Shown piece by piece: positions 1 to 64,000 of a stretch of DNA of 64,000 nt. A model generated the notes under the pieces. The model was not told the DNA's origin. It made no database searches and was given only the letters and a program-made list of their open reading frames with translations. This DNA is from Topomyia yanbarensis (lineage: Eukaryota; Arthropoda; Insecta; Diptera; Culicidae), in assembly GCF_030247195.1 (NCBI RefSeq), contig NC_080672.1, positions 367,962,271-368,026,270 of the forward strand. Reading direction: 5' to 3'. A program made the translations under genes and the position numbers. Position 1 is the stretch's first letter. Every line of letters begins with the position of its first letter.

Positions 1-113
1 TAGAACACGCGGCATGAAAGAGCAGACTGTTCGCAACATCTCTGATTTTTTTTTAAAAGTGCTTCATGCATTGTCTCCATTTTTTAGAAACAAAAATATG
101 TGACGCGGAAAGC

Positions 114-149
114 CCGCCAACTTACTCCGGCCCCGGGGTAAGTTGGCGG
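114..149. repeat. GC-rich perfect hairpin
   Basis: CCGCCAACTTAC is followed after a short CG-rich spacer by its reverse complement GTAAGTTGGCGG. The right arm is also the left end of the inverted-repeat element at 135-507, so this may be an element end that was duplicated in inverted orientation. Confidence 0.6.
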
Positions 150-507
150 TATGTGAATATACGCCAAAAACTAAGCAATCAAATTGAGATTCAATTACTT
201 CAAGGGTCCTTTTGGAATGTGCTGAATGTCTTTTCGAGGAAACTGTATATTAACCGACATTTGCTATTATATTTCAGTTTCAATACCCCGGCAATTTGAC
301 TTTGGCACGTACTCCCTATTCAAAAGCAAATTTTCGAAATTCTTCGTGAAATTGGCCGGAATAAATGTCTCCTACATTGGCAATATACATAAGAAAAAGA
401 TTTTCTTATTTTGGAGTGAATTCCAGAAATAAAAATTTTTGATGACTTTTTTGCTTTGTAAATAGTATCGAAAACTTGCCCCGCGTGCAGTACCGCTAAC
501 TTACCCC
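135..507. mobile_element. small inverted-repeat element (MITE), GGGGTAAGTT ends
   Basis: GGGGTAAGTTGGCGGTA at 135 is matched in reverse complement at 491-507 with one mismatch. The inside is AT-rich and shows no credible coding sequence. The ends resemble those of the pogo-like element at 13863, so a related TA-targeting family is possible. The target duplication could not be decided because the left end lies in a hairpin. Confidence 0.5.
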
Positions 508-2146
508 AACCGCATATTTTATTAAAAACTATTTAAAAAATAACTTTTGTTTCTATACGAATACTAAAAGCTCTTTTCACGCGCTATCGAAAAATAGAAG
601 CATTCGGGAAATAGATTAAAAATCACCCTAAATAACGCAATGTATTTAAAATTTAGAAAATTTACTTGGTATGCTCGAAAACACAAAATCACCCACAACT
701 TCCACCAAACAAATCGTTTTGCAACAAAACCACATTGGATAATTGGGTTTCACATAACTTGAGGTACACAAGAAGAGGCAGCGCTATATGTCTAATAGAA
801 ACAGAGAAAAAGGGATTCCGACAACTAGCCCCGGGCTCCTCTATAATGTATCATTTCAATAACGTTCTGTAATTTTTCTATGCAAAAATAACTACAAGCG
901 ACTCGGTTCACAGAGGAGTAACTGCGGTCGAATCCTGGACAAAATTATTTATTGCTGCTATTGCTGTAATTGTGCCTTAATATGAACAACAAAACGACAA
1001 TAACTAGTTTTTGGAGCAATTTGGCATCTATCCACCTATCAGTGCAGAGGTCAATTTTCTATATCCTTTCGAATACTAGTAATCTCGAGGATATCTTTGT
1101 GAATACATTTGTTTTTCTAGTTGCATAAACAAATGATCAATGGAAAAGGAACAGGGGAAGGGACGTCTGTGTACGTATTCATAGAGATACATTTTTTCCA
1201 AATATAGTTTTTGGCCCTACAGCATTTCGGTTGGGGTACACCGAAAAAAAAAGCAAAAATTTCAAAATTTTCAAATCGCTTGGAATTTGTGGATCGGACA
1301 AGTCCGCAAGAGTTCTTATGTTTTTTGGATACCTGAAATTTTGTTCTGTAATACTGCTTCAGCAACTTTGCCGGATCTAGCCTTATAATATAACTTTTTT
1401 ACATGTGACTAACATAGTCGAAATAAAAAAGGAAAAAATAACTTTTTTATCATTCAAGTTTGGAATAAAATGTTTAAAAAACGTATTTTTTAAAGTTGGT
1501 GCAGTGCGCAGTAACACTACTATTTTGAGTTAGTTTTAGGCTGAAGTTATACAAATGGTTGTGTTCAACTACGTTTGTAACAATATTGTCTTATTGTTAT
1601 TGTTACAGTCATCATCACTAGAAAGCGATATTGCTGGCTATATAATGAAATTCAATAAAAAAAACCCTTAAAATATCACCATTTTGCATCAATGAAAAAA
1701 TTCTTTAACAATTTTCGACAAATTCATAATTTTGCCACGTTATATAGTAGACTTCTAGGTATGTAAAAAAATATAACAAAGCAAAATTTTTTTGGTTATT
1801 GGCCAGGAATTTGTTCTATTTACGCCTCTGTTCGGTGACTAAGCTTTTTGTAGAACATCTCTGGACAAAAACACGATTTGAGGTAACACTACCATTCAAA
1901 AACTGCTTAACCGATTTATTTCAAACTTTGCATACACATTCTATGTAAAAAAGATCTAACCCCTACTTTGAGTTTTTGAGACAATTTTTGTTAATTAAGG
2001 GGGATATACCCTTTATATCACTCTATATCACCAGGCATGCCAAATTAAGCTAGGGAGTGGTCCGATTGTGGGTTTTTCACTCTTCTCACACAGCCACCCC
2101 CGCATGACAATTAGTTAGCATGAAGACAACATTGAACTAATGCTGA
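508..2146. other. AT-rich DNA without recognisable gene
   Basis: No open frame here has family-like composition. An 82-codon minus-strand frame at 1117-1365 was examined and no domain was recognised. Long A and T runs and phrases such as the one at 1890-2000 look like worn interspersed repeat. Confidence 0.5.
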
Positions 2147-2149
2147 TTA

Positions 2150-3041
2150 GGGGCCGTACACTAATTACGTAAGGCTTTCTTAGAACTTTTCAACCCTCCT
2201 CCCACATAAGAGTTCATAAGATTTTGGTGAACTCTCTCTTACTTCTACATAAGATCTTATCACGATTTGTGTAATTAAAAAATCATATTGTTAATTTATT
2301 AAATACGATAGCGAGAACTATACTTATAGAACTATCAAAAGAAAATTCAGGATAAAATTTAACTATAATCATCTACAGTAATTTTATTTGCATCCTAATC
2401 TCGCCCAATAGAAATTTCAGAAAAACTTTTGGGAAATACTCAGAAACTCCGATTGGGTCCACATAATTTGCTTCGATACATTCCACTTCCTTTGAATCTA
2501 TTTTCATGTGATGTAGAACTCAAAAGAATTATTAACCTAATTAATAACCTAATTAATAAGTGAATTTATTCTGATTTCCAACTATAAGGATATCAACACT
2601 TCTTAACTTGTAAGGCAGATTGTGACTACAGTTCCCGATCAGAACAATGTACAACCAAGAGTCAAGAAATTGCTCTAATTGCTCCAAAACCATAGATAAT
2701 AAAGCGGCTCCTCACGTTGCCAACAGTCAACAACATTCCATTACTAATTTAACGATCACATTCTGTTGCTGTAAAACACTTCAATTCGAGGTCCGCCTTT
2801 CCTTGACCATGATGTGCAATATGTGCTCATACAGTTTGATATACAAAATGTTCATGGCACTAATAGGAAAGAGCTTCTTTTGTTATGAAAAGAATATGGT
2901 TCTTGATTTTATTTTTCATGCATGTTTTATGATACTACGTAGGAAAGGACGAACCCTCCCTCTCCCTCAGATAAGAATTTGTAAGATATTTTGAAACTCC
3001 CCTTCCCCCAATATGCCCTTACGTAATAAGTGTATGACCCC
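2150..3041. mobile_element. PIF/Harbinger-like non-autonomous element with TTA duplication
   Basis: The left end GGGGCCGTACACTAATTACG and the right end, read in reverse complement as GGGGTCATACACTTATTACG, form inverted repeats. Both ends are directly flanked by TTA (2147-2149 and 3042-3044). A three-base TWA duplication is the mark of PIF/Harbinger elements; the superfamily call rests on that and is tentative. The interior holds no recognisable transposase. A 115-codon plus frame at 2647-2994 has no known domain. Confidence 0.6.
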
Positions 3042-3073
3042 TTAGGCTAATTAAGTTTGATATTTTTTATTTC

Positions 3074-3250
3074 AAGTGTTTCACACGTAGTTCATCGCAT
3101 TCGTGGCTGGCGAGCCGTTGTGTATGAGGGAAAAGTGTACTAAGAATGTAATAGACATTTTCACAATTATATTGAACATGGCTGGAGTCATAGTTTGGAG
3201 AAATGAGAACGGCACAGTTGCACCATTAGGTGGATTAAAATAGGTTTTTT
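3074..3250 (+). repeat. interspersed repeat, copy A
   Basis: The stretch from the CAAGTGTTTC phrase to the GCACCATTAGGTGGATT phrase recurs in the same order and orientation at 41574-41765 with moderate divergence. It has no open frame of note, and its family is not recognised. Confidence 0.55.
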
Positions 3251-4265
3251 TCTGAATGAATCATTCATATCAATTTATTTCTCTTAGGCTTTTTATTCAT
3301 ATCATTCATTAAACTTGTTTTATTCACTGTTATCATTTTATGATTTTTTTAATTTTTCCCAGTTCATACATTTTATTCAGTTTCTTCATTTTAATCATCT
3401 GACTAAATTATTTCAGTCATTCGTTTTGCTCATTTCATTCAGATTTTTAATTTGACGCAATTTAATTTTTTCTATAAATTTTATTACTTTCGTAATACTG
3501 CTTAATTGTTATTTTAATCATTTAATTAATTTTATTCCGCTAATTTTTTTCTTCCTTTTATTTATTTTGTCTGTTCTATTCATTTTGTTTATTTTATTTA
3601 ATTCGTTTACTTTTTATTTTATTCATATCATCAATTTCATTTATTTTTTTCATAACATTCATTATATTAGTTTTATATATTTTTTTTTAAATTTTGAGTA
3701 TAGAGGTTTTAAACTTAAGGTCATTCGCCTCTTCGGGTTAGAAAAATCTCTTATGAAAATTTTCTAACCCTATGTGCGGGGTCGGGACTCGAACCCAGGT
3801 GCGCTGCATACAAGGCAATTGATTTACCAACTACGCTACGCCCACCCCCAGTAATTTTATTCCTTTTAACCATGTTTTATTCACTTTACTTCACTTTACT
3901 CATTTTATTTATTTTACTCGTTTCGTCACTTCATTTATTTGATTCGTTTCATTGGTTTTGTTCATTTCATTTTATTCGTTTCGTACATTTTATTATTTTT
4001 ATACATTATTTTGAAACTTCTTATTAATTCTGCTTCATTTTGTTAACTTGACTCACTTTTATTTATTCTATTAATTTCATAACTTATGTAATATTGTCTA
4101 GTTTGTCGTTAAATAAGCTGAGCTAATTTGATTTATTTATTCTAATAATTTGATTTATATGAATCATTCTGCTCATTTTATTTGCTCGATAACTTTTTCT
4201 ATTTTTCATAGCTTCATTATTTTTGAAATTCGTTGATTTTAGTGATTTTCTTTAATTTATTCAAG
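3245..4265. repeat. degenerate T-rich array (TTTATTCATTT-like)
   Basis: About one kilobase is built of imperfect tandem variants of TTTATTCATTTTGTTCATTT. It is interrupted by the SINE at 3682-3848. The same kind of array occurs at 8270-8850, and similar T-rich tracts are at 58200-58790 and 60780-61230. Open frames in it (for example 3567-3767) are phenylalanine- and isoleucine-rich by-products of composition. Confidence 0.65.
3682..3848 (-). mobile_element. tRNA-derived SINE (Feilai-like)
   Basis: Read on the minus strand, the element begins with a tRNA-like head. A-box-like TAGCGTAGTTGGT is followed by the near-perfect B box GGGTTCGAGTCCC, together the internal RNA polymerase III promoter. 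A non-tRNA body and an A-rich 3' end (T-run at 3680-3690 on the plus strand) follow. It is not a tRNA gene: no anticodon arm or acceptor pairing can be drawn. Feilai is the known tRNA-related SINE family of Aedes; the name is inferred from this structure. Confidence 0.75.
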
Positions 4266-4430
4266 TTTATTCGAGGTTTTATTCGTGCAGGAATCGAAAC
4301 AATGAGCATCCCACCTTTAATTAGGTTTTTACTTCGCATGAGTTCTGCATACTAAAGCATGATCCAACAGAGATGTGTAAGAAATATCTCATCTCACTGC
4401 TAAATGGATTAAATCGGTTTTTCGAAACCG
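4266..4430 (+). repeat. interspersed repeat downstream of T-rich array, copy A
   Basis: The sequence starting CGAGGTTTTATTCGTGCAGG is repeated at 8851-8990, in the same orientation and again directly after a T-rich array. The array plus this tail therefore forms one repeated unit. The unit occurs on both sides of the Transib element. Confidence 0.7.
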
Positions 4431-5393
4431 AAACGGAATTTAAAAAAACATGGTTTTCAAAAAGTGTGCTTTCAAGTTTTTAGAAGCAAAAAAAATGAAA
4501 GTAAAGTGAAGTGACGAGAAGACCTTAAGTCCTTTGGTGTCGTTTTTTTTTCTTTTTCGTGGAAAAATTCAAAAAACCGTTACTTTATATGTTTTGAATT
4601 TCTACTAGTTTGAAAAGTTTCAAAAAAAAAAATCGAATCCAAAAGAAGCAAAAAATAAAATAAATTGTCAGCTCGACAGCGGCGCATCATGTATTTTTTG
4701 TTGTGACGTGTAGATTCGTGTGCGCCGCTTAACGATGGTTGATGGAACTGGCGGTCCGAATAGCCCCGTACGCTCACTTCGCGCAAAAGTGGTGAGCGTC
4801 TTTAAAATATCTGTGTTTTCACCCAAACAAAAATCATTTCATAAAATAGGAGCCTTTAGGCTTTCCAAAATACCGACGGTTCCGACAGCATGTAGTAACA
4901 AGTTACTTTACGCTTGTCCGGACATGCCGTAGACTCAGGTGATTCGCATTTCTAATGCCAAAAGACCCTGACTCCTACGGTAGCAGACAAAAGGTTAAGT
5001 CGCCGGTGAGCTCTAAGCTTGCATATATGATCCTTCCACGCTTTTCTAAACTTTCTCCCTTCAACACCTTGCTCTCCCTTGAGTACTATGGCTCTAAATA
5101 TTGAAAAATATACTTCACCTTCCAGTCCCTTGCTAATTAAATGCCGAAAAAACTGTTGATAACAATATAATCGCCAACATAGCCGAGACACCTAACACTC
5201 CCTTCTACTTACCTCAACGCAAAAAAAAATACTTTGAAATATCTACATGTTTCACTCATAAATCGTTTTCTATCTCTCTCTCTCTCTGTGTGTCGCTCTC
5301 TGTTAAGTGGTATAAAAGCACATGTTACTTTATCTCAGTTTACTGTTTCCAAATACGCGTTAAAATACTTGGCCTGAACATTCTATTTTGTAT
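4431..5393. other. unassigned DNA with short CT/GT microsatellite
   Basis: No gene is recognised. A TCTCTCTC/TGTGTG simple repeat sits at about 5271-5292. Frames of 68-79 codons on either strand show no family features. Confidence 0.5.
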
Positions 5394-5398
5394 CGTCG

Positions 5399-6000
5399 CA
5401 CAGTGGTCAAAATGTGTAAATTCATGCCTTTAATTATTTAGCGGAAAAACTATAAGGTTCTGTGTTTTGGTGACTTCGGAAAAGTTGTTGGAGCTACCAA
5501 GGCGGATTTTCGGAAGTAGACAGCCATGTTCCAAAATACAGTGTAAAGACATTTCTGAAATCTAACTATTTACTGGTAGCAGATAGACAGTTTCAGTCTT
5601 CGGCAAAGTTGTAGAGCAAATCTTTCATAAGAACTGACTCTCTAACTATAGCCGTTCCAATGTTATACGGTGTTTTCATGAGGACCCCCTTCAAAATTGG
5701 TTTTTTCATGATAACTCTTGTCGTATTTATTTCTCCACAAATGTGTTCCGAAATGTTTTAGATATTACGAAAATGCACAACTTTGCTGAATATTTCAAGA
5801 CGATATTATGTTTTTGGAGAGAGTTACAGCTTTTTTTATGATTAATATTATCAAATTTCATAGCCAGTTTTTTCAAAAAGTTGCAAAAATATGCAAATAA
5901 AATATTGTTATTTTGAAACTATCATAAATCCCCTACAAAATCCTAAAGGAATGGTTTGTATCCGATAGTGTCCTAAGATGTTATAATCGAATGAAAGTGC
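5399..6000 (+). repeat. Transib left terminal inverted repeat
   Basis: It pairs with 7453-8055 in reverse complement over about 600 bases, with few differences and one- to two-base indels. Homology stops at the GAATGAAA phrase near 5990. Confidence 0.85.
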
Positions 6001-6099
6001 TAGTAATCGGGGCGATCGTATTATGTGTTATCTTGAATATTTAAAAATAAGATAAACATAAACTGCCAAAAATAAGAAGAAGATAAACTGCCGAAAATA

Positions 6100-6970
6100 A
6101 GATAAACATAACTGCCATCAAATCCCCATTGTACGGTCAGTTCGATCCTTAGGAGTTTATCGTCCGAGAAATACTGTAAGTTTTCGCTGTTCGCTTCTAC
6201 TATGCGGTTTGACGTATGATCAAGAAGCTTCTGTAAGTCAACTTCGACAGAAAACACGGTAAAAGTTATGGATGATTCATCGGGTAACATTTTTGTTTCT
6301 CGGCGATAACTTTAGTGTATGATGGGTATATATTAACATTTCGTACTTTTGCACCTTTCTGAAATTTTTTAATAACTCGCTTTCGTAAGATTGTATTCGA
6401 CAATCAAGGATAATGCTTCAGCTCCAGTGCATCGGATTTATTGTGCCTTCTTCCATGGGCGTTGCATTTTAGAAGCCCAAGTGGGAGTTGTTTGCGTTGC
6501 CTCTTTGACAACCAAAGCTGCTGATAAATCCCCTGACTCTCGAAGTTTCATCTGTGTCGCAAAAGCTAACTCATCGGAGGAATGTTTTGATCGCAAGATT
6601 GATGTTTTGCTGCGCTTCACTTTGTCAGTGCTTTCCAAAAAGGACAGAGTTTTTCTTCCTCGACAAGTTTCAATAGGCTCTGTATTTATTCTACTTAAAA
6701 TGTATCCGGGTAGTCTGAACGAACTGTTGAAGTAATCAGTATTGTATTTAAGAACAATAGATTCACTTCGATGATATCTAAGCCATAACTTATTGAAATA
6801 TTTGCAGACATTCGAAGCAATTCTTTCAGTTTCGCTTGCAACATATGGCATATCATCAGGAACTATGCGATAAGCTTTGAAAATTGCCTGGCAGATTTCA
6901 TGTAATTTTTTACTATGATCGCCTTTGGTTTTTTTCCAAAGCTGAAACAGCTGACGTTTACTGATTTCGA
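6100..6970 (-). pseudogene. Transib (RAG1-like) transposase relic, N-terminal and central part
   Basis: The minus strand shows an exon opening just after an intron acceptor (TTTTTTTGTGTAG, ending at 6971). It reads on in one frame to a stop at 6438 and includes the segment SSDELAFATQMKLRESG. Coding-like sequence then continues after a frame change (IYPSY- and KCYP-like pieces near 6300-6360) into the 6290-6100 frame, which holds LRIELTVQWGFDGS. In RAG1-like transposases the GFDGS-type motif corresponds to the region of the first catalytic aspartate; that assignment is from memory of the family. After GFDGS the frame runs into a short tandem duplication of non-coding sequence (6020-6115). The remaining catalytic residues and the zinc-binding C-terminal region are missing. 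There is no start codon in the exon, so the first exon must have lain upstream and is not visible. Non-functional. Confidence 0.7.
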
Positions 6971-7452
6971 CTACACAAAAAAAGAAAATTTATGTTGAAT
7001 AACAAACAGATACATCAGGGTATTTGAAACATTAAGATGTTATATTGAAATGTCTAATTCACAGAACATTAAATAACAGCGACAAATGTACGAGCATAGA
7101 ATAGAAAGAAAACGTCTAATCAATAACAGATAACGAAATTGCCTAAATAAAATGTGGCGTTGCTTTCACAGATTACAATACACTAAACAAATATTCATGG
7201 TAACCATCAGTTTGCACTTACCCGCAATATTTGAATACAGAATTCAAATTAATTACACCGCACCGCGTGATCAGAAAATGTATGTGATTTTTTCAGCATT
7301 TGAAAACTAATTTGATTTATAACTCAGGTTTCTTTGTTTTAAATTTTTTCTTTAATTACGTAACAGATAAACGCTTCTTCAGAATGTTTGTATATTTGTG
7401 TAACGCCTTCCATGAGCACCAAGGAGTGTCGCCGAAAAAACTCATATACTCA

Positions 7453-8055
7453 CAATTTCATTCGATCATAACATCTTAGGATACTATCGGATACAAACCA
7501 TTCCTTCAGGATTTTGTAGAGGATTTATGATAGTTTCAAAATAACAATATTTCATCTGCATATTTTTGCAACTTTTTGAAAAAACTGGCTATGAAATTTG
7601 ATAATATTAATCATAAAAAAAGCTGTAACTCTCTCCGAAAACATAATATCGTCTTGAAATATTCAACAAAGTTGTGCATTTTCGTAATATCTAAAACATT
7701 TCGGAACACATATTTGTGGAGAAATAGATACGACAAGAGTTATCATGAAAAAACCAATTTTGAAGGGGGTCCTCATGAAAACACCGTATAACATTGGAAC
7801 GGCTATAGTTAGAGAGTCAGTTCTTATGAAAGATTTGCTCTACAACTTTGCCGAAGACTGAAACTGTCTATCTGCTACCAGTAAAAAGTTAGATTTCAGA
7901 AATGTCTTTACACTGTATTTTGGAACATGGCTGTCTACTTCTGAAAATCCGCCTTGGTAGCTCCAACAACTTTTCCGAAGTCACCAAAACACAGAACCTT
8001 ATAGTTTTTCCGCTAAATAATTAAAGGCATGAATTTACACATTTTGACCACTGTG
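7453..8055 (-). repeat. Transib right terminal inverted repeat
   Basis: Reverse complement of 5399-6000. It ends GACCACTGTG and is followed directly by the CGTCG target copy. Confidence 0.85.
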
Positions 8056-8060
8056 CGTCG

Positions 8061-8269
8061 TCTTGTTTACAGAAATCTGTCTCCAAAAAGACGTCTTTGA
8101 ATTCCAAAACAAATTGAACATTCGAGTATCCTAATAACTGATTATGAACCATCACTAAAGTAAAAGCATCAGATAATCTCGAACGACGCGGCAAGAAAAA
8201 AAGAACGAAAACGAAAAGGTGAAAACAAAAAAGATGGAAACATTAGGAAGTGCAAACTCATTTTATCTA
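8061..8269. other. AT-rich flank of the Transib element
   Basis: No feature is recognised. An A-rich stretch (8190-8240) precedes the T-rich array. Confidence 0.4.
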
Positions 8270-8990
8270 TTTCTGTTCTTTTAATTCTTTGGATTCATTT
8301 AGATCGTGCATTTTAAGCATATCTTTCATTTAACTTATTTTGTTCACTGTTTTAATTTTATGCATTTTATTCATTTGTTCAAGCTCATATATTTTGTTCA
8401 CTTTCTTTGTTTTAATAAGCTAACTATTTTTTCCAAACATTAATTTTATTCATTTCAGGTAAATTATTAATTTGAAACAATTTAATTTATTCCATTAATT
8501 AATAAAGCCTGATTCATACCGTTGAATGTTTCATTTTAATTATTTACTGCTTTTATTCTGGTTTTTATCTTCCTCTTTTTATAATTTTAACAATTCTATT
8601 CGTTTTGTTTACTTTTTACATTCTATTCATATCGTAGATTTTACTAATGTTTTACATATTCGTTGTATTTTTTCATTATTATTTTTTGTTTATTTATTTA
8701 ATATATATGAGCCAATTAGATTTATTTATTTTAATAATTTGATTTTTATTTATAATTCCACTCATTTTATTAACCTGCTGAGCTTCACATTTTTTGTTCT
8801 TTTTTAATTTTGTAAGTTTTAATAATTTATTATAGTTTATCCAGTTTACTCGAGGTTTTATTCGTGCAGGAATCGAATCTCTTTTCCTCCCACCTCTAGT
8901 TCGCTGCCTACTTCGCATGAGTTCTGAGAACTAATGAATGATCCATCAGTGATATGTGTAATAAATATCTCATCCCACTGCTAGGTGGAC
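8270..8990 (+). repeat. T-rich array plus tail, copy B
   Basis: The TTTATTCATTT-like array (8270-8850) is followed by the CGAGGTTTTATTCGTGCAGG tail. This is the same order and orientation as 3245-4430 but without the SINE. The shared tail sequence is clearly homologous, whereas the arrays match only in motif. Confidence 0.65.
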
Positions 8991-10249
8991 TAAATTTCTT
9001 TTTCTTAAAAATGTTCCATATTGTTATAAAAAAGAACAAAAAATCCTAGTGCCTTCAGCAAAGTTTTTTGGGATGATATTTTCTAAAACTTCACCGAAGA
9101 CATCGATCCTGAATATGAACATTTTGAAAAACTAGATTTCAGATATCACAACAAGGTGGATTAATCATTGATATGTCAACGCCAAGAGCAAAGCTTATCT
9201 TGTACTGAAACCTTCTCAGAGACATCCAATTGCTAAAAATTAAAACTCGCGAGATAATTAAATTGTCAGCTTTTCACTGTTCTGGACCAGTGTGGTGCCG
9301 GTGCGTCGCCGGCCATACCAGTAGAGTAAAGCCGCCATCGACGCACGTCAAAAATATCGTTTCAGTAACTGTCTCAAATCAACAGAATTCTAGATTATGT
9401 GATAATCCTGGCTACGCGCCTGATTTGCAGTAGTCCCGAACACGAGGAACACCATACAGGTGAACATTCTGATTAACCTGACGTAATTTGTCTCAGGATG
9501 TCTCTCCTCCATTTCTCCCTAGATTAGCACCTCTTGGTATCATTTCTCTAGATCATTCCCACAAATGTACTTCTCATTCTTAATTACCTTGGTAGTTGGC
9601 AAATTGGGTAGATTACACTACAATATAAAAACTGGATTCTCTCAGATATGTATTAAGTATGTCCGGTGTACCTTCTGCATGTTTACCTTGATGTTTAAAT
9701 ATTTATCTTGTTAATATGGTTTAATCGAAGGACCCCCACATATCGATTTCTGAACAACCATTTGAAATTTGCTTACCCTATAACTATAATTAACTTTCGA
9801 AGCTGTTACGATATTACTCCATCACTTTGCCATATTTAGTGACACCGGAGGCAACCGAGAAGTAGCGCATTAGTAGATACTCGCACATGCACAAACACAC
9901 ACAACACAAAAACACACCCGCTGTGATGCGTCGAACATTTGGCAGCAAATCGATGGTTATAGCAGATTTAATCTATTTTGGCGTCATTTGCAGCATCCCA
10001 GAATGAAACGCTTCTACATAGTTGCAGGCAAAAAGAATACACACACCCACACAAACAAGCGACCACCTCGATGGGCAGTTACTGCACTAGTTTCATCATC
10101 ATCGAATCACCTTTATCACTTAATCCTTTTACGACGGAAGCAGAATCGTTGTCACTAATGAAATTCTGCACGCACTCTTGTTTGCTTCGTTTGCTTGTTA
10201 GTCTTCTTCACCGGCACCGCACTACAACCCCCAGCTAACCGGAAGTAGG
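8991..10249. other. no recognised gene; CA-rich stretch
   Basis: An ACACAC-rich simple sequence lies near 9892-9930. From about 9840 the base composition becomes less AT-rich toward the island at 10250. Nothing codes convincingly. Confidence 0.4.
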
Positions 10250-11110
10250 TGTGTGCTTCGTGTGAAAACTACCTTACAGGCGGTTAGCCGCTTGAAACTC
10301 TCCGCGTGTTGACCACCCCCACACCACGGTTACTGCGTCGTGGAGCACGTGCGCCGGCAGGGTTGCGTATTTCACGCGCGACACCTACACCTTCGGTTCA
10401 GTCCTATTACGGTTGTCAACCGACGATGATCGCTGCGATTAGCAGCCTGCTGGAATCGTTAGGAGGGCTAGGGTTACACTAACACATACACTGCTAATGC
10501 CCGCGCGATTCGTTTTGTTTTTCTTCCACCGTGGACAGGTGTGTTTTACTGATCGCTTCACTTCCCGTGACGAGGACTCGCGTTCGCGTTGTCTGTGACT
10601 AATCCCTTTATGCTGTGGGGCCACCAGCTCTAGTTTAGGTCTCGGATGTGTCTGTTTGGCTGCGATTTTTCGACGAGCTTGGAGTGGCTGACGACGACGA
10701 CGACGGGCAGCATGTTGGGTGCTCTCTCTCTCTGTTTCTCTATTTCTTTCTCGCTTTTGCTTTGGTATCCGGTTGCCAACCGACTGATTGCTCTCGGGTG
10801 CGCTCTTGCTTGCACTTGTTCCGCGCGGCGGCAAGTGGACGCAAAAATTGCGGCTCGGATTATGATCTGCTCTCGCGTCACGAATGTTGATGTTGTGTGG
10901 GGCGGTTTGTTTGGAAGCGGGATGCGGTAGCACACATATGTTTGTTCTTTTTTTCGGGAAGCTGCCAACAGCAGTAGCACTAGCAGCAGTTGACGCGGGC
11001 TGCTGCATAGATCATTTAGTTTCTGTTGGTATAAGGGGACACATATGCAATATGCATACAGCGGTTCGTTCGTCATCAACGATTTTCGGATTTTGCGGCA
11101 GCTGGGTCGT
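10250..11110 (-). promoter_or_regulatory. GC-richer island, candidate minus-strand promoter and 5' untranslated exon
   Basis: Composition shifts sharply from the AT-rich surroundings. On the minus strand an arthropod initiator-like ATCAGTCGG lies at about 10781-10788. Downstream is purine-rich, CA-rich sequence with GAGAGAGAG runs typical of insect 5' untranslated regions. A possible splice donor (TGTAAG followed by GTAGTT) occurs near 10270. A 189-codon frame (10439-11008) crosses it but is low-complexity with no domain, so I read it as incidental. It could serve a gene to the left or a short isoform of the minus-strand Lmpt; the sequence cannot decide. Confidence 0.35.
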
Positions 11111-11685
11111 AGTTTTTGATGATGGCATATAGTTTATAGGATTTAGATTATGCGGTTCAGTGCAATGTGTGCTTATTTTAGACATATTTGTGTCATAGTA
11201 GGTAAAATAAATTCTTGAGTCAGTTTACTCTAGTTTCGTGTTGAAAGTCTGCAATTTGTCACTGAGAGTATATGTAGACTAGAATTCCATTCAGAAGAGG
11301 ATTTTCGAGAGTGAGTAATTTAGCGGAATGCAAAAGATGCACGGGAAACTGTTCCTATACCAAAGATCTAATAGGGCAGAATCATTATCATAGAAGCGAT
11401 AATTCCACTGCTGCATTTCAAACATTAGTCAACAGACTACGTTCAATTTTTTATGGTTTGCTCGGTACAGGTACGAACATCTATGCTGTATTTAGCTGAG
11501 GGGTGACCTAGGGGGGAAGTGGAGAAAGATAGAACGTGGCATAACATCTATTTATTTATTTGTTTGTTATTCATTTATTAAAATTTAAACCTTGAGGGCA
11601 TTCGACTTTTTTAAAAAATATGCACTTCAAAAGTACAGTTCAATTTACAATGCAATATTGAAAAACACAAATAAATAATCGAATA
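11111..11685. other. no recognised feature
   Basis: AT-rich sequence with short TATTTATTTATTTG runs near 11550-11580. No gene or repeat structure is seen. Confidence 0.4.
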
Positions 11686-12101
11686 TTATTTTTGTCGATT
11701 ATTAACTTTTTTTCTTGGCGGTAAGCAACGGTCAGGCTCACTCTTTCTGATCATTCCGTCTGCTTTCTCCCTCACTTGTGTTTTGTTCATGTCGTGGTCG
11801 CTAGAGCTTTGATTTTCGCTGTTACATGGTGATGATTTTCGAGTGACTCTGGTATAGCCGTCCTCTTTCTTATTTATTTCTTCACTAGGTATGTTAACTA
11901 TTGGTTTGGCGATACATGGATTATTGTTTGTCCAGCATTTATTTTTGGCGGGTTGTCTGTGCTGAGGAATTCCACGAAGAAAATCGTCTGAAAATAATTC
12001 AAATCCTGATCGACCATCTTGGATTCCTGTGAAATTTTGCACATTTCATCGGCATGGAAGGCTAAACATTTTCCACAATCAGTAACATTATTTTGACTCA
12101 A
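11686..12101 (-). pseudogene. possible degraded LINE ORF1-like fragment
   Basis: Two overlapping minus-strand frames (11898-12101 and 11686-12042) can be joined by one frameshift. The upstream part has C-x2-C and FHADEMC-type spacing reminiscent of the PHD-like finger in CR1 ORF1 proteins; the downstream part is polar and basic. The resemblance is weak and the piece may be unrelated. It abuts the foldback element at 12170. Confidence 0.25.
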
Positions 12102-13862
12102 GAGAACATTTTTAAAAGGGCGTAAACATTTATACGTTCATTAATTTCAAATTTTATTTGTTCGAATAATGTATTTTATACAGCAAAACTTTCTGAGGAC
12201 GAGTTTGAGAGAATTAATATTTATGTGCGAAAAAAATATACACTGAAAAAAATTTCGTGTCATTTGTCATAAAAACAAGAATGTTAAAAATTTAAATTGT
12301 AAAAAACCCATTTTTTCTAATTTTTTATGTTTGGTCAATAAAAACCTCAAGAGAAAAGAAACATTTTAAATGTCATTATATGATGGAGAAGTTATCGGTA
12401 AAGAAGTTTTTCTAACAATAACTTTATACATGTTTTTAAATTTCATGCTAATTGACATACTTTTATTACAGAATATAATTCTCACATTTTAAATTAAAAT
12501 GCATTTAACAAAAATCTTCCAAAGTACGATAGTTTTCGAGATATTTGGAATTTTGTTCCAACAAAAACAGTTAATTCGTGTGATTATGCTCTTTTTAAAA
12601 GTTATTCGCGTTACCCAATTATAAAATGTCAAGAATCTAATGTTTATCGTTTTAAAGACGTTAAAGAAACTTTTACAGTGTATTTGGATCATGGAGAAGC
12701 CTTCAATAAAAAATTTTCCTAGCAACAACTTTTGACATTTTTATAATTGTTAGTATTTGCAGTCAAAAATACAATTTTCTTTTTGAATATGATTCTAAAC
12801 GCTATTTTAAATTAAAATGCTAATAACAAAAAGTTTCTGAAATGTAGTAGTTCTCGAGATATTGCAAATTTTGTTTTAACAACACAATTCTTTTGTTTTA
12901 TTGCGACCTTTTCAGAAGTTATTCGCGTTTCTCCATCAACAATAATAACTTTTTAAAAAGGACCATAACATTTCCTGTAACTTTCTTTTTGACATCAAGG
13001 TGATATTGTAAACCATTTGAAAGCTATACGAAAACAATCAAAATACTATTCAACCTTAGGGCCTTATGATTAAACTAAATAGTTCGATCATACTTTGGTT
13101 GTTTTCGTATAACTTTCAAATGGTTTACAATATCACCTTGATGTCAAGCAGAAAGTTACAGGAAATGTTATGGGCCTTTTGAAAAACTTATTACTGTTGA
13201 TGGAGAAACGCGAATGATTTCTGAAAAGGTCGTTAGAAAACAAAAGAGTAGTGTTGTTAAAACGAAATTTGAAATATCTCGAGAGCTACTACATTTCAGA
13301 AAATTTTTGTTATCAGCATTTTAATTTAAAATAGCGTTTAAAATCATATACAAAAAGAAAATTGTATTTTTTACTGCAAATAGTATGAATTATAAAAATA
13401 TGTCAAAAGTTGTTGTAAGGAAATCTTTTTTTATTGAAAGCTTCTCCATGATCCAAATACACTGAAAAAATTTCTTTTACGTCTTTAAAACGATAAATAT
13501 TAGATTTTAGACATTTTATGATAAGGTAACGCGAATAACTTTTAAAAAGGACATAATCACAAGAATTAACTGTTCTTGTCGGAACAAAATTCCAAATATC
13601 TCGAAAACTATCGCATTTTGGGAGATTTTTGTTAAATGCATTTTTATTTAAAATAAGACTAAGAATTATATTCTGTAATAAAATTACACTTTTGTATGTC
13701 AATTATTATGAAATTTAAAAACATGTATAAAGTTATTGTTAGAAAAACTTTTTTACTAATAAGTTCTCCATCATACAATCACATTCAGAATGTTTTTTCT
13801 CTCTTGAGGTTTTTATTGACAAAATATATAACATTAGAAAAAATGGGTTTTTGCAATTTATA

Positions 13863-14809
13863 GGGTAAGGTGGGGCAAATCCGACCGTTGGGTAAACCCG
13901 ACCTCTCTCTGTTACCGAAAATCAGAAGCACTACGCGAACTAATATCAATGTTGTCGTGTAGAGCATCGAAAATAATCATAATGGTGGTATGAGAGCATT
14001 TTATTAGTCTACATTGAGATGCTCATACGACAAAAAGTGTGTTTTTACAACTTTTGAATTGACTTTTGTGCATCATTGACTACAGGATATTTCTGATTGT
14101 TAAAGTGATTGCATAATAAATGTAAGTGGATTTAAATTCTTTGATTTAAGTCCTACAAAGTGCATAGATGAACTTAGTTCAACCTTTTTCATATTTTTTT
14201 TAATTGCATCGTGATGAAAAATGACGCGGTGGGGCAAATCCGACCTCTAAATATTGGGATAAAACCGAACGCTTTTTTGCTAAGAAAATTTTTATTTATC
14301 AAATTGAAATAAATTTTTATTGTTATTATTTAGTATTTTTATGCAAAATGGTTCATAATTACAAACGAAAGACACAAAAACGTGATGATTATAGTATTCG
14401 TTGAGCAATTGCTCTGATGCAAATGGGAATATCATTACGTGCTACTGCTCGTGATTGTAGCATTCCAAGATTGACATTGAACTCCATTTTCTTCAAATCA
14501 CAATTCAATAACAGAACATTCATTGATTTATCATTGAAAAACCATAAAATTTGAGTAATATCTGCCCTAAATCAACCAAAAACTTAGGGGGTCGGGTTTA
14601 CCCCACCATTTTTGAAAACAGCAAAAATGGACATTTTTGTAAAACGCTTGTATCTCAAGATATTCCCAAGATACAAATAAAATGGTTTATACAGAAAATT
14701 GCCCAGGAGTCTAACCTTTAATTTGGTATATAAAACGGCTTGATCTGATATAAAATGAGCATTTTACAGCCAAAACCATTTACTAGGTCGGATTTGCCCC
14801 ACCTTACCC
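13863..14809. mobile_element. pogo-like DNA transposon relic nested in the foldback arm
   Basis: Inverted ends GGGTAAGGTGGGGCAAATCC (left) and its complement (right, ending CACCTTACCC) are flanked by TA on both sides (13861-13862 and 14810-14811). A further inner copy of the GGGGCAAATCCGACC phrase occurs at 14231. It interrupts the right arm of the 12170-14908 foldback, whose sequence resumes on either side, so it arrived later. The TA target and the helix-turn-helix relic inside point to the pogo branch of Tc1/mariner. Confidence 0.75.
14348..14482 (+). pseudogene. pogo/CENP-B-type helix-turn-helix relic
   Basis: From an ATG the frame reads MVHNYKRKTQKRDDYSIR, a stop, then AIALMQMGISLRATARDCSI. 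The MV-NYKRKT opening, an AI-x-x-GMS-like first helix and a RATARDC-I-x-TL second helix are the psq/CENP-B N-terminal DNA-binding domain of pogo-type transposases. The internal stop follows residue 18, and coding similarity ends after about 45 codons; the catalytic DDE domain is absent. It is a vestige that lets the surrounding inverted-repeat element be classified. The closest alternative is a psq-domain host gene, unlikely given its position between transposon ends. Confidence 0.65.
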
Positions 14810-14939
14810 TATTTTAAACACAAACTTTTGTTTTTGTGAAAAATGACAAAACATTAAATATTCATTCCCTGAAACTCGTTTTCAGAAAGTTTTGCTGTAT
14901 AAAATACAGTAATCAATTATCAGAGAAAATATTGGAGAT

Positions 14940-15480
14940 TCATAAACCGAACACAACTTCAAAGTTTCGATCGAATCGACGATGGTCATATTTTGTGGTC
15001 GGCCGGTTTCTCATGGAATCCCTCTGCTGTATCAGCAAATGTTCAAGTCTGTTTGATGATGTTGTTGTAGGGTTCTTTTTATATAGTGAACACCTTGAGA
15101 TGATCTGCCCTCGAAAATCAAGTGTTGGTTGGTTCACTCGCATTCGCACCACCCGAACATCGTTGAGAATACCAGAGAAGAAGTTCCTTTCAGTGTTGTT
15201 TGAGACGGATTCCAGTTCTCCATACTTTAACATAAATCTTCTAATATGATCCAAACCAGTACGATGTGCCAGATCATGTAAGCGAATTTCCACTACACCA
15301 AGGTCCGTATACATGGCGATCTTGGTTTTGAAGTTTTCATATGCGAAGTCATGTTGCATGTTGTTTTTCGCTACGAAGCTTTCTGCCTCGGCTAAGAAAT
15401 TGAATGTTATTAATACTATTTGTCTCGCATGATGTAGCTGTATGTGAAGCTTCTGTAATGACAAGTTCCATTTTCATGTT
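14940..15480 (-). pseudogene. non-LTR retrotransposon ORF1 (gag-like) fragment
   Basis: The minus-strand frame of 174 codons contains an order of motifs typical of ORF1 proteins of mosquito LINEs. A LQLHHARQ-like segment and a segment ending FKTKIAMYTDLG come first. Then follow VEIRLHDLAHRTGLDHIRRF and, further on, NFFSGILNDVRVVRMRVNQP. In intact relatives a CCHC zinc-knuckle region follows; here the C-terminus runs into unrelated residues and no zinc knuckles are seen. No endonuclease or reverse transcriptase is attached. It begins about 30 bases beyond the foldback element, so that element may have inserted in it or next to it. The clade cannot be fixed from ORF1 alone. It is the fragment of a 5'-truncated or broken copy with no cellular role expected. 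Confidence 0.6.
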
Positions 15481-16349
15481 GATCAATTGTTACACCTCTT
15501 GCACTGTATTTCGAGGAAGCATTGTATCTACATCTCCTCCAGCGGAAGTAGAGAATAATGGCGTAATCTCAAGTATGGGGTTTAATGCAAAGATCTACTG
15601 CATGGGGACGCTTCATAAAGAACTTTTTGCTTCAATCAAGCATTAGATCTACACGAGATCTTTGCAACTAAACTATTAGCCGCATGATGTTCCAATTTTC
15701 GAAAATATATGATTACTGGCTACTCAATAAACGACAGATGATTTTCCAAATATTCTTCGTGTTGTGCGAATATGAAAACGAAGTATGACTGTTCCATGGA
15801 AATCTTAATAGATTTGTAATCAAAACGCGGGTCGCTCGGGAAGAGTGAGAGCGTTGCGTAGGGACAACAAAAGTGCTACAGACTTGCTTCTTTATTCGTT
15901 GTTACAACTTTGTTTCGCGTTTGTTCACGGTACCAGGTTGCTATGCTTCGTTTTCCAAGCAAATAAAATGCATCACAACTGAAGACAACATTCTTCTGAA
16001 CGACGAATGAACGGTTCAAGATGCGATTTTTCCCATGCTTGGCTTTAATCAGAGAAAATTCCGGATTGAAAGTAAGTGCGTTCAGCCGAAATAGCGGAGG
16101 ACAGGAAAACAGTTTCTTCTTCATCAGCCTTTTTTCCAGTTTTTTACGAATTGTCCTTTTCTCGTTTCGGGTAAGTTTCGCTGGGCCTGCTGTTCCAGAC
16201 TTTGTTCTTTTTTTGACAGAGTTAGTCTATCTATTCGTGTTTTTGTGCCGCAGGGGGGATCCTGAAAAGTACTCATACTGTGGGCAGAGGCAAATAGCGC
16301 GAGGAAAAACTGAATCGTACCCTTAAGGAACGTTCCAAACGTTCCTTAG
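15481..16349. other. unassigned; probably further retroelement debris
   Basis: Frames of 80-101 codons (15404-15646 plus, 15876-16124 minus, 16021-16326 plus) overlap each other and show no domain I recognise. Codon-like stretches without a family match suggest decayed coding sequence. Confidence 0.3.
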
Positions 16350-16540
16350 GAGAAATGTTAGCAAGACCTGAGTCGTTGACCACGTCCAATTTCTACGCTT
16401 TCTTGTTTAATGCAGGGTGCGATCCTAACGAACCTATTGAAGGCACATTTTTTACTGCGTTTAGGATTTTTCGGAAAATTACTTCCTTTCCTAAGTTTCC
16501 TCGTAAAGGCCCGAGGGAGGTGTTGTTGCAAAACCAATGC
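16350..16540 (-). repeat. decayed coding-like repeat, copy A
   Basis: The minus-strand translation (FCNNTSLGPLRGNLGKEV and on to VPSIGSLGS) aligns with a plus-strand translation at 42580-42740 (FCNSAFQGTSSGLCEEA ... VPTIGWSD). Two independent copies sharing amino-acid rather than only base similarity suggest an old mobile-element protein that I cannot name. Confidence 0.4.
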
Positions 16541-16693
16541 AAGTAGCTTCTGATCTCGGCAATTTTAAAAACGAGCAGGAATTCACAGCGCTTAGTGGGT
16601 CACCAAAAACCCCAAGTGTCTCTATATTTCAGCCAGTGATTCGACTTAGTGCTGGACAGTTGAAATTCTCTGCAATGATGATCTGAATATTAA

Positions 16694-17533
16694 GGGGGGC
16701 GTCTGGTGCAGTGGGCAAAAAAATCGACTTCTTTTTTATACGCTTAATTGTTAGTATTGAACCTCTAGAATAGTCTCCGGTGTTCTTGGTGGCGCTGAAC
16801 TTCTTTTGGTTTGGACAGCCATGCATTCTTCGCACGTATTTGCTGTAACACACGCAGATTTCAATCCATCGGTAACAATTTTCGAAAAATAGTACACTCT
16901 AATCTACTTCTACCCAAATTTTTAAGTGAAAGTACCCACTGGTTTATTTTCAACAGCGTTTTTCCGTGATGCAATTTGATGTAGGACACCCTTTAATAGC
17001 GTTTTTTCCTGATACCGCGTTTGTCAAAAACGAGCAGATAACTCAAAAACTAATCTACGAATTGACTTGATTTTATTGTATGAAAATACACAATATGTGT
17101 ATCATGTCGATAAACCACAGAAAACGGAACAAAAAAAATTTCTCCGCATTATTTTGAAGAAAAGTGAGCGAATTTATCAGTTGAATATAAGATTTTTCGG
17201 TTTTCATGAAGCCATTTTCCGAAACTTGAACTATTTTTTATAATATTGGTTCATCGAGTTAGTACAAGCCTAAGCTTTACAAAACTTATTGTATTTCCCG
17301 TATCAGACAATTTTATCGAGAGTTATAGTGTTCGCCACGGCACTCCTAGACGTGGAAATAGTTGGACGTCAACTCCTGGAACGCTCGTATGTGTGGCTCT
17401 GCGTGACTGAAAATATTTTTTTATCGTGCACAATGCATGTATAAATAAATCTTAACATTACACAAAAGAGCTTACCTTCAGAATCGTAAAATAAAATAAC
17501 ATTCGGTTTGAGCACTTTACACCAGACACCCCC
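16694..17533. mobile_element. TTAA-flanked inverted-repeat element
   Basis: Ends GGGGGCGTCTGGTGCAGTG and, in reverse complement, GGGGGTGTCTGGTGTAAAGTG are bounded by TTAA at 16690-16693 and 17534-17537. TTAA targets are used by piggyBac-type elements. The interior has no recognisable transposase. The superfamily call is by target site only. Confidence 0.6.
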
Positions 17534-17740
17534 TTAACAATTGAAGTGGCTGCCCGATCAGAAGGACATAACTGATTTATAACACCTGGAGTTATTTATT
17601 TCAAAAATATTTTGAAACAGAACCTGTTATAAATGCGGCTGGTTAGATGTTAACCCTTGTGAAGGCAAGCTAAAATCCTAACATTAAAGGGCAAGCCGGG
17701 CCTCTCAGGCCCGTCTAAATTCAAGCTCCTTTTTGCCGTT

Positions 17741-18390
17741 CTCATATAGAAAGGTTATGCAATCGGTTGAAATTTCGACTTTTTAACCGAGACCCGCAGG
17801 GCCAAATCTCTTGTACCATTCGACTCAGTTCGTCGAGATTGTAAAATATCTGTATGTGTGTATGTATGTATGGATGTATGTATGTGGCAAACAATCTCAC
17901 CGATTTTTCTCTGAGCTGGCTGGACCGATTTGTACAAATTTAGTCTCAAATGAAAGGTGCAGCCTTCCCATCGGTCGCTATTGATTTTTTTATTGATCCG
18001 ACTTTCGGTTCTGGAGTTACGTGTTGAAGAGTACAATCACACAGCAAATTTCCATAGAAACTGATACCACCATGATGTCCAAATGATGCAATATATATTA
18101 AAATATGTTCAACATTACTTGGCTTTGCATGTCTTGATCATTAATGATCCACCGAAGGCACTTCGACCACATTGGCCAGCTATGGCGGTTCTTAATGCCC
18201 CGGGGGAACTTACCAAGTTCCTAAGATAATGTCATACCTATTTCTCAGCGAATTCTTTACCGATTTTTACAAACTTGGTTTCAAATGAAAGGTACAGCGT
18301 TCCTATTGTCTTCTGTTGAATTTCTAATTAATCCGATTTCCGGTTCCGGAATTACAGGATGATGAGTACGAACACGCAACAAATCCCGAT
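17741..18390. repeat. two diverged copies of a ~340-bp repeat unit
   Basis: The block CACCGATTTTTCTCTGAG ... TCAAATGAAAGGTGCAG ... CGGTTCTGGAGTTACG (17900-18030) recurs at 18240-18365 in the same order. A TGTATGTATG microsatellite lies at 17850-17886. This block resembles a very common mosquito repeat, from memory; no coding content. Confidence 0.55.
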
Positions 18391-18524
18391 TTCAGCGTAT
18401 AAGGCGATGGATGTAAAAAGGTCAATTTTTTTTCCAAAAGGTACTCGGAAGATCACGTCGACTGTCGATTGGTTCTGAGCTCCATTTCGTTTGAAAACGA
18501 CCAATAAATGTTTCTGGGTTGCTA

Positions 18525-18728
18525 TTAATTTCTTCTGATGCATAACCGGAGTACATATTCATATTTTTCTGCATCAGATTCATCGTCGGAAGCAATATCA
18601 TTCACATCTTCTTCCTCGCTTTGCAAATCAGTTTCGGAATCGTCTGCTGTTGAATTTGGTCGAATTTCTTCCATTATTTCAGATTCTTTGAGACGATTGC
18701 AAACATGGGCATATCGTCTTATAGCCAT
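18525..18728 (-). pseudogene. piggyBac-like transposase N-terminal fragment
   Basis: The 67-codon minus frame starts MAIRRYAHVCNRLKESE and continues with a highly acidic serine-rich run containing TDLQSEEEDVNDIASDDESD. Acidic, Asp/Ser-rich N-termini precede the DDE domain in piggyBac transposases, and the fragment lies inside a TTAA-flanked element with CCCT ends, which supports the reading. The frame ends shortly after the acidic run; no catalytic DDD region or C-terminal zinc finger is found anywhere in the element. Composition alone could also give such a run, so the call leans on context. Confidence 0.45.
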
Positions 18729-19357
18729 TTCAATTTTTTGTTGCTTTTAGATCTTACAATTTGAATAATTACGACAACTATATCACAAAGAATAGACAAC
18801 AAAAATAGACAATAACGACAGAGTTAGGTTATGTTGTATCCAAATAATTGTCAAGTAGACCACAGTGGATGAAATAAAAGTATTTACCTAAAAAAATATG
18901 ACACACGCCATTATCGTATGCTATTTTTACATTTCTTATAAAAGAAATGTATAGAATTCGCTCAAACTTTCAAGATTTTTTTCTTATATGAAAAGGTAAA
19001 AAGATAAAATCAATCAAAACATAAAAAAAATGCCTGCTACTATGAAGATGAACTCATCAAAATGTTTTTTTTTTCAGATAAATATTATTGTATAAAACCC
19101 GTGGTATTCCTAGTAAATATTGCATGTACACCGGGCCTGCCAGGCCCGGCTTGCCTTTTTGTGCATGTAAAAAATTCAAACATAGCTGCGCATCACTCCA
19201 TAGATGAAAATTTAACAATTCATTATTTTTGTTATAGATTTCAAAGCTACTTATCAAAATTTCCATGCCCAAGCTTATACTGCATACACATTTTTTTGTA
19301 ACTAAAAAATTGTAACGTGCCGGGCCTCTGAGACCCGGTTGCCTTTTTGAGGGTTAA

Positions 19358-20535
19358 AATAACAAAAAACAAAACAAAAACCTGGCTAATGATAACAAAA
19401 TTGTAACAAAATTTGATATGATTTTATCAAAGTTAAAACTAAATGAGAAATAATTTTTTTTCAAAAGTATATACGTCCTCTGTGAGCCTGATCAGAAAGA
19501 AATAATAAAATTATCACATACTGTGTTACTTTGTTATGATAACAAGTTGTGTAATATCTCTGGTCTCGTTAGTTGGTAAAATAACACAAAACATAACAGA
19601 AATTCTTCTCGTGGGTCAAAAATATGACAACCTGTGATAGGCTTCTATCAGAATTATAACAAACTTTGTTAGGTTCTCCCACGGCCAATATAGCTTGTGT
19701 TACCTATTGTATAGTATCAACAAATTTAGCGTGCAGGTCTAAAAATAGAATAGAGAATAAAAATATAGCATACATTAAGGCGTTTTCGTTTGGCAGCAAA
19801 AAGCTTCATGTAACAAAAGCTTTTTATAGTTTGGTCAAATGATTGCATACATGCTGGCTGATCGTTATTTCGAATATATGACACGCTGATGGTTATTTGT
19901 GGATTATAGCGATTTGAACCTGGGTATTCTGAGTTTTATGTGGATGTTTTCTGCATGAACCAACGACGTTGCTGTCGACTGATGTTTAATGTTAGCATAA
20001 TATTCCTCGCATCCGTCAAGGGCAAAACGATTATAGATGCATCTTGTTTCCAGAACGCACACATTGAACTTTGCCAAAGCCTAAGGACTGTTTGTTTTCC
20101 TTGTACCATACGCTTTGTTTTCATGCAGTTTTACTCACTACTACAGCTGCCTATATTACGATAGATTGGATAGCTTTATAGTATCTTTGCAGATTAGGAA
20201 AGTGGGGCTATTTTTAGATTCTGAATAGTGCGCTTCGGTGCTTTTCTTGTACGTTAACATGATTTACACGATTTTTAGTAATAATGTCGATGCGATATGG
20301 TAACATTGAGCGGATAATTTACATACATTATTTAACGGAGAATGCGACAAATGTTATTTATGATTCCGAAAGAAACAAATACCAAAGTTTCGAGGTTTGC
20401 TTTTTGAAATTTCAAGAGGTTTTGTTATTAGCACTTTTAATATGATTGAGCAAACCAGAACAAATATCTAAACCTAATAAATTCCTATACATACAAATCT
20501 TTTACGGTAGTGCAATCTATCAACTGCGAATATTA
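19358..20535. other. no recognised gene
   Basis: AT-rich sequence. Frames on both strands at 19936-20164 are mutual shadows with no domain. No clear repeat ends were found. Confidence 0.4.
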
Positions 20536-20537
20536 TA

Positions 20538-21025
20538 GGGTGGATGTACCAATAGTCGCATGCTTAAGGAAAACTTTTGATAAAAAATCGATTAATAGAC
20601 CTATGGGCAATGTTAATACATTAAACGAAAGTTTTCAGTCCCTACTTCATAGGAAAAATATAAAGATGACTTAATAACCAATTTATGTATTCAAAACCGC
20701 TTGTACCACTATAGGAACACATGTACCAATAGTGGTGCAATCGCTAATTTTGGTTCCTATTGTTGCAAATCCCATTGCTTTCTTATGGGACTTGCAACTA
20801 TAGGTACACTACATCAACTATAGGTGCAAGGGAGCTCAAAATTCTAAGAAAATCATTTTTTTCAATAGTTATTTGAGCAAATTTCAAGGATAACAGTTTT
20901 ATTGTCGCATAATTTTAGTGCGATGAATCGATAAAAAAAAAATTTGTTGATGGTTGGTACCTTAGTTAGGCGTATAACCCACTACTGCAACTATTGGTAC
21001 ACCTCAACTATAGGAGCACCCACCC
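20538..21025. mobile_element. TA-flanked inverted-repeat element with internal motif array
   Basis: Ends GGGTGGATGTACCAATAGT and, in reverse complement, GGGTGGGTGCTCCTATAGT are bounded by TA (20536-20537 and 21026-21027). Inside, variants of TACCAATAGT / ACTATAGGTAC occur about nine times in both orientations, as at 20704, 20724, 20755, 20808, 20818 and 20988. Clustered copies of a terminal motif are what one expects of transposase-binding sites. No coding content. Confidence 0.65.
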
Positions 21026-21027
21026 TA

Positions 21028-22384
21028 ACAGATAATCAGAAAATTCGAGAAATTGTTGAGGAAAAAAAGTTGAATAACGCATGAAAAGAGACTTCAGCGT
21101 ATTAGTAAATAGACGGTCATTTGTGTAATGTAACAATCATTCCCAGTCGATTGATTGATTTGTTTATTGGGGCCTTATCCAAATGGTCATTTACCCGATT
21201 TACAGTGTACCGTTAGCGTTCAAAGATAATTGTGGAAGAATATATGTATAACTTATTATAACATCATCGTTATATGCGTACATTAAATCATATTAGCAGT
21301 CCAATGATATCACCAGAAAATATAAACATGATATATGTTTGCTTGCCCTGCTGATTGGGATATCACAAAGATAACACAGTGAGCAATAAATATCAACATG
21401 AGATATAAATTTGATAGCTTTCTGTTATGTCGTTCTGATCGGGTGAATGCTGAATGGCCCTTCCTTGTAGTGATTGCATCCTGGAAAGGATGCACGTGGA
21501 GTGATGTTTGTGGAGTGTGACAGGACGGGACGAGATGTGTAGTCGAAATGAAGAAGCCGTTTTCATGTACCATTTTCGATGATCGTGCACCGATGCGGTG
21601 CTTTAGTTTTGCATTTTCGAAGCAATCCATTTTTCCCTTTGCTCAGAAGTGCCAAATCTGTGCGCGAAACTACTCCGACGCACATCAATCGAAAACTCGA
21701 ATATAGTCGGACGAAGTTATTCTCTTGGGTGCTACCGTAGATAGGTAACCCGATGTTGTCATAACAAGAGTTAGTCAGGTATAGCGGTTGATATGTTGTG
21801 CTTTAGGGTTGCCAAAATGACAACGACATTAAATTTCAAAACACTTTGATTTTAGTATGTCCTTAATTTACATCTAATTACAATATTTAATATGAAGTTG
21901 GAGATGAATAGTAGTAGCCATACGCGTCGGATGCTTCGGATTTTTTTCGATTTGTGATTATTCGGAGGAATTGTGGAAGTTGCCCAACAAGGGTTATACC
22001 GTAAGGGGCTGTTTCTTTTGAAATTTAAAGATGGCCATTGTCATCTGGAAGGATACCAAGAATAGCAGATAAAGTCATTTTGAACCAGCCCAAGACGTTT
22101 GTTTGATAAGGGAATATTTTTCTGTTTGCATTTTATATCTAGCACCTGGTACACTGATGCTGTTTTTCTACTCAACACCGAGTCCCTTTAACCCTAACTG
22201 ACATCAGTTTATACATTTTGACATCAAATATAGTATATTTCTCTTGTTGGGTACATATTCCAGTGTTTTGATCTACTGTGGCAATCCCTTTTTTATTGTA
22301 TGCCACATTATTAATCTGAGTGATTCCCAATTGCTGACTATAGGCGCTGTCCCAGTAAAGTAATATAGAACATATGAGGTTTAT
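21028..22384. other. no recognised gene
   Basis: A 106-codon minus frame at 21310-21630 lacks a recognisable domain. The phrase near 21150-21210 looks like an interspersed-repeat edge. The rest is AT-rich unique-looking sequence. Confidence 0.35.
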
Positions 22385-22600
22385 TGCCTTATTGGGTGCA
22401 GTCGTCCATAAGAGCGAGTAAAGGCGCTATAACCTAGGCTCATTAGCTAAGGCAAGGTGTAAATACCTCTGTCGCATCCCAAAGGACCAAAGGAGTGACA
22501 TTAACCTTCTTAGCCTAGTCACTCCCAACGATTTATCATATCCCCTTTACACTGAAACGGTCGGTACGGTTGTCCTCGTTTCTTCCTCCTTCAAGATTCA
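22385..22600 (+). repeat. interspersed repeat (copy of 48108-48305)
   Basis: The block GAGCGAGTAAAGGC ... GGCAAGGTGTAAATA ... AAAGGAGTGACATTAACC ... TCACTCCCAACGATTT ... GTTTCTTCCTCCTT occurs at both places, same orientation, with about one difference in eight. It has no open frame; it may be the tail of a retroelement, but no tail repeat is seen. Confidence 0.7.
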
Positions 22601-22820
22601 AAATGATTCGTTACTTGGATTATTAATTAAATGAATAATTTAATTGCCGTACAATTTTGAAACATCTTTAAATCAAACTCTGCACAGTAGGCCTGGCCGT
22701 TTTAACATTTGCGACATATTACACATAATATGCTTCAAATATTAATGTTGACAAGAAAAATACTAAAGAATATCTGCAGTGTTTTCCAGGATGCTTTTCA
22801 ATACTGGCTGTGTAAGGGTT

Positions 22821-22849
22821 AGAATAGAATAGAATAGAATAGAATAGAA
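22821..22849. repeat. (AGAAT)n microsatellite
   Basis: Six units of the five-base repeat, the last one incomplete, followed by a single-base change. Confidence 0.9.
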
Positions 22850-23342
22850 CTTTTTGACAGTCCGTTTGGCTGCAATTTTTGACACTTCGCTAGTCTGTGT
22901 ATAAAGTGTCTGTAGTTACGAGTCGAAAAACATGAAGAAAATAATTATTACCGGAAAAAAGAGTGGATAGATTAGAGTGAGTGAAGCCTGTTTCATGTAG
23001 GAATATGACGAGAAAGAAAGAGAGCGCATGTGAGAGTGCGAGGTATGCGCTTTTTTCATTCGTGAGAGACCATTCTGATGACGACTTTTGAGGCGAACAG
23101 ATTTATTAAATTTTACAGCTTAAAAAATATACAGATTCATCGGATCAAAACCCCGAACACTACACAAGTATCCAGTTTTTACGAATTGTCCTTTTCATAA
23201 TATGTTAAAAGCCCACATTATGAAAATAGTCTCTTACGTCATACGCCCGGTAAGAGGAAGTCGTCCTACGTGAGTCCAGTGCGTTGGACGTTTGTTCAAC
23301 AAACGCCAAATATTCCTAACTGGACGTTCCTGTCACGTTGGC
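22850..23342. other. no recognised feature
   Basis: Mixed composition with a GAGAAAGAAAGAGAG run near 23010. No coding sequence is supported. Confidence 0.35.
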
Positions 23343-23346
23343 GTAA

Positions 23347-23560
23347 ACCAGTGGTGGATCCAGAAGGAGGGTTCTTTAGAAATTTTATATTAGTTTCTAT
23401 TTGAAATTCGTTCTAAACTCAAAATCATTTCAAACTAGATTCGACAACCTAAACTGATTTTATTTAAAAGAGGTTATCACATATTACGTATTGAATAATG
23501 AACATTTCAAAATCGAAATTTCAGACTCCCTCCGAATTTTTTTCTGGATCCGCCCCTGGT
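23347..23560. mobile_element. MITE with ACCAG-GGNGGATCCAGAA ends
   Basis: The left end ACCAGTGGTGGATCCAGAA is mirrored by the right end, in reverse complement ACCAGGGGCGGATCCAGAA. GTAA stands on both sides (23343-23346 and 23561-23564). About 214 bases, without coding sequence. A worn match to the right-end phrase occurs near 41556-41575. Confidence 0.65.
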
Positions 23561-23564
23561 GTAA

Positions 23565-24234
23565 ACAAAAAATGTCAGAATAAGAGCTGTTTGTAAATAA
23601 CGAACAAGATAAAACTGACCGCCATTATGTCACGTAAAAAGCTGAAAAACATCATGCTCTGTTATACTTTTAAACAAATCGATTATTTCAATTATCCAAT
23701 TATGGCTTGGCATTAATCGATTACAATTAGTAACTTAGTGAAACATAGTCTATCGCTCAGCTGTTGAAAAATGATTTTAAGTCCGGTAACGTTTAAGATA
23801 TGAAGTGGCATGAAGCTAGCGGCCTACTCAGCTGTTAGCTACTGACGAGGAGAATCCGAAACACAAAAAATATGACACTTTGATTAAGATTAATTCGGTA
23901 AAAAAGACGTTTTTTCAAAAATTTGGTCTTGTAGTTGGCTGGTGAATGATATAAAGAAAAATTGTGCAAAACGATTGGTCGAGGATATTTCGAGTTATAC
24001 CGCATTTTTCCGATGTTTCTCCTGGAGATTCACTGTCACTCACCCATTTTCCAATTTTTTTCGATGTCGATATTTTTTTCACCGAAAATACCTTTGCATG
24101 CACGAACGAGTGTTGGCAAACACGATGTGTTCGCATTTGCACCTAAGTAACCCAATCCGATATGGTCAGTTTACAAATAAAGGTGCCGCATGTCAATTTG
24201 AATCAATAATTGCTCGCATGCCAAACGAGCAACA
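23565..24234. other. no recognised gene
   Basis: Four overlapping short frames around 23915-24244 shadow one another and lack a domain. No repeat ends identified. Confidence 0.35.
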
Positions 24235-24371
24235 TCATGACTAAGCTGACCAACTCTGTCGAAAAAATCCGCACACCATGCGAACAATCTACCTGAGTGT
24301 GGTGAACGAGTACGCTTCGTTGCTGCAAGGTGTCCGGATTTTTTCGTCAGAGTTGGTCAGCTTAATCATGA
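24235..24371. mobile_element. short hairpin MITE
   Basis: Arms of about 42 bases (CTAAGCTGACCAACTCTGTC on the left, its near-complement on the right) enclose about 50 bases. Arm differences are few. It lies inside a larger repeated region (24100-24770), apparently as an insertion. Confidence 0.6.
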
Positions 24372-24399
24372 CTATAGCATCCAGACAGTCTGGCACCCG

Positions 24400-24770
24400 C
24401 TATATACATACACGGTTTAACTGTAAGCGGGATACTGTCACCACTATCGATAATCCATAGCATCTACGGCTTTGTTGTACCGTCCAGGTGACATATTCAT
24501 GATATTGCTCATTTGAAATGCGAGCAACGAATAATTGAAACGGACACGTGGTACCTCCATTTATAAACTACCCGTATTTGATTGAGTCACTTAGGTGTGA
24601 GTGTGTACAAATGCCAACGTTTCTAAAAATCTATAGCATCTGCCGCCTATTGTACCGTTCGGACAATGCAGTCAACATGGTGTTTGTTTGGCATGGTGTC
24701 GCTGTTGTGCTATCTTATGAGAAGCGCCATTTGGCACATTTCGAGAAAAACGATTTTTAAAGTTTGAGAT
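24400..24770. repeat. two tandem copies of a ~180-bp unit of a compound repeat
   Basis: TAGCATCTACGGCTTTGTTG-TACCGTCC at about 24459 recurs as TAGCATCTGCCGCCTATTG-TACCGTTC at about 24635. The same TACCGTCCGGAC phrase appears in reverse complement at 61633-61648, next to the histone H4 relic. Confidence 0.5.
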
Positions 24771-25735
24771 TGAATATCTTGAAACTTATAAATGGTGCAA
24801 ACAATTCAAAGAAGAGAATCGATTCTCCGATCTTTTCTTATTATTATCTCACATATAACGAAGATCGGTTGACTGTGTTGCGAGTTTTTACTATAAATGT
24901 AAACAAAAGTCGCACTCACCCGTGTCATAGGTGTGTATTGATGACAAAATTTGTATGGCGTGTCATAATCGTGCATGGAAAATTTTCCATAGAAAAAAAT
25001 CATCAATTATTAACTTTTATTCATATCTTTGGCTTCATTTGATCTATAAACATGATGCATTTTGAAGGAAATGAGTCAGGAAATCTAGAAAAAATAGTTA
25101 TTTTTGGTGACAGTGTTGCCAAATATGTTGTATTTCCAGTTTAAAACTTAAACTGCATTTTTCTCACAATTCGTGCGTTTTTGTTTTGAAAATAATTATG
25201 CCATTGTGTTTCTCAGAATGTTTTACACATAAAAACATCTTATAGACGTAGACGAGCCCTTATGCATCTCATTAGTCAGGATGTCACACTATTTCGTTGA
25301 TAACTCGACTTAGAGTGACTGGATTGCGCTTAAATAGGTTTCATCATCTTTGCTTCGTTCTTAAGAAACAGCACAATTAAAATTTTTACCTGGAAAATGT
25401 AAATCCTACCATTTGAGCTAATGCGTTGAATAGAGATAGTAGATACTGTTCTAACTAATGTGTTCAAATGGGTGGGATGAATAGAAGAGCTAAGATGAAT
25501 TGGGGAGCAGTAACCCTACATCAAGATAACTTGAGTCAATCTCCAGACACAGTCATTTGAAGCAAAAAGTAAAAAAATCTCAGCACGTTTCTCGCTATAT
25601 CTCAGTAATCAAGCAGAATGTCAAAATTCTGAAAACGCCACTTTGTAGAGATGTTTTAGGCCAGTGACGTGGCATATCTAACTCAGTTTATCCCAAAATG
25701 GCGTTTGTCATAAGATAGCACAACAGCGACGATGT
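24697..25735. repeat. inverted-repeat pair around ~1 kb
   Basis: GTCGCTGTTGTGCTATCTTATGA at 24697 is found as its complement at 25706-25730 (about 20 bases plus weaker similarity inside). This may mark a large, decayed inverted-repeat element; no target duplication could be defined. Confidence 0.45.
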
Positions 25736-26165
25736 GAGCATCGACTAATATAAAACGAACAAACGGGACCTATTGTAAATAAACTTCCCGTGTGTGATGA
25801 AAATGCTTAAATGCTCCCTTTTGACGGCACTGTCTGAAATAGCCAAAGTTGAAGTTTAATAGCACGCCAGAAGGCAATCGAAGTTTTATGAGTGACTATG
25901 AAACCAACGTAAAGCATCAATTGGTAATAGGGAGGATTGCATATTTCGTATTTTTCTTGTCGTTTTCGAGAGATTTTCTGAAAATCCGATTTTGATTTAT
26001 TAATAGTAGTCGTACATTTTGCGAAATTGAATACAAAGCACATGTACATATTTCCGATCAGATAGTGCAAAAATAGTGCGATTTCGTTCAGTGCAATGAA
26101 AGATATTCGCATTTAAAGACTGAGAAAATGCCTCAGTAGAAAATTTTGTAACGGAATCCCAGTAT
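25736..26165 (-). repeat. compound repeat, minus-strand copy of 61290-61600
   Basis: On the minus strand the phrase GCACTATCTGATCGGAAAT and the following roughly 300 bases match 61290-61600. Both include GCCGTCAAAA-GGAGCAT and an AT-rich box next to CCCGT. The frames at 25807-26112 and 61304-61765 share residues (IFLHYLIGN, TTINK) only because the DNA is related; neither is a supported gene. Confidence 0.7.
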
Positions 26166-27060
26166 TGAAACATTAGAAGCATTCTATTAAAAAAAATCTC
26201 CTGAGGGATGAATCTAACTTAGTGCACATTGCATTGTCTTGTAAAGCCAAATCATGTTGCGAATTCACAGTTTCTCGTAAGCTTAATCATAAAATAATAT
26301 AAAATTGAAAAAATACTGAAAATGACTATTTTTTGGGTGTATTAAAGATCCATCATTGAGGTAATTAGACCTACAATGATGCATATCAATTGGTATCGAT
26401 GTGATTTTTTTTAATCAAATAATGGGTGTTTTCATTTTCGAATTTTTTTGTGATAAAAACTCAATGATAGCATAAAAATGTCATTTTTGACACTTTTTCA
26501 TTACCATTACAATTAGCATTTAAAAAGTCTAAATAAATCAAACTCAATGTAATAAACAAGAAATACAACATTTGTAGCTATATTTAAAAGAAATAAAACT
26601 TCGTAAATTCAATAAAACAGTAAAAATGGCAATATTTTCAAGTGGCTTGTACTAGGGGTTCCGGTTGGAATTTTCATGAAAGAAACAGCTTACATTTCTT
26701 ATTTTTGTTTATATTTTCAAAATCCAGTTGGGGTATTATCGTTCGAAAAACTAAAGAAGACGAAATTGAAAACAGCAATACCATTCATCAAGTTTTGTTG
26801 ATTATAACAAATTTGTCTGGAAACAAAATTAGGAAAATGAAAGAAATACTTCAAGTGCGCACACACATACTGCTCTGATTAGTAAATAAAATTTAGCTTA
26901 GCAATGATTCACATCCACATAGGTCATACTCCGAAGCGGCAAAGAATCTGTGCCAATTTTGAACGACTCTCATCCCCTTTTAGTGTCATTCCCGCTGTGC
27001 GAGCATAGTCGAATGCTTTCGTTTTTTTTTGAAGCATACAGTTATATTGCACCACCCATT
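26166..27060. other. AT-rich DNA, no recognised gene
   Basis: Low-complexity A/T sequence. A 78-codon plus frame at 26642-26878 has no recognisable domain. Confidence 0.4.
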
Positions 27061-28080
27061 GCGCGTTTAAGGTGACGTAAATGTTAAAAGTCGAGGCAGT
27101 TAGTGCTTTGCTAATAATTGTAGCACGGCGCCCACTTGGCAGCAGCGTCTTGATTCTCCCAATTGCTCTGCTGCTCGCAACTCAGCCAGTTGTTAGGCCG
27201 CGAAGCGCAAATCGAAAGAACTGTGCAATTGGCCGGCTTTCTCCGGCAATTTTCTTCTATTTCATTTGTCTGGACGCCGTTCCGCAAGGAGTTAAATTCA
27301 ACTTCCGAGTGGAAAGTTAGGATGTCGCCGAACGATGAAAATTCAATTATAGTGGTACACAAAAAGATTGAATGTGAGCACAGTTGGCTCACATGAAAAC
27401 TGCTAGCGTTATGATACTTCATCCTTAGCGCTGTGATTGCTACCACACATTTACTTGGGGCAACCATGTCCTTGATGGTGGGGAAATAAAACCGGAAGGA
27501 AAGAAAATCACTGTAACATAAGAACCACCACGAACAGGTTGCTAACCCACCCGACCAGGGTGCGACCCCGGTTAGTGTATGTCGATTTGACTCTTAACCC
27601 GCTGACCGGCTGCTAGGTATACCAATTCGCCGGTAAAAAATTCCCTGCTCCATTCCCGAGTTAGTGAGGCGTGATAAAATGCAGGGAAGCGTACAGCTGA
27701 TTATTTGCGGTCCTAATGATAAAATAATGATGATCAGCAGTCTACTGGACTTTGAGCGAACGGTCAGCACAGTAAGCCACTGAAAACGGGTGCGATGGAA
27801 ACGAATCGCGACGATGTGGTGGTGGTGACCAAAAGGGAAGCGAAAACCTGGGTGTGTACATGCAATTACGGTGATGGGAGTGGAAACTAAGATGATAACG
27901 ACGATAATTGATACCACGTGGCTACGTCCGGCGTCGAGGAGAAGAAGGAAGGCAAATAAAAGCGGACAAATGGGCGGTTAATGGGGGTCGTTTAGAAAAG
28001 GGAGCTTTCTTGTTGCCATGGTCAACTGAATGCGACGAAGGGGAAAGGGGGGGACAGTAAAACTTTTAAAGGGTACCATT
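27061..28080. other. less AT-rich island without convincing coding sequence
   Basis: Composition resembles conserved or promoter DNA more than the surroundings. Frames at 27081-27320 (plus), 27111-27467 (minus) and 27594-27917 (minus, with GHHHH) overlap on opposite strands. None has a domain, signal peptide with sensible context, or splice partners. Possible regulatory DNA. Confidence 0.3.
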
Positions 28081-28318
28081 AAACGGTTGTTAAATTAAGC
28101 TGCTCAAGCGAAGCGAAATGATATTTCTCTTGTATGATTGTTTTATTAGCCGAAAAAGGGAGGACAATTAAAAGGTTGGAGTAAAGAAGGAAATAAATAT
28201 TTCAGAGTTAGATGCTGCATTATCAACAGCCAACAATTGGACGTTGGAGTCGATTGTTAACTTTCGAAAATATAAATGTGTGTTCTAGCATACAAATTTC
28301 TGGTAAGGATGTGCAGCA

Positions 28319-28659
28319 TAAATTAGTTATGGAATTTGGGTTTCGACTTCGTCTCATCAGAATCCGACACTAACTTAGTGACGGGACTATGCTGGCGCCG
28401 GATTGACACTAGCTCCAAAAAACGAAGACACTATTTGTGTTTCTGAGAAAACCACTAGTTTTGCGTGATGTCTCGCAAGAAGTTAAGAAGCGCTTGCTTC
28501 TCATCAGCCTAATCAGAACTCTTTCGTGCGGTACATCACGCAAAATAGTATTTTCGTATTTTTGGGCTAACGTCAATCCGGCGTAGCTTAGTCCTGTCAT
28601 TAAGTTGGTGTCTGATTCTGGTGAGACGAAGTCGAAACGCAAATTTCATAACTAATTTA
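28319..28659. mobile_element. hairpin MITE, full copy
   Basis: Inverted arms TAAATTAGTTATGGAATTTG and its near-complement span about 140 bases each, including TTTCGACTTCGTCTCATCAG. A partial copy of one arm plus the outer flank recurs at 57180-57350, so the family boundary may extend past the hairpin. No coding content. Confidence 0.7.
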
Positions 28660-28934
28660 CTTATAGGTTATGTGCCATTAACACCCCTCCCCAGCCCTTA
28701 GTTTTCTACACTAAGGAGAAATATAGCATAGTGGATGGCAAGTACGTATTGTATTTATGTTACCTTTTAAAAGAGTTTAATGAAATAGAAAAAAATTCTA
28801 ATTTCAAACATATTCATAGGATTGTGCAAGACACTATAACATTTAAAAAGGAAATTTTCATGAGCGAGAAATTTTATACGTGAACGAATTTTAATCCATG
28901 AGAGTTAGAGACCCTCTTCAGGACTACATACATT

Positions 28935-29125
28935 GCTGATGTTGCATGCTCATGAGAATTGTTACATTGTAGATGGAGTTTCAAGTTAATTGGCCGAAAG
29001 CCATTTGGCCGAATGCCATTAGGCTGAATGCTATCTGGTCGAAAGAGCCATTTGGTCGAAAGCCATTTGGCCGAATGCCAAGTGGCCGAAGGCAATATAT
29101 TCGATTGCCAAAGTTCTATTCATTT
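28935..29125. repeat. GGCCGAAAGCCATTT-type minisatellite, block 1
   Basis: Imperfect tandem units of about 22 bases (TTGGCCGAAAGCCATTTGGC-like) follow the phrase CTCATGAGAATTGTTACAT. The whole block recurs about 1 kb away at 29966-30150. Confidence 0.75.
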
Positions 29126-29965
29126 TGATGTAGGACTACGTCTTTGTTTTCGATATGGGGGTGCACTTTGCACATTCTACAAAAATGATATGTAACGAAA
29201 AGTGGTCCAATTTTAAACGCCTATAATTCAGCCATCTTCAGATAAATTTTCAGATTCCCCGAAATACTTCAAAGAATAGATTCCAATAGATAAACCCAAA
29301 GATTTTCGATATCGTGGAATTCAAAATTTAAATAATGTCCAACCTAGTCAAAATATCGCGCATTTACACACAGAAGATAGCGCTTCCCAAGTCCGGCACG
29401 ACAGATTTGTGTACCTAGCGCGCTACGCTTCTATGAATGACGTCATCATCGACTATTTAAAGAACGGATTTGGCCGGACAAGCTCAGTTGCCTATTGAGC
29501 GGAAGGTGGAGCAGATCACTGCGCTGTGCGTAGCTGAGTTAGAAGTCCGATACACTGGCTGTGGAGGTACGCTACCTAGTGCCACCCTACACGCGACTGA
29601 GCTTGTCCGTTCAGACACTATGCTTTCTTTTGTGTTGTGCTCGTTTCCAGCACACTTTTTCGTACAATCTCGAACACAATTATTCGTACACAAAATCGCT
29701 TGTACATTCGAGTTCCATTTGCAAACACGGTTAACATAATGCCGTGGTACTAGTTGTCTCTTTCGCTCTAACCATCACCATTAGCGACTCATTTTGCTTT
29801 GTGTGCTTGGGTTCAATGTTTGAGGTGAATGTGTAGGTAGGTATATGTAATTTGTTAGCAGGGCTACCATATTCACATATTTTTCTGAAATGTCACAAAT
29901 TTTTTTTCACAATTTTTGATCACAGATTCTTTTTCACAGATTTTTGGCATTTTGGCTGCTTGTGC
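29126..29965. other. spacer between minisatellite blocks, with promoter-like motif
   Basis: A TATTTAAAG box at 29454-29462 is followed about 30 bases on by CTCAGTTGCC (29485), an initiator-like TCAGTT. TATA plus initiator spacing is right for an RNA polymerase II core promoter, and a less AT-rich transcribed-looking stretch follows to about 29800. It might be a solo retroelement terminal repeat, but no TG...CA ends were found. Confidence 0.35.
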
Positions 29966-30150
29966 CTGCTCATGAGAATTGTTACATAGTAGATACGGTT
30001 TCAAGTTAATTGGTCGAAAGCCGTTTGGCGGAATGCCGTTAGGCTGAATGAAATTTGGCCGAAACGGCATTTTTGTCGAAAGCCATTTGGACGATGCCAA
30101 GTGGCCGAAGGCAATTTATTCGAATGCTAAATTTCTATTCATTTTTTTTT
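29966..30150. repeat. GGCCGAAAGCCATTT-type minisatellite, block 2
   Basis: Same flanking phrase (GCTCATGAGAATTGTTACAT) and same unit order as 28935-29125, more diverged within. The two blocks plus spacer suggest an old duplication. Confidence 0.75.
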
Positions 30151-31494
30151 GTTATTTGAATACAGGCGGTGGTCAGTTATTTTCGTCCGCGTCCCTTTTC
30201 ACCTATTTTATAAGTTGATTCATCAACAGTACTTTCTTTGAAAATGAACACCCTTGGTTAGGCAACTAATTTTTTCGATCTTGATTTATTGCAAATAATT
30301 AAGTAGTCTTCATTTTATTATATTCAGAATTGCGCATATTATGTCGTATGTAATTTTAATGTTCTTTGATTTGATGGCATTGTATGAGAACACGTATCCG
30401 CCGGTTGATGCCAATCGAGCTTACATTTCTTTCGACTGATCAAACTAACTTCTTTGTTTGTTCAGTGTTTATTTGAACCCTTGGGAAACTAATCCACTGG
30501 TATTTAATGTGCGTGAAGAATACGCATGAACTTGTCTGAGTAAAATGATATATGAAGGTTAATAATTGACAGTTCGCGAGAAGAATCAGAAGCAGCAGTC
30601 ATATCAGCACGAATAACATATGTTTCATTGTCATATTCATTAGCTTACTTTTAGTCCAATAAATCAATTAAATTAAATCAATTAAATTAATTGTTCTCAT
30701 TATATTGAATACTTTCATTTATTTTGAAGTAGTGCATGCACTATATTATTATGTCATGTTAACCATATTTCTTCATGAGTATAAACATATTCTAGCTTAA
30801 TTATTGACGAAAAAGGTGACAGGTTAGTTTCTTTTCGTTCTTATTTTTTCCAATCTTGTTCTAGTAATTAGTGTCAAAATTAGCGTCATCGATTGCATAT
30901 TAGACATAAATAGCTGGTCATTTCAGGCATTTCGGTAGTGCTTATTTCATACCGTCTTTAAGCACTAGAGGTCGTTAGTTCAGTGAGCCATTCACGCGAC
31001 CTCCGTGCGCGAATAATACTCGGCACCTTATTTAATTGTTTGCGAAAAGAAATCAATATATCGTTTTATTTGCTATATAAATACCAAAGCTTATGCTCGA
31101 TAAATAATACTTGTATTACAAAATCTTCAACTACATAGGTAGTACCGCATCTATTTCGACAAATATCTTGAGACGCTAAAGGTAATCGCTTTTCATAATA
31201 TTGTATTCTTTTTGGAATATCGTGTTTCGCCGGAATAAAGAAACCAAAGGAATAATAAAATCGTTCACATACCGTCTGATTCTATTAAACATAAGTAATA
31301 TTCCCGACTGTCGGCAGCCCGGAGCTGAAGTTGCATTTTTTTACAAATCGAGCATTTCCAAATTCATTCAACAAACGATAAACCTATCAAATTCTCGGCA
31401 GCCGGCTGCCCAGAGCAATAAACACATGATAACACTTCTGAGAGTTGCATAGATCGTATCACTTATCAAGGTGAATCCGAATTTGTGTAACTCT
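30151..31494. other. AT-rich DNA, no recognised gene
   Basis: Contains an AATTAAATC short repeat near 30665-30690 and two CGGCAGCC-containing phrases (31308, 31398). An 83-codon plus frame at 31201-31452 has no domain. Confidence 0.4.
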
Positions 31495-31775
31495 ATCTCA
31501 TCCTACTAACAAAAACTCCTTCCCATGGCAAACGTGGAGATGCAGGGGTATACACGGTCTCCATAAGAACGTTTGTTACACTAACATTCCTTCCCTTCCC
31601 CGATGACTGTAAGGACGTGACCGACGCCGTTCTTGGCAATTCAAAGTATGTAACACTCGAAAAGTGCACATTGAGGATGAATAGCTACTCCCAGGTCCCA
31701 TTCGTTGATTCTCTATGTCGCTTGTTCTGGTCAATCACAGAGTAGCAACTACGAATTGTACGGTCATCATGCTCA
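31495..31775. repeat. probable interspersed repeat
   Basis: A block of distinctly non-AT-rich sequence (GGAGATGCAGGGGTATACAC ... GATGACTGTAAGGACGTG) sits abruptly in AT-rich DNA. It resembles, from memory, a common mosquito repeat; no second copy is in this window. Confidence 0.35.
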
Positions 31776-32433
31776 TGCTCATTTTTTTCGTTATTTGAAT
31801 ACATACGTTGAAACGTTTCATTGAATGTTTTTAGTTGGTTCAGTTAAAACTATTGATATCAGATCCAATAAAATTTAATTCGAATAAATTATATTAGCAC
31901 GATCAATAATAGTATTTTGAAAATTAAAGTTCGATTGTTTCTTATATAATAATATATTTCTTATATAATACAGCAAGCAATAAATCTGTCTAATATACAA
32001 GGTGTATAAAAACCATTTCTATGACCTACAAACAACTGCTCATGTTCAAAAGAAGGAAAGATATAACAAGAAACCAAATATAAAACGTTCTGTTTGAATG
32101 GATATCTAATAAATTTGGCGCTAACCGAAACAAACAAAATACGGAACAGATTAACAGATTTTTTAAACTGTTTGGAACATAGTGGATGTTTTGGAGTGCA
32201 GTTTTTAAGTCGAGAAATCCAGAAATTTATTAGATATAATTTTAAATTAGATAAAAAATTTTTAATATAATTTAAATTTTTTTTTTTTTTTAATATTCGT
32301 GCTCAAAAAAGTAAATTTGAAGAATCTTGCCACCTCGTTAACAAACAGAATTTTATTGTATATTGATGAAAAATATCTGATTTCAAAATTACTTTAAAAT
32401 AAATACATGTCACGATCATTATTTCTCTCGACC

Positions 32434-32436
<3 letters not shown>

Positions 32437-32468
<32 letters not shown>
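32437..32468. repeat. (CT)n microsatellite, unit 1
   Basis: About 16 CT units; the matching run in the second duplicate unit is at 32761-32796 with about 18 units. Confidence 0.9.
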
Positions 32469-32472
<4 letters not shown>

Positions 32473-32756
32473 AAAACTGAAATCAAACTTTCTCAAGCTC
32501 AATGCAAAATAAGGAAATATTGAACGATTTTCTGAAGAAAAGTGTAGAAAGTTCAGCTCATGTTTAAAAGAAGGGAAACATTCACGTTTTAGGGAACATA
32601 TCGCAGATATAGCCAATATTCGTGCCCAAAAAAGTAAATTTGAAGAATCTTGCCACCTCGTTAACAAACAGAATTTTATTGTATATTGATGAAAAATATC
32701 TGATTTCAAAATTACTTTAAAATAAATACATGTCACGATCATTATTTCTCTCGACC

Positions 32757-32760
<4 letters not shown>

Positions 32761-32796
<36 letters not shown>
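32761..32796. repeat. (CT)n microsatellite, unit 2
   Basis: Longer than its twin at 32437-32468, showing slippage after the tandem duplication. Confidence 0.9.
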
Positions 32797-32799
<3 letters not shown>

Positions 32800-33358
32800 A
32801 AAACTGAAATCAAACTTTCTCAAGCTCAATGCAAAATAAGGAAATATTGAACGATTTTCTGAAGAAAAGTGTAGAAAGTTCAGCTCATGTTTAAAAGAAG
32901 GGAAACATTCACGTTTTAGGGAACATATCGCAGATATAGCCAAAGCTTTCGGGGAATCTATAAACAACCAGCCTCACCATTTCAAATGAATCATTGCGAA
33001 ACACACTTTTGCTGTCACTAAACTAACCGAAAATGATATTAAAATTCAATTTAAAAATTTATAAGCAACATAATCAGTACTCTGGGTCTCACAACTTTTT
33101 CTATAGTCTGAAATATAACACTGATGATGCACATAAGTAGTACGCGAAATACACGTATCTGTTGCAGCTGAATTAAAAAGTGTTACCAAAAAAGATCTTA
33201 CAAGGTACAGCCAGGAAAAAAATGTTATTTAAAATCGTTTTTTAGTAAAATTATAGGTTCTAAGCAGAGTTACCTGAAATCAACCTGGATGGATGGAGGT
33301 TGGAAAAAAAATCTGCATTTATACAAGTAAAAACAATAATGACCCACTTGACCCAAGA

Positions 33359-33958
33359 CTAACCTTTGAAAAGGGTGTATGCACTTTTACGTAAGTTTTT
33401 TTTAACATAACTTTTTTCAAATTTATGCTTAAACTTATATTTTACTTCGTGGGATATGGCCGACTTGTCGCTGGAATAGTAGCTGTCATTTCGTGGAATG
33501 TGGGTCTTCGAGAGCGGAAAGTAACTTTCGTCGGCCAGCACGAACGACGTTTTGCGGTAGTTCTTCGTCATCCACCGACACTTCGATTCCACGATCACTA
33601 TCTGCTCGTCCGTGTACTCGAGGGATCGAATCTTCTTCCGACAGATGATGTCCTCCATCTTGAGGGTTCGGTGAATCAAGGAGCAATGATATTGTCGGCA
33701 GGCATCACGCAAACTCGTTCCGGCCTTGTTGTCGAACAGCTTTTTTAAAGCTTCCTTCTTCTTCTTCTTCTTCTTCGTTATTATCTTCGCCTGATCGGCC
33801 TTCCGCTTCCCGCTCAGGGTTGCCAGAATCCGGTAAACTGTACTCACGGGCACGTTTTCGTCTCGTAAGTGGTCTACCGTAAACTTTTTTCCACGATTAC
33901 CATGCGTTTCGTAAAACCGTACAACACGCTCGCGGAGTACTTGCTGTTTCGACGCCAT
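33359..33958 (-). pseudogene. Tc1/mariner (ITmD37E-type) transposase, truncated
   Basis: The frame is best started at the ATG at 33958 (MASKQQVLRERVVRFYE), although it stays open upstream to 34021. The N-terminal third is a helix-turn-helix region that includes KKFTVDHLRDENVPVSTVYR. A lysine run from a CTT microsatellite (about 33752-33777) interrupts the linker. A second DNA-binding-like segment (SLRDACRQYHCS) follows, then the catalytic-domain start with VLADESYFPLSKTH, where the D of ADESYF is the first catalytic aspartate. After that the frame departs from the family, ending about 70 codons later with basic, low-complexity residues. The second D and the D/E at 37 residues are missing. Intact relatives are about 340 residues; this is about 200. 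The terminal inverted repeats were not found. The ITmD37E label, a mosquito mariner group, is inferred from the ADESYF phrase. Confidence 0.75.
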
Positions 33959-34021
33959 CTTCGATTTAACTGACTGCACCCGAGCGAAAAGAAACATGCC
34001 ACCCATTTCTAGGGAGTCCAT

Positions 34022-35099
34022 AGAGCCATTCTCTTGGAGAAAAAAAAATTACGATGTGCACTTTAATTACAGAGAGGTATTGAAATCCTTCTAATTTTTA
34101 TTGAACACCCGTTACTGACGAAATGACTGGGAGCAGGCTACTTCCCAGCCAGAGGGAAGTTAGTACTGTGACATCCAACATCATTTATGTCTGCTGGATA
34201 CTCTCTGGAAGCTCTTGGATAAATTGAAGGGCGAAAGAAGCCCAGACAGTCATAGAGAGCTAGCAGAAAAAAGGACCCTAAAACAGAAGAAGGAAATCGG
34301 TGCATTTAGCAGTGTTAGCTGGGAGGTTACAGCATCATCATAGCACAATATGCGAGTGTACTAAGCTATTTCAGAATCGAGTGTTCGTCGACGTCACAAA
34401 TTCGGGGCAGAAATCGATGAGTGTCACAGTGGGAGTGTTAAATACTTTGGGACATAATGCATGATGCATAATAGCTCGCATTATAGTCTCAATCGCAACC
34501 ATATCTGCACCGTAATCTTATATTTGAACAAAGTACAAACAAAAATCCTAGTGCACTCGAACCTCTCATTTGTGCCATCCAATGTCACTTTTTCATTTCT
34601 TAATAGTCGGCCGATATTTATATTTTCAATTTCGGTTTCTTACATGGGAATTGCAACGAGAAACTACGTTTTTCGTGAGAATTCGAGCGCGATTATTGCT
34701 ACACCACAATCAGCGCGGCTGTTGGTTACAATTCCCTATTGAGTAGATGAGATCAAATATTTTAAAGTTTTCTGTGAGGACCAGCGAGGAGTTATCAGCA
34801 CAAATACACGTCATTGAAGTAAAGCAGAAACATCAAAGGTCTTAAGTAGCTTCCCTGAGCAATTCATAGCGACATTCAAACAAACAGAAAGAAAGATGAA
34901 TCAATACGGTGAATCTGCCCGACAGACCTATGAGAGTGCCAGATATCCTGCCAAGCGGAGTACAGTTCATTCATATGACACGTACGTTAATAAGTTACGT
35001 ACTTTAACAAACTGGCCAAATTTTGAAAAGAGCCATTTTCCAAAGAATTCTTATTTGGTTTCAGTACTACAACTTCTTGAGCCCTTTGACTCCGTGACC
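34022..35099. other. no recognised gene
   Basis: Mixed unique-looking DNA. Two plus frames (34461-34742, 34896-35111) were read; neither has a domain, and no splice context was found. Confidence 0.35.
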
Positions 35100-35700
35100 G
35101 GTGCCATTTAGCACCGCAACTCCTTTAAGCCCTTTAGTTCTCTTCTTGGGCTATTTAGCACTACTTCCTTGATCATCCATTCAGCTTCTCGACTTGTTCG
35201 CGAACAACTCGGTCTATTCCCCGACGATTGACCTGACCTACGTCGACAGAGAATTCCCCAGCGAGAGAAGTTCTCCCGAGATCGAGCTAATCAGCTAGGT
35301 GCCGAGGTCAGTTCGGCGATTCTGGTGAAGCAGGGTGTCCGGTGCACTGGTGCGCCGATGACCCGCGACTAGTGGTGTCTCGTCGCTGTCTACTCAGTCT
35401 AGTCCCCAGCGGTGAATCTAGCTTACGCTAACGGAGAGTTCCCTGGCGAAAAAAGTTCTCCCAATATCGATTCTTCTTTGGTTTTCACTATTTTTCTATC
35501 GGAACAACCGGTGGGGTGCCGTGGTCGGTCTGACGAATCCGCATGGAGCGTGACGTCTGGTTCGCTGGCGTTTCGACGACTCATACTCGCTGCTCTGTTG
35601 CAGTCTACTCGACTAGTCCTCGGCGGTGAATCTAGCTTATTCCTGCGGAGAATTCCCTGGCGGTGATTGCTCTTCCGAAACCGTTGTTCGATGTCCATTC
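35100..35700. repeat. ~207-bp tandem units, probably LINE 3' region
   Basis: Related segments with a CTCGACT/GTCTA ... GGCGGTGAATCTAGCTTA ... GGAGAATTCCCTGGCG pattern begin near 35185, 35390 and 35600. A weaker relative is at 37718-37775. The less AT-rich composition and position beyond the 3' end of the minus-strand R1-like relic suggest its untranslated region. Confidence 0.5.
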
Positions 35701-35726
35701 CGTTGTAAGACGGTCATGATCTACAT

Positions 35727-35962
35727 CAGCGGTTCTCAACCTTTTTCGTACTACGGGCTCCTTAGATATCACACTGGGTTGCTGCGGACCCCTCATAAAT
35801 AAACATCAATTTTGTGTCCTCCTAATATGTTATTTTCAATTTGTTAGGAAACATGACTTGAAATTTCAATATGCACTCGGGAAATATATTTTTCTTCGCG
35901 GACTCCCAGTAATGACTTCGCGGCCCCCTAGGAGTCCGCGGACCTCAGGTTGAGATTCACTG
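35727..35962. mobile_element. hAT-type MITE with 8-bp duplication
   Basis: Ends CAGCGGTTCTCAACCTTTTT and, in reverse complement, CAGTGAATCTCAACCTGAGG form the inverted repeats. The exact 8-bp duplication ATCTACAT is at 35719-35726 and 35963-35970. CAGNG-like ends with 8-bp duplications are the hAT signature. 236 bp, no coding sequence; it sits within the R1-like LINE's 3' area, so it is younger than that LINE. Confidence 0.85.
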
Positions 35963-36289
35963 ATCTACATCATATCTCTGTTTACTGCGTTCCACGTCTT
36001 TACGTCGCTTGTCATTCTGTAGGCTACATTATCCGGGTTGATGTCCGGTCCTCCCGTTTTAAGTCACGTCACTTCAAACCTCGGACATTCAAAGACACTC
36101 CTTGGACATTCAAAGACTTCAAACCTCGGACATTCAAAGACGCTCCGGTGTCTCCTCTACGTTCTCGCACTCCGGAAGCAGCCGTGGCTCGGTAGGAGAT
36201 GTTTAAGGTGCAAGGTCATCTCTCCGTGCTTTTTATTGACCCACGCCGACAGGTTTGGATGAGCCGGTAGGTCCACTTTCCTTTCTCCG

Positions 36290-37800
36290 TATTATCCCAT
36301 TCCTGCTGCCACTTCACCATCGAATCGATTCTCATCATCTTCCTCACGTTTCTGACGTTTCATTGATTGTAGCACTTGATATCCTCCGTCAGGGTAATGC
36401 AGATGGGGATCATCTCGGCGTCAAGGCATACTGCCTTCGGTACGCAATCGCAACTCGTATGACCAGCAGTCGAAGCGTCCTGTTCAGCTTTTCGCAGTTT
36501 TCGTCACCGGCACCTCCATTTCTTCAAGTGTCTCACCGTTAGTGACACATCGTCCACGAAACCGATTTTCACTTTCCTGGGAAGCCGCAGTGTTAAGACT
36601 CCATCGTACATCCCATTCCAAAGTGTTGGACAGAGAATGGAGCCCTGAGGAACGCCCGCTGTGACTCGAATTACCTTCTGCCCTTTGTTCGTCTGGTACA
36701 GCAGTGCTCTACTCTGGAAGTAGCTCTTCAGGATCTGTCTCATTCTTTTATGCCACACTGCGGCATTGGTTTATTCGAGGCTGGATGGCCCGGTGACTTT
36801 CCTGACTTAGGCAGCAACATCAGTTTCTGCACCTTCCTCATTTTGGGGATTACCATCATCTAAAGACTTCAGCAGTAGCATCCTGAACATGCCCGGATAT
36901 GCCAGGATCGCAGCTTTCAGTGCCACGGTTGGTATTCCATCCGGACCGGGGGTTTTCTTTGATTTTAGTCACATCGACGCGTCTTTGAGCTCGTCGTTAG
37001 TCACTTGCCACTCTGCTGTGTTACCTCCTTCTTCTTCGCCGTACGGTGTCGGTGACAAGATAGTTGAATCGTGATTCGGGAAGAGACCCTCAACGATTAT
37101 CTTTAGCTTACCCGGGTATATTTCAGCTGGTGTAGACGGACCCTCGTCTTCGTCATGACGACTCAGTACGCGTCCCCCAGGGATTGGTGTTTATTTCTCT
37201 GCACAGCAACTTATGGCAATTGGCTTACTAAGCTTGATCTCCCGTTTTAAAGAGACCCGTCGCTTGCGCTCCTCTCTCACTCTCCGATCTTACGCTCTGA
37301 GCCCGCCTTCTAGCTCTAAGATAAGCAACGTGTAGCGTACTGAGCTACTCATTTAACCCGTAAGCTGCACGCCGTCTACTGCATGGCCCTAGTTTTCGTG
37401 ACATTGTAACGTCACAAGCCGTCACAATCCTTCTTGTTAGCCGTCAGCCGTATCAACGTACTTGATTCCGTTGTTCGCCGAAGTAACTCAACAAAGAGGT
37501 TTTCGTTAAAGGCTTTCGTCTTCCACTTTAGCTTGCGGCCCGTCCTTCTTCGTGCTGCAGCAGGGTTCCATTGGCCGATGCGGTAGCGAATCGCCTGGTG
37601 GTCTCTATGGGGATACTTCTCTTACACTCTCCAGTCCATGTTCGCCGTCAGTCAAGGACTACAGAATGTGGCGAAATTTCTCTCGGTACCGATATCCGTT
37701 TCGTGAACCAATAAGCTACCAGCTCCTCGCTTCGCTGCGATCTACTTGTTATAGTTCTTGGCGGTTGAGCTAGCCTCCACAACGTGCCGTCAGGTAGGTG
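36290..37800 (-). pseudogene. R1-like non-LTR retrotransposon ORF2 relic
   Basis: Read on the minus strand, coding similarity is seen in pieces. First is an arginine-rich linker (LRARRRAQSVRSESE, near 37280). Next is a long block at 37170-36870 with AEIYPGKLKIIVEGLFPNHD, TPYGEEEGG, EWQVTNDELKD and TPGPDGIPTVALKAAILAYP, the fingers region of reverse transcriptase. After a deletion near 36760 come GVPQGSILCPTLWNGMYDG and IGFVDDVSLTV (36660-36540), the palm region, where FVDD stands for the usual F/YADD so both aspartates remain. Stops and frame changes separate the blocks. No intact apurinic endonuclease is seen. The GVPQGSIL-P-LWN-MYDGVL wording is that of the R1 group; exact clade not decided. 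Dead copy. Confidence 0.7.
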
Positions 37801-39440
37801 TCGAGTCTGCAGCCAATTTTCACTACAAGGAAATATTTTCACAAGATAACAAATTGCAAATGAAACTTTGAGAATTTCATTTAAAATATTAGGCGTATAT
37901 TTGTTGAACATATTCAAGTTTATCAAAATTCTCCAAAATATTTCTAAAGGGAAGGGGGGGGTTTCGCCCCCCCAACTGCGCCACTGGCGAGAGCTAACGG
38001 GATAGGTAGAGGTGCATGTCCATGACTGTTCTGGGTATTTACTCGACAGATATGGTCACCCTTATAAAGGACATCAGAGTACGGTCGTAAAACACAATGC
38101 GAAACTAAAAATGCAAAAGGAAAGGGAAGAGAGGGAAATCTTTCTGGTTTCTATTGGAGAAGCTATGCCTCAAGGTTTAATGGTGTAAGTCATACTCTGT
38201 TTCTAATGGCAATTCAAGCGGTTTTCCGAAAGTGCCAAGCAGAGTAAGTATACTAATGCACTATGGCATCCTACATATTTTACGATGAAGAAGAGGTCAG
38301 TCACAATGTCGAAAACTACAAATCGCATTGTAGCTGCTACAATGTACAAGGGCTGCACACTGTTACTTAGAAATACATTAAAACACTAGAATGTTCCGAC
38401 AGAGCTTACATTATTTTTTTTACTCTAAGGGTGGAAATCAAATAATGTTTGTATTATAACTTGGTTTATGTTATGATGAGTTTGGAAAACCATTTCTATA
38501 ACAATTTAATTTTGAAAAAAAAATCAGATCGTGATCATTCAATTATCATAATTCTGCAGTTCTTCTGCGGATGGAGCAGGTCTATACACACACGACAGAC
38601 ATATATAGTGGCTGATTCACACAATATTTCGACTCATATGAGAGAAATACTTTCTAAGCACGATCTTGATAGTTTGATAAGGATAACGAGAATTGTGTGT
38701 GACTGGTACTATCTAGTAAAAACTGATTTTTTTGATAAATAAGGATAACTTTAACTATTATACTATTTTCCAATGACACTGCTTTAATAAAGTCTACTAA
38801 CATTCAATTTCATATTTTCCATCACGACTATTCTCACTCTTTTGGGATAGTCCTAAGGCAAATTTTGAAAATTATGGACATTTTAAATCAATAAATTATT
38901 AAAAAGCACAACCTTTCAACCTACGCTTTCAAACGCCCGTTGACGAGCTGTGAAGCGCTCAACTGTTATACGGGAGGTTGTTGTCCTCACTAATCGACCA
39001 TCATTCGAAAATCAGCGTCGAAACAAACATATCAGCTAGCTTTTATTACCCACAGAAGGCCAATAATGGAAAACCCCACATTGGGCGTGATTTTCATTCC
39101 TAGCCTGGGTTCTTTGCTTTATAAATAAAGTGACATGTTTGCTTGTATGTTCAACGCAAACAGTAAACGTGTGTCTCCAATTGCACTAGCGTTCCTTTAT
39201 AATCGTGATTTTATTGAACGATACACAACGTGTCAGGACAGGCAATAAATCAGTGTATCGCATACTGTTTAATGGCTTTTGGCTTGGCTGGATCCGTGCT
39301 CTAATCAATTAACACCCTTTCCACCATAATGTAATTGGTCGCATCCCGAATCCAGTGCCATTTAAACATGCTATTTTTATTACCCTGCCCAGCATGTGAC
39401 CAGTTCAGCTCATTCCCCCTTAGTGTAATTAAACGAACGG
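37801..39440. other. no recognised gene; possible missing-exon search space
   Basis: A GGGGGGG-TTTCG-CCCCCCC palindrome lies at about 37956-37972, resembling a worn transposon end. A 97-codon plus frame at 38449-38742 has no domain. No LIM-type Cys/His pattern could be found on the minus strand here, though short exons could be missed. Confidence 0.4.
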
Positions 39441-39446
39441 ACTTAC

Positions 39447-39691
39447 CTCATCGCAGGCGTTACACCGTGGCTTCAGCAGTTCCGCGTAGTGCCGCTCGCA
39501 GTAGATTTGGTCATCGTGGACACAGTAGGTCAGATCGACTAGCAACTCATCACAGGTTGTGCACTTGAAGCAGCGCGGGTGCCACAGGATTTGATCCCGA
39601 AACTTCGGTGCCGTCACAGCCATTTCACCCTGATTCAGTGTCTCACCGCAGCCGGCACACTTGCACGGGGATGGGGTGTCTTTTACGTAAC
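39447..39691 (-). CDS. Lmpt: Limpet-like PET-LIM protein, exon encoding LIM domain 1
   Basis: This 245-base exon opens after a TTTTTAG acceptor and ends before GTAAGT. It completes the split glycine codon of the upstream exon (phase 1) and encodes 81 further residues beginning YVKDTPSPCKCAGCGETL. The first LIM domain is complete, with zinc ligands C11, C14, H37, C40, C43, C46, C64 and H67 in C-x2-C-x22-H-x2-C-x2-C-x2-C-x17-C-x2-H spacing. The exon ends inside the next LIM finger, after its first two cysteines (CNACDE), so more LIM domains must follow in other exons. LIM domains bind partner proteins; PET-LIM proteins such as Limpet act at muscle attachment and in signalling, by family knowledge. 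The short step from PET to LIM fits Limpet better than Testin or Prickle. Confidence 0.88.
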
Positions 39692-39778
39692 CTAAAAACG
39701 TCACCCACAAGGAAATCAAGTCAGTCAGTGGTTGGTTTTAATTTTACAGCCAATTTTACGATGTCAACGGTCACCCAC

Positions 39779-39980
39779 CTATATCCAGTGCGATTTCGTT
39801 TCGCGCTGCTACAAAGTCCTCGTAGGAGCTTCGGTTTCCCTCCTCGACGTGCTTACAGTAGGCTAGTGCTAAATCTTGCTTTGGCAGTTGGTAGACCAGT
39901 TGCTTGTCCCGGAACCGTTCACCCTGAGAGCCGATTTTAGGAACTTTTTCCGACGGGATTACATCGAAGTATCGTTGGAT
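39779..39980 (-). CDS. Lmpt: Limpet-like PET-LIM protein, exon encoding most of the PET domain
   Basis: A 202-base exon lies between a CAACAG acceptor and a GTGGGT donor. It enters in phase 0 and leaves in phase 1. It encodes IQRYFDVIPSEKVPKIGSQG and then GERFRDKQLVYQLPKQD, LAYCKHVEE and FVAARNEIALDI. These match the PET domain pattern: an aromatic start helix, a P-x-x-K-VP-x-x-S-x-GE core, a K-QL-x-x-QLP-x-D segment and a C-bearing helix. The PET domain mediates partner binding and intramolecular contacts in PET-LIM proteins. Introns on both sides are short (87 and 59 bases), typical of insects. Base composition is clearly less AT-rich than the surroundings, and silent positions look gene-like. 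Plus-strand frames across it (39608-39940) are shadows. Confidence 0.88.
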
Positions 39981-40039
39981 CTGTTGAGGATGAGAACGAA
40001 TTAATTTGTTTTTATATGCAAAAATATGTTCAAACTTAC

Positions 40040-40211
40040 CTTCGCTGAGGTGAGTATTCCTGGTGGAACCCAGGTGTAACCCATTTGACGTGGATCCACC
40101 CGACTAGTATTGCTGTCATGCTTGAATCCTAAACGCTCACGCACTGAAGTTAACTGTTCATGATAGACAGCATGCGTTTCACGGGGGCATTTGCATTCCT
40201 GGCAGGTTTTC
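40040..40211 (-). CDS. Lmpt: Limpet-like PET-LIM protein, exon with Cys-rich motif and PET start
   Basis: This 172-base exon follows a polypyrimidine tract and a CTCTTTTAG acceptor, and ends at AAG before GTAAGT. The first base completes a codon from an upstream exon that is not in view (phase 2 entry). It then encodes 57 residues: KTCQECKCPRETHAVYHEQL, a linker, and MGYTWVPPGILTSAK. The CxxCxC cluster with PRE-H is the conserved stretch before PET domains of the Testin/Limpet group, and GYTWVPPG is the PET opening. No in-frame start with a credible leader precedes the cluster within the exon; an ATG at about 40265 lies in the intron on splice-site evidence. The next upstream coding exon is beyond what I can identify. 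Confidence 0.85.
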
Positions 40212-40780
40212 CTAAAAGAGAGAAAGAGAAGAAAATGATTGTCAGACGCGGTAGAACAGATCGCCACTAGCGAACGTTGGATGGCAGCACCGTTGTTAAG
40301 GAGAGGACTATACGATCTTTCAAGGGAGAAGCGTGGTCGTTTAAAATTACTCGATGAAATGTGAGCGAACAGCTGATTTGTCTCTCAGAAGAGAATTGCA
40401 ACTGATTATGCGCTCTTTTCAATTTATGTAGTTCTTCGCGGAGATTTCCACTCGTTTCGTTCCAGTGTTCTGTTTCGTTTCGTACAATCTCAGCCGGTGA
40501 TCGTAAAATTTAATTGAATTAGTTCGTAATGGAGATAATTCGAGTGGAAGAAAAGCGAGTGAAAAACGAAATCCCACCCAGTAGTGCTGGGATCGCAGCA
40601 CAGCAGGCTCCCCTGATGGGTCAGCGTTTAACGTCGGTGGTGAGGATTTCCCCCACTTGCTAGCGGGTGATGATTTGGTTCGCGCGCGCTGAGTGATTGT
40701 TTGCTGTCGGGAATGCTTACACTTTTCAGTTGTGGCCACAATCGCTAATTGGTACTGAATTTTAGAGTACATCGTAAATT
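40212..40780 (-). promoter_or_regulatory. possible intronic promoter or 5' exon region of Lmpt
   Basis: This stretch is less AT-rich, and a minus-strand initiator-like AATCAGTTGC sits at about 40394-40403. A purine-rich segment typical of insect leaders (CGAAACGAAACAG) lies near 40470. A 117-codon frame (40419-40772) is basic with no domain. It could be an alternative start for a shorter Lmpt transcript, or merely conserved intron. Confidence 0.3.
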
Positions 40781-41573
40781 TCGCTGAGATTGACGACTTA
40801 TGATAATGAGACGTGATTTGATGGTAAATCTTTTAGGTTCGTACTGCTGGGAGTAATTTATGTGCTACTAATATTGATCAACATTGAAAACCCTTTTTGT
40901 TGGATTTAGACATGAGTTTTGATCATACACAAAATTTCCGCCTTTCTGAGCTGTTTTCATTCGCCTAATCAGTTAATCGAACACACATCCAAATAATCAG
41001 TAAATTCATATGGGAAATCAAATCATTGCTCCTAGCTGAAATATGGCTTGACGGATAAGCTCCTAGTTAAGATATCATTAAAGTTAATTCTGACGAGACT
41101 ACATGATTATTTGCACTATCTATTAAATGGTGAATTTTATAAAATTGTTTTCAAATTCGTTTAATGTTTTGTTTGTTTGGAAACGGAATAGCACCCAACT
41201 CTTTTAATGTCAGTCGTCGAAAGCACAATAGGAACAAATCTCGTTACCTTCTACCTTCACATCCCGATCAACTCTACGGTCAATTGGCGATATTGGATAT
41301 TGACCGCCGAGAGTATCCATCAAATTGAGGTCCACTAAAACTTTTTTTGACGTTAGCATAACTGAACCGGTGATCTTTTTCATTTTTACAAAATGTAAAA
41401 AGAAAAAACTGCAGATATTTTCTATTATCTTGTTGACGTTATTATTTTCCTTAGCGGCGAATCATTAGTTGCGTTGTCCGCCGCATCTTGAGGGTCATTC
41501 GGTTCGCCTTCTTTCGTTGTAGTAGGTATTATACGGACCTCCCGGACTCTCCTCCTGGATCCGCCGCTGATTT
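40781..41573. other. no recognised gene
   Basis: AT-rich sequence grading into a less AT-rich stretch at 41440-41570 that ends in a worn GGATCCGCC phrase like the MITE at 23347-23560. Confidence 0.35.
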
Positions 41574-41765
41574 CAAGTGTTTCGGCGTCGACACATAGCA
41601 TCTCAAGTTCGTGGCTGTCTATCCATTGTATTTATGTGCAAATCGTACTGAATATGCACTATACATTTCCATCATTACATTGAAAATAACCAGCCATGGA
41701 ATCGTCGTTTGGATAAATGAGAAAGCCACAATTGCACCATAAGGTGGATTCAAACAGGTTTCTCA
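41574..41765 (+). repeat. interspersed repeat, copy B
   Basis: Same order of phrases as 3074-3250 (CAAGTGTTTC, TTCGTGGCTG, TTGCACCATAAGGTGGATT). Both copies are plus-strand and about equally worn. Confidence 0.55.
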
Positions 41766-42579
41766 ATGTTATAATTGGAATGTCTCGCAAAGTATATTGA
41801 GATCCACTCCAAAAATTTTGCGCGATCTTTTAAGCATGATTCTTAATATTTAAAGATGAAAAATGAGCAAAAAAATGGTCCAACTAAAAGAAAATTCAAT
41901 TTGTTTATAAAAATTACAGAATGCATGAGTTATTTAATAAAAAAAATTGTAATTTGTTCCGGTAAGGTCATACAAAAACGCAACTTTTTTCCATACATCG
42001 AATAGTATTCTAGTAATCAGTGATTAAAAGCTGTTCAATTTTATAAACTTCAAAAGTTCAAAAACTCATAATTTCAAAAAATATGATTTTCAGCCAAAAC
42101 AAAAAAAAATGCGCCAATTATTTTGAGCTAAAGAATGCAAGAAATTTTTTTGAAGAAATTAAAATTTTGGTTGTAAATCTGTCGTATTGTACGTGGCAAA
42201 TCATCGAAAGCTAATCGTAATAAATAGGAAAGGCATTACACCACTAGGTATATTAAAACTAGCCACCACACGAAACATTGTTTCTTTAATGATCTGTCCA
42301 TTAATCCGTCGACGGACTGGTGCCAGTAATCGAATTTTTCAGCTTTCATCAAGTTTTTCATTTGCATTTGTAGCGTCGCGTATATTGAAAAAAAAAACCA
42401 TTCGGGCGATCCGACGTTCAAAAGTCCTTTTTGCGTATAATTCTAAGCAAGCCCACCACGAAGTAGTAGACTGTTCACGGTTGTTCGCGTCGTGTACTCG
42501 TTTCGTCTGTCCTTTAATCGTAACACTTGGGGTTTTTGATGTCCCATGTGGCAATTCCTGCTAGTTTCTATGATTACCG
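41766..42579. other. AT-rich DNA, no recognised gene
   Basis: A 125-codon plus frame (42187-42564) and two opposing minus frames overlap and none carries a domain. Confidence 0.35.
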
Positions 42580-42740
42580 AGACCAGGAACATCTTACTTC
42601 GGTTTTGTAACAGCGCCTTTCAAGGGACATCCTCAGGCCTTTGCGAGGAAGCTTAGGAGAGAAAACTGATTTCCTCTTTCGGAAATTTATAGGCACATTA
42701 GGAGATGTGCCCACAATAGGATGGTCAGACTCTCGCTGTT
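42580..42740 (+). repeat. decayed coding-like repeat, copy B
   Basis: The plus-strand reading FCNSAFQGTSSGLCEEA to VPTIGWSD aligns with the minus-strand reading of 16350-16540. Stops interrupt it. Probably a relic of a transposable-element protein I do not recognise. Confidence 0.4.
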
Positions 42741-43676
42741 TAGTGTACAAGGAAACATAGAAATTAGTCGTTGTCGGCGGCGCACAGTATCGCCTAGCCG
42801 GACAAAACCTCAAAATTTTATTTTAGATTTTTCATGATTTAACATTTTTCTCTGATTTTTAACAGGTTCAATAGAGTCTTCTCAAAATATTAAGTCACCA
42901 GGATGAGAGTTCGATTTTTTACAGAACTTCAAAGGTGAAATAGATGATGGATTCTGAGGAAAACTATTTTTAAACCTAAGTTATTCAAATGAATATATCT
43001 TTTTAGTTAAGGATCCGATTGGGGTCAAACTGATTTCATTGGAAAGGTTATTCGCTGGACTTATAGCTACCGTTCGATTTAGTCGATACAAACCTTCTTT
43101 CTCGCTCAGACATGAAAAACAAATAGTAAATCGAGCAATAGTTTAAAGTTATAATGTTACAAAGTGGCTGTACTTTTTTTGAAACGGTTCGGAAAGATCG
43201 CTTGTTGTTCATGATACATGAAAATCAGTGTACTTTCCGAAAATGAATATCTTGTTTTGCCCCTTTCTGCCCCGAGGTATGAAAAAAGGTGATTTTTAAT
43301 GATACGTCTGAAGGAGTCGCATGGTAGTCTTTGACTACCCAGGGTTCCCAATATAATTTATAGATGTGTCTTATCATTATCAACAATTGAAAAAATGTGC
43401 ATTCTGCTAAAAAAAATCACCGTGCCTAATTTTTTGAAAATGAATTTTCGGAAATAGTGCACTTAATATTCGTAAATGTTGAATTTTCGAACCACCCTAA
43501 GTGCCAAAATTTTGAGGTAATAAAAAACAAAAAATAAACATCAAATATGAATTCAGCGTCACAAAATTACCCTAATGTGAAGTTTTCATCAAATTCGGGT
43601 TGAGGTTTTGTCCGACTTTTGTATGGAAGGTGATCACTGTGCGGCGTTGCGCTCTTTTCCATTATCGGAGTGTTTC
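42741..43676. other. no recognised gene
   Basis: AT-rich sequence without repeat ends or coding similarity. Confidence 0.35.
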
Positions 43677-43680
43677 TTTA

Positions 43681-43797
43681 CCTTCCGGAAGTCGCACTAG
43701 TGCACGCTGCTCTGAAAATCTAGCGAAATCGTCTTAGCGCATCAGCGGCTGCTCGTTCAATGGGCCATTTGCGCCACTTCCGGAGGGTTAAAAGAAT
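43681..43797. mobile_element. short TTAA-type MITE
   Basis: The left end CCTTCCGGAAGTCGC and the right end, in reverse complement CCCTCCGGAAGTGGCGC, form inverted repeats. TTTA stands on the left (43677-43680) and TTAA on the right (43798-43801), a one-base worn target duplication. 117 bp, non-coding. Confidence 0.65.
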
Positions 43798-43963
43798 GTT
43801 TCATTTTGTCTCCACATAATTTATATGCATTTTCAACAGCGTGCCTTCCCTAGTAACAATTGAGGTTATATGGCACTCTTGGAGCCGTTCTTAAAACTTA
43901 AAATGCACTTGTAGTGTGCTATAAAACTTGAAATGCTATTTGGGTTGTTTCTACAATAAGTTC

Positions 43964-44272
43964 ATGCCTCGCGGCAAAAAAGGTAAACAGGTAGACTAGC
44001 CCCGCCCAAAAGATCAAAGTTTGGAAGAGCAGATTCGGCGAAAGGTTCGACATGAGGCTGATGGAAAATAAGTTGTGTTCAAATACGCCTTGCTTTTTCC
44101 TGAACGCAATTGCTTGCGAAGAATTTTCACTGGCTGAAACAAAGGGTTTTTGAAGCAGCGAACCCCATACTTCGCAATTAAAGCCCCTGTTGGAGACTAC
44201 ACCATCAATCTCTACTTCCAGGGCGGGTACATAGACAAGATACTTCTTCGTACACGGCCAAGTGGTATTTAG
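43964..44272 (+). pseudogene. unrecognised broken coding sequence
   Basis: The frame of 103 codons begins MPRGKKGKQVD and is broken by three stops. Between them it reads like real protein: PRPKDQSLEEQIRRKVRHEA, FKYALLFPERN, QRTPYFAIKAPVGDYTINLY and FQGGYIDKILLRTRPSGI, ending at a TAG. A local frame change near 44130 would give EEFSLAETKG in place of RRIFTG*NKG. Composition is clearly less AT-rich than the flanks. It is about 170 bases from a TTAA MITE and carries no inverted repeats of its own. I do not recognise the family; a basic N-terminus followed by a compact domain would fit a retroelement protein or a retrocopy of a host gene. No poly-A tail is seen. Confidence 0.45.
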
Positions 44273-45196
44273 TTAAATCTCGCATATATCGATGATGTTA
44301 AATGGCTCATCTTTGCCCTCATTCAAGTTTGTTATGAATATATACCAAATTCGTTACTGATACTTTTTGCATGTATCAAGCACGGTAGGTAGGGAACAGA
44401 ATTACCCATCTTGAAAAAAATTCGACCAAATTAAAGATGAAGTTTTTTGTAAATCGACTTTAAATTTTTAAAATCGATTTTTTTAGTGTGGGAGTCAAAG
44501 AAGAATTTTTTCAATATTTTTATTCAAAAAATATGACTAATTTTGTGAAAATCACTCATACAACATTTTATTGTAGGATTTGTCGTTTTTGGACTATAGC
44601 TATTTGAAAAAAAAATGGTTCAAAAAGTTTGACCCTTTTCAAAAGACAGTCTAGATCATTTTTGAAAAAACGAAGTATGTGAAGTGGCTTTTTGTGACAA
44701 AGTTCTCACCTACAGAAAGTTTCATTAAAATCTGAGGGGGTGCTGCCAAAAATGCAGCAATTTATTTGACGGGCCCCTAAAACCTCAGACCGAATTTTAA
44801 TTGATTTTCTACGATAATGTTAACATATCCAGCAAAAGGATAGTGCTCAAGGTGGTTAACCTTTTCCCACCTATATGGTGTCTGTAGAGCACCATTACTT
44901 TAGACAGCTATAACTTTTGATTTCCACAAAATTTGTTTACAAAAACATTGATGCAGGAATATTTCATATTGCACGCATTGGCTTGCTGGTTAAAAACGAG
45001 TTTTTGTTTAAATGCGTCTCATCAGCAAACAGAACTTCTACCCTTACGAGATATCGCAAGTGGGGAACCGATGTGGATTTTCCACAGTTGTCAAAAAATA
45101 TACGAAAATTAGTACGAGCTTGTTATTTTGAACTTACATCTAGATATAACAGCCGACTGAAGAAACTGGAAAAGAGGATTAGGGATTACATCGTTG
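44273..45196. other. AT-rich DNA with TTAA-element-like end and an intact 102-codon frame
   Basis: TTAACCTTTTCCCACCTATATGG at 44858-44880 and the CAGCTATAACTTTTGATT phrase at 44909 mimic the left end and interior of the TTAA element at 55287; no right end was found. A plus frame at 44917-45225 (with FPQLSKNIRKLVRACYFELT and LKKLEKRIRDYI) has a helical, basic look but no family I know. It extends past the boundary of the candidate element at 45205. Confidence 0.35.
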
Positions 45197-45249
45197 GTTT
45201 TATTCAGGCACGTAGTGGAGGCTAGGGTGCTAAAGCTCTCCCCCCCCCC

Positions 45250-47780
45250 GAAATGTTTTAAAAATAATTGAAAAAAAACATGATTATCAGCGACTTTTAA
45301 CAATTTTGTAGCACGTTTCGTGTGAACAAATTATTGAGAAAATTTGGATTGCTTTTTACAATAGCCAAAAACAATGGTCACTAAATTCAGTAGGGTTTAT
45401 AGTTCTGTCCGAGCCAATATGAAGCGAATGACAAATATAGTTACTTATATACTGTGTGCCTTGTCTGAAGAACAAAGGAAGCTGCTACTATACTTCTTGC
45501 CCTAGTAATTTGTCGAGATGAGTGAGTCGCTGAAGCAAGAAGTTGTGCTCCGGCCAAATACTGTGATTATTGATAACTCGCATAAGACCCAGTATTCGTG
45601 TTGAGGAACATTTTCTGAAGGTGAAAATAGACATTAGGCTTACGATAGTCACTTTTATCGAGTTCTATCATGTCAGGTATTTAGCGCCAGGAGCGGCGAA
45701 ACACTTTACGCCCGAGTGGGTAGAAAGCATAGGGTGAGGCGTCCATTAGTAATGTTTTTTTCCCTTTTCGCAATGCACACGCTTACATTACATTCACATT
45801 AAGTCACGTTCGTTTATGCAAATGGAATTGTGGTACATCGATGTTTTCAAATGTGTGTAGTGCGAGATACCTGCGTTGCACATCTAATTTTTTTGAAATG
45901 GTTCAAAATATCGAGTGGGTAATTACCGATTGGTTACAAATAATAAATATCCATGAGTTTAGATGCAATTTTCATTAACCTGGTGGAAGGTTTAATATTG
46001 ATGTAAATAATATCACATAAAAATAAAACCAAACCCTTCAGTGGACGGAATTTGGGAAATCTGGCAGCAGTCAGCTACGAGGGTGATTGGCTGCATTGGG
46101 ATGGGTTGGTAGAAAAAGGAACACAAGGAAATTGGAATGAGTAGTAGCCAGAGCCTAAAAAAATTGACATTTCTTCGTAAACTTGAAAAAAACGAAATTC
46201 AATCCATGCCCGCTGCGATGAATGAAATGTTTGGTTCGTTTCCCTCGTCATTCGTTCTCTCGACGCAGCGCATTCAGGTTCGGACGTGTTCGGTTCCAGA
46301 AGCAAAGTGAATTTTGTTTTTATGCTGGCTCTGAGAAGGATTATTGAGCAAAAGTGCATCAGATATAGATTATGCAGTTCACTTATGCTCGAAAATGTAG
46401 AAGATGCCAACTTTTTCCTTCAAACTGTCGAAATAATATCAAATGAATGCTTTGGTTGGTGAATGAATTTATATTTCTTCTGCACTCAAACATTCGAATC
46501 TGCATGAAATTTTAGTCAGTTGGAAAGTGAATGAATGAGGGAGGCGTTGAATCTGAATGTCGGTTTCGGTAAATGCAAGCAGAAATAGGTAACTGATTTT
46601 GAAATTTTGTGGCTCTGGTAGTAGCTGCACGACGTGAAGCCGTTCTGTTGAGTTTCAACCACGGAAGAGAGTGGATCAAAATTTAAAAAGTTCAAGTCAT
46701 TATTGTTAACCAGAAGTGGTGAAACCGGCTAGTTTAGCCCTGGTCGTCGGCCTGACTGAAGTCGCCGGCCAATTACCAAGGACCAGCAAGGAGTTTACCT
46801 GTCACATTGAAGCGTATAAGGCAAAAAATATTTTTATTTACTAAGAAAGATATAGCCGAGACGACAGTATTTGTTTTCGCGTCATTTTAACGCAATATCA
46901 TTTTCATTGGCACTTAATTTCATTTTCATGCGAGAAATTCGTTCCGTATTAAAACATTGTTGCGACTAAAATGTTGTGACTGGTTGAATCTATAAGTCCA
47001 GAAAATTTATAAGTCCAGAGATACGACCACAGACCACTCGCAAGCGGTCTAATCTGCAAATGTTTGAAGCGATGGCTGGCATGATAAGAGATCTCCTGAG
47101 CAGGGATGCGAATGGTACCGGTAAACTACATTTTTTTCCGGTATATTCACATTTACACAAGCCGTACAGCCCGCTACAGTGACGCATCACTACTGCTCTT
47201 GCCAGAACGGTAGCCAAACCGAGTACATTTTCCGTACAGCAGTAAAATACATTTTTGTTTTGCTGCTGTACTCCGACTGCTCGATGAGAGTGTGGCATAG
47301 AAAAGTTTGCCCTATCGCTTTGTACACTTTTCTCTGTATAGTCAAAGGGAGAAACCCGCACACGAAAGCGTTGATGCCGGTCGTGGCGTAAATGAACCGC
47401 ATTCATTGTCGTCGTTTGTGATCAAAAATATTAAATAGATTGAAAATATTAAAAAATGTGAAACAAGTAAAGAGAAGCTGTACCGCTCGCGTCTGGTGGC
47501 TGTACTGGTGGCAGTATTTTTTGTCATGTTACTGCTTTGCACACAGTCAGCCGTACAGCGCTGGGCGTCCTGCAGTAGCGAAAGGCAGCAGCGTCGAAGA
47601 AGAAAAGAGAATGTTACAAAAATACTACAGCCGTAGAAAAGGTAGGCATTTTGAATCCTTGCTCCTGAGCTCGATTGAATGAAACATCAACTACAACTGG
47701 AATCCAGAAAATCGTGAGTATTCAGTTTGTGGGGGTCAAGGCCGCCATCACGATAGATACAGATAACAGTATTGTGGATG
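45250..47780. other. interior of candidate hAT unit, no recognised gene
   Basis: Frames at 46075-46410 (minus), 46990-47406 (minus) and 47179-47391 (plus) shadow one another; none shows a zinc finger or hAT dimerisation motif. Composition is less AT-rich from 46200 to 47700. Confidence 0.3.
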
Positions 47781-47786
47781 ATCTTA

Positions 47787-48107
47787 TTACACGTAAGTCA
47801 GATTTATTTGCCATTTTCTAAAAGATTGTTTCTGAAATTCGTAGGTTCGTTCGTTAGTATTATTATGGCAGTTGAGCGCTGGAGGGTCCGACCAGCGACA
47901 GTCGTTTTTTCGCTTGTATAGTGCCAATCCCTCATGTCGGAGATAGTGCGTATTATAGCGCATCATTGTACGAATAATGCGCAATACTTCCGACGTGACT
48001 CCCTTGCTTAGAATAAAACAAATACGATAGTCGCTGGTCAGATTTTCCAGTTTGCAACAGCAGCCAGAATAGTTCGGAAACACATCTGGATTACTCGGCC
48101 GCAAATT
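47787..48107 (-). other. coding-like stretch of unknown origin
   Basis: A 128-codon minus frame (to 48173) includes GVTSEVLRIIRTMMRYNTHY. The amphipathic character looks protein-like but no domain is recognised, and its first third overlaps the interspersed repeat at 48108. Confidence 0.25.
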
Positions 48108-48305
48108 AAGAGCGAGTAAAGGCTTTAACCAAGGCTTATTAGTCTGGGCAAGGTGTAAATAACTCTGTCCCATCCCAAAGGACTAAAGGAGTGACATTAA
48201 CCTTCTTAGCCAAGTCACTCCCAACGATTTTTAGGATTAATATTATTATTATTCCCCCTTTTAACTGAAACGGTTGGTACGATTGTCCTCGTTTCTTCCT
48301 CCTTT
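48108..48305 (+). repeat. interspersed repeat (copy of 22385-22600)
   Basis: Same block order as the copy at 22385, with an added ATT microsatellite (48239-48252) between the TCACTCCCAACGATTT and CCCCTTTT phrases. Confidence 0.7.
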
Positions 48306-49414
48306 AGTAGTATTAACTGAAATTGTTCCTCAAATTTTGGTAAAACAAGCCTGTAATCGGAAAGTATTACAGCTTTCTTCAAAAAGTCATGCATCTCTTC
48401 CAACCTTGATAATGAAAACGAATCAATTACTGCACAGATTAGTGTCAACATGTTTGAATTAACTTAGAATATGTAACTGCAAGCATCACAGCAAATTCAA
48501 CTGCTAGAAGGAACTAAACAGTAGGTCATGCACACTGCCGCTGACAAAAATTTTGCAAATGAATCACAGGAATCGGATAAATAGTAGTTTAAAAACAGAG
48601 AAATCTAAATGAAAGTCTCTTCGGCACAGGAGAAGCTGGTGTGATGTCTTGTCTTTGATTTTTGAATTAATGAGCTCACCCATATTTATAATTTCTAGTT
48701 ATTTTGGTGGAGTCATCAATGTTCCATTTAACAAAATTTACGTAAATTAGAAGATAACAGTTATCAGTACTAAGAGATATCCTTTCGATTAGTGAACAGT
48801 CCTTTAGTAGATAAATTCGGGTTAGTTTAGTAGATTAATTCATTGAAACATATCTTTTATATTGTTCAAAAATCCATGAATTTGGAAATAAAACCTAAGA
48901 GCATCGTGTGTTCAAATATAATATTTGCTTAATCTAGGTAATCCTATCGAGTCCCAATGGTTTTGCAAAATTGCAAGTTCATATTCATGGGTTGTAGAGA
49001 ATTTTCTGTTTGTACACACTTTACATGTTAACAAGCAAAATTACTGGTCTACTTTTTGCCATAGGTTCGAGGATCTAGCAGAAGAATCAGCTAGAAAAAT
49101 CAGCCTGTCCAGTGATATAAAAAGTATCGGGTTCATAAAAAAATGGAACCATGAAAAAGTCTAAATACCTAAAAAGATAAATAAATAGTTTTCACTTGTC
49201 TGATAATATTGCTGAAAATAATCTTCAATGTATTATCATTTGAAAATATTATAAATTCGAGTTAAATAGGAGTTGAACCGTTTCTACGCATCTACAAATC
49301 GCCTGCCTGATCAGAACATTTCTAGCGAATTGCGACATTCTCTTGTATTTGTATTTAAATAATTGAAGGCCAACTGAGACTGAGTCTTAATGAACTAAAC
49401 TAAAAAGAAATTAC
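48306..49414. other. AT-rich DNA, no recognised gene
   Basis: No repeat ends or domains. The 49310-49410 segment is the probable 3' untranslated part of the LINE relic that follows. Confidence 0.35.
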
Positions 49415-49795
49415 CTAAAGTGGCAACAAACGGTTGCGAAACTGTATAGAACTAATGACGAAGTCGAAGATGTCGCTATAATCGTTGAATCGACGGGACA
49501 TTTTTAATATCGGTCTGTTGGCAGCGTAGTTAGTGTTACGCATTTCATTCTACAGCAGTATTTGTGGACGGAGGACACGAGTTGTTGGTGCGTAGTGGTT
49601 AATTTGTGATGAAGGTAACTTGCGACGCGTGTCTACGATCTTCTAAATTGTAGATCTAATAATCGACAACGGTCTTCGTATGGTGGCAGGTTCAACGGAT
49701 CGTTTCAAGACCATTGACGTAACGCATATCGTATGAATCTGAGTTGGGCAGCTTCAATTCTCCGGCTCCAAATTGCATGATAGGGGCACCCACCA
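49415..49795 (-). pseudogene. LINE ORF2 C-terminal relic (Jockey/CR1 group)
   Basis: The minus strand reads RIEAAQLRFIRYALRQWS, a stop, NDPLNLPPYEDRCRLLDLQF. After a frame change follow HYAPTTRVLRPQILL and NEMRNTNYAANRPILKMSRR, and after another, FNDYSDIFDFVISSIQFRNR to a terminal stop at 49415. This order (R-RF-RYALR-LPW-DP-LPPYE-R-LL-L, then RTNY, then FN and RNR near the end) is that of the C-terminal tail of Jockey/CR1-type ORF2 proteins. Two frame changes and internal stops show it is dead. No reverse transcriptase core precedes it, so the piece was cut off on its 5' side, close to where the plus-strand CR1 element begins about 185 bases away. Confidence 0.65.
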
Positions 49796-50356
49796 GATGC
49801 TGTTTGCAAATTCCAACGGTGAAAATTGTAACTTGTAAATTTATAATAAAAATCACATTTCATAGCAATAATTCGTCAATGTACTATAACGTTTCCTGTA
49901 TCAGATAACAAATTGTCTATTGCCTTAGTTTTGGAACTGTTTTCACTAAGAACTTTTCAAACTTCGTGACTTCGTAGTACCAGTTTGTTTACATCGTGTT
50001 TGCTTTTTTGTTCTGGAGAAAGTTCCATTTTATCTGTGTTTTACTTGCCGTTTTTCGGCGAAAAAGTTTCCAGTCGCTTGACGGACATTCTGTTTTGTTT
50101 CGTGTACTGCTCAACAGTGAAATCCTTGTGCTAAAGTGCCTTATTTCGCCGTGTGAAAACTTTGTGAGTCTACGGTGAAATTGTAAGACTGCAACCTGCG
50201 TGTAATTCCCCACAAAAAAACTTACGCGCTCACTTCGCCATCTGCACGCGAGTAGTGGAAAGTGTTCCCCACACTTCAACTTTGCGCACAGCGAGATGAA
50301 ATCTCGGGTGGGTTTTCAAAAGGTCGTAAGCGACAAAAGGCGGGTTGAAATCAGCC

Positions 50357-51069
50357 ATGAGTTATAGTTGCAAGTCATGCGACTCTCCCGTTTATGGGAT
50401 TGAGAAAATTGCATGTCGCGGCCATTGCGGATCGATTTTCCACCGCACATGTATTCCAGGTATGCAGCGATCCGCACTAGATCTGTTGTCTAGTTTCAAC
50501 AACAACCTGTACTAGCTCTGTGACGATTGTGCTCGCTGTTTCAACGAGTGGGTGCAGCAATCCGTTTCCGCTGCTCCCATTGTGGACACAATAAAATTAT
50601 GTGAGGCTGTAGATAATTTGAACATGGTCATCTCAAATCTTTCGAGCCGTATTGAAAATAATTTTCCAGCCAATTACGGCTCTGTAACTCATAGGGGGCT
50701 GTTTGTCAAGTGACATCCGGAGGATCTGCCCATTCCGAAACGATGTCGCGAGAATAATGCTAAAATGTGTGCTGTGGTACTAGAGCCATTCAGCGGGAAA
50801 TCAGAACAGTTGCGGATGAGCGGGAGCAGTTTTGGCCAGTGGAGGAAATCGTTGCCATGACCCAAGAATGCCTTGGAATAAGCGATGTACCCAAAGCAAT
50901 TTTGTTGGTCAAGAAGGACACCGATCTCACGAAACTCAACTTTGCTTCTTTCCGAGTTGAGCTTCCGAACGAACTAAAGGACACTGCACTCAAAGCGTCT
51001 ACTTGGCCGACTGGAGTACTCGTTCGGGAATTTAATTTCTACCAGCCAAAGCAGGATAGATTTCGCTAA
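50357..51069 (+). pseudogene. CR1 ORF1 relic with PHD-like zinc finger
   Basis: From ATG at 50357 the frame reads MSYSCKSCDSPVYGIEKIAC and gives C-x2-C, C-x3-C, H-x2-C and C-x2-C pairs in the order of a PHD finger. A stop interrupts just before the last pair (LY*LCDDC). The frame then continues through a short coiled segment (LCEAVDNLNMVISNLSSRIE) and stops near 50715. A second piece in another frame (50767-51069) carries IRTVADEREQFWPVEEIVAM, KKDTDLTKLNFASFRVELP and STWPTGVLVREF, the conserved C-terminal module of these ORF1 proteins. ORF1 proteins bind element RNA and act as chaperones. One in-frame stop plus at least one frameshift disable this copy. Confidence 0.7.
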
Positions 51070-51081
51070 TGGGCTACTGGG

Positions 51082-54000
51082 ATGCACCGCAGCTTGTATT
51101 ATGGAAGCCCTCCGCCCGCCACAGTCCAGCTACTGCAGCCAACGTTCACCAGTCGTCCCGGTCCTGTGTACGGGAGTGGAGAAAGGGTCTTCCAAACTTC
51201 CCTCTGCGGCAAGTACCCATCCTTTCTGAATAATTCAAGCGCTGAAATGTTCCCCGATTCCAGTTCTCCTTTAATTGCACCGTATCAGCACCAGATGCCG
51301 TTCTTCCTGCCTGCGAATCGCAGCTTACGAGAGACACCTAGTCCAGCTGCATTGCATACATCCCACGTAATGTCGTCTCTTCGGTCACCGGGACGCACAC
51401 TTGCCGCCAGCCGTGAGAAAGCCCTTAGTCCCTCCGCCACAGTCGAGCCCTTCCTGCCAGCGACCAGCAGCCGTCCCGGTCCTGTGGTGGAGATGGGACG
51501 AGGGGTCTTTCGCAAACCTACCTCAGGCAAGTACAATGCATCTGTGAGCTCTTCCTTGCCTCCAAGCTCTTCGATTTCCAGCATTGGTCAACGACGGGCT
51601 AAGCTGCTGCTATACTACCAAAAAGGTGGTGGTATTAATTCAATCGTTGAGCAATACCGTCTTGCAGTCTCCGATAAGAGTTTTGACATCATGGTCTTCG
51701 TCGAAACATGGTTGAACGATGACACGCTTTCCAGTCAGGTGTTCGGTACTGAATACGAGGTGTTTCGCTGTGACAGGAGCCCTAGCAACAGCCGAAAATC
51801 CACCGGAGGCGGCGTATTAGTAGCGGTTAAAACCAGCTTGAAGGCAAGAATCGTCGAGAACACTTCTTGGGTTTGTTTAGAGCAGGTTTGGACAATTATC
51901 GAGCTTGGCGACCGTAAGTTGTACTTGTGTGCTTTGTATGTTCCACCCGACCGCGCTCGTGATACCGGATACGTTGAAGCACACTGCAGCTCAGTTTTTA
52001 CTATCCTCGAAGATGCTAACGCTATTGATGAGATCATGGTACTAGGAGATTTTAATCTTCCTAGCATTTCATGGAAATCTTCCCCTAATGGATTTCTTTA
52101 TCCGGATTCGGACCATTCCGTTCTCAACCCATGTGCAGTGAGGCTACTTGATAGCTATAGCTCAGCCACGTTACTACAAATCAATCTTATTGCCAATGAG
52201 AATAGCCGCCATCTCGATCTTTGTTTTGTCAGCGATCAGGTTTCCGCCACATCAATAGTGACGGCTCCCTCTCCCCTAGTAAAACCAGTGGCACATCATC
52301 CTCCACTGATCGCCACGATTGATAGCTCTGTGGTGCATGACTTCGACATATTACCGCTTTCTGTCTCCTACAATTTCCGTAAAGGTGATCATCGCAGTAT
52401 CGCAGACCTTCTTTCCACCATCGATTGGGAAAATATTCTGGACCCTGAAGATGTCGAAACCGCAGTTCAAACCTTTTCAAACGTTCTGGTGTACGCTATT
52501 GACAGGCACGTTCCAAAGAAAGTTCACCATCGACAAACCGGCCCTCCATGGCAAACGAGTACACGGCTGTGACGGCTTGAAGTCTATAAAGAGAGCTGCC
52601 CTGCGGAGGTTTACCAAGTACCGCATAATATCACTCAGAGACTATTACGTCAGTCTCAACCATGCGTACAAACGAGCAAGTCAACACTGTTTCTATCGAT
52701 ATCAGCAAAATATTCATATTAATCTCAAGTCGCATCCCAAACGTTTCTGGAAATATGTGAACGAGCAGCGCAAGGAATCAGGACTGCCGTCGTCTATGAC
52801 TTTCAATGGGAACACAGCTACTGCATCTCGAGAGATATGTGCACTTTTCTCGGAAAAATTCGCGAGTGTATTCACAGATGAGGCACTAACTATTGAGCAA
52901 ATCGAACTCGCTGCTAGCAGAACTCCACTTGTAGGCCAAGCTTTGGGTGCTATCGATGTCGATGCAGCGATGATTACCAGAGCTTCCTCTCGGCTTAAGT
53001 CATTTTTCAATCCGGGACCCGACGGGTTCCCCTCCGTTATCCTGAAAAGGCACATTGAAGCTTTGATTACTCCGCTTCTTCATATTTTTCGAACATCTAT
53101 TGTTAGAGGAGTTTTCCCGTCTTGCTGGAAATACGCGAACATGTTCCCAGTCCACAAGAAGGGTAATAAGCGAGACGTCAATAATTACCGTGGAATAACT
53201 TCATTGAGTGCAGTTTTAAAGTTGTTCGAGCTGATGATTATGGAACCTCTACAGGCTCATTGTAAGCAGTACCTAAGTAACGATCAACACGGCTTCACGT
53301 CCGGGCGGTCAACAGCCTCTAACCTGCTGTGTTTAACATCCTATATAACAGAGAGTATGGAGCATCGTGCTCAAACCGACGTTGTTTACACCGACTTATC
53401 TGCCGCTTTCGATAAGATAAATCACGACATCGCAAAAATGGAGAGATTTGGAATAAATGGTAGTGTTTTGCGGTTGTTTCGATCCTACCTCACAGACCGA
53501 GAGATAGCGGTTGTCATAGGAGATTGTCAGGCCCCCACGTTCATTTCTACGTCAGGAATTCCTCAAGGAAGCCACTTGGAACCGTTGATGTTTCTGCTAT
53601 ATTTCAATGATGTACATCTAGTTCTGAAGACTCCACGATTGTCCCTCGTAGAAGACCTCAAGATATTCCGTCTAATTCGGTCAATTGACGACTGCAGATT
53701 TCTCCAACAGCAGCTTGATGTCTTTGCTGATTAGTGTAACACGAACCGCATGTGCGTGAGCCCGAAGAAGTGTTCGGTAATATCGTTTTCACGGAAAAAA
53801 GGATTCGATTCATTTTAACTACCGTCTACTAGAAACAGACATTGAACGCGTCAGTCACGTTAAAGATCTGGGAGTGATTCTGGATCCTCAACTTACGTTT
53901 AAACAGCACGTCTCCTATGCAGTTGGTAAAGCATCTCGAGCACTGGGATGCATCTTCAGAATAGCCAAAAATTTTACGGATATCTATTGTCTCAAATCGC

Positions 54001-54491
54001 TCTACTGTGCTTTATCGCGATCAATTCTAGAATATTGCTCTGAAGTTTGGAGTCCAAACTACAATAATGGCGTTGAGAGAATAGAGTCCGTTCAGCGTCG
54101 CTTTTTACGTTTCGCGCTTCGTAGATTGCCGTGAAGAGATCCTTCCCGACTACCTCGCTATGAAAACCGGTATCAGCTAATTAAACTAGAGCCCCTACAT
54201 GTTCGGATGAATACTGCAAGAGCCTTGTTCATCGCTGACACTCTGCAAGGTCGTATACATGCCCCAGCTATTCTGGAACAAATCAACATAAACGTCGCTC
54301 CTCGAACACTACGCGACAACATTATGTTCAGATTACCATTCCGACGCACTAACTATAGTATGTATGGAGCCGTCACTGGTCTGCAACGAATTTTTAACCA
54401 GGCAGCTACTGCATTTGATTTCAACATTTTTCGACAAAATCTGCGCATACGTTTTTCCAGACTATTTAATCAATTAGCTAACAACACTTGA
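51082..54491 (+). pseudogene. CR1 ORF2 (endonuclease and reverse transcriptase), inactivated
   Basis: A proline/serine-rich leader (51082-51590) carries two SRPGPV ... GKY repeats. An apurinic-type endonuclease follows: ETWLNDD near 51710, LGDFNLPS at 52040-52065 and a HHPPL C-terminal motif at 52300. The usual catalytic asparagine of the opening YQN motif is lysine (YQKGGG, AAA at 51622-51624). A frameshift near 52560-52590 separates it from the reverse transcriptase (52590-53734). That holds GPDGFPS, VHKKGNKRDVNNYRGI, DLSAAFDKINHD and GIPQGSHLEPL. The catalytic YADD is changed to LVED (53645-53656), so the first catalytic aspartate is lost. A stop replaces tryptophan at 53732, a second frameshift lies at 53790-53870, and a third break (TGA for TGG) at 54132. 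The C-terminal tail runs to 54491. Confidence 0.85.
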
Positions 54492-54608
54492 CCTTTTTAT
54501 TTGTTTTAATTATTGTATGACTATTGTTTTTGTGTACTTGATTGTTAGAAATTATATTAGTATTAAGGCCAACATCATTAGGGCTTTGATATGCCTGTTG
54601 ATGTATTG

Positions 54609-54630
54609 AACAAATAAACAAATAAACAAA
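54609..54630 (+). repeat. CR1 3' tail of short tandem repeats
   Basis: ACAAATAA repeated about two and a half times marks the 3' end of the retrotransposon, as in CR1-clade elements. Confidence 0.7.
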
Positions 54631-54736
54631 AGTACATTCAGTTTCCTTTGGCTCAAGTCACCAGGATTAACATATTTATGCAATAAATTTTAAGCCCCTC
54701 CCGAAACAAAATCCTGGCTACGGGCCTGGTTTTATT

Positions 54737-55282
54737 GGTAAGTAAGTAGTGGATTCAATAAATATTAAATGATTGTTACTCCTACCACGAGTATTAACTA
54801 TTTATAAGTAATTCACATTTTCGCCTATATCACATATTATACTACGTTCACACTACGAGTTAAAACATGTTTTAACGCTATCTTGATTACATTTTTGTAT
54901 TTTGGTATTTATTATAACGTGTTTAACTCTGTTGTGATTAGGGGACGTGGACCGCCTGTCCCTAGTTAGGAGACAATATTTACACTGACTTTCACATCTT
55001 TGGAATTGTTGTGTAGTTGTTGTAAATATTTCTATCTCTCATAACACGGTAAGTTTGACGTGCTTTCTCACACAAACCATAAGGCAGTGCCTTAACGAGT
55101 ATTGCAAACGTCTAGATTTTATTGTTGGAAGGAGATTCTTCGTTCCAGTTAAGTGCGCATAAAAAATTCTGTTTGTGGATTCATCACTTTTTGGCCCTGC
55201 AAATAGCGATACATTGAAAGACATTTCCTAGCAAATTTTCGACTTTGCCCTTGCACTGGGTTTACTAATGGCATTTTCGTTT
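54737..55282. other. no recognised gene
   Basis: AT-rich flank right of the candidate hAT unit. A 61-codon minus frame has no domain. Confidence 0.4.
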
Positions 55283-55286
55283 TTAA

Positions 55287-55801
55287 CCCATTCATGCCCA
55301 TGTGGCTTGAGGACAACAACGTTTTAAAACAGCCATAACTTTTGATTGAGGCAAGATTTGCTCATAAAAACAAGTAAGGCTAATAAATGTGACTATTGCT
55401 ATCATTTGAGTATTAACAGTTACAAGGATCAGCTATAGAACTGAAGTTATTGCAATTAGTCTGATTGGATTCCGACGGAGTGCTGCCAGGGACAGTTTAC
55501 GTTGATGACGGAAAATATTTTTTTCATGTATCTTCCTTATATTGAAATATTATTGAAAACTGATAAATCTTATCAATTTAGACTGTTTTCCGCTACGTTT
55601 TCCACGCAATTACACTATTGTAAATATTCTTGGAGAATTGTATTGAGCATTGGAAGGTAAAAATTGAGCAGCTTGTAACTCTGCGAGGGAAGCACCTATC
55701 TTTTTGAAAAAAGGCTTTTCGTGTTTCTGGACCCCACCGTTTTCAAGGAAAAATAATTTTGAAACTCTACCTGAACTAGAAAAAAGTTGAGCATGAGAGG
55801 G
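55287..55801. mobile_element. TTAA-flanked MITE (piggyBac-like)
   Basis: Ends CCCATTCATGCCCATGTGG and, in reverse complement, CCCTCTCATGCTCAAC are flanked by TTAA at 55283-55286 and 55802-55805. 515 bp, AT-rich, non-coding. A related left end is present at 44858. Confidence 0.7.
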
Positions 55802-55805
55802 TTAA

Positions 55806-55905
55806 CAGTGCACTACAACGGTGTAGTCGGTGCTACACTCATTCAAACTTGGGTGTAATCAGTCTACCTCTTTCTTTGCACTACACCGGTGTAGCACCAA
55901 GAAAA
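55806..55905. repeat. paired CTACA-CGGTGTAG palindromes
   Basis: CTACAACGGTGTAG at 55813-55826 and the perfect palindrome CTACACCGGTGTAG at 55881-55894 are each preceded by GCA and followed by a CGGTGCTAC- or CACC-type phrase. They may be the ends of a very small element or a binding-site pair. Confidence 0.45.
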
Positions 55906-57179
55906 AACGAAAACGCTATAACTTATACAGATGTCAGAAAATTGTGTAAAATGAGGAATATGAAATCATTAACATATTCTTATAACACTAAATTATAACA
56001 CTAAAATTGTCCTTATTGAATTTTATCAAAAAATTATACAGTTTAATTTAAATCAGGAACTATTGAGGACACTATCGGTCCGAATAATATTTTCTCTGTA
56101 ATTTTATTAACTGTATTAAATCCAGTAGTAAAATCTTGCACATATATTCTTTCATTATACGATCAATTTAATTGACCAGCAAACTGATCTTTTGGCAACA
56201 TTCTTGCTCGTGTGGGGTAAGTTTTTGGTGTGTCTATGAAAAAATCATATTCCATAGCTCAACTATTGAACAGCGCCAAACCCCCACCGTGCATCTGTCA
56301 ACCAGCATCACCCATCAGCAGCAGGCAATCCCATCAGGGCATCAGAGACACAGTCAATCCTCACGTGTCAATCGTTTTGCGCCATAGTCCCGCTTGGTGA
56401 TGATGTTGATGCTGTATAGTTGGTCGCTCCCGCCACACATTGTTATTTTTATTAGCCACTCAATCTCGGCAGAGCAGCGAGTAGCTGCGGCGGCAGTTCA
56501 CCACTCTCGGCGTGTAATGGTTTATTTTCCCGCTCGCATTTTCTGTTCCCTCTTCCCTTATTCCCTGCTTCCTCGACGGAGAGAACCAGAACGTTTGTGT
56601 GCTTGTGTGATATGCCTTTTATTATTTATGTTATACTTTGAGGCACAAATTGTTTTTCATCTAGTTAGCCGGCAAATACCGTGTGAAGAAGCTGGCATAA
56701 ATCAATCGTTTTGCCAAAGTTGAAAAGGAACAGCACCATTTGGACGGGGATTTCAATGCGTTTGGCGTGAATTCATCTTTCTTTGTTGGGGATTTTTTTT
56801 CGAAACTAGCGCGGGTTTGGAGGAAAGGTGGGCAATTTAAAACATTACTTAGAATTGCATTTAGCGGATTTTTTTCCTCTTCGCGTTTGTTGGTAAACGA
56901 TTTCCGTTCATCGTTGAACTTGACTTTGTGCGAAAAGATGAATGGGGTTTATGTTTTGAGAAAGTGACGGGAGGGGAAGCTAAAAATAGTAAAACATTTT
57001 ACGTACCGTACCGTGGAATATGGAATTTGAACATTCGGTGTGTCGTTGACGTAGACCGTTTGCTATCGAATTCCCAGCTGTGTGTCTGATTGGGTGTCAA
57101 AGACATAGAGAGGAACCGATACAGCGATTTTGTGTTCACACACTGCTGGTCTACGCTTAATTTTTTATGACAGTACAAA
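55906..57179. other. AT-rich DNA with a less AT-rich island at 56180-56960
   Basis: The island has CAGCA-rich and CCCGC-rich phrases and plus frames of 71-109 codons that overlap in different registers without domains. Possible regulatory DNA; coding is not supported. Confidence 0.3.
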
Positions 57180-57350
57180 AACCTGTGTTAGTGTCGGATT
57201 CTGATGAGACGTAGTCGAAACGCAAATTCCATAATTAATTTAGCCATAGGCTTTTGTGCTCTTCAGGCATAAAAAATTTTTCTAATGGAGGAAATATAGT
57301 TTTTACCAAAATTGTTCTCCACTAAGGCGAAATATAGCATAGTGAATAAT
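57180..57350 (+). repeat. partial copy of the 28319-28659 MITE family and its flank
   Basis: GTGTCGGATTCTGATGAGAC-type sequence and the following flank (CTAAGGCGAAATATAGCATAG) match 28608-28740. Because the flank matches too, the family extends outside the hairpin. Confidence 0.6.
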
Positions 57351-58199
57351 TTGAGGTGGAATAGAGAATGCACGAAATTATTTTCAAAATACTCTTCAGA
57401 ATAATCAAAAAATCAAATTTTTGTGTGAAACGTAGTTGAAAGGATTCTGTCCATAATCGCATATTTGTCCTACTTTACATAGGATTTCCTATCTTTCTGG
57501 GACTGATTTGTGATCAGAGGCGGTATAGGCAGGCCCGCCGAGTGGGGAGGGGGACCGGGGCGTTTTCCCCCGGGCCAGGAGTTGTAGAGGGGGCCCGATC
57601 TTTGATCAGAAGGAATGATATAATTTCAATAACAATTTTTTTGAAAATTCAATTAGAGTTTCAATGTTGGTATGATTTTATTTCCTCCAATTTCTATCAT
57701 AAAGTTAATCGTACTTTACATTATAAAGTTTACATTGCATGAAACACTAATCAAAAGAAAACTTTGAAACTTAGAACTCAAAAACGAATTTAACGCGCAG
57801 TGGGCATAAAGACAAGATTTTTTTGTAAATTATTATTAAGTATTAAGAGACTGAATATTATTTTCTATTTCATACTTAATAATAATTATCTCATGGATTT
57901 AGACCAACTTTTTAATAAATTGAGTTAGTTAAAATGGAAAGCTCTGGGCTCTCGCAATTGGTTTGATTCGTATTTTACTAATCAATTCGAAACTTTCAAT
58001 GTGTGGATGAGTTTCAAAAAAGAGTGTTTTTTACATCATTAATCATAATCATCGCGATTGTTTTTTTGAATCCTGAAACTCCACAAATCATGAAAAAACA
58101 TAAAAATCCACGAAGAAAACGATCCACAGTAATTTTTCGTATTCGCTTGAAAATGTTTATTTAAATAACTCGAACTTTAAAGTTAACTTTCTCAATTTA
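57351..58199. other. no recognised gene; GGGCCCG-rich edge
   Basis: A G-rich phrase at 57535-57600 looks like a worn transposon end; the remainder is AT-rich. Confidence 0.35.
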
Positions 58200-58792
58200 A
58201 ATGAATTTTTAAATGTTTTGCTCTTGTTTCATATTTGCTTTTTTTGTTTCTTTTCCCATTTCATCCAGGGTTTGTATTCTTTGTATATTCTTCATTCAAT
58301 CTTTTTTTTTTGTATATTTTGCCCGATATTCTCCTTTTGATATTTTTACCATTTTTGCTTCATTTTTTAAAAAATTGTCACATTTTTTATTTCTCCCATT
58401 TTCAATTAGTTTCATCTATTAATGTTTTTTTTCCATTTTTGCATTTTATTTGTGGTTTTAGTCGGTTCTTTTGTATACGTTTGTTTAATTGATTTCATTA
58501 AATTTATGTAATTTTTTAACTAAACTTGTATTTTCTATCGTTTCTTTGTATTTTTTCATATCTTCTAATAAACTTATTTTAGTATTTCTGTACCCACCTT
58601 TTTCCATGTTTTTACTTTTAGGTTTCTGTCATTTGCTTAAAAAATATTTTTATCTATTTTTTCGCGTTGTGAAATTTTCTGCTCTCCATTTATCAGTTAT
58701 GAAATTTATGCTTTTCTTTTGTAGGGATTTTTTTCAATATTCTCCCATTTTTGTATATTGCTATGTTGCATTACCTTTAGTGTTTTCCATTT
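58200..58792. repeat. T-rich low-complexity tract, left of pogo-like element
   Basis: TTTTTCATTT/TTTGTATTTT-like sequence. It continues in the same style at 60780-61230 on the other side of the element at 58795-60766, so that element inserted into a single T-rich tract. Phenylalanine-rich frames here are compositional. Confidence 0.65.
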
Positions 58793-58794
58793 TA

Positions 58795-60766
58795 CAGGTA
58801 TACCTCGATAGTACGTACCCTCGTTAGTACGTACCCTCGATAGTACGTACCCTCGATAGTGCATACATTTTGCTTCGATAGTACGTACATCTACCAACAT
58901 TTTTTTTCGTTTGATTTTGTAAACCTCAACAAAATGCGACACATTTTATAGAAGTTTTACGAGTTCCAAGTATCTTCTGCATACTTTAGAGAGGTTATGT
59001 CAGGAGTTCTGTGCTACTCAGAGTAGTTATGTGAAATTAAGCAAAGTATTCCAAAGTTCAAGTAAGCCATAAATACATCGTGAAAATCTATCAAGTATGG
59101 AAAAAAAACCTTCAAGCTTTAAGGACGTCTTACAAGTATCGTGAAAGTCTTATAAATTTCGGGAGCTTGCTAACTTACAAAGAACTTCAGACAATTTGTA
59201 CGAAATTCTGACCTTTCAGTTTTTTGTCTAATTTCAGAGAATTTCAATGAACTTCGAAGGTTGTATAAAATTTGGGAAATTACTTCAATTCCTATAAATA
59301 ACTAGCAGGGTGTTCACAATGTTCACGCATATTTTACCACACTGGAAGTAATTCTGCGAACTTAAAAAAATCCTATAACCTTGGGTAAAATCTTTAAAAT
59401 CTCTGGAAAGTTCATGAAGTTTCAATAATATTTTAAGGATTTGTGCAAAATCTCAAACATCAAGGGGTGCCTGCAAGTTTTACAAAATTCTTACAAACTT
59501 TAAAGAAATTACTACGAACTGTAAGTAAATTTCCTGATACTCACAGTTAACTTCAATGAAGTATTTCGAGAAAAACTTACAAAATTCGGAAAATCAGACC
59601 AACAATGTCTGCATGCTTTATGGACGGCATGTCCCACAAGCCTCAAAGAAGTATTACTAGCTTAAAGGTTACCTGTAAAATTTAGAGATTTTTTCCGAAC
59701 ATCAAACAAGATTTTAGCAACTTTGAAGGTATACTAACTATCTAGAGCATCTACATAAAATGTGAGTGCTGAATTCCTTTCATTCTAGGAGATAAAATGT
59801 TTTGAATGGAAAGGGAGAGTCGGATCAAGCACGCCTTGCGGCTTCGATGGAGGCTCGTATGACCCACAGAGCTGGACAAACGCAGCTAAACGAGCGTTTT
59901 TCTCCATACCTCTTCATGTCAATGTTGTGCGAGTGGGCTTGAGCTGGTATGACCGCCCCTGGCTGCCACTCCGTTATCAATCTGGACTAGCTGATGTTGC
60001 ACAGGGAATCAGTAGACCCATCAAAACTCATAGACCGGCCTTACTCCCCTTCCGAAGGAGGACGAGACTACAGATTTTTACACCTCAGAAAAATCTCAAC
60101 GACCTCGGTTGGGATTGAACCCAGGCCAAATGGGATAGGTGGCGGTCACGCTTACCACTCAACCACCGGCACCGTCTTCTTATGTCAATTTTATGCGAAA
60201 AAGTATTCAGCATATTGGCGTGGTTCAAGGATTAAGGTATGACAATTAATATATTAGTCATAATTAATATATTTAATATCAATTCGCGTTTGCAAATATA
60301 TTTAAATATCCGTTTTGTCCAAAAATATAAGGAATGAACAACAATTCGTAATCCTATTTGTAGAAGAATTTTGAATGACATCACGCTCAAGGAAATGCTA
60401 CCAAATTCAAAGAATTTATCAGAAATTCTCGTAAATCCTACAGTAATCAGAGACGTCTTATTGCTTTCGGTTTTTTTATAACAAATTAAAAATTGTGCGA
60501 CCCCGGGAATATGTTTTTCCATGCATTTTTCAACCATTCTGGTTGTAGGAAACCATTCTTCTAAAATTAAGTACCCAGTGATAGAACAGTTATGCACTAA
60601 TATGGGGATTAATTAAGCAATAAATATTATTTTTGTAAGGTTTCAATCAATATCAAACATGAAAAGTAATATTTTGAAATTTATTTTTGTGTTTCGATAG
60701 TACTTACGTTTCGATAGTACGTACACTAAACGAAGCGAAGGTGTACGTACTATCGAGGTATACCTG
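58795..60766. mobile_element. pogo-like inverted-repeat element with subterminal repeats
   Basis: Ends CAGGTATACCTCGATAGTAC and its complement are flanked by TA (58793-58794 and 60767-60768). The left end carries five copies of the TCGATAGTACGTAC / TCGTTAGTACGTAC motif (58806-58888); the right carries three, at 60696, 60711 and 60745. The body (58920-59800) is a monotonous series of AACTTCAAAG/TTACAAAATT-like phrases with no transposase. The TA target and CAGGTATACCTCGAT-type ends match pogo/Tigger-like elements. A SINE interrupts it. Confidence 0.75.
59815..60176 (-). mobile_element. tRNA-derived SINE nested in the pogo-like element
   Basis: On the minus strand the head reads GGTGCCGGTGGTTGAGTGG (A box TGGTTGAGTGG) and, about 40 bases later, the B box GGGTTCAATCCC, followed by about 280 bases of body. 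The 3' boundary near 59815 is approximate and no clear A-tail is seen. It differs in body sequence from the SINE at 3682, so it is another subfamily or family. Confidence 0.65.
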
Positions 60767-60779
60767 TACCAATATAAAC

Positions 60780-61235
60780 AATTTTGAATTCCATGTTTTC
60801 TATTTTGTTACCTTTTTCATTTGAATATTTTTTCTATTATTTTACTTTGATCTTTTTGCATTTTGTGAATTTTTAGGTTTTCCATTTAATCATTTTTTTC
60901 CACTTTTTTATTATATAGATTTATTTATTATCTTTTTAACAATATTTTTGTTTTCTTTATGATAATATTCCTGTTTTTTCATTTTTTCTAGGATTTCCAT
61001 TTTTACACATTTAAAACATTTTGATTTTACATATTTTCTATGATTTCACTATTGTCTGTTTTTGGTTATTTCCACTTGTTCATGTTATCTATTTTTTCTG
61101 CAATCTTTTCCGTCCAATTGTTTCCAATTATTTTTATTTTAATTATTTTTATTTTTCATAATTATTTTATTTTTATCTTTTTTTCATTCATGTACATCAT
61201 CATTTCTTCTATTTTGAAACATTTTTAACATTTTC
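60780..61235. repeat. T-rich low-complexity tract, right of pogo-like element
   Basis: Continuation of the tract at 58200-58792. Confidence 0.6.
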
Positions 61236-61289
61236 CTGCTTTCCATTTTTGAAGTAGAATACTTCTAACGTTTCAATATGGGGTCCCGT

Positions 61290-61600
61290 TTCAAAAATTT
61301 CAGTTGAGAAATTTTCCCAGGTTTGAAATGCGAATATCTTCCGTTCTACTGATCGAAATCGCAATATTTTTGCACTATCTGATCGGAAATTCGTGCACGT
61401 ATTTCGTATTAAATTTCGGAATTAGTGCGACTACTATAAATAAACCAAAACAAGGATTTTTAGAAAATCCTTCGAAAACAGCGATGAAAATGCGCAATTT
61501 GCAAGCACATCTCACGCAGAGCCGTCAAAAAGGAGCATGTAAGCGTTTCATTACATACGGGAATGTTATATATACAGGTCACGCGAGCTTGTTTTGTATC
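61290..61600 (+). repeat. compound repeat, plus-strand copy
   Basis: Matches the minus strand of 25736-26165 base by base over about 300 bp, including GCACTATCTGATCGGAAAT. It ends just before the histone H4 relic, and the 61600-61648 segment resembles 24470-24540. Confidence 0.7.
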
Positions 61601-61649
61601 AGTGGGTGCTCGCTTACCACACGAGCAACATGCTCGTCCGGACGGTACA

Positions 61650-61924
61650 ATGAGCGGTATCATGTTTGCGTTCCCGTACCAAGCGTCATCGCAAAGTTCT
61701 TCGTGATAAAATCCAGGGAATTACCAAATCCGCCATTCGGCGTCTGGCTCGTCGTGGTGGTGTAAAATGCATCTCCGATTTAATCTACGAATGCTTATGG
61801 TGTGCAGGAAAATGTCATCCGAGATGCCGTGACCTACACTGAACACCCTAAGCGCAAAACCTCAATGAATGTCGTCTATGCTCTGAAGCGGCAGGGACGC
61901 ACTTTGTATGGATTTGGAAGTTGA
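61650..61924 (+). pseudogene. histone H4 pseudogene
   Basis: After ATGAGCGGT (the H4 start M-S-G), the glycine/lysine tail codons are scrambled. The frame then reads [20 protein letters not shown] and continues [18 protein letters not shown]4 residues 16-52 with N25K, P32S, R45C and G48D. A 14-base net deletion removes residues 53-62 and shifts the frame. It resumes with [18 protein letters not shown], lacks two codons of the T80-A83 stretch, and ends [17 protein letters not shown] and TGA. H4 is one of the most conserved proteins known, so these changes show loss of function. Thirty-odd bases after the stop is a replication-dependent histone 3' stem-loop (61957-61972). No histone neighbour (H3, H2A, H2B) was found nearby. 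Confidence 0.92.
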
Positions 61925-61956
61925 AAAGGTAGAACTCACTTGTATCATTGTAAAAA

Positions 61957-61972
61957 AGCCCTTTTCAGGGCC
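61957..61972 (+). other. histone mRNA 3' stem-loop (worn)
   Basis: GCCCT-TTTC-AGGGC forms the canonical stem and TTTC loop, followed by ACC. The sixth outer pair is lost (A at 61957 facing C at 61972 in place of G-C). This is the SLBP binding site and processing signal of replication-dependent histone genes. Confidence 0.85.
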
Positions 61973-61984
61973 ACCAAAATCATT

Positions 61985-62335
61985 TCAAAGAATCAGTTTG
62001 TATTTTCTGTTTCATGGACTGTTTCTCCCTGGAGAGCAATTTGGGTTAAACCCTAAATTATGATTTATTTTAGTACGCAAATTGCAAATATGGTCAGAAA
62101 CAAACTGGAGTGAAGTGGAAAACGGCTCTTCAAGATAAAAAAACCCTCGGCATGATACTGTACCTTGATGTGGTCCGGGGGCTTTTCCACCAAAGCAGTA
62201 TTACAGTGATTATATCACATAAACTTGGGATACGATTATTTTCTTTTTAGTTAAGCTACATTGTGATCAATTTTAGTACTTAACTTGGCGACCTTTATTA
62301 TCCACTGCTATGGTCAAATAATATACAATGTGGGT
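61985..62335. other. flank of H4 relic, no recognised gene
   Basis: A purine-rich CAAAGAATCAG at about 61986 stands where the histone downstream element would be, a weak match. Nothing else recognised. Confidence 0.35.
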
Positions 62336-62339
62336 TTAG

Positions 62340-63160
62340 GGCCCAATTCTCTCTGCAGGCACCTCATTCCAAACGTACAAACGTGGTCTACGCGATAACA
62401 CAAACCTGGTCACAAATACGAACGCCCGCGATCTCGCCAATATTCAAACACCGATTGATTAGGTGAACGTTGGAACCTAAGAACCTAAGCTCGCGCAATC
62501 ATGAATCGGTCACGTCCGGAAGTCTCCGCCCTTGATCATAGCAGCCCAAATTCATGCCTTTAGTTGGACCAATAGAAATAAAAACTAGACAAGACGTCCA
62601 TGTGCGATCGTAGAAGAATACGCGAACATGCGAATGGCCACACGCTTATAAAAATAATGTGTCCACGCGAAGTTACATACTAGCACACGCGACAAAAACG
62701 TCCACATATAAACCCTCGAGTCCTTCTCGATCATCCACGCACGACTACACCCACGATCTCGTAAAAAGTATAACACCCTGGTGACTAAGTGAATGGTTTA
62801 GCACTTATAAATTAACAATCCCGGTCTCGAGAGTGAACCTCCAAATGCCCGTGTTCCCGCGAAACTACATAAAAATCGAATGCAAAGCCACATACACGCG
62901 ACAAAAAAAAATATCAAAATGCTTGAGCCCTTCGCGACCATCCACGCAACCTATACTCGCGCTCTTCCAGACATTATAACATCCTGGTGATAATATGAAC
63001 GTCTCGGCACTTGTAATCACTCAAACGCAGTCTCAAGCGTAAACCTACAGTCCCCCGCACTCGCGCATTCATGAATCGTTCGCGTCCGGAAGTCTCTATC
63101 CTCGATTCCAGAAGTCTAGGTCCATGCCTTAATTAAATCAATTAGCTCTACAGTTCCAGT
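62340..63160. repeat. CGCGA-rich degenerate tandem repeat, three or more units
   Basis: Recurring phrases GCGATAACACAAACCTGGTC, CGCGATCTCGCCAA, CATGAATCGTTCGCGTCCGG (at 62502 and 63070), CACGCGACAAAAA (62687, 62896) and TAACA-CCTGGTGA (62772, 62980) define units of roughly 240-300 bases. Another unit starts at 63850. Confidence 0.7.
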
Positions 63161-63164
63161 AGGA

Positions 63165-63845
63165 CAACTCTCGAAAAAAATCGGCATATTATTAATACTC
63201 AATAACAATACTAACTCTTCTCTTTATTTTATTTTTTTTATTTATTTTCGGTCTCATGCGTTATTTTCTTGTGATGACCTTTTTGAGCTCATACATCCAA
63301 GAAGAGCAACATTGCTGCCAACAATGATTCTTCTCTGCCATCGGACGTCGCCAGGTTTTAGAACAATGGATATGTATTCTCATACTCGATGGTATCAGAT
63401 AAGTAGAAACGATCAACAAACTGCAAGTAGTATATTACACATTTCTTGTTTTGAAGTATAAAATATTCGTATTAAAATATTATTTACAGGCTCTACACAT
63501 ATCTCAACACACACAAATACACAAATGCTTGACAGGTGACTGGGCCAAGTGCATTCACTCGTAGGATCTATCATTTCGATGATCGCCTCGATTCTACGAA
63601 ACCAGTGCACAAGTAAGCTGACATAAGATAGTCTCATCTGGTGAATGCATGTAACCTGGAAACCCCAGACACGACAGGACGAGACGGACAGACTGGACTC
63701 GACGGGGCCTAGTTCAGAGTTTTTGAGCATTCTTCAATGCACGGTTATTGACCTAAAAAAAGAAACATTCGGCATGTTATTTTTCCTTTTATTACTGTAT
63801 CTTGAGTTGGGTTCATACTGATATTCACTAGCACAGTCAATTGCA
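63165..63845. other. spacer between CGCGA-rich repeat blocks
   Basis: Contains a T-rich tract (63205-63260). A 105-codon minus frame at 63413-63730 lacks a domain. Confidence 0.35.
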
Positions 63846-63849
63846 TATT

Positions 63850-64000
63850 CTCCCATATACATTCACATCCAAAACGTGCAAACGCCCCTAACTTTCGCGA
63901 TAACACAAACCTGGTCAAAAACGCGAACTTACATTACAATTTCAATCATCCACATACACCTACGCTCGCAATTTCGCCAACACCCCTTTACTTAAGTGAA
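63850..64000. repeat. CGCGA-rich repeat, second block (continues past window)
   Basis: GCGATAACACAAACCTGGTC and CTCGCAATTTCGCCAA repeat the 62380-62450 phrases in the same order. The block is cut by the window end. Confidence 0.65.

What the first reader, a model, noticed from the sequence alone, without database searches (positions are those of the whole stretch)
5394..8060. Transib element whose ends carry the V(D)J recombination-signal heptamer
Seen: inverted ends start CACAGTG, the target copy is CGTCG on both sides, and the core has a minus-strand relic with LTVQWGFDGS. Known: Transib elements are the transposon relatives of RAG1 and share CACWRTG ends and 5-bp duplications. Inference: this is a young enough Transib that its duplication is exact although its transposase is broken, so an active helper may have existed recently.
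Basis: partly seen in the sequence, partly recalled or inferred. Interest (0 to 1): 0.8.

Follow-up and report, generated by a model that had tools for sequence, protein, structure and literature searches.

The report
Internally deleted Transib transposon copy
This is a disabled copy of an ordinary insect jumping gene of the Transib kind (distant relatives of the enzyme that shuffles our antibody genes), one of many deleted copies in this genome, and mostly of routine interest.

Summary
Window 5399-8055 is a 2,657-bp element with ~600-bp inverted arms (11 mismatches in 598 compared bases), CACAGTG at both ends and a CGTCG duplication. Its genome holds 67 exact copies of the terminal 25-mer (reversed control 0). 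Of 29 two-ended copies, 24 have an exact 5-bp duplication (0.5 expected). Full-length relatives encode a transposase matching solved Transib (6pqn, E=2.2e-114), so Transib is confirmed. The window copy belongs to a non-autonomous lineage: 18 of 29 copies share one internal deletion, which removes the second and third catalytic acids. 'Young because the duplication is exact' is not supported: the copy ranks third of 24 in private substitutions. Six full-length family copies examined are all interrupted; a different Transib family with the same first ten end bases has an open 718-aa frame. Less usual: the two arms of one copy resemble each other more than arms of other copies (0 of 20,000 permutations), which suggests arm-to-arm copying. 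Verdict: new member of a known kind.

The parts
5394..5398 (.). left target-site duplication CGTCG
5399..5996 (+). left inverted arm (the 3' arm in transposase orientation), starts CACAGTGGTC
5597..5614 (-). subterminal motif CTACAACTTTGCCGAAGA (read on minus); a variant of its core lies at 5475-5488
6043..6117 (.). three 25-bp tandem units; 6064-6111 is filler at the internal deletion junction
6111..6140 (-). LTVQWGFDGS, last stretch of transposase before the internal deletion; holds the first catalytic Asp
6111..6970 (-). broken N-terminal part of the Transib transposase; matches residues 1-267 of the 607-aa L011 frame at 84% identity with 4 TAA stops
6971..7221 (-). probable intron (GTAAGT ... 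TTTTTTTGTGTAG), inferred from sequence only
7222..7240 (-). probable short first exon; begins CTG here where copy L019 has ATG (inferred)
7456..8055 (-). right inverted arm (the 5' arm in transposase orientation), starts CACAGTGGTC on the minus strand
7840..7857 (+). subterminal motif CTACAACTTTGCCGAAGA; a variant of its core lies at 7966-7979
8056..8060 (.). right target-site duplication CGTCG

Best explanation
A non-autonomous, internally deleted copy of a long-armed Transib cut-and-paste transposon. Shown: the ends, the 5-bp duplication, the family copies, and a shared internal deletion that removes the catalytic core beyond the first aspartate. Inferred: a transposase made elsewhere bound both ends at the CACAGTG heptamer, cut the element out and joined it to a target of the form C(A/G)N(T/C)G with a 5-bp stagger. 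The deletion most likely arose once, for instance by interrupted gap repair in a full-length copy, and the deleted form was then multiplied in trans.
For: The transposase of full-length copy L011 matches HzTransib 6pqn at E=2.2e-114 and RAG1 chains weakly. The three acids that align with the catalytic ones lie at 264, 370 and 580 of its 607-aa frame (identity of the acids recalled), and the window match ends at 267. 24 of 29 two-ended copies have exact 5-bp duplications, with none at 4 or 6-9 bp. The junction (L017 position 1965 joined to 3182-3184) occurs in 18 of 29 copies, whose flanks differ from one another, so these are separate insertions. Four copies run end to end at 3,834-3,859 bp.
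Against: No helper of this family with a complete frame was found, so trans-mobilisation is inferred. 18 of the 47 loci with an exact terminal 25-mer had no second end, or an altered one (L030), in the stretch fetched and are outside the duplication count. Five of the 29 lack an exact duplication. Taken alone, the window pieces give only E=0.2 to 6pqn or no Transib match, and no Pfam transposase.
Confidence: 0.95

Rival explanations
1. On the helper: the element was mobilised recently by its own family's transposase.
For: Full-length copies L011, L019 and L027 differ from L017 by 2-3%, and L011 keeps an open 607-aa frame. An intact copy could be missed: the search scored 72 of 1,362 candidates.
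Against: All six full-length copies examined (L011, L017, L019, L027, L030, L050) are interrupted or cut short. The window copy has 1.8% private substitutions, third highest of 24.
Confidence: 0.3
2. On the helper: a different Transib family (L057 type) moved the deleted copies through the shared ends.
For: L057 has the same first ten end bases CACAGTGGTC, ~657-bp arms, CGTTG on both sides and an open 718-aa Transib frame. In one search, 11 places of other families match over at least 522 residues at 40-43% identity with no stop inside the match.
Against: After base 10 the two families' ends differ, and transposases usually read beyond the heptamer (recalled). No functional data. Only L057 of the 11 was checked as a stop-free frame.
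Confidence: 0.15
3. A hAT or other superfamily element that resembles Transib by chance.
For: The window relic alone gives no Pfam transposase match.
Against: HzTransib match at 2.2e-114 for a full-length copy, and 5-bp rather than 8-bp duplications.
Confidence: 0.01

Closest known systems
Hztransib (Helicoverpa zea; PMC1852546, passages seen; structures 6pqn and others)
   Same: Transposase homology over residues 162-606 of the L011 frame; 5-bp duplication; described there as 3,518 bp with 'long TIRs'
   Different: Different host and family; arm length of Hztransib not given in the passages seen; the window copy is internally deleted
Drosophila hopper and transib2 (PMC3276498, passages seen)
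   Same: 5-bp duplication; target motif there CCANTGG, close to C-C(A/G)N(T/C)G here
   Different: Arms and protein not compared here
L057-type Transib family of the same genome
   Same: First ten end bases, ~657-bp arms, 5-bp duplication, Transib transposase
   Different: 41% protein identity to L011; open 718-aa frame; ends differ after base 10
RAG1 / V(D)J recombination signals
   Same: CACAGTG heptamer; weak homology of the full-length copies to RAG1
   Different: No nonamer at 12 or 23 bp (at most 3 of 9 matches), although some mosquito and fly Transibs are reported to have 12/23 spacing (PMC8355894, passages seen). RAG2 was not searched for

Membership tests
Transib superfamily | Transposase homologous to Transib/RAG1 core | tested here: met
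   Full-length copy L011 against 6pqn, E=2.2e-114; window copy through 84% identity to L011 residues 1-267
Transib superfamily | Ends begin CACWRTG (motif recalled; PMC4411706 passages say the 7-bp termini resemble the RSS) | tested here: met
   CACAGTG at both window ends. Of ten second ends not chosen by the exact pattern, 6 of 10 keep CACAGTG
Transib superfamily | 5-bp target-site duplication | tested here: met
   24 of 29 exact, 0.5 expected; 0 exact at 4, 6, 7, 8, 9 bp. With L030 counted in, 24 of 30
Transib superfamily | Three catalytic acids (positions recalled from RAG1/Transib) | tested here: met
   Present in the full-length copy L011 by alignment; second and third are deleted from the window copy
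Transib superfamily | Short arms (not a firm criterion: a 13-bp TIR is called analogous to known Transibs in PMC4411706, passage) | tested here: inconclusive
   Arms here are ~600-613 bp, unlike 13 bp; but Hztransib is described with long TIRs, so arm length does not define the family
Transib superfamily | Excision with flank hairpins and transposition | not testable with these tools
   Needs biochemistry
V(D)J recombination signal (12/23-RSS) | Nonamer at 12- or 23-bp spacing | tested here: not met
   At spacings 11-13 and 22-24, at most 3 of 9 matches to ACAAAAACC (recalled) in the window ends. L057's ends reach 6 of 9 at 11-12

The most novel reading that the evidence does not exclude
The long arms of this Transib are repeatedly copied onto each other, probably during gap repair after excision. 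This keeps both ends alike, lengthens the arms in some copies (L010, L012, L052) and gives rise to the deleted, parasitic copies.
Probability: 0.5. Interest if true: 0.35.

Novelty: new member of a known kind. Interest (0 to 1): 0.2.

Why it matters
It adds a well-bounded Transib family with ~613-bp arms, four end-to-end copies and a large deleted lineage, beside a related family with an open frame. That is a natural set for asking which end sequences a Transib transposase reads, and whether long arms are kept alike by conversion.

Tried and rejected
Pfam on the window pieces gave no transposase and PDB matches were weak or absent; the full-length copies settled the class. A RAG nonamer at either RSS spacing was looked for and not found. 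A hAT origin was rejected. That an exact duplication proves youth was rejected. Arm length as a novelty was dropped, because Hztransib is already described with long TIRs. A first body tree left out the window copy and misplaced L050 through my choice of pieces; one search replaces it, and no number's tree is used. Arm comparisons used 20 of 29 two-ended copies; L009, L015, L016, L020, L021, L022, L026, L029 and L036 were dropped before counting for short or broken arms. L030 was left out of the 29 because its right terminus is altered; counted in, duplications are 24 exact of 30. L050's left end has two extra bases and would give CGCCG on both sides if shifted; it is counted as not exact. L050 and L051 share their outer flank and lie 40 kb apart, so they look like one insertion duplicated; only L050 is in the 29. 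The host was not identified; size (1.168 Gb, contigs of 218, 470 and 429 Mb) and the nearest named mosquito protein (P0056, Ochlerotatus camptorhynchus, 67% over 53% of the query) suggest an aedine mosquito, an inference only.

Full report
What is there. Window 5399-8055 (2,657 bp) is bounded by CACAGTGGTCAAAATGTG at both ends in inverted orientation and by CGTCG on both sides. The arms are ~600 bp with 11 mismatches in 598 compared bases and 2 gap columns. LTVQWGFDGS is encoded at 6111-6140, minus strand.

More than chance. With up to 3 mismatches the terminal 25-mer matches only these two ends in the window, with a mean of 0.00 in 100 shuffles. In the window's genome it has 67 exact matches (37 plus, 30 minus) against 0 for the reversed pattern. 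These lie at 47 loci: 20 facing pairs, the window's included, and 27 places with one exact end. I fetched the other 46. Nine of the 27 gave an acceptable second end, for 29 two-ended copies; L030 was left out for an altered terminus, and 17 more showed no second end in the stretch fetched.

Duplications. Of 29 copies, 24 have an exact 5-bp duplication. Exact matches at other lengths are 0 at 4, 6, 7, 8 and 9 bp, 1 at 3 bp and 3 at 2 bp; pairing flanks of different copies gives 0.5 expected at 5 bp. The five inexact ones are L011, L019 and L042 (one mismatch each), L017 (two) and L050 (two extra bases at one end). Among the 24, the 5-mer has C first in 19, A or G second in 22 and G last in 21; the base before it is C in 16. 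This resembles CCANTGG reported for Drosophila hopper and transib2 (PMC3276498, passages seen).

Class. Four copies run end to end at 3,834-3,859 bp (L011, L017, L019, L027). The open 607-aa frame of L011 matches the Helicoverpa zea Transib transposase (6pqn) at E=2.2e-114 over residues 162-606; RAG1 and RAG1-like chains match weakly, at 0.0012 and above. Pfam RAG1 is hit at 1.1e-4, 21 bits, under its 25-bit cut-off. In the protein search 610 proteins match at E<=0.001; 120 are listed, most without a name, and the listed names that give an organism give insects. The class is therefore Transib.

Structure of the window copy. It matches L011 residues 1-267 at 84% with four TAA stops and then joins sequence just inside the other arm. 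The three acids that align with the catalytic ones lie at 264, 370 and 580 of L011, so the window copy keeps only the first. The junction (L017 position 1965 joined to 3182-3184) is shared by 18 of 29 copies: by sequence in 16, and by alignment also in L018 and L040. Their flanks differ, so they are separate insertions. Five of 29 span the region (L011, L017, L019, L027, L050), and six have other deletions. Copies with one 25-bp unit at the junction (L013, L024 and others) and copies with extra units (window, L014, L023 and others) suggest one deletion followed by a tandem expansion (inference). A short first exon and a ~250-bp intron are suggested by GTAAGT and a TTTTTTTGTGTAG acceptor; the window has CTG where L019 has ATG (inferred from sequence only).

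Age. On 1,321 sites in 24 copies (5 of the 29 had too little of the region), the window copy has 24 private substitutions in 1,313 sites (1.8%), third highest after L018 and L040, and differs from the others by 3.7-5.3%. With insect rates of the order of 0.01-0.02 per site per million years (recalled), this would be about one to two million years, very roughly. Exact duplications survive in most copies, so they do not date it.

Helper. Six full-length or nearly full-length family copies (L011, L017, L019, L027, L030, L050) were examined and all are interrupted. L011's frame opens only after a stop and ends about 55 residues before the end seen in others. A partial match at C3:278959813 has no stops over residues 189-606 and was not fetched. 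The search scored 72 of 1,362 candidates, so an intact copy may have been missed. Other Transib families are present at 29-60% identity per match. Eleven of these places match over at least 522 residues with no stop inside the match. One of them, fetched as L057, has ~657-bp arms at 98.2% identity, ends CACAGTGGTCCCAAATTGAAAAA, CGTTG on both sides and a stop-free 718-aa frame matching 6pqn at 1.6e-119; the other ten were not fetched. A loose end pattern finds 90 ends of CACAGTGGTC type, L057's two included, against 0 for the reversed pattern. Whether such a transposase reads the window family's ends is untested.

Heptamer and RSS. CACAGTG equals the V(D)J heptamer, but no nonamer sits at spacing 11-13 or 22-24 (at most 3 of 9 matches); the best match anywhere in the first 60 bases is 6 of 9 at spacing 37. 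Some other Transibs, including mosquito ones, are reported with 12/23 spacing (PMC8355894, passages seen). The ends here are Transib ends, not complete recombination signals.

Arms. In 20 of 29 copies with usable arms, the two arms of one copy differ by 3.0% on average, against 4.3% (5'-5'), 3.9% (3'-3') and 4.1% (5'-3') between copies; no column separates 5' from 3' arms at a 70% majority. Random pairing never reached 3.0% in 20,000 permutations (lowest 3.5%). Alleles found only in the two arms of one copy number 16, against a mean of 0.64 and a maximum of 4 in 500 derangements. Against this: an arm's nearest relative is its own partner in only 12 of 40 cases, and alleles shared by just two arms also occur 17 times on the same side of different copies and 12 times across sides. 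Homogenisation is therefore partial. In L010, L012 and L052 the alike region extends to ~655-772 bp. Copying of one arm onto the other, for instance in gap repair, is the simplest reading; it is inferred. Long-armed Galileo and Foldback elements are proposed or known to provoke breaks and rearrangements (PMC2775673, passages seen).

Novelty. A Transib with 'long TIRs' is already described (PMC1852546, passages seen), as are 5-bp duplications and RSS-like termini (PMC4411706, passages seen). Listings for Transib with Aedes (30 of 39 papers listed), with 'long TIR' (10 of 13) and with mosquito terms (10 of 63) showed no title or abstract start on this family; two of those papers, seen in passages, each mention Transib once, without this family. 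Repbase-type libraries were not available. This is a new member of a known kind.

Noticed in passing
window 5597-5614 and 7840-7857; genome-wide; L059-L066: The motif CTACAACTTTGCCGAAGA has 679 exact matches in the genome against 0 for the reversed control. Of the 100 places listed, at least 9 lie in loci of this family. Eight other places sampled fall into three repeat groups with little similarity to this family beyond the motif region; some carry it in both orientations. A paper search for the string found 0. Possibly a shared binding site or a shared ancient end.
   Followed up: partly
L067:977-2082: A 1.1-kb palindrome (86% self-complementary) carrying the motif twice, once per arm.
   Followed up: no
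window 51070-54491 (+): Broken LINE-type retroelement: a reverse-transcriptase frame (PF00078, E=2.2e-16) and an endonuclease-like frame below the Pfam cut-offs.
   Followed up: no
window 39771-40103 (-): PET domain exon (PF06297, E=3e-25), probably of a cellular gene.
   Followed up: no
window 33359-34048 (-): Frame that looks by eye like a mariner/Tc1-type transposase relic; no Pfam match at 0.001.
   Followed up: no
L056:831-1512 and 4346-6545: Near C3:221.29 Mb a 2.2-kb stretch is self-complementary at 99.7% and a 682-bp stretch is repeated inverted at 100%; one search lists five Transib matches of nearly the same score between C3:221.19 and 221.30 Mb.
   Followed up: no
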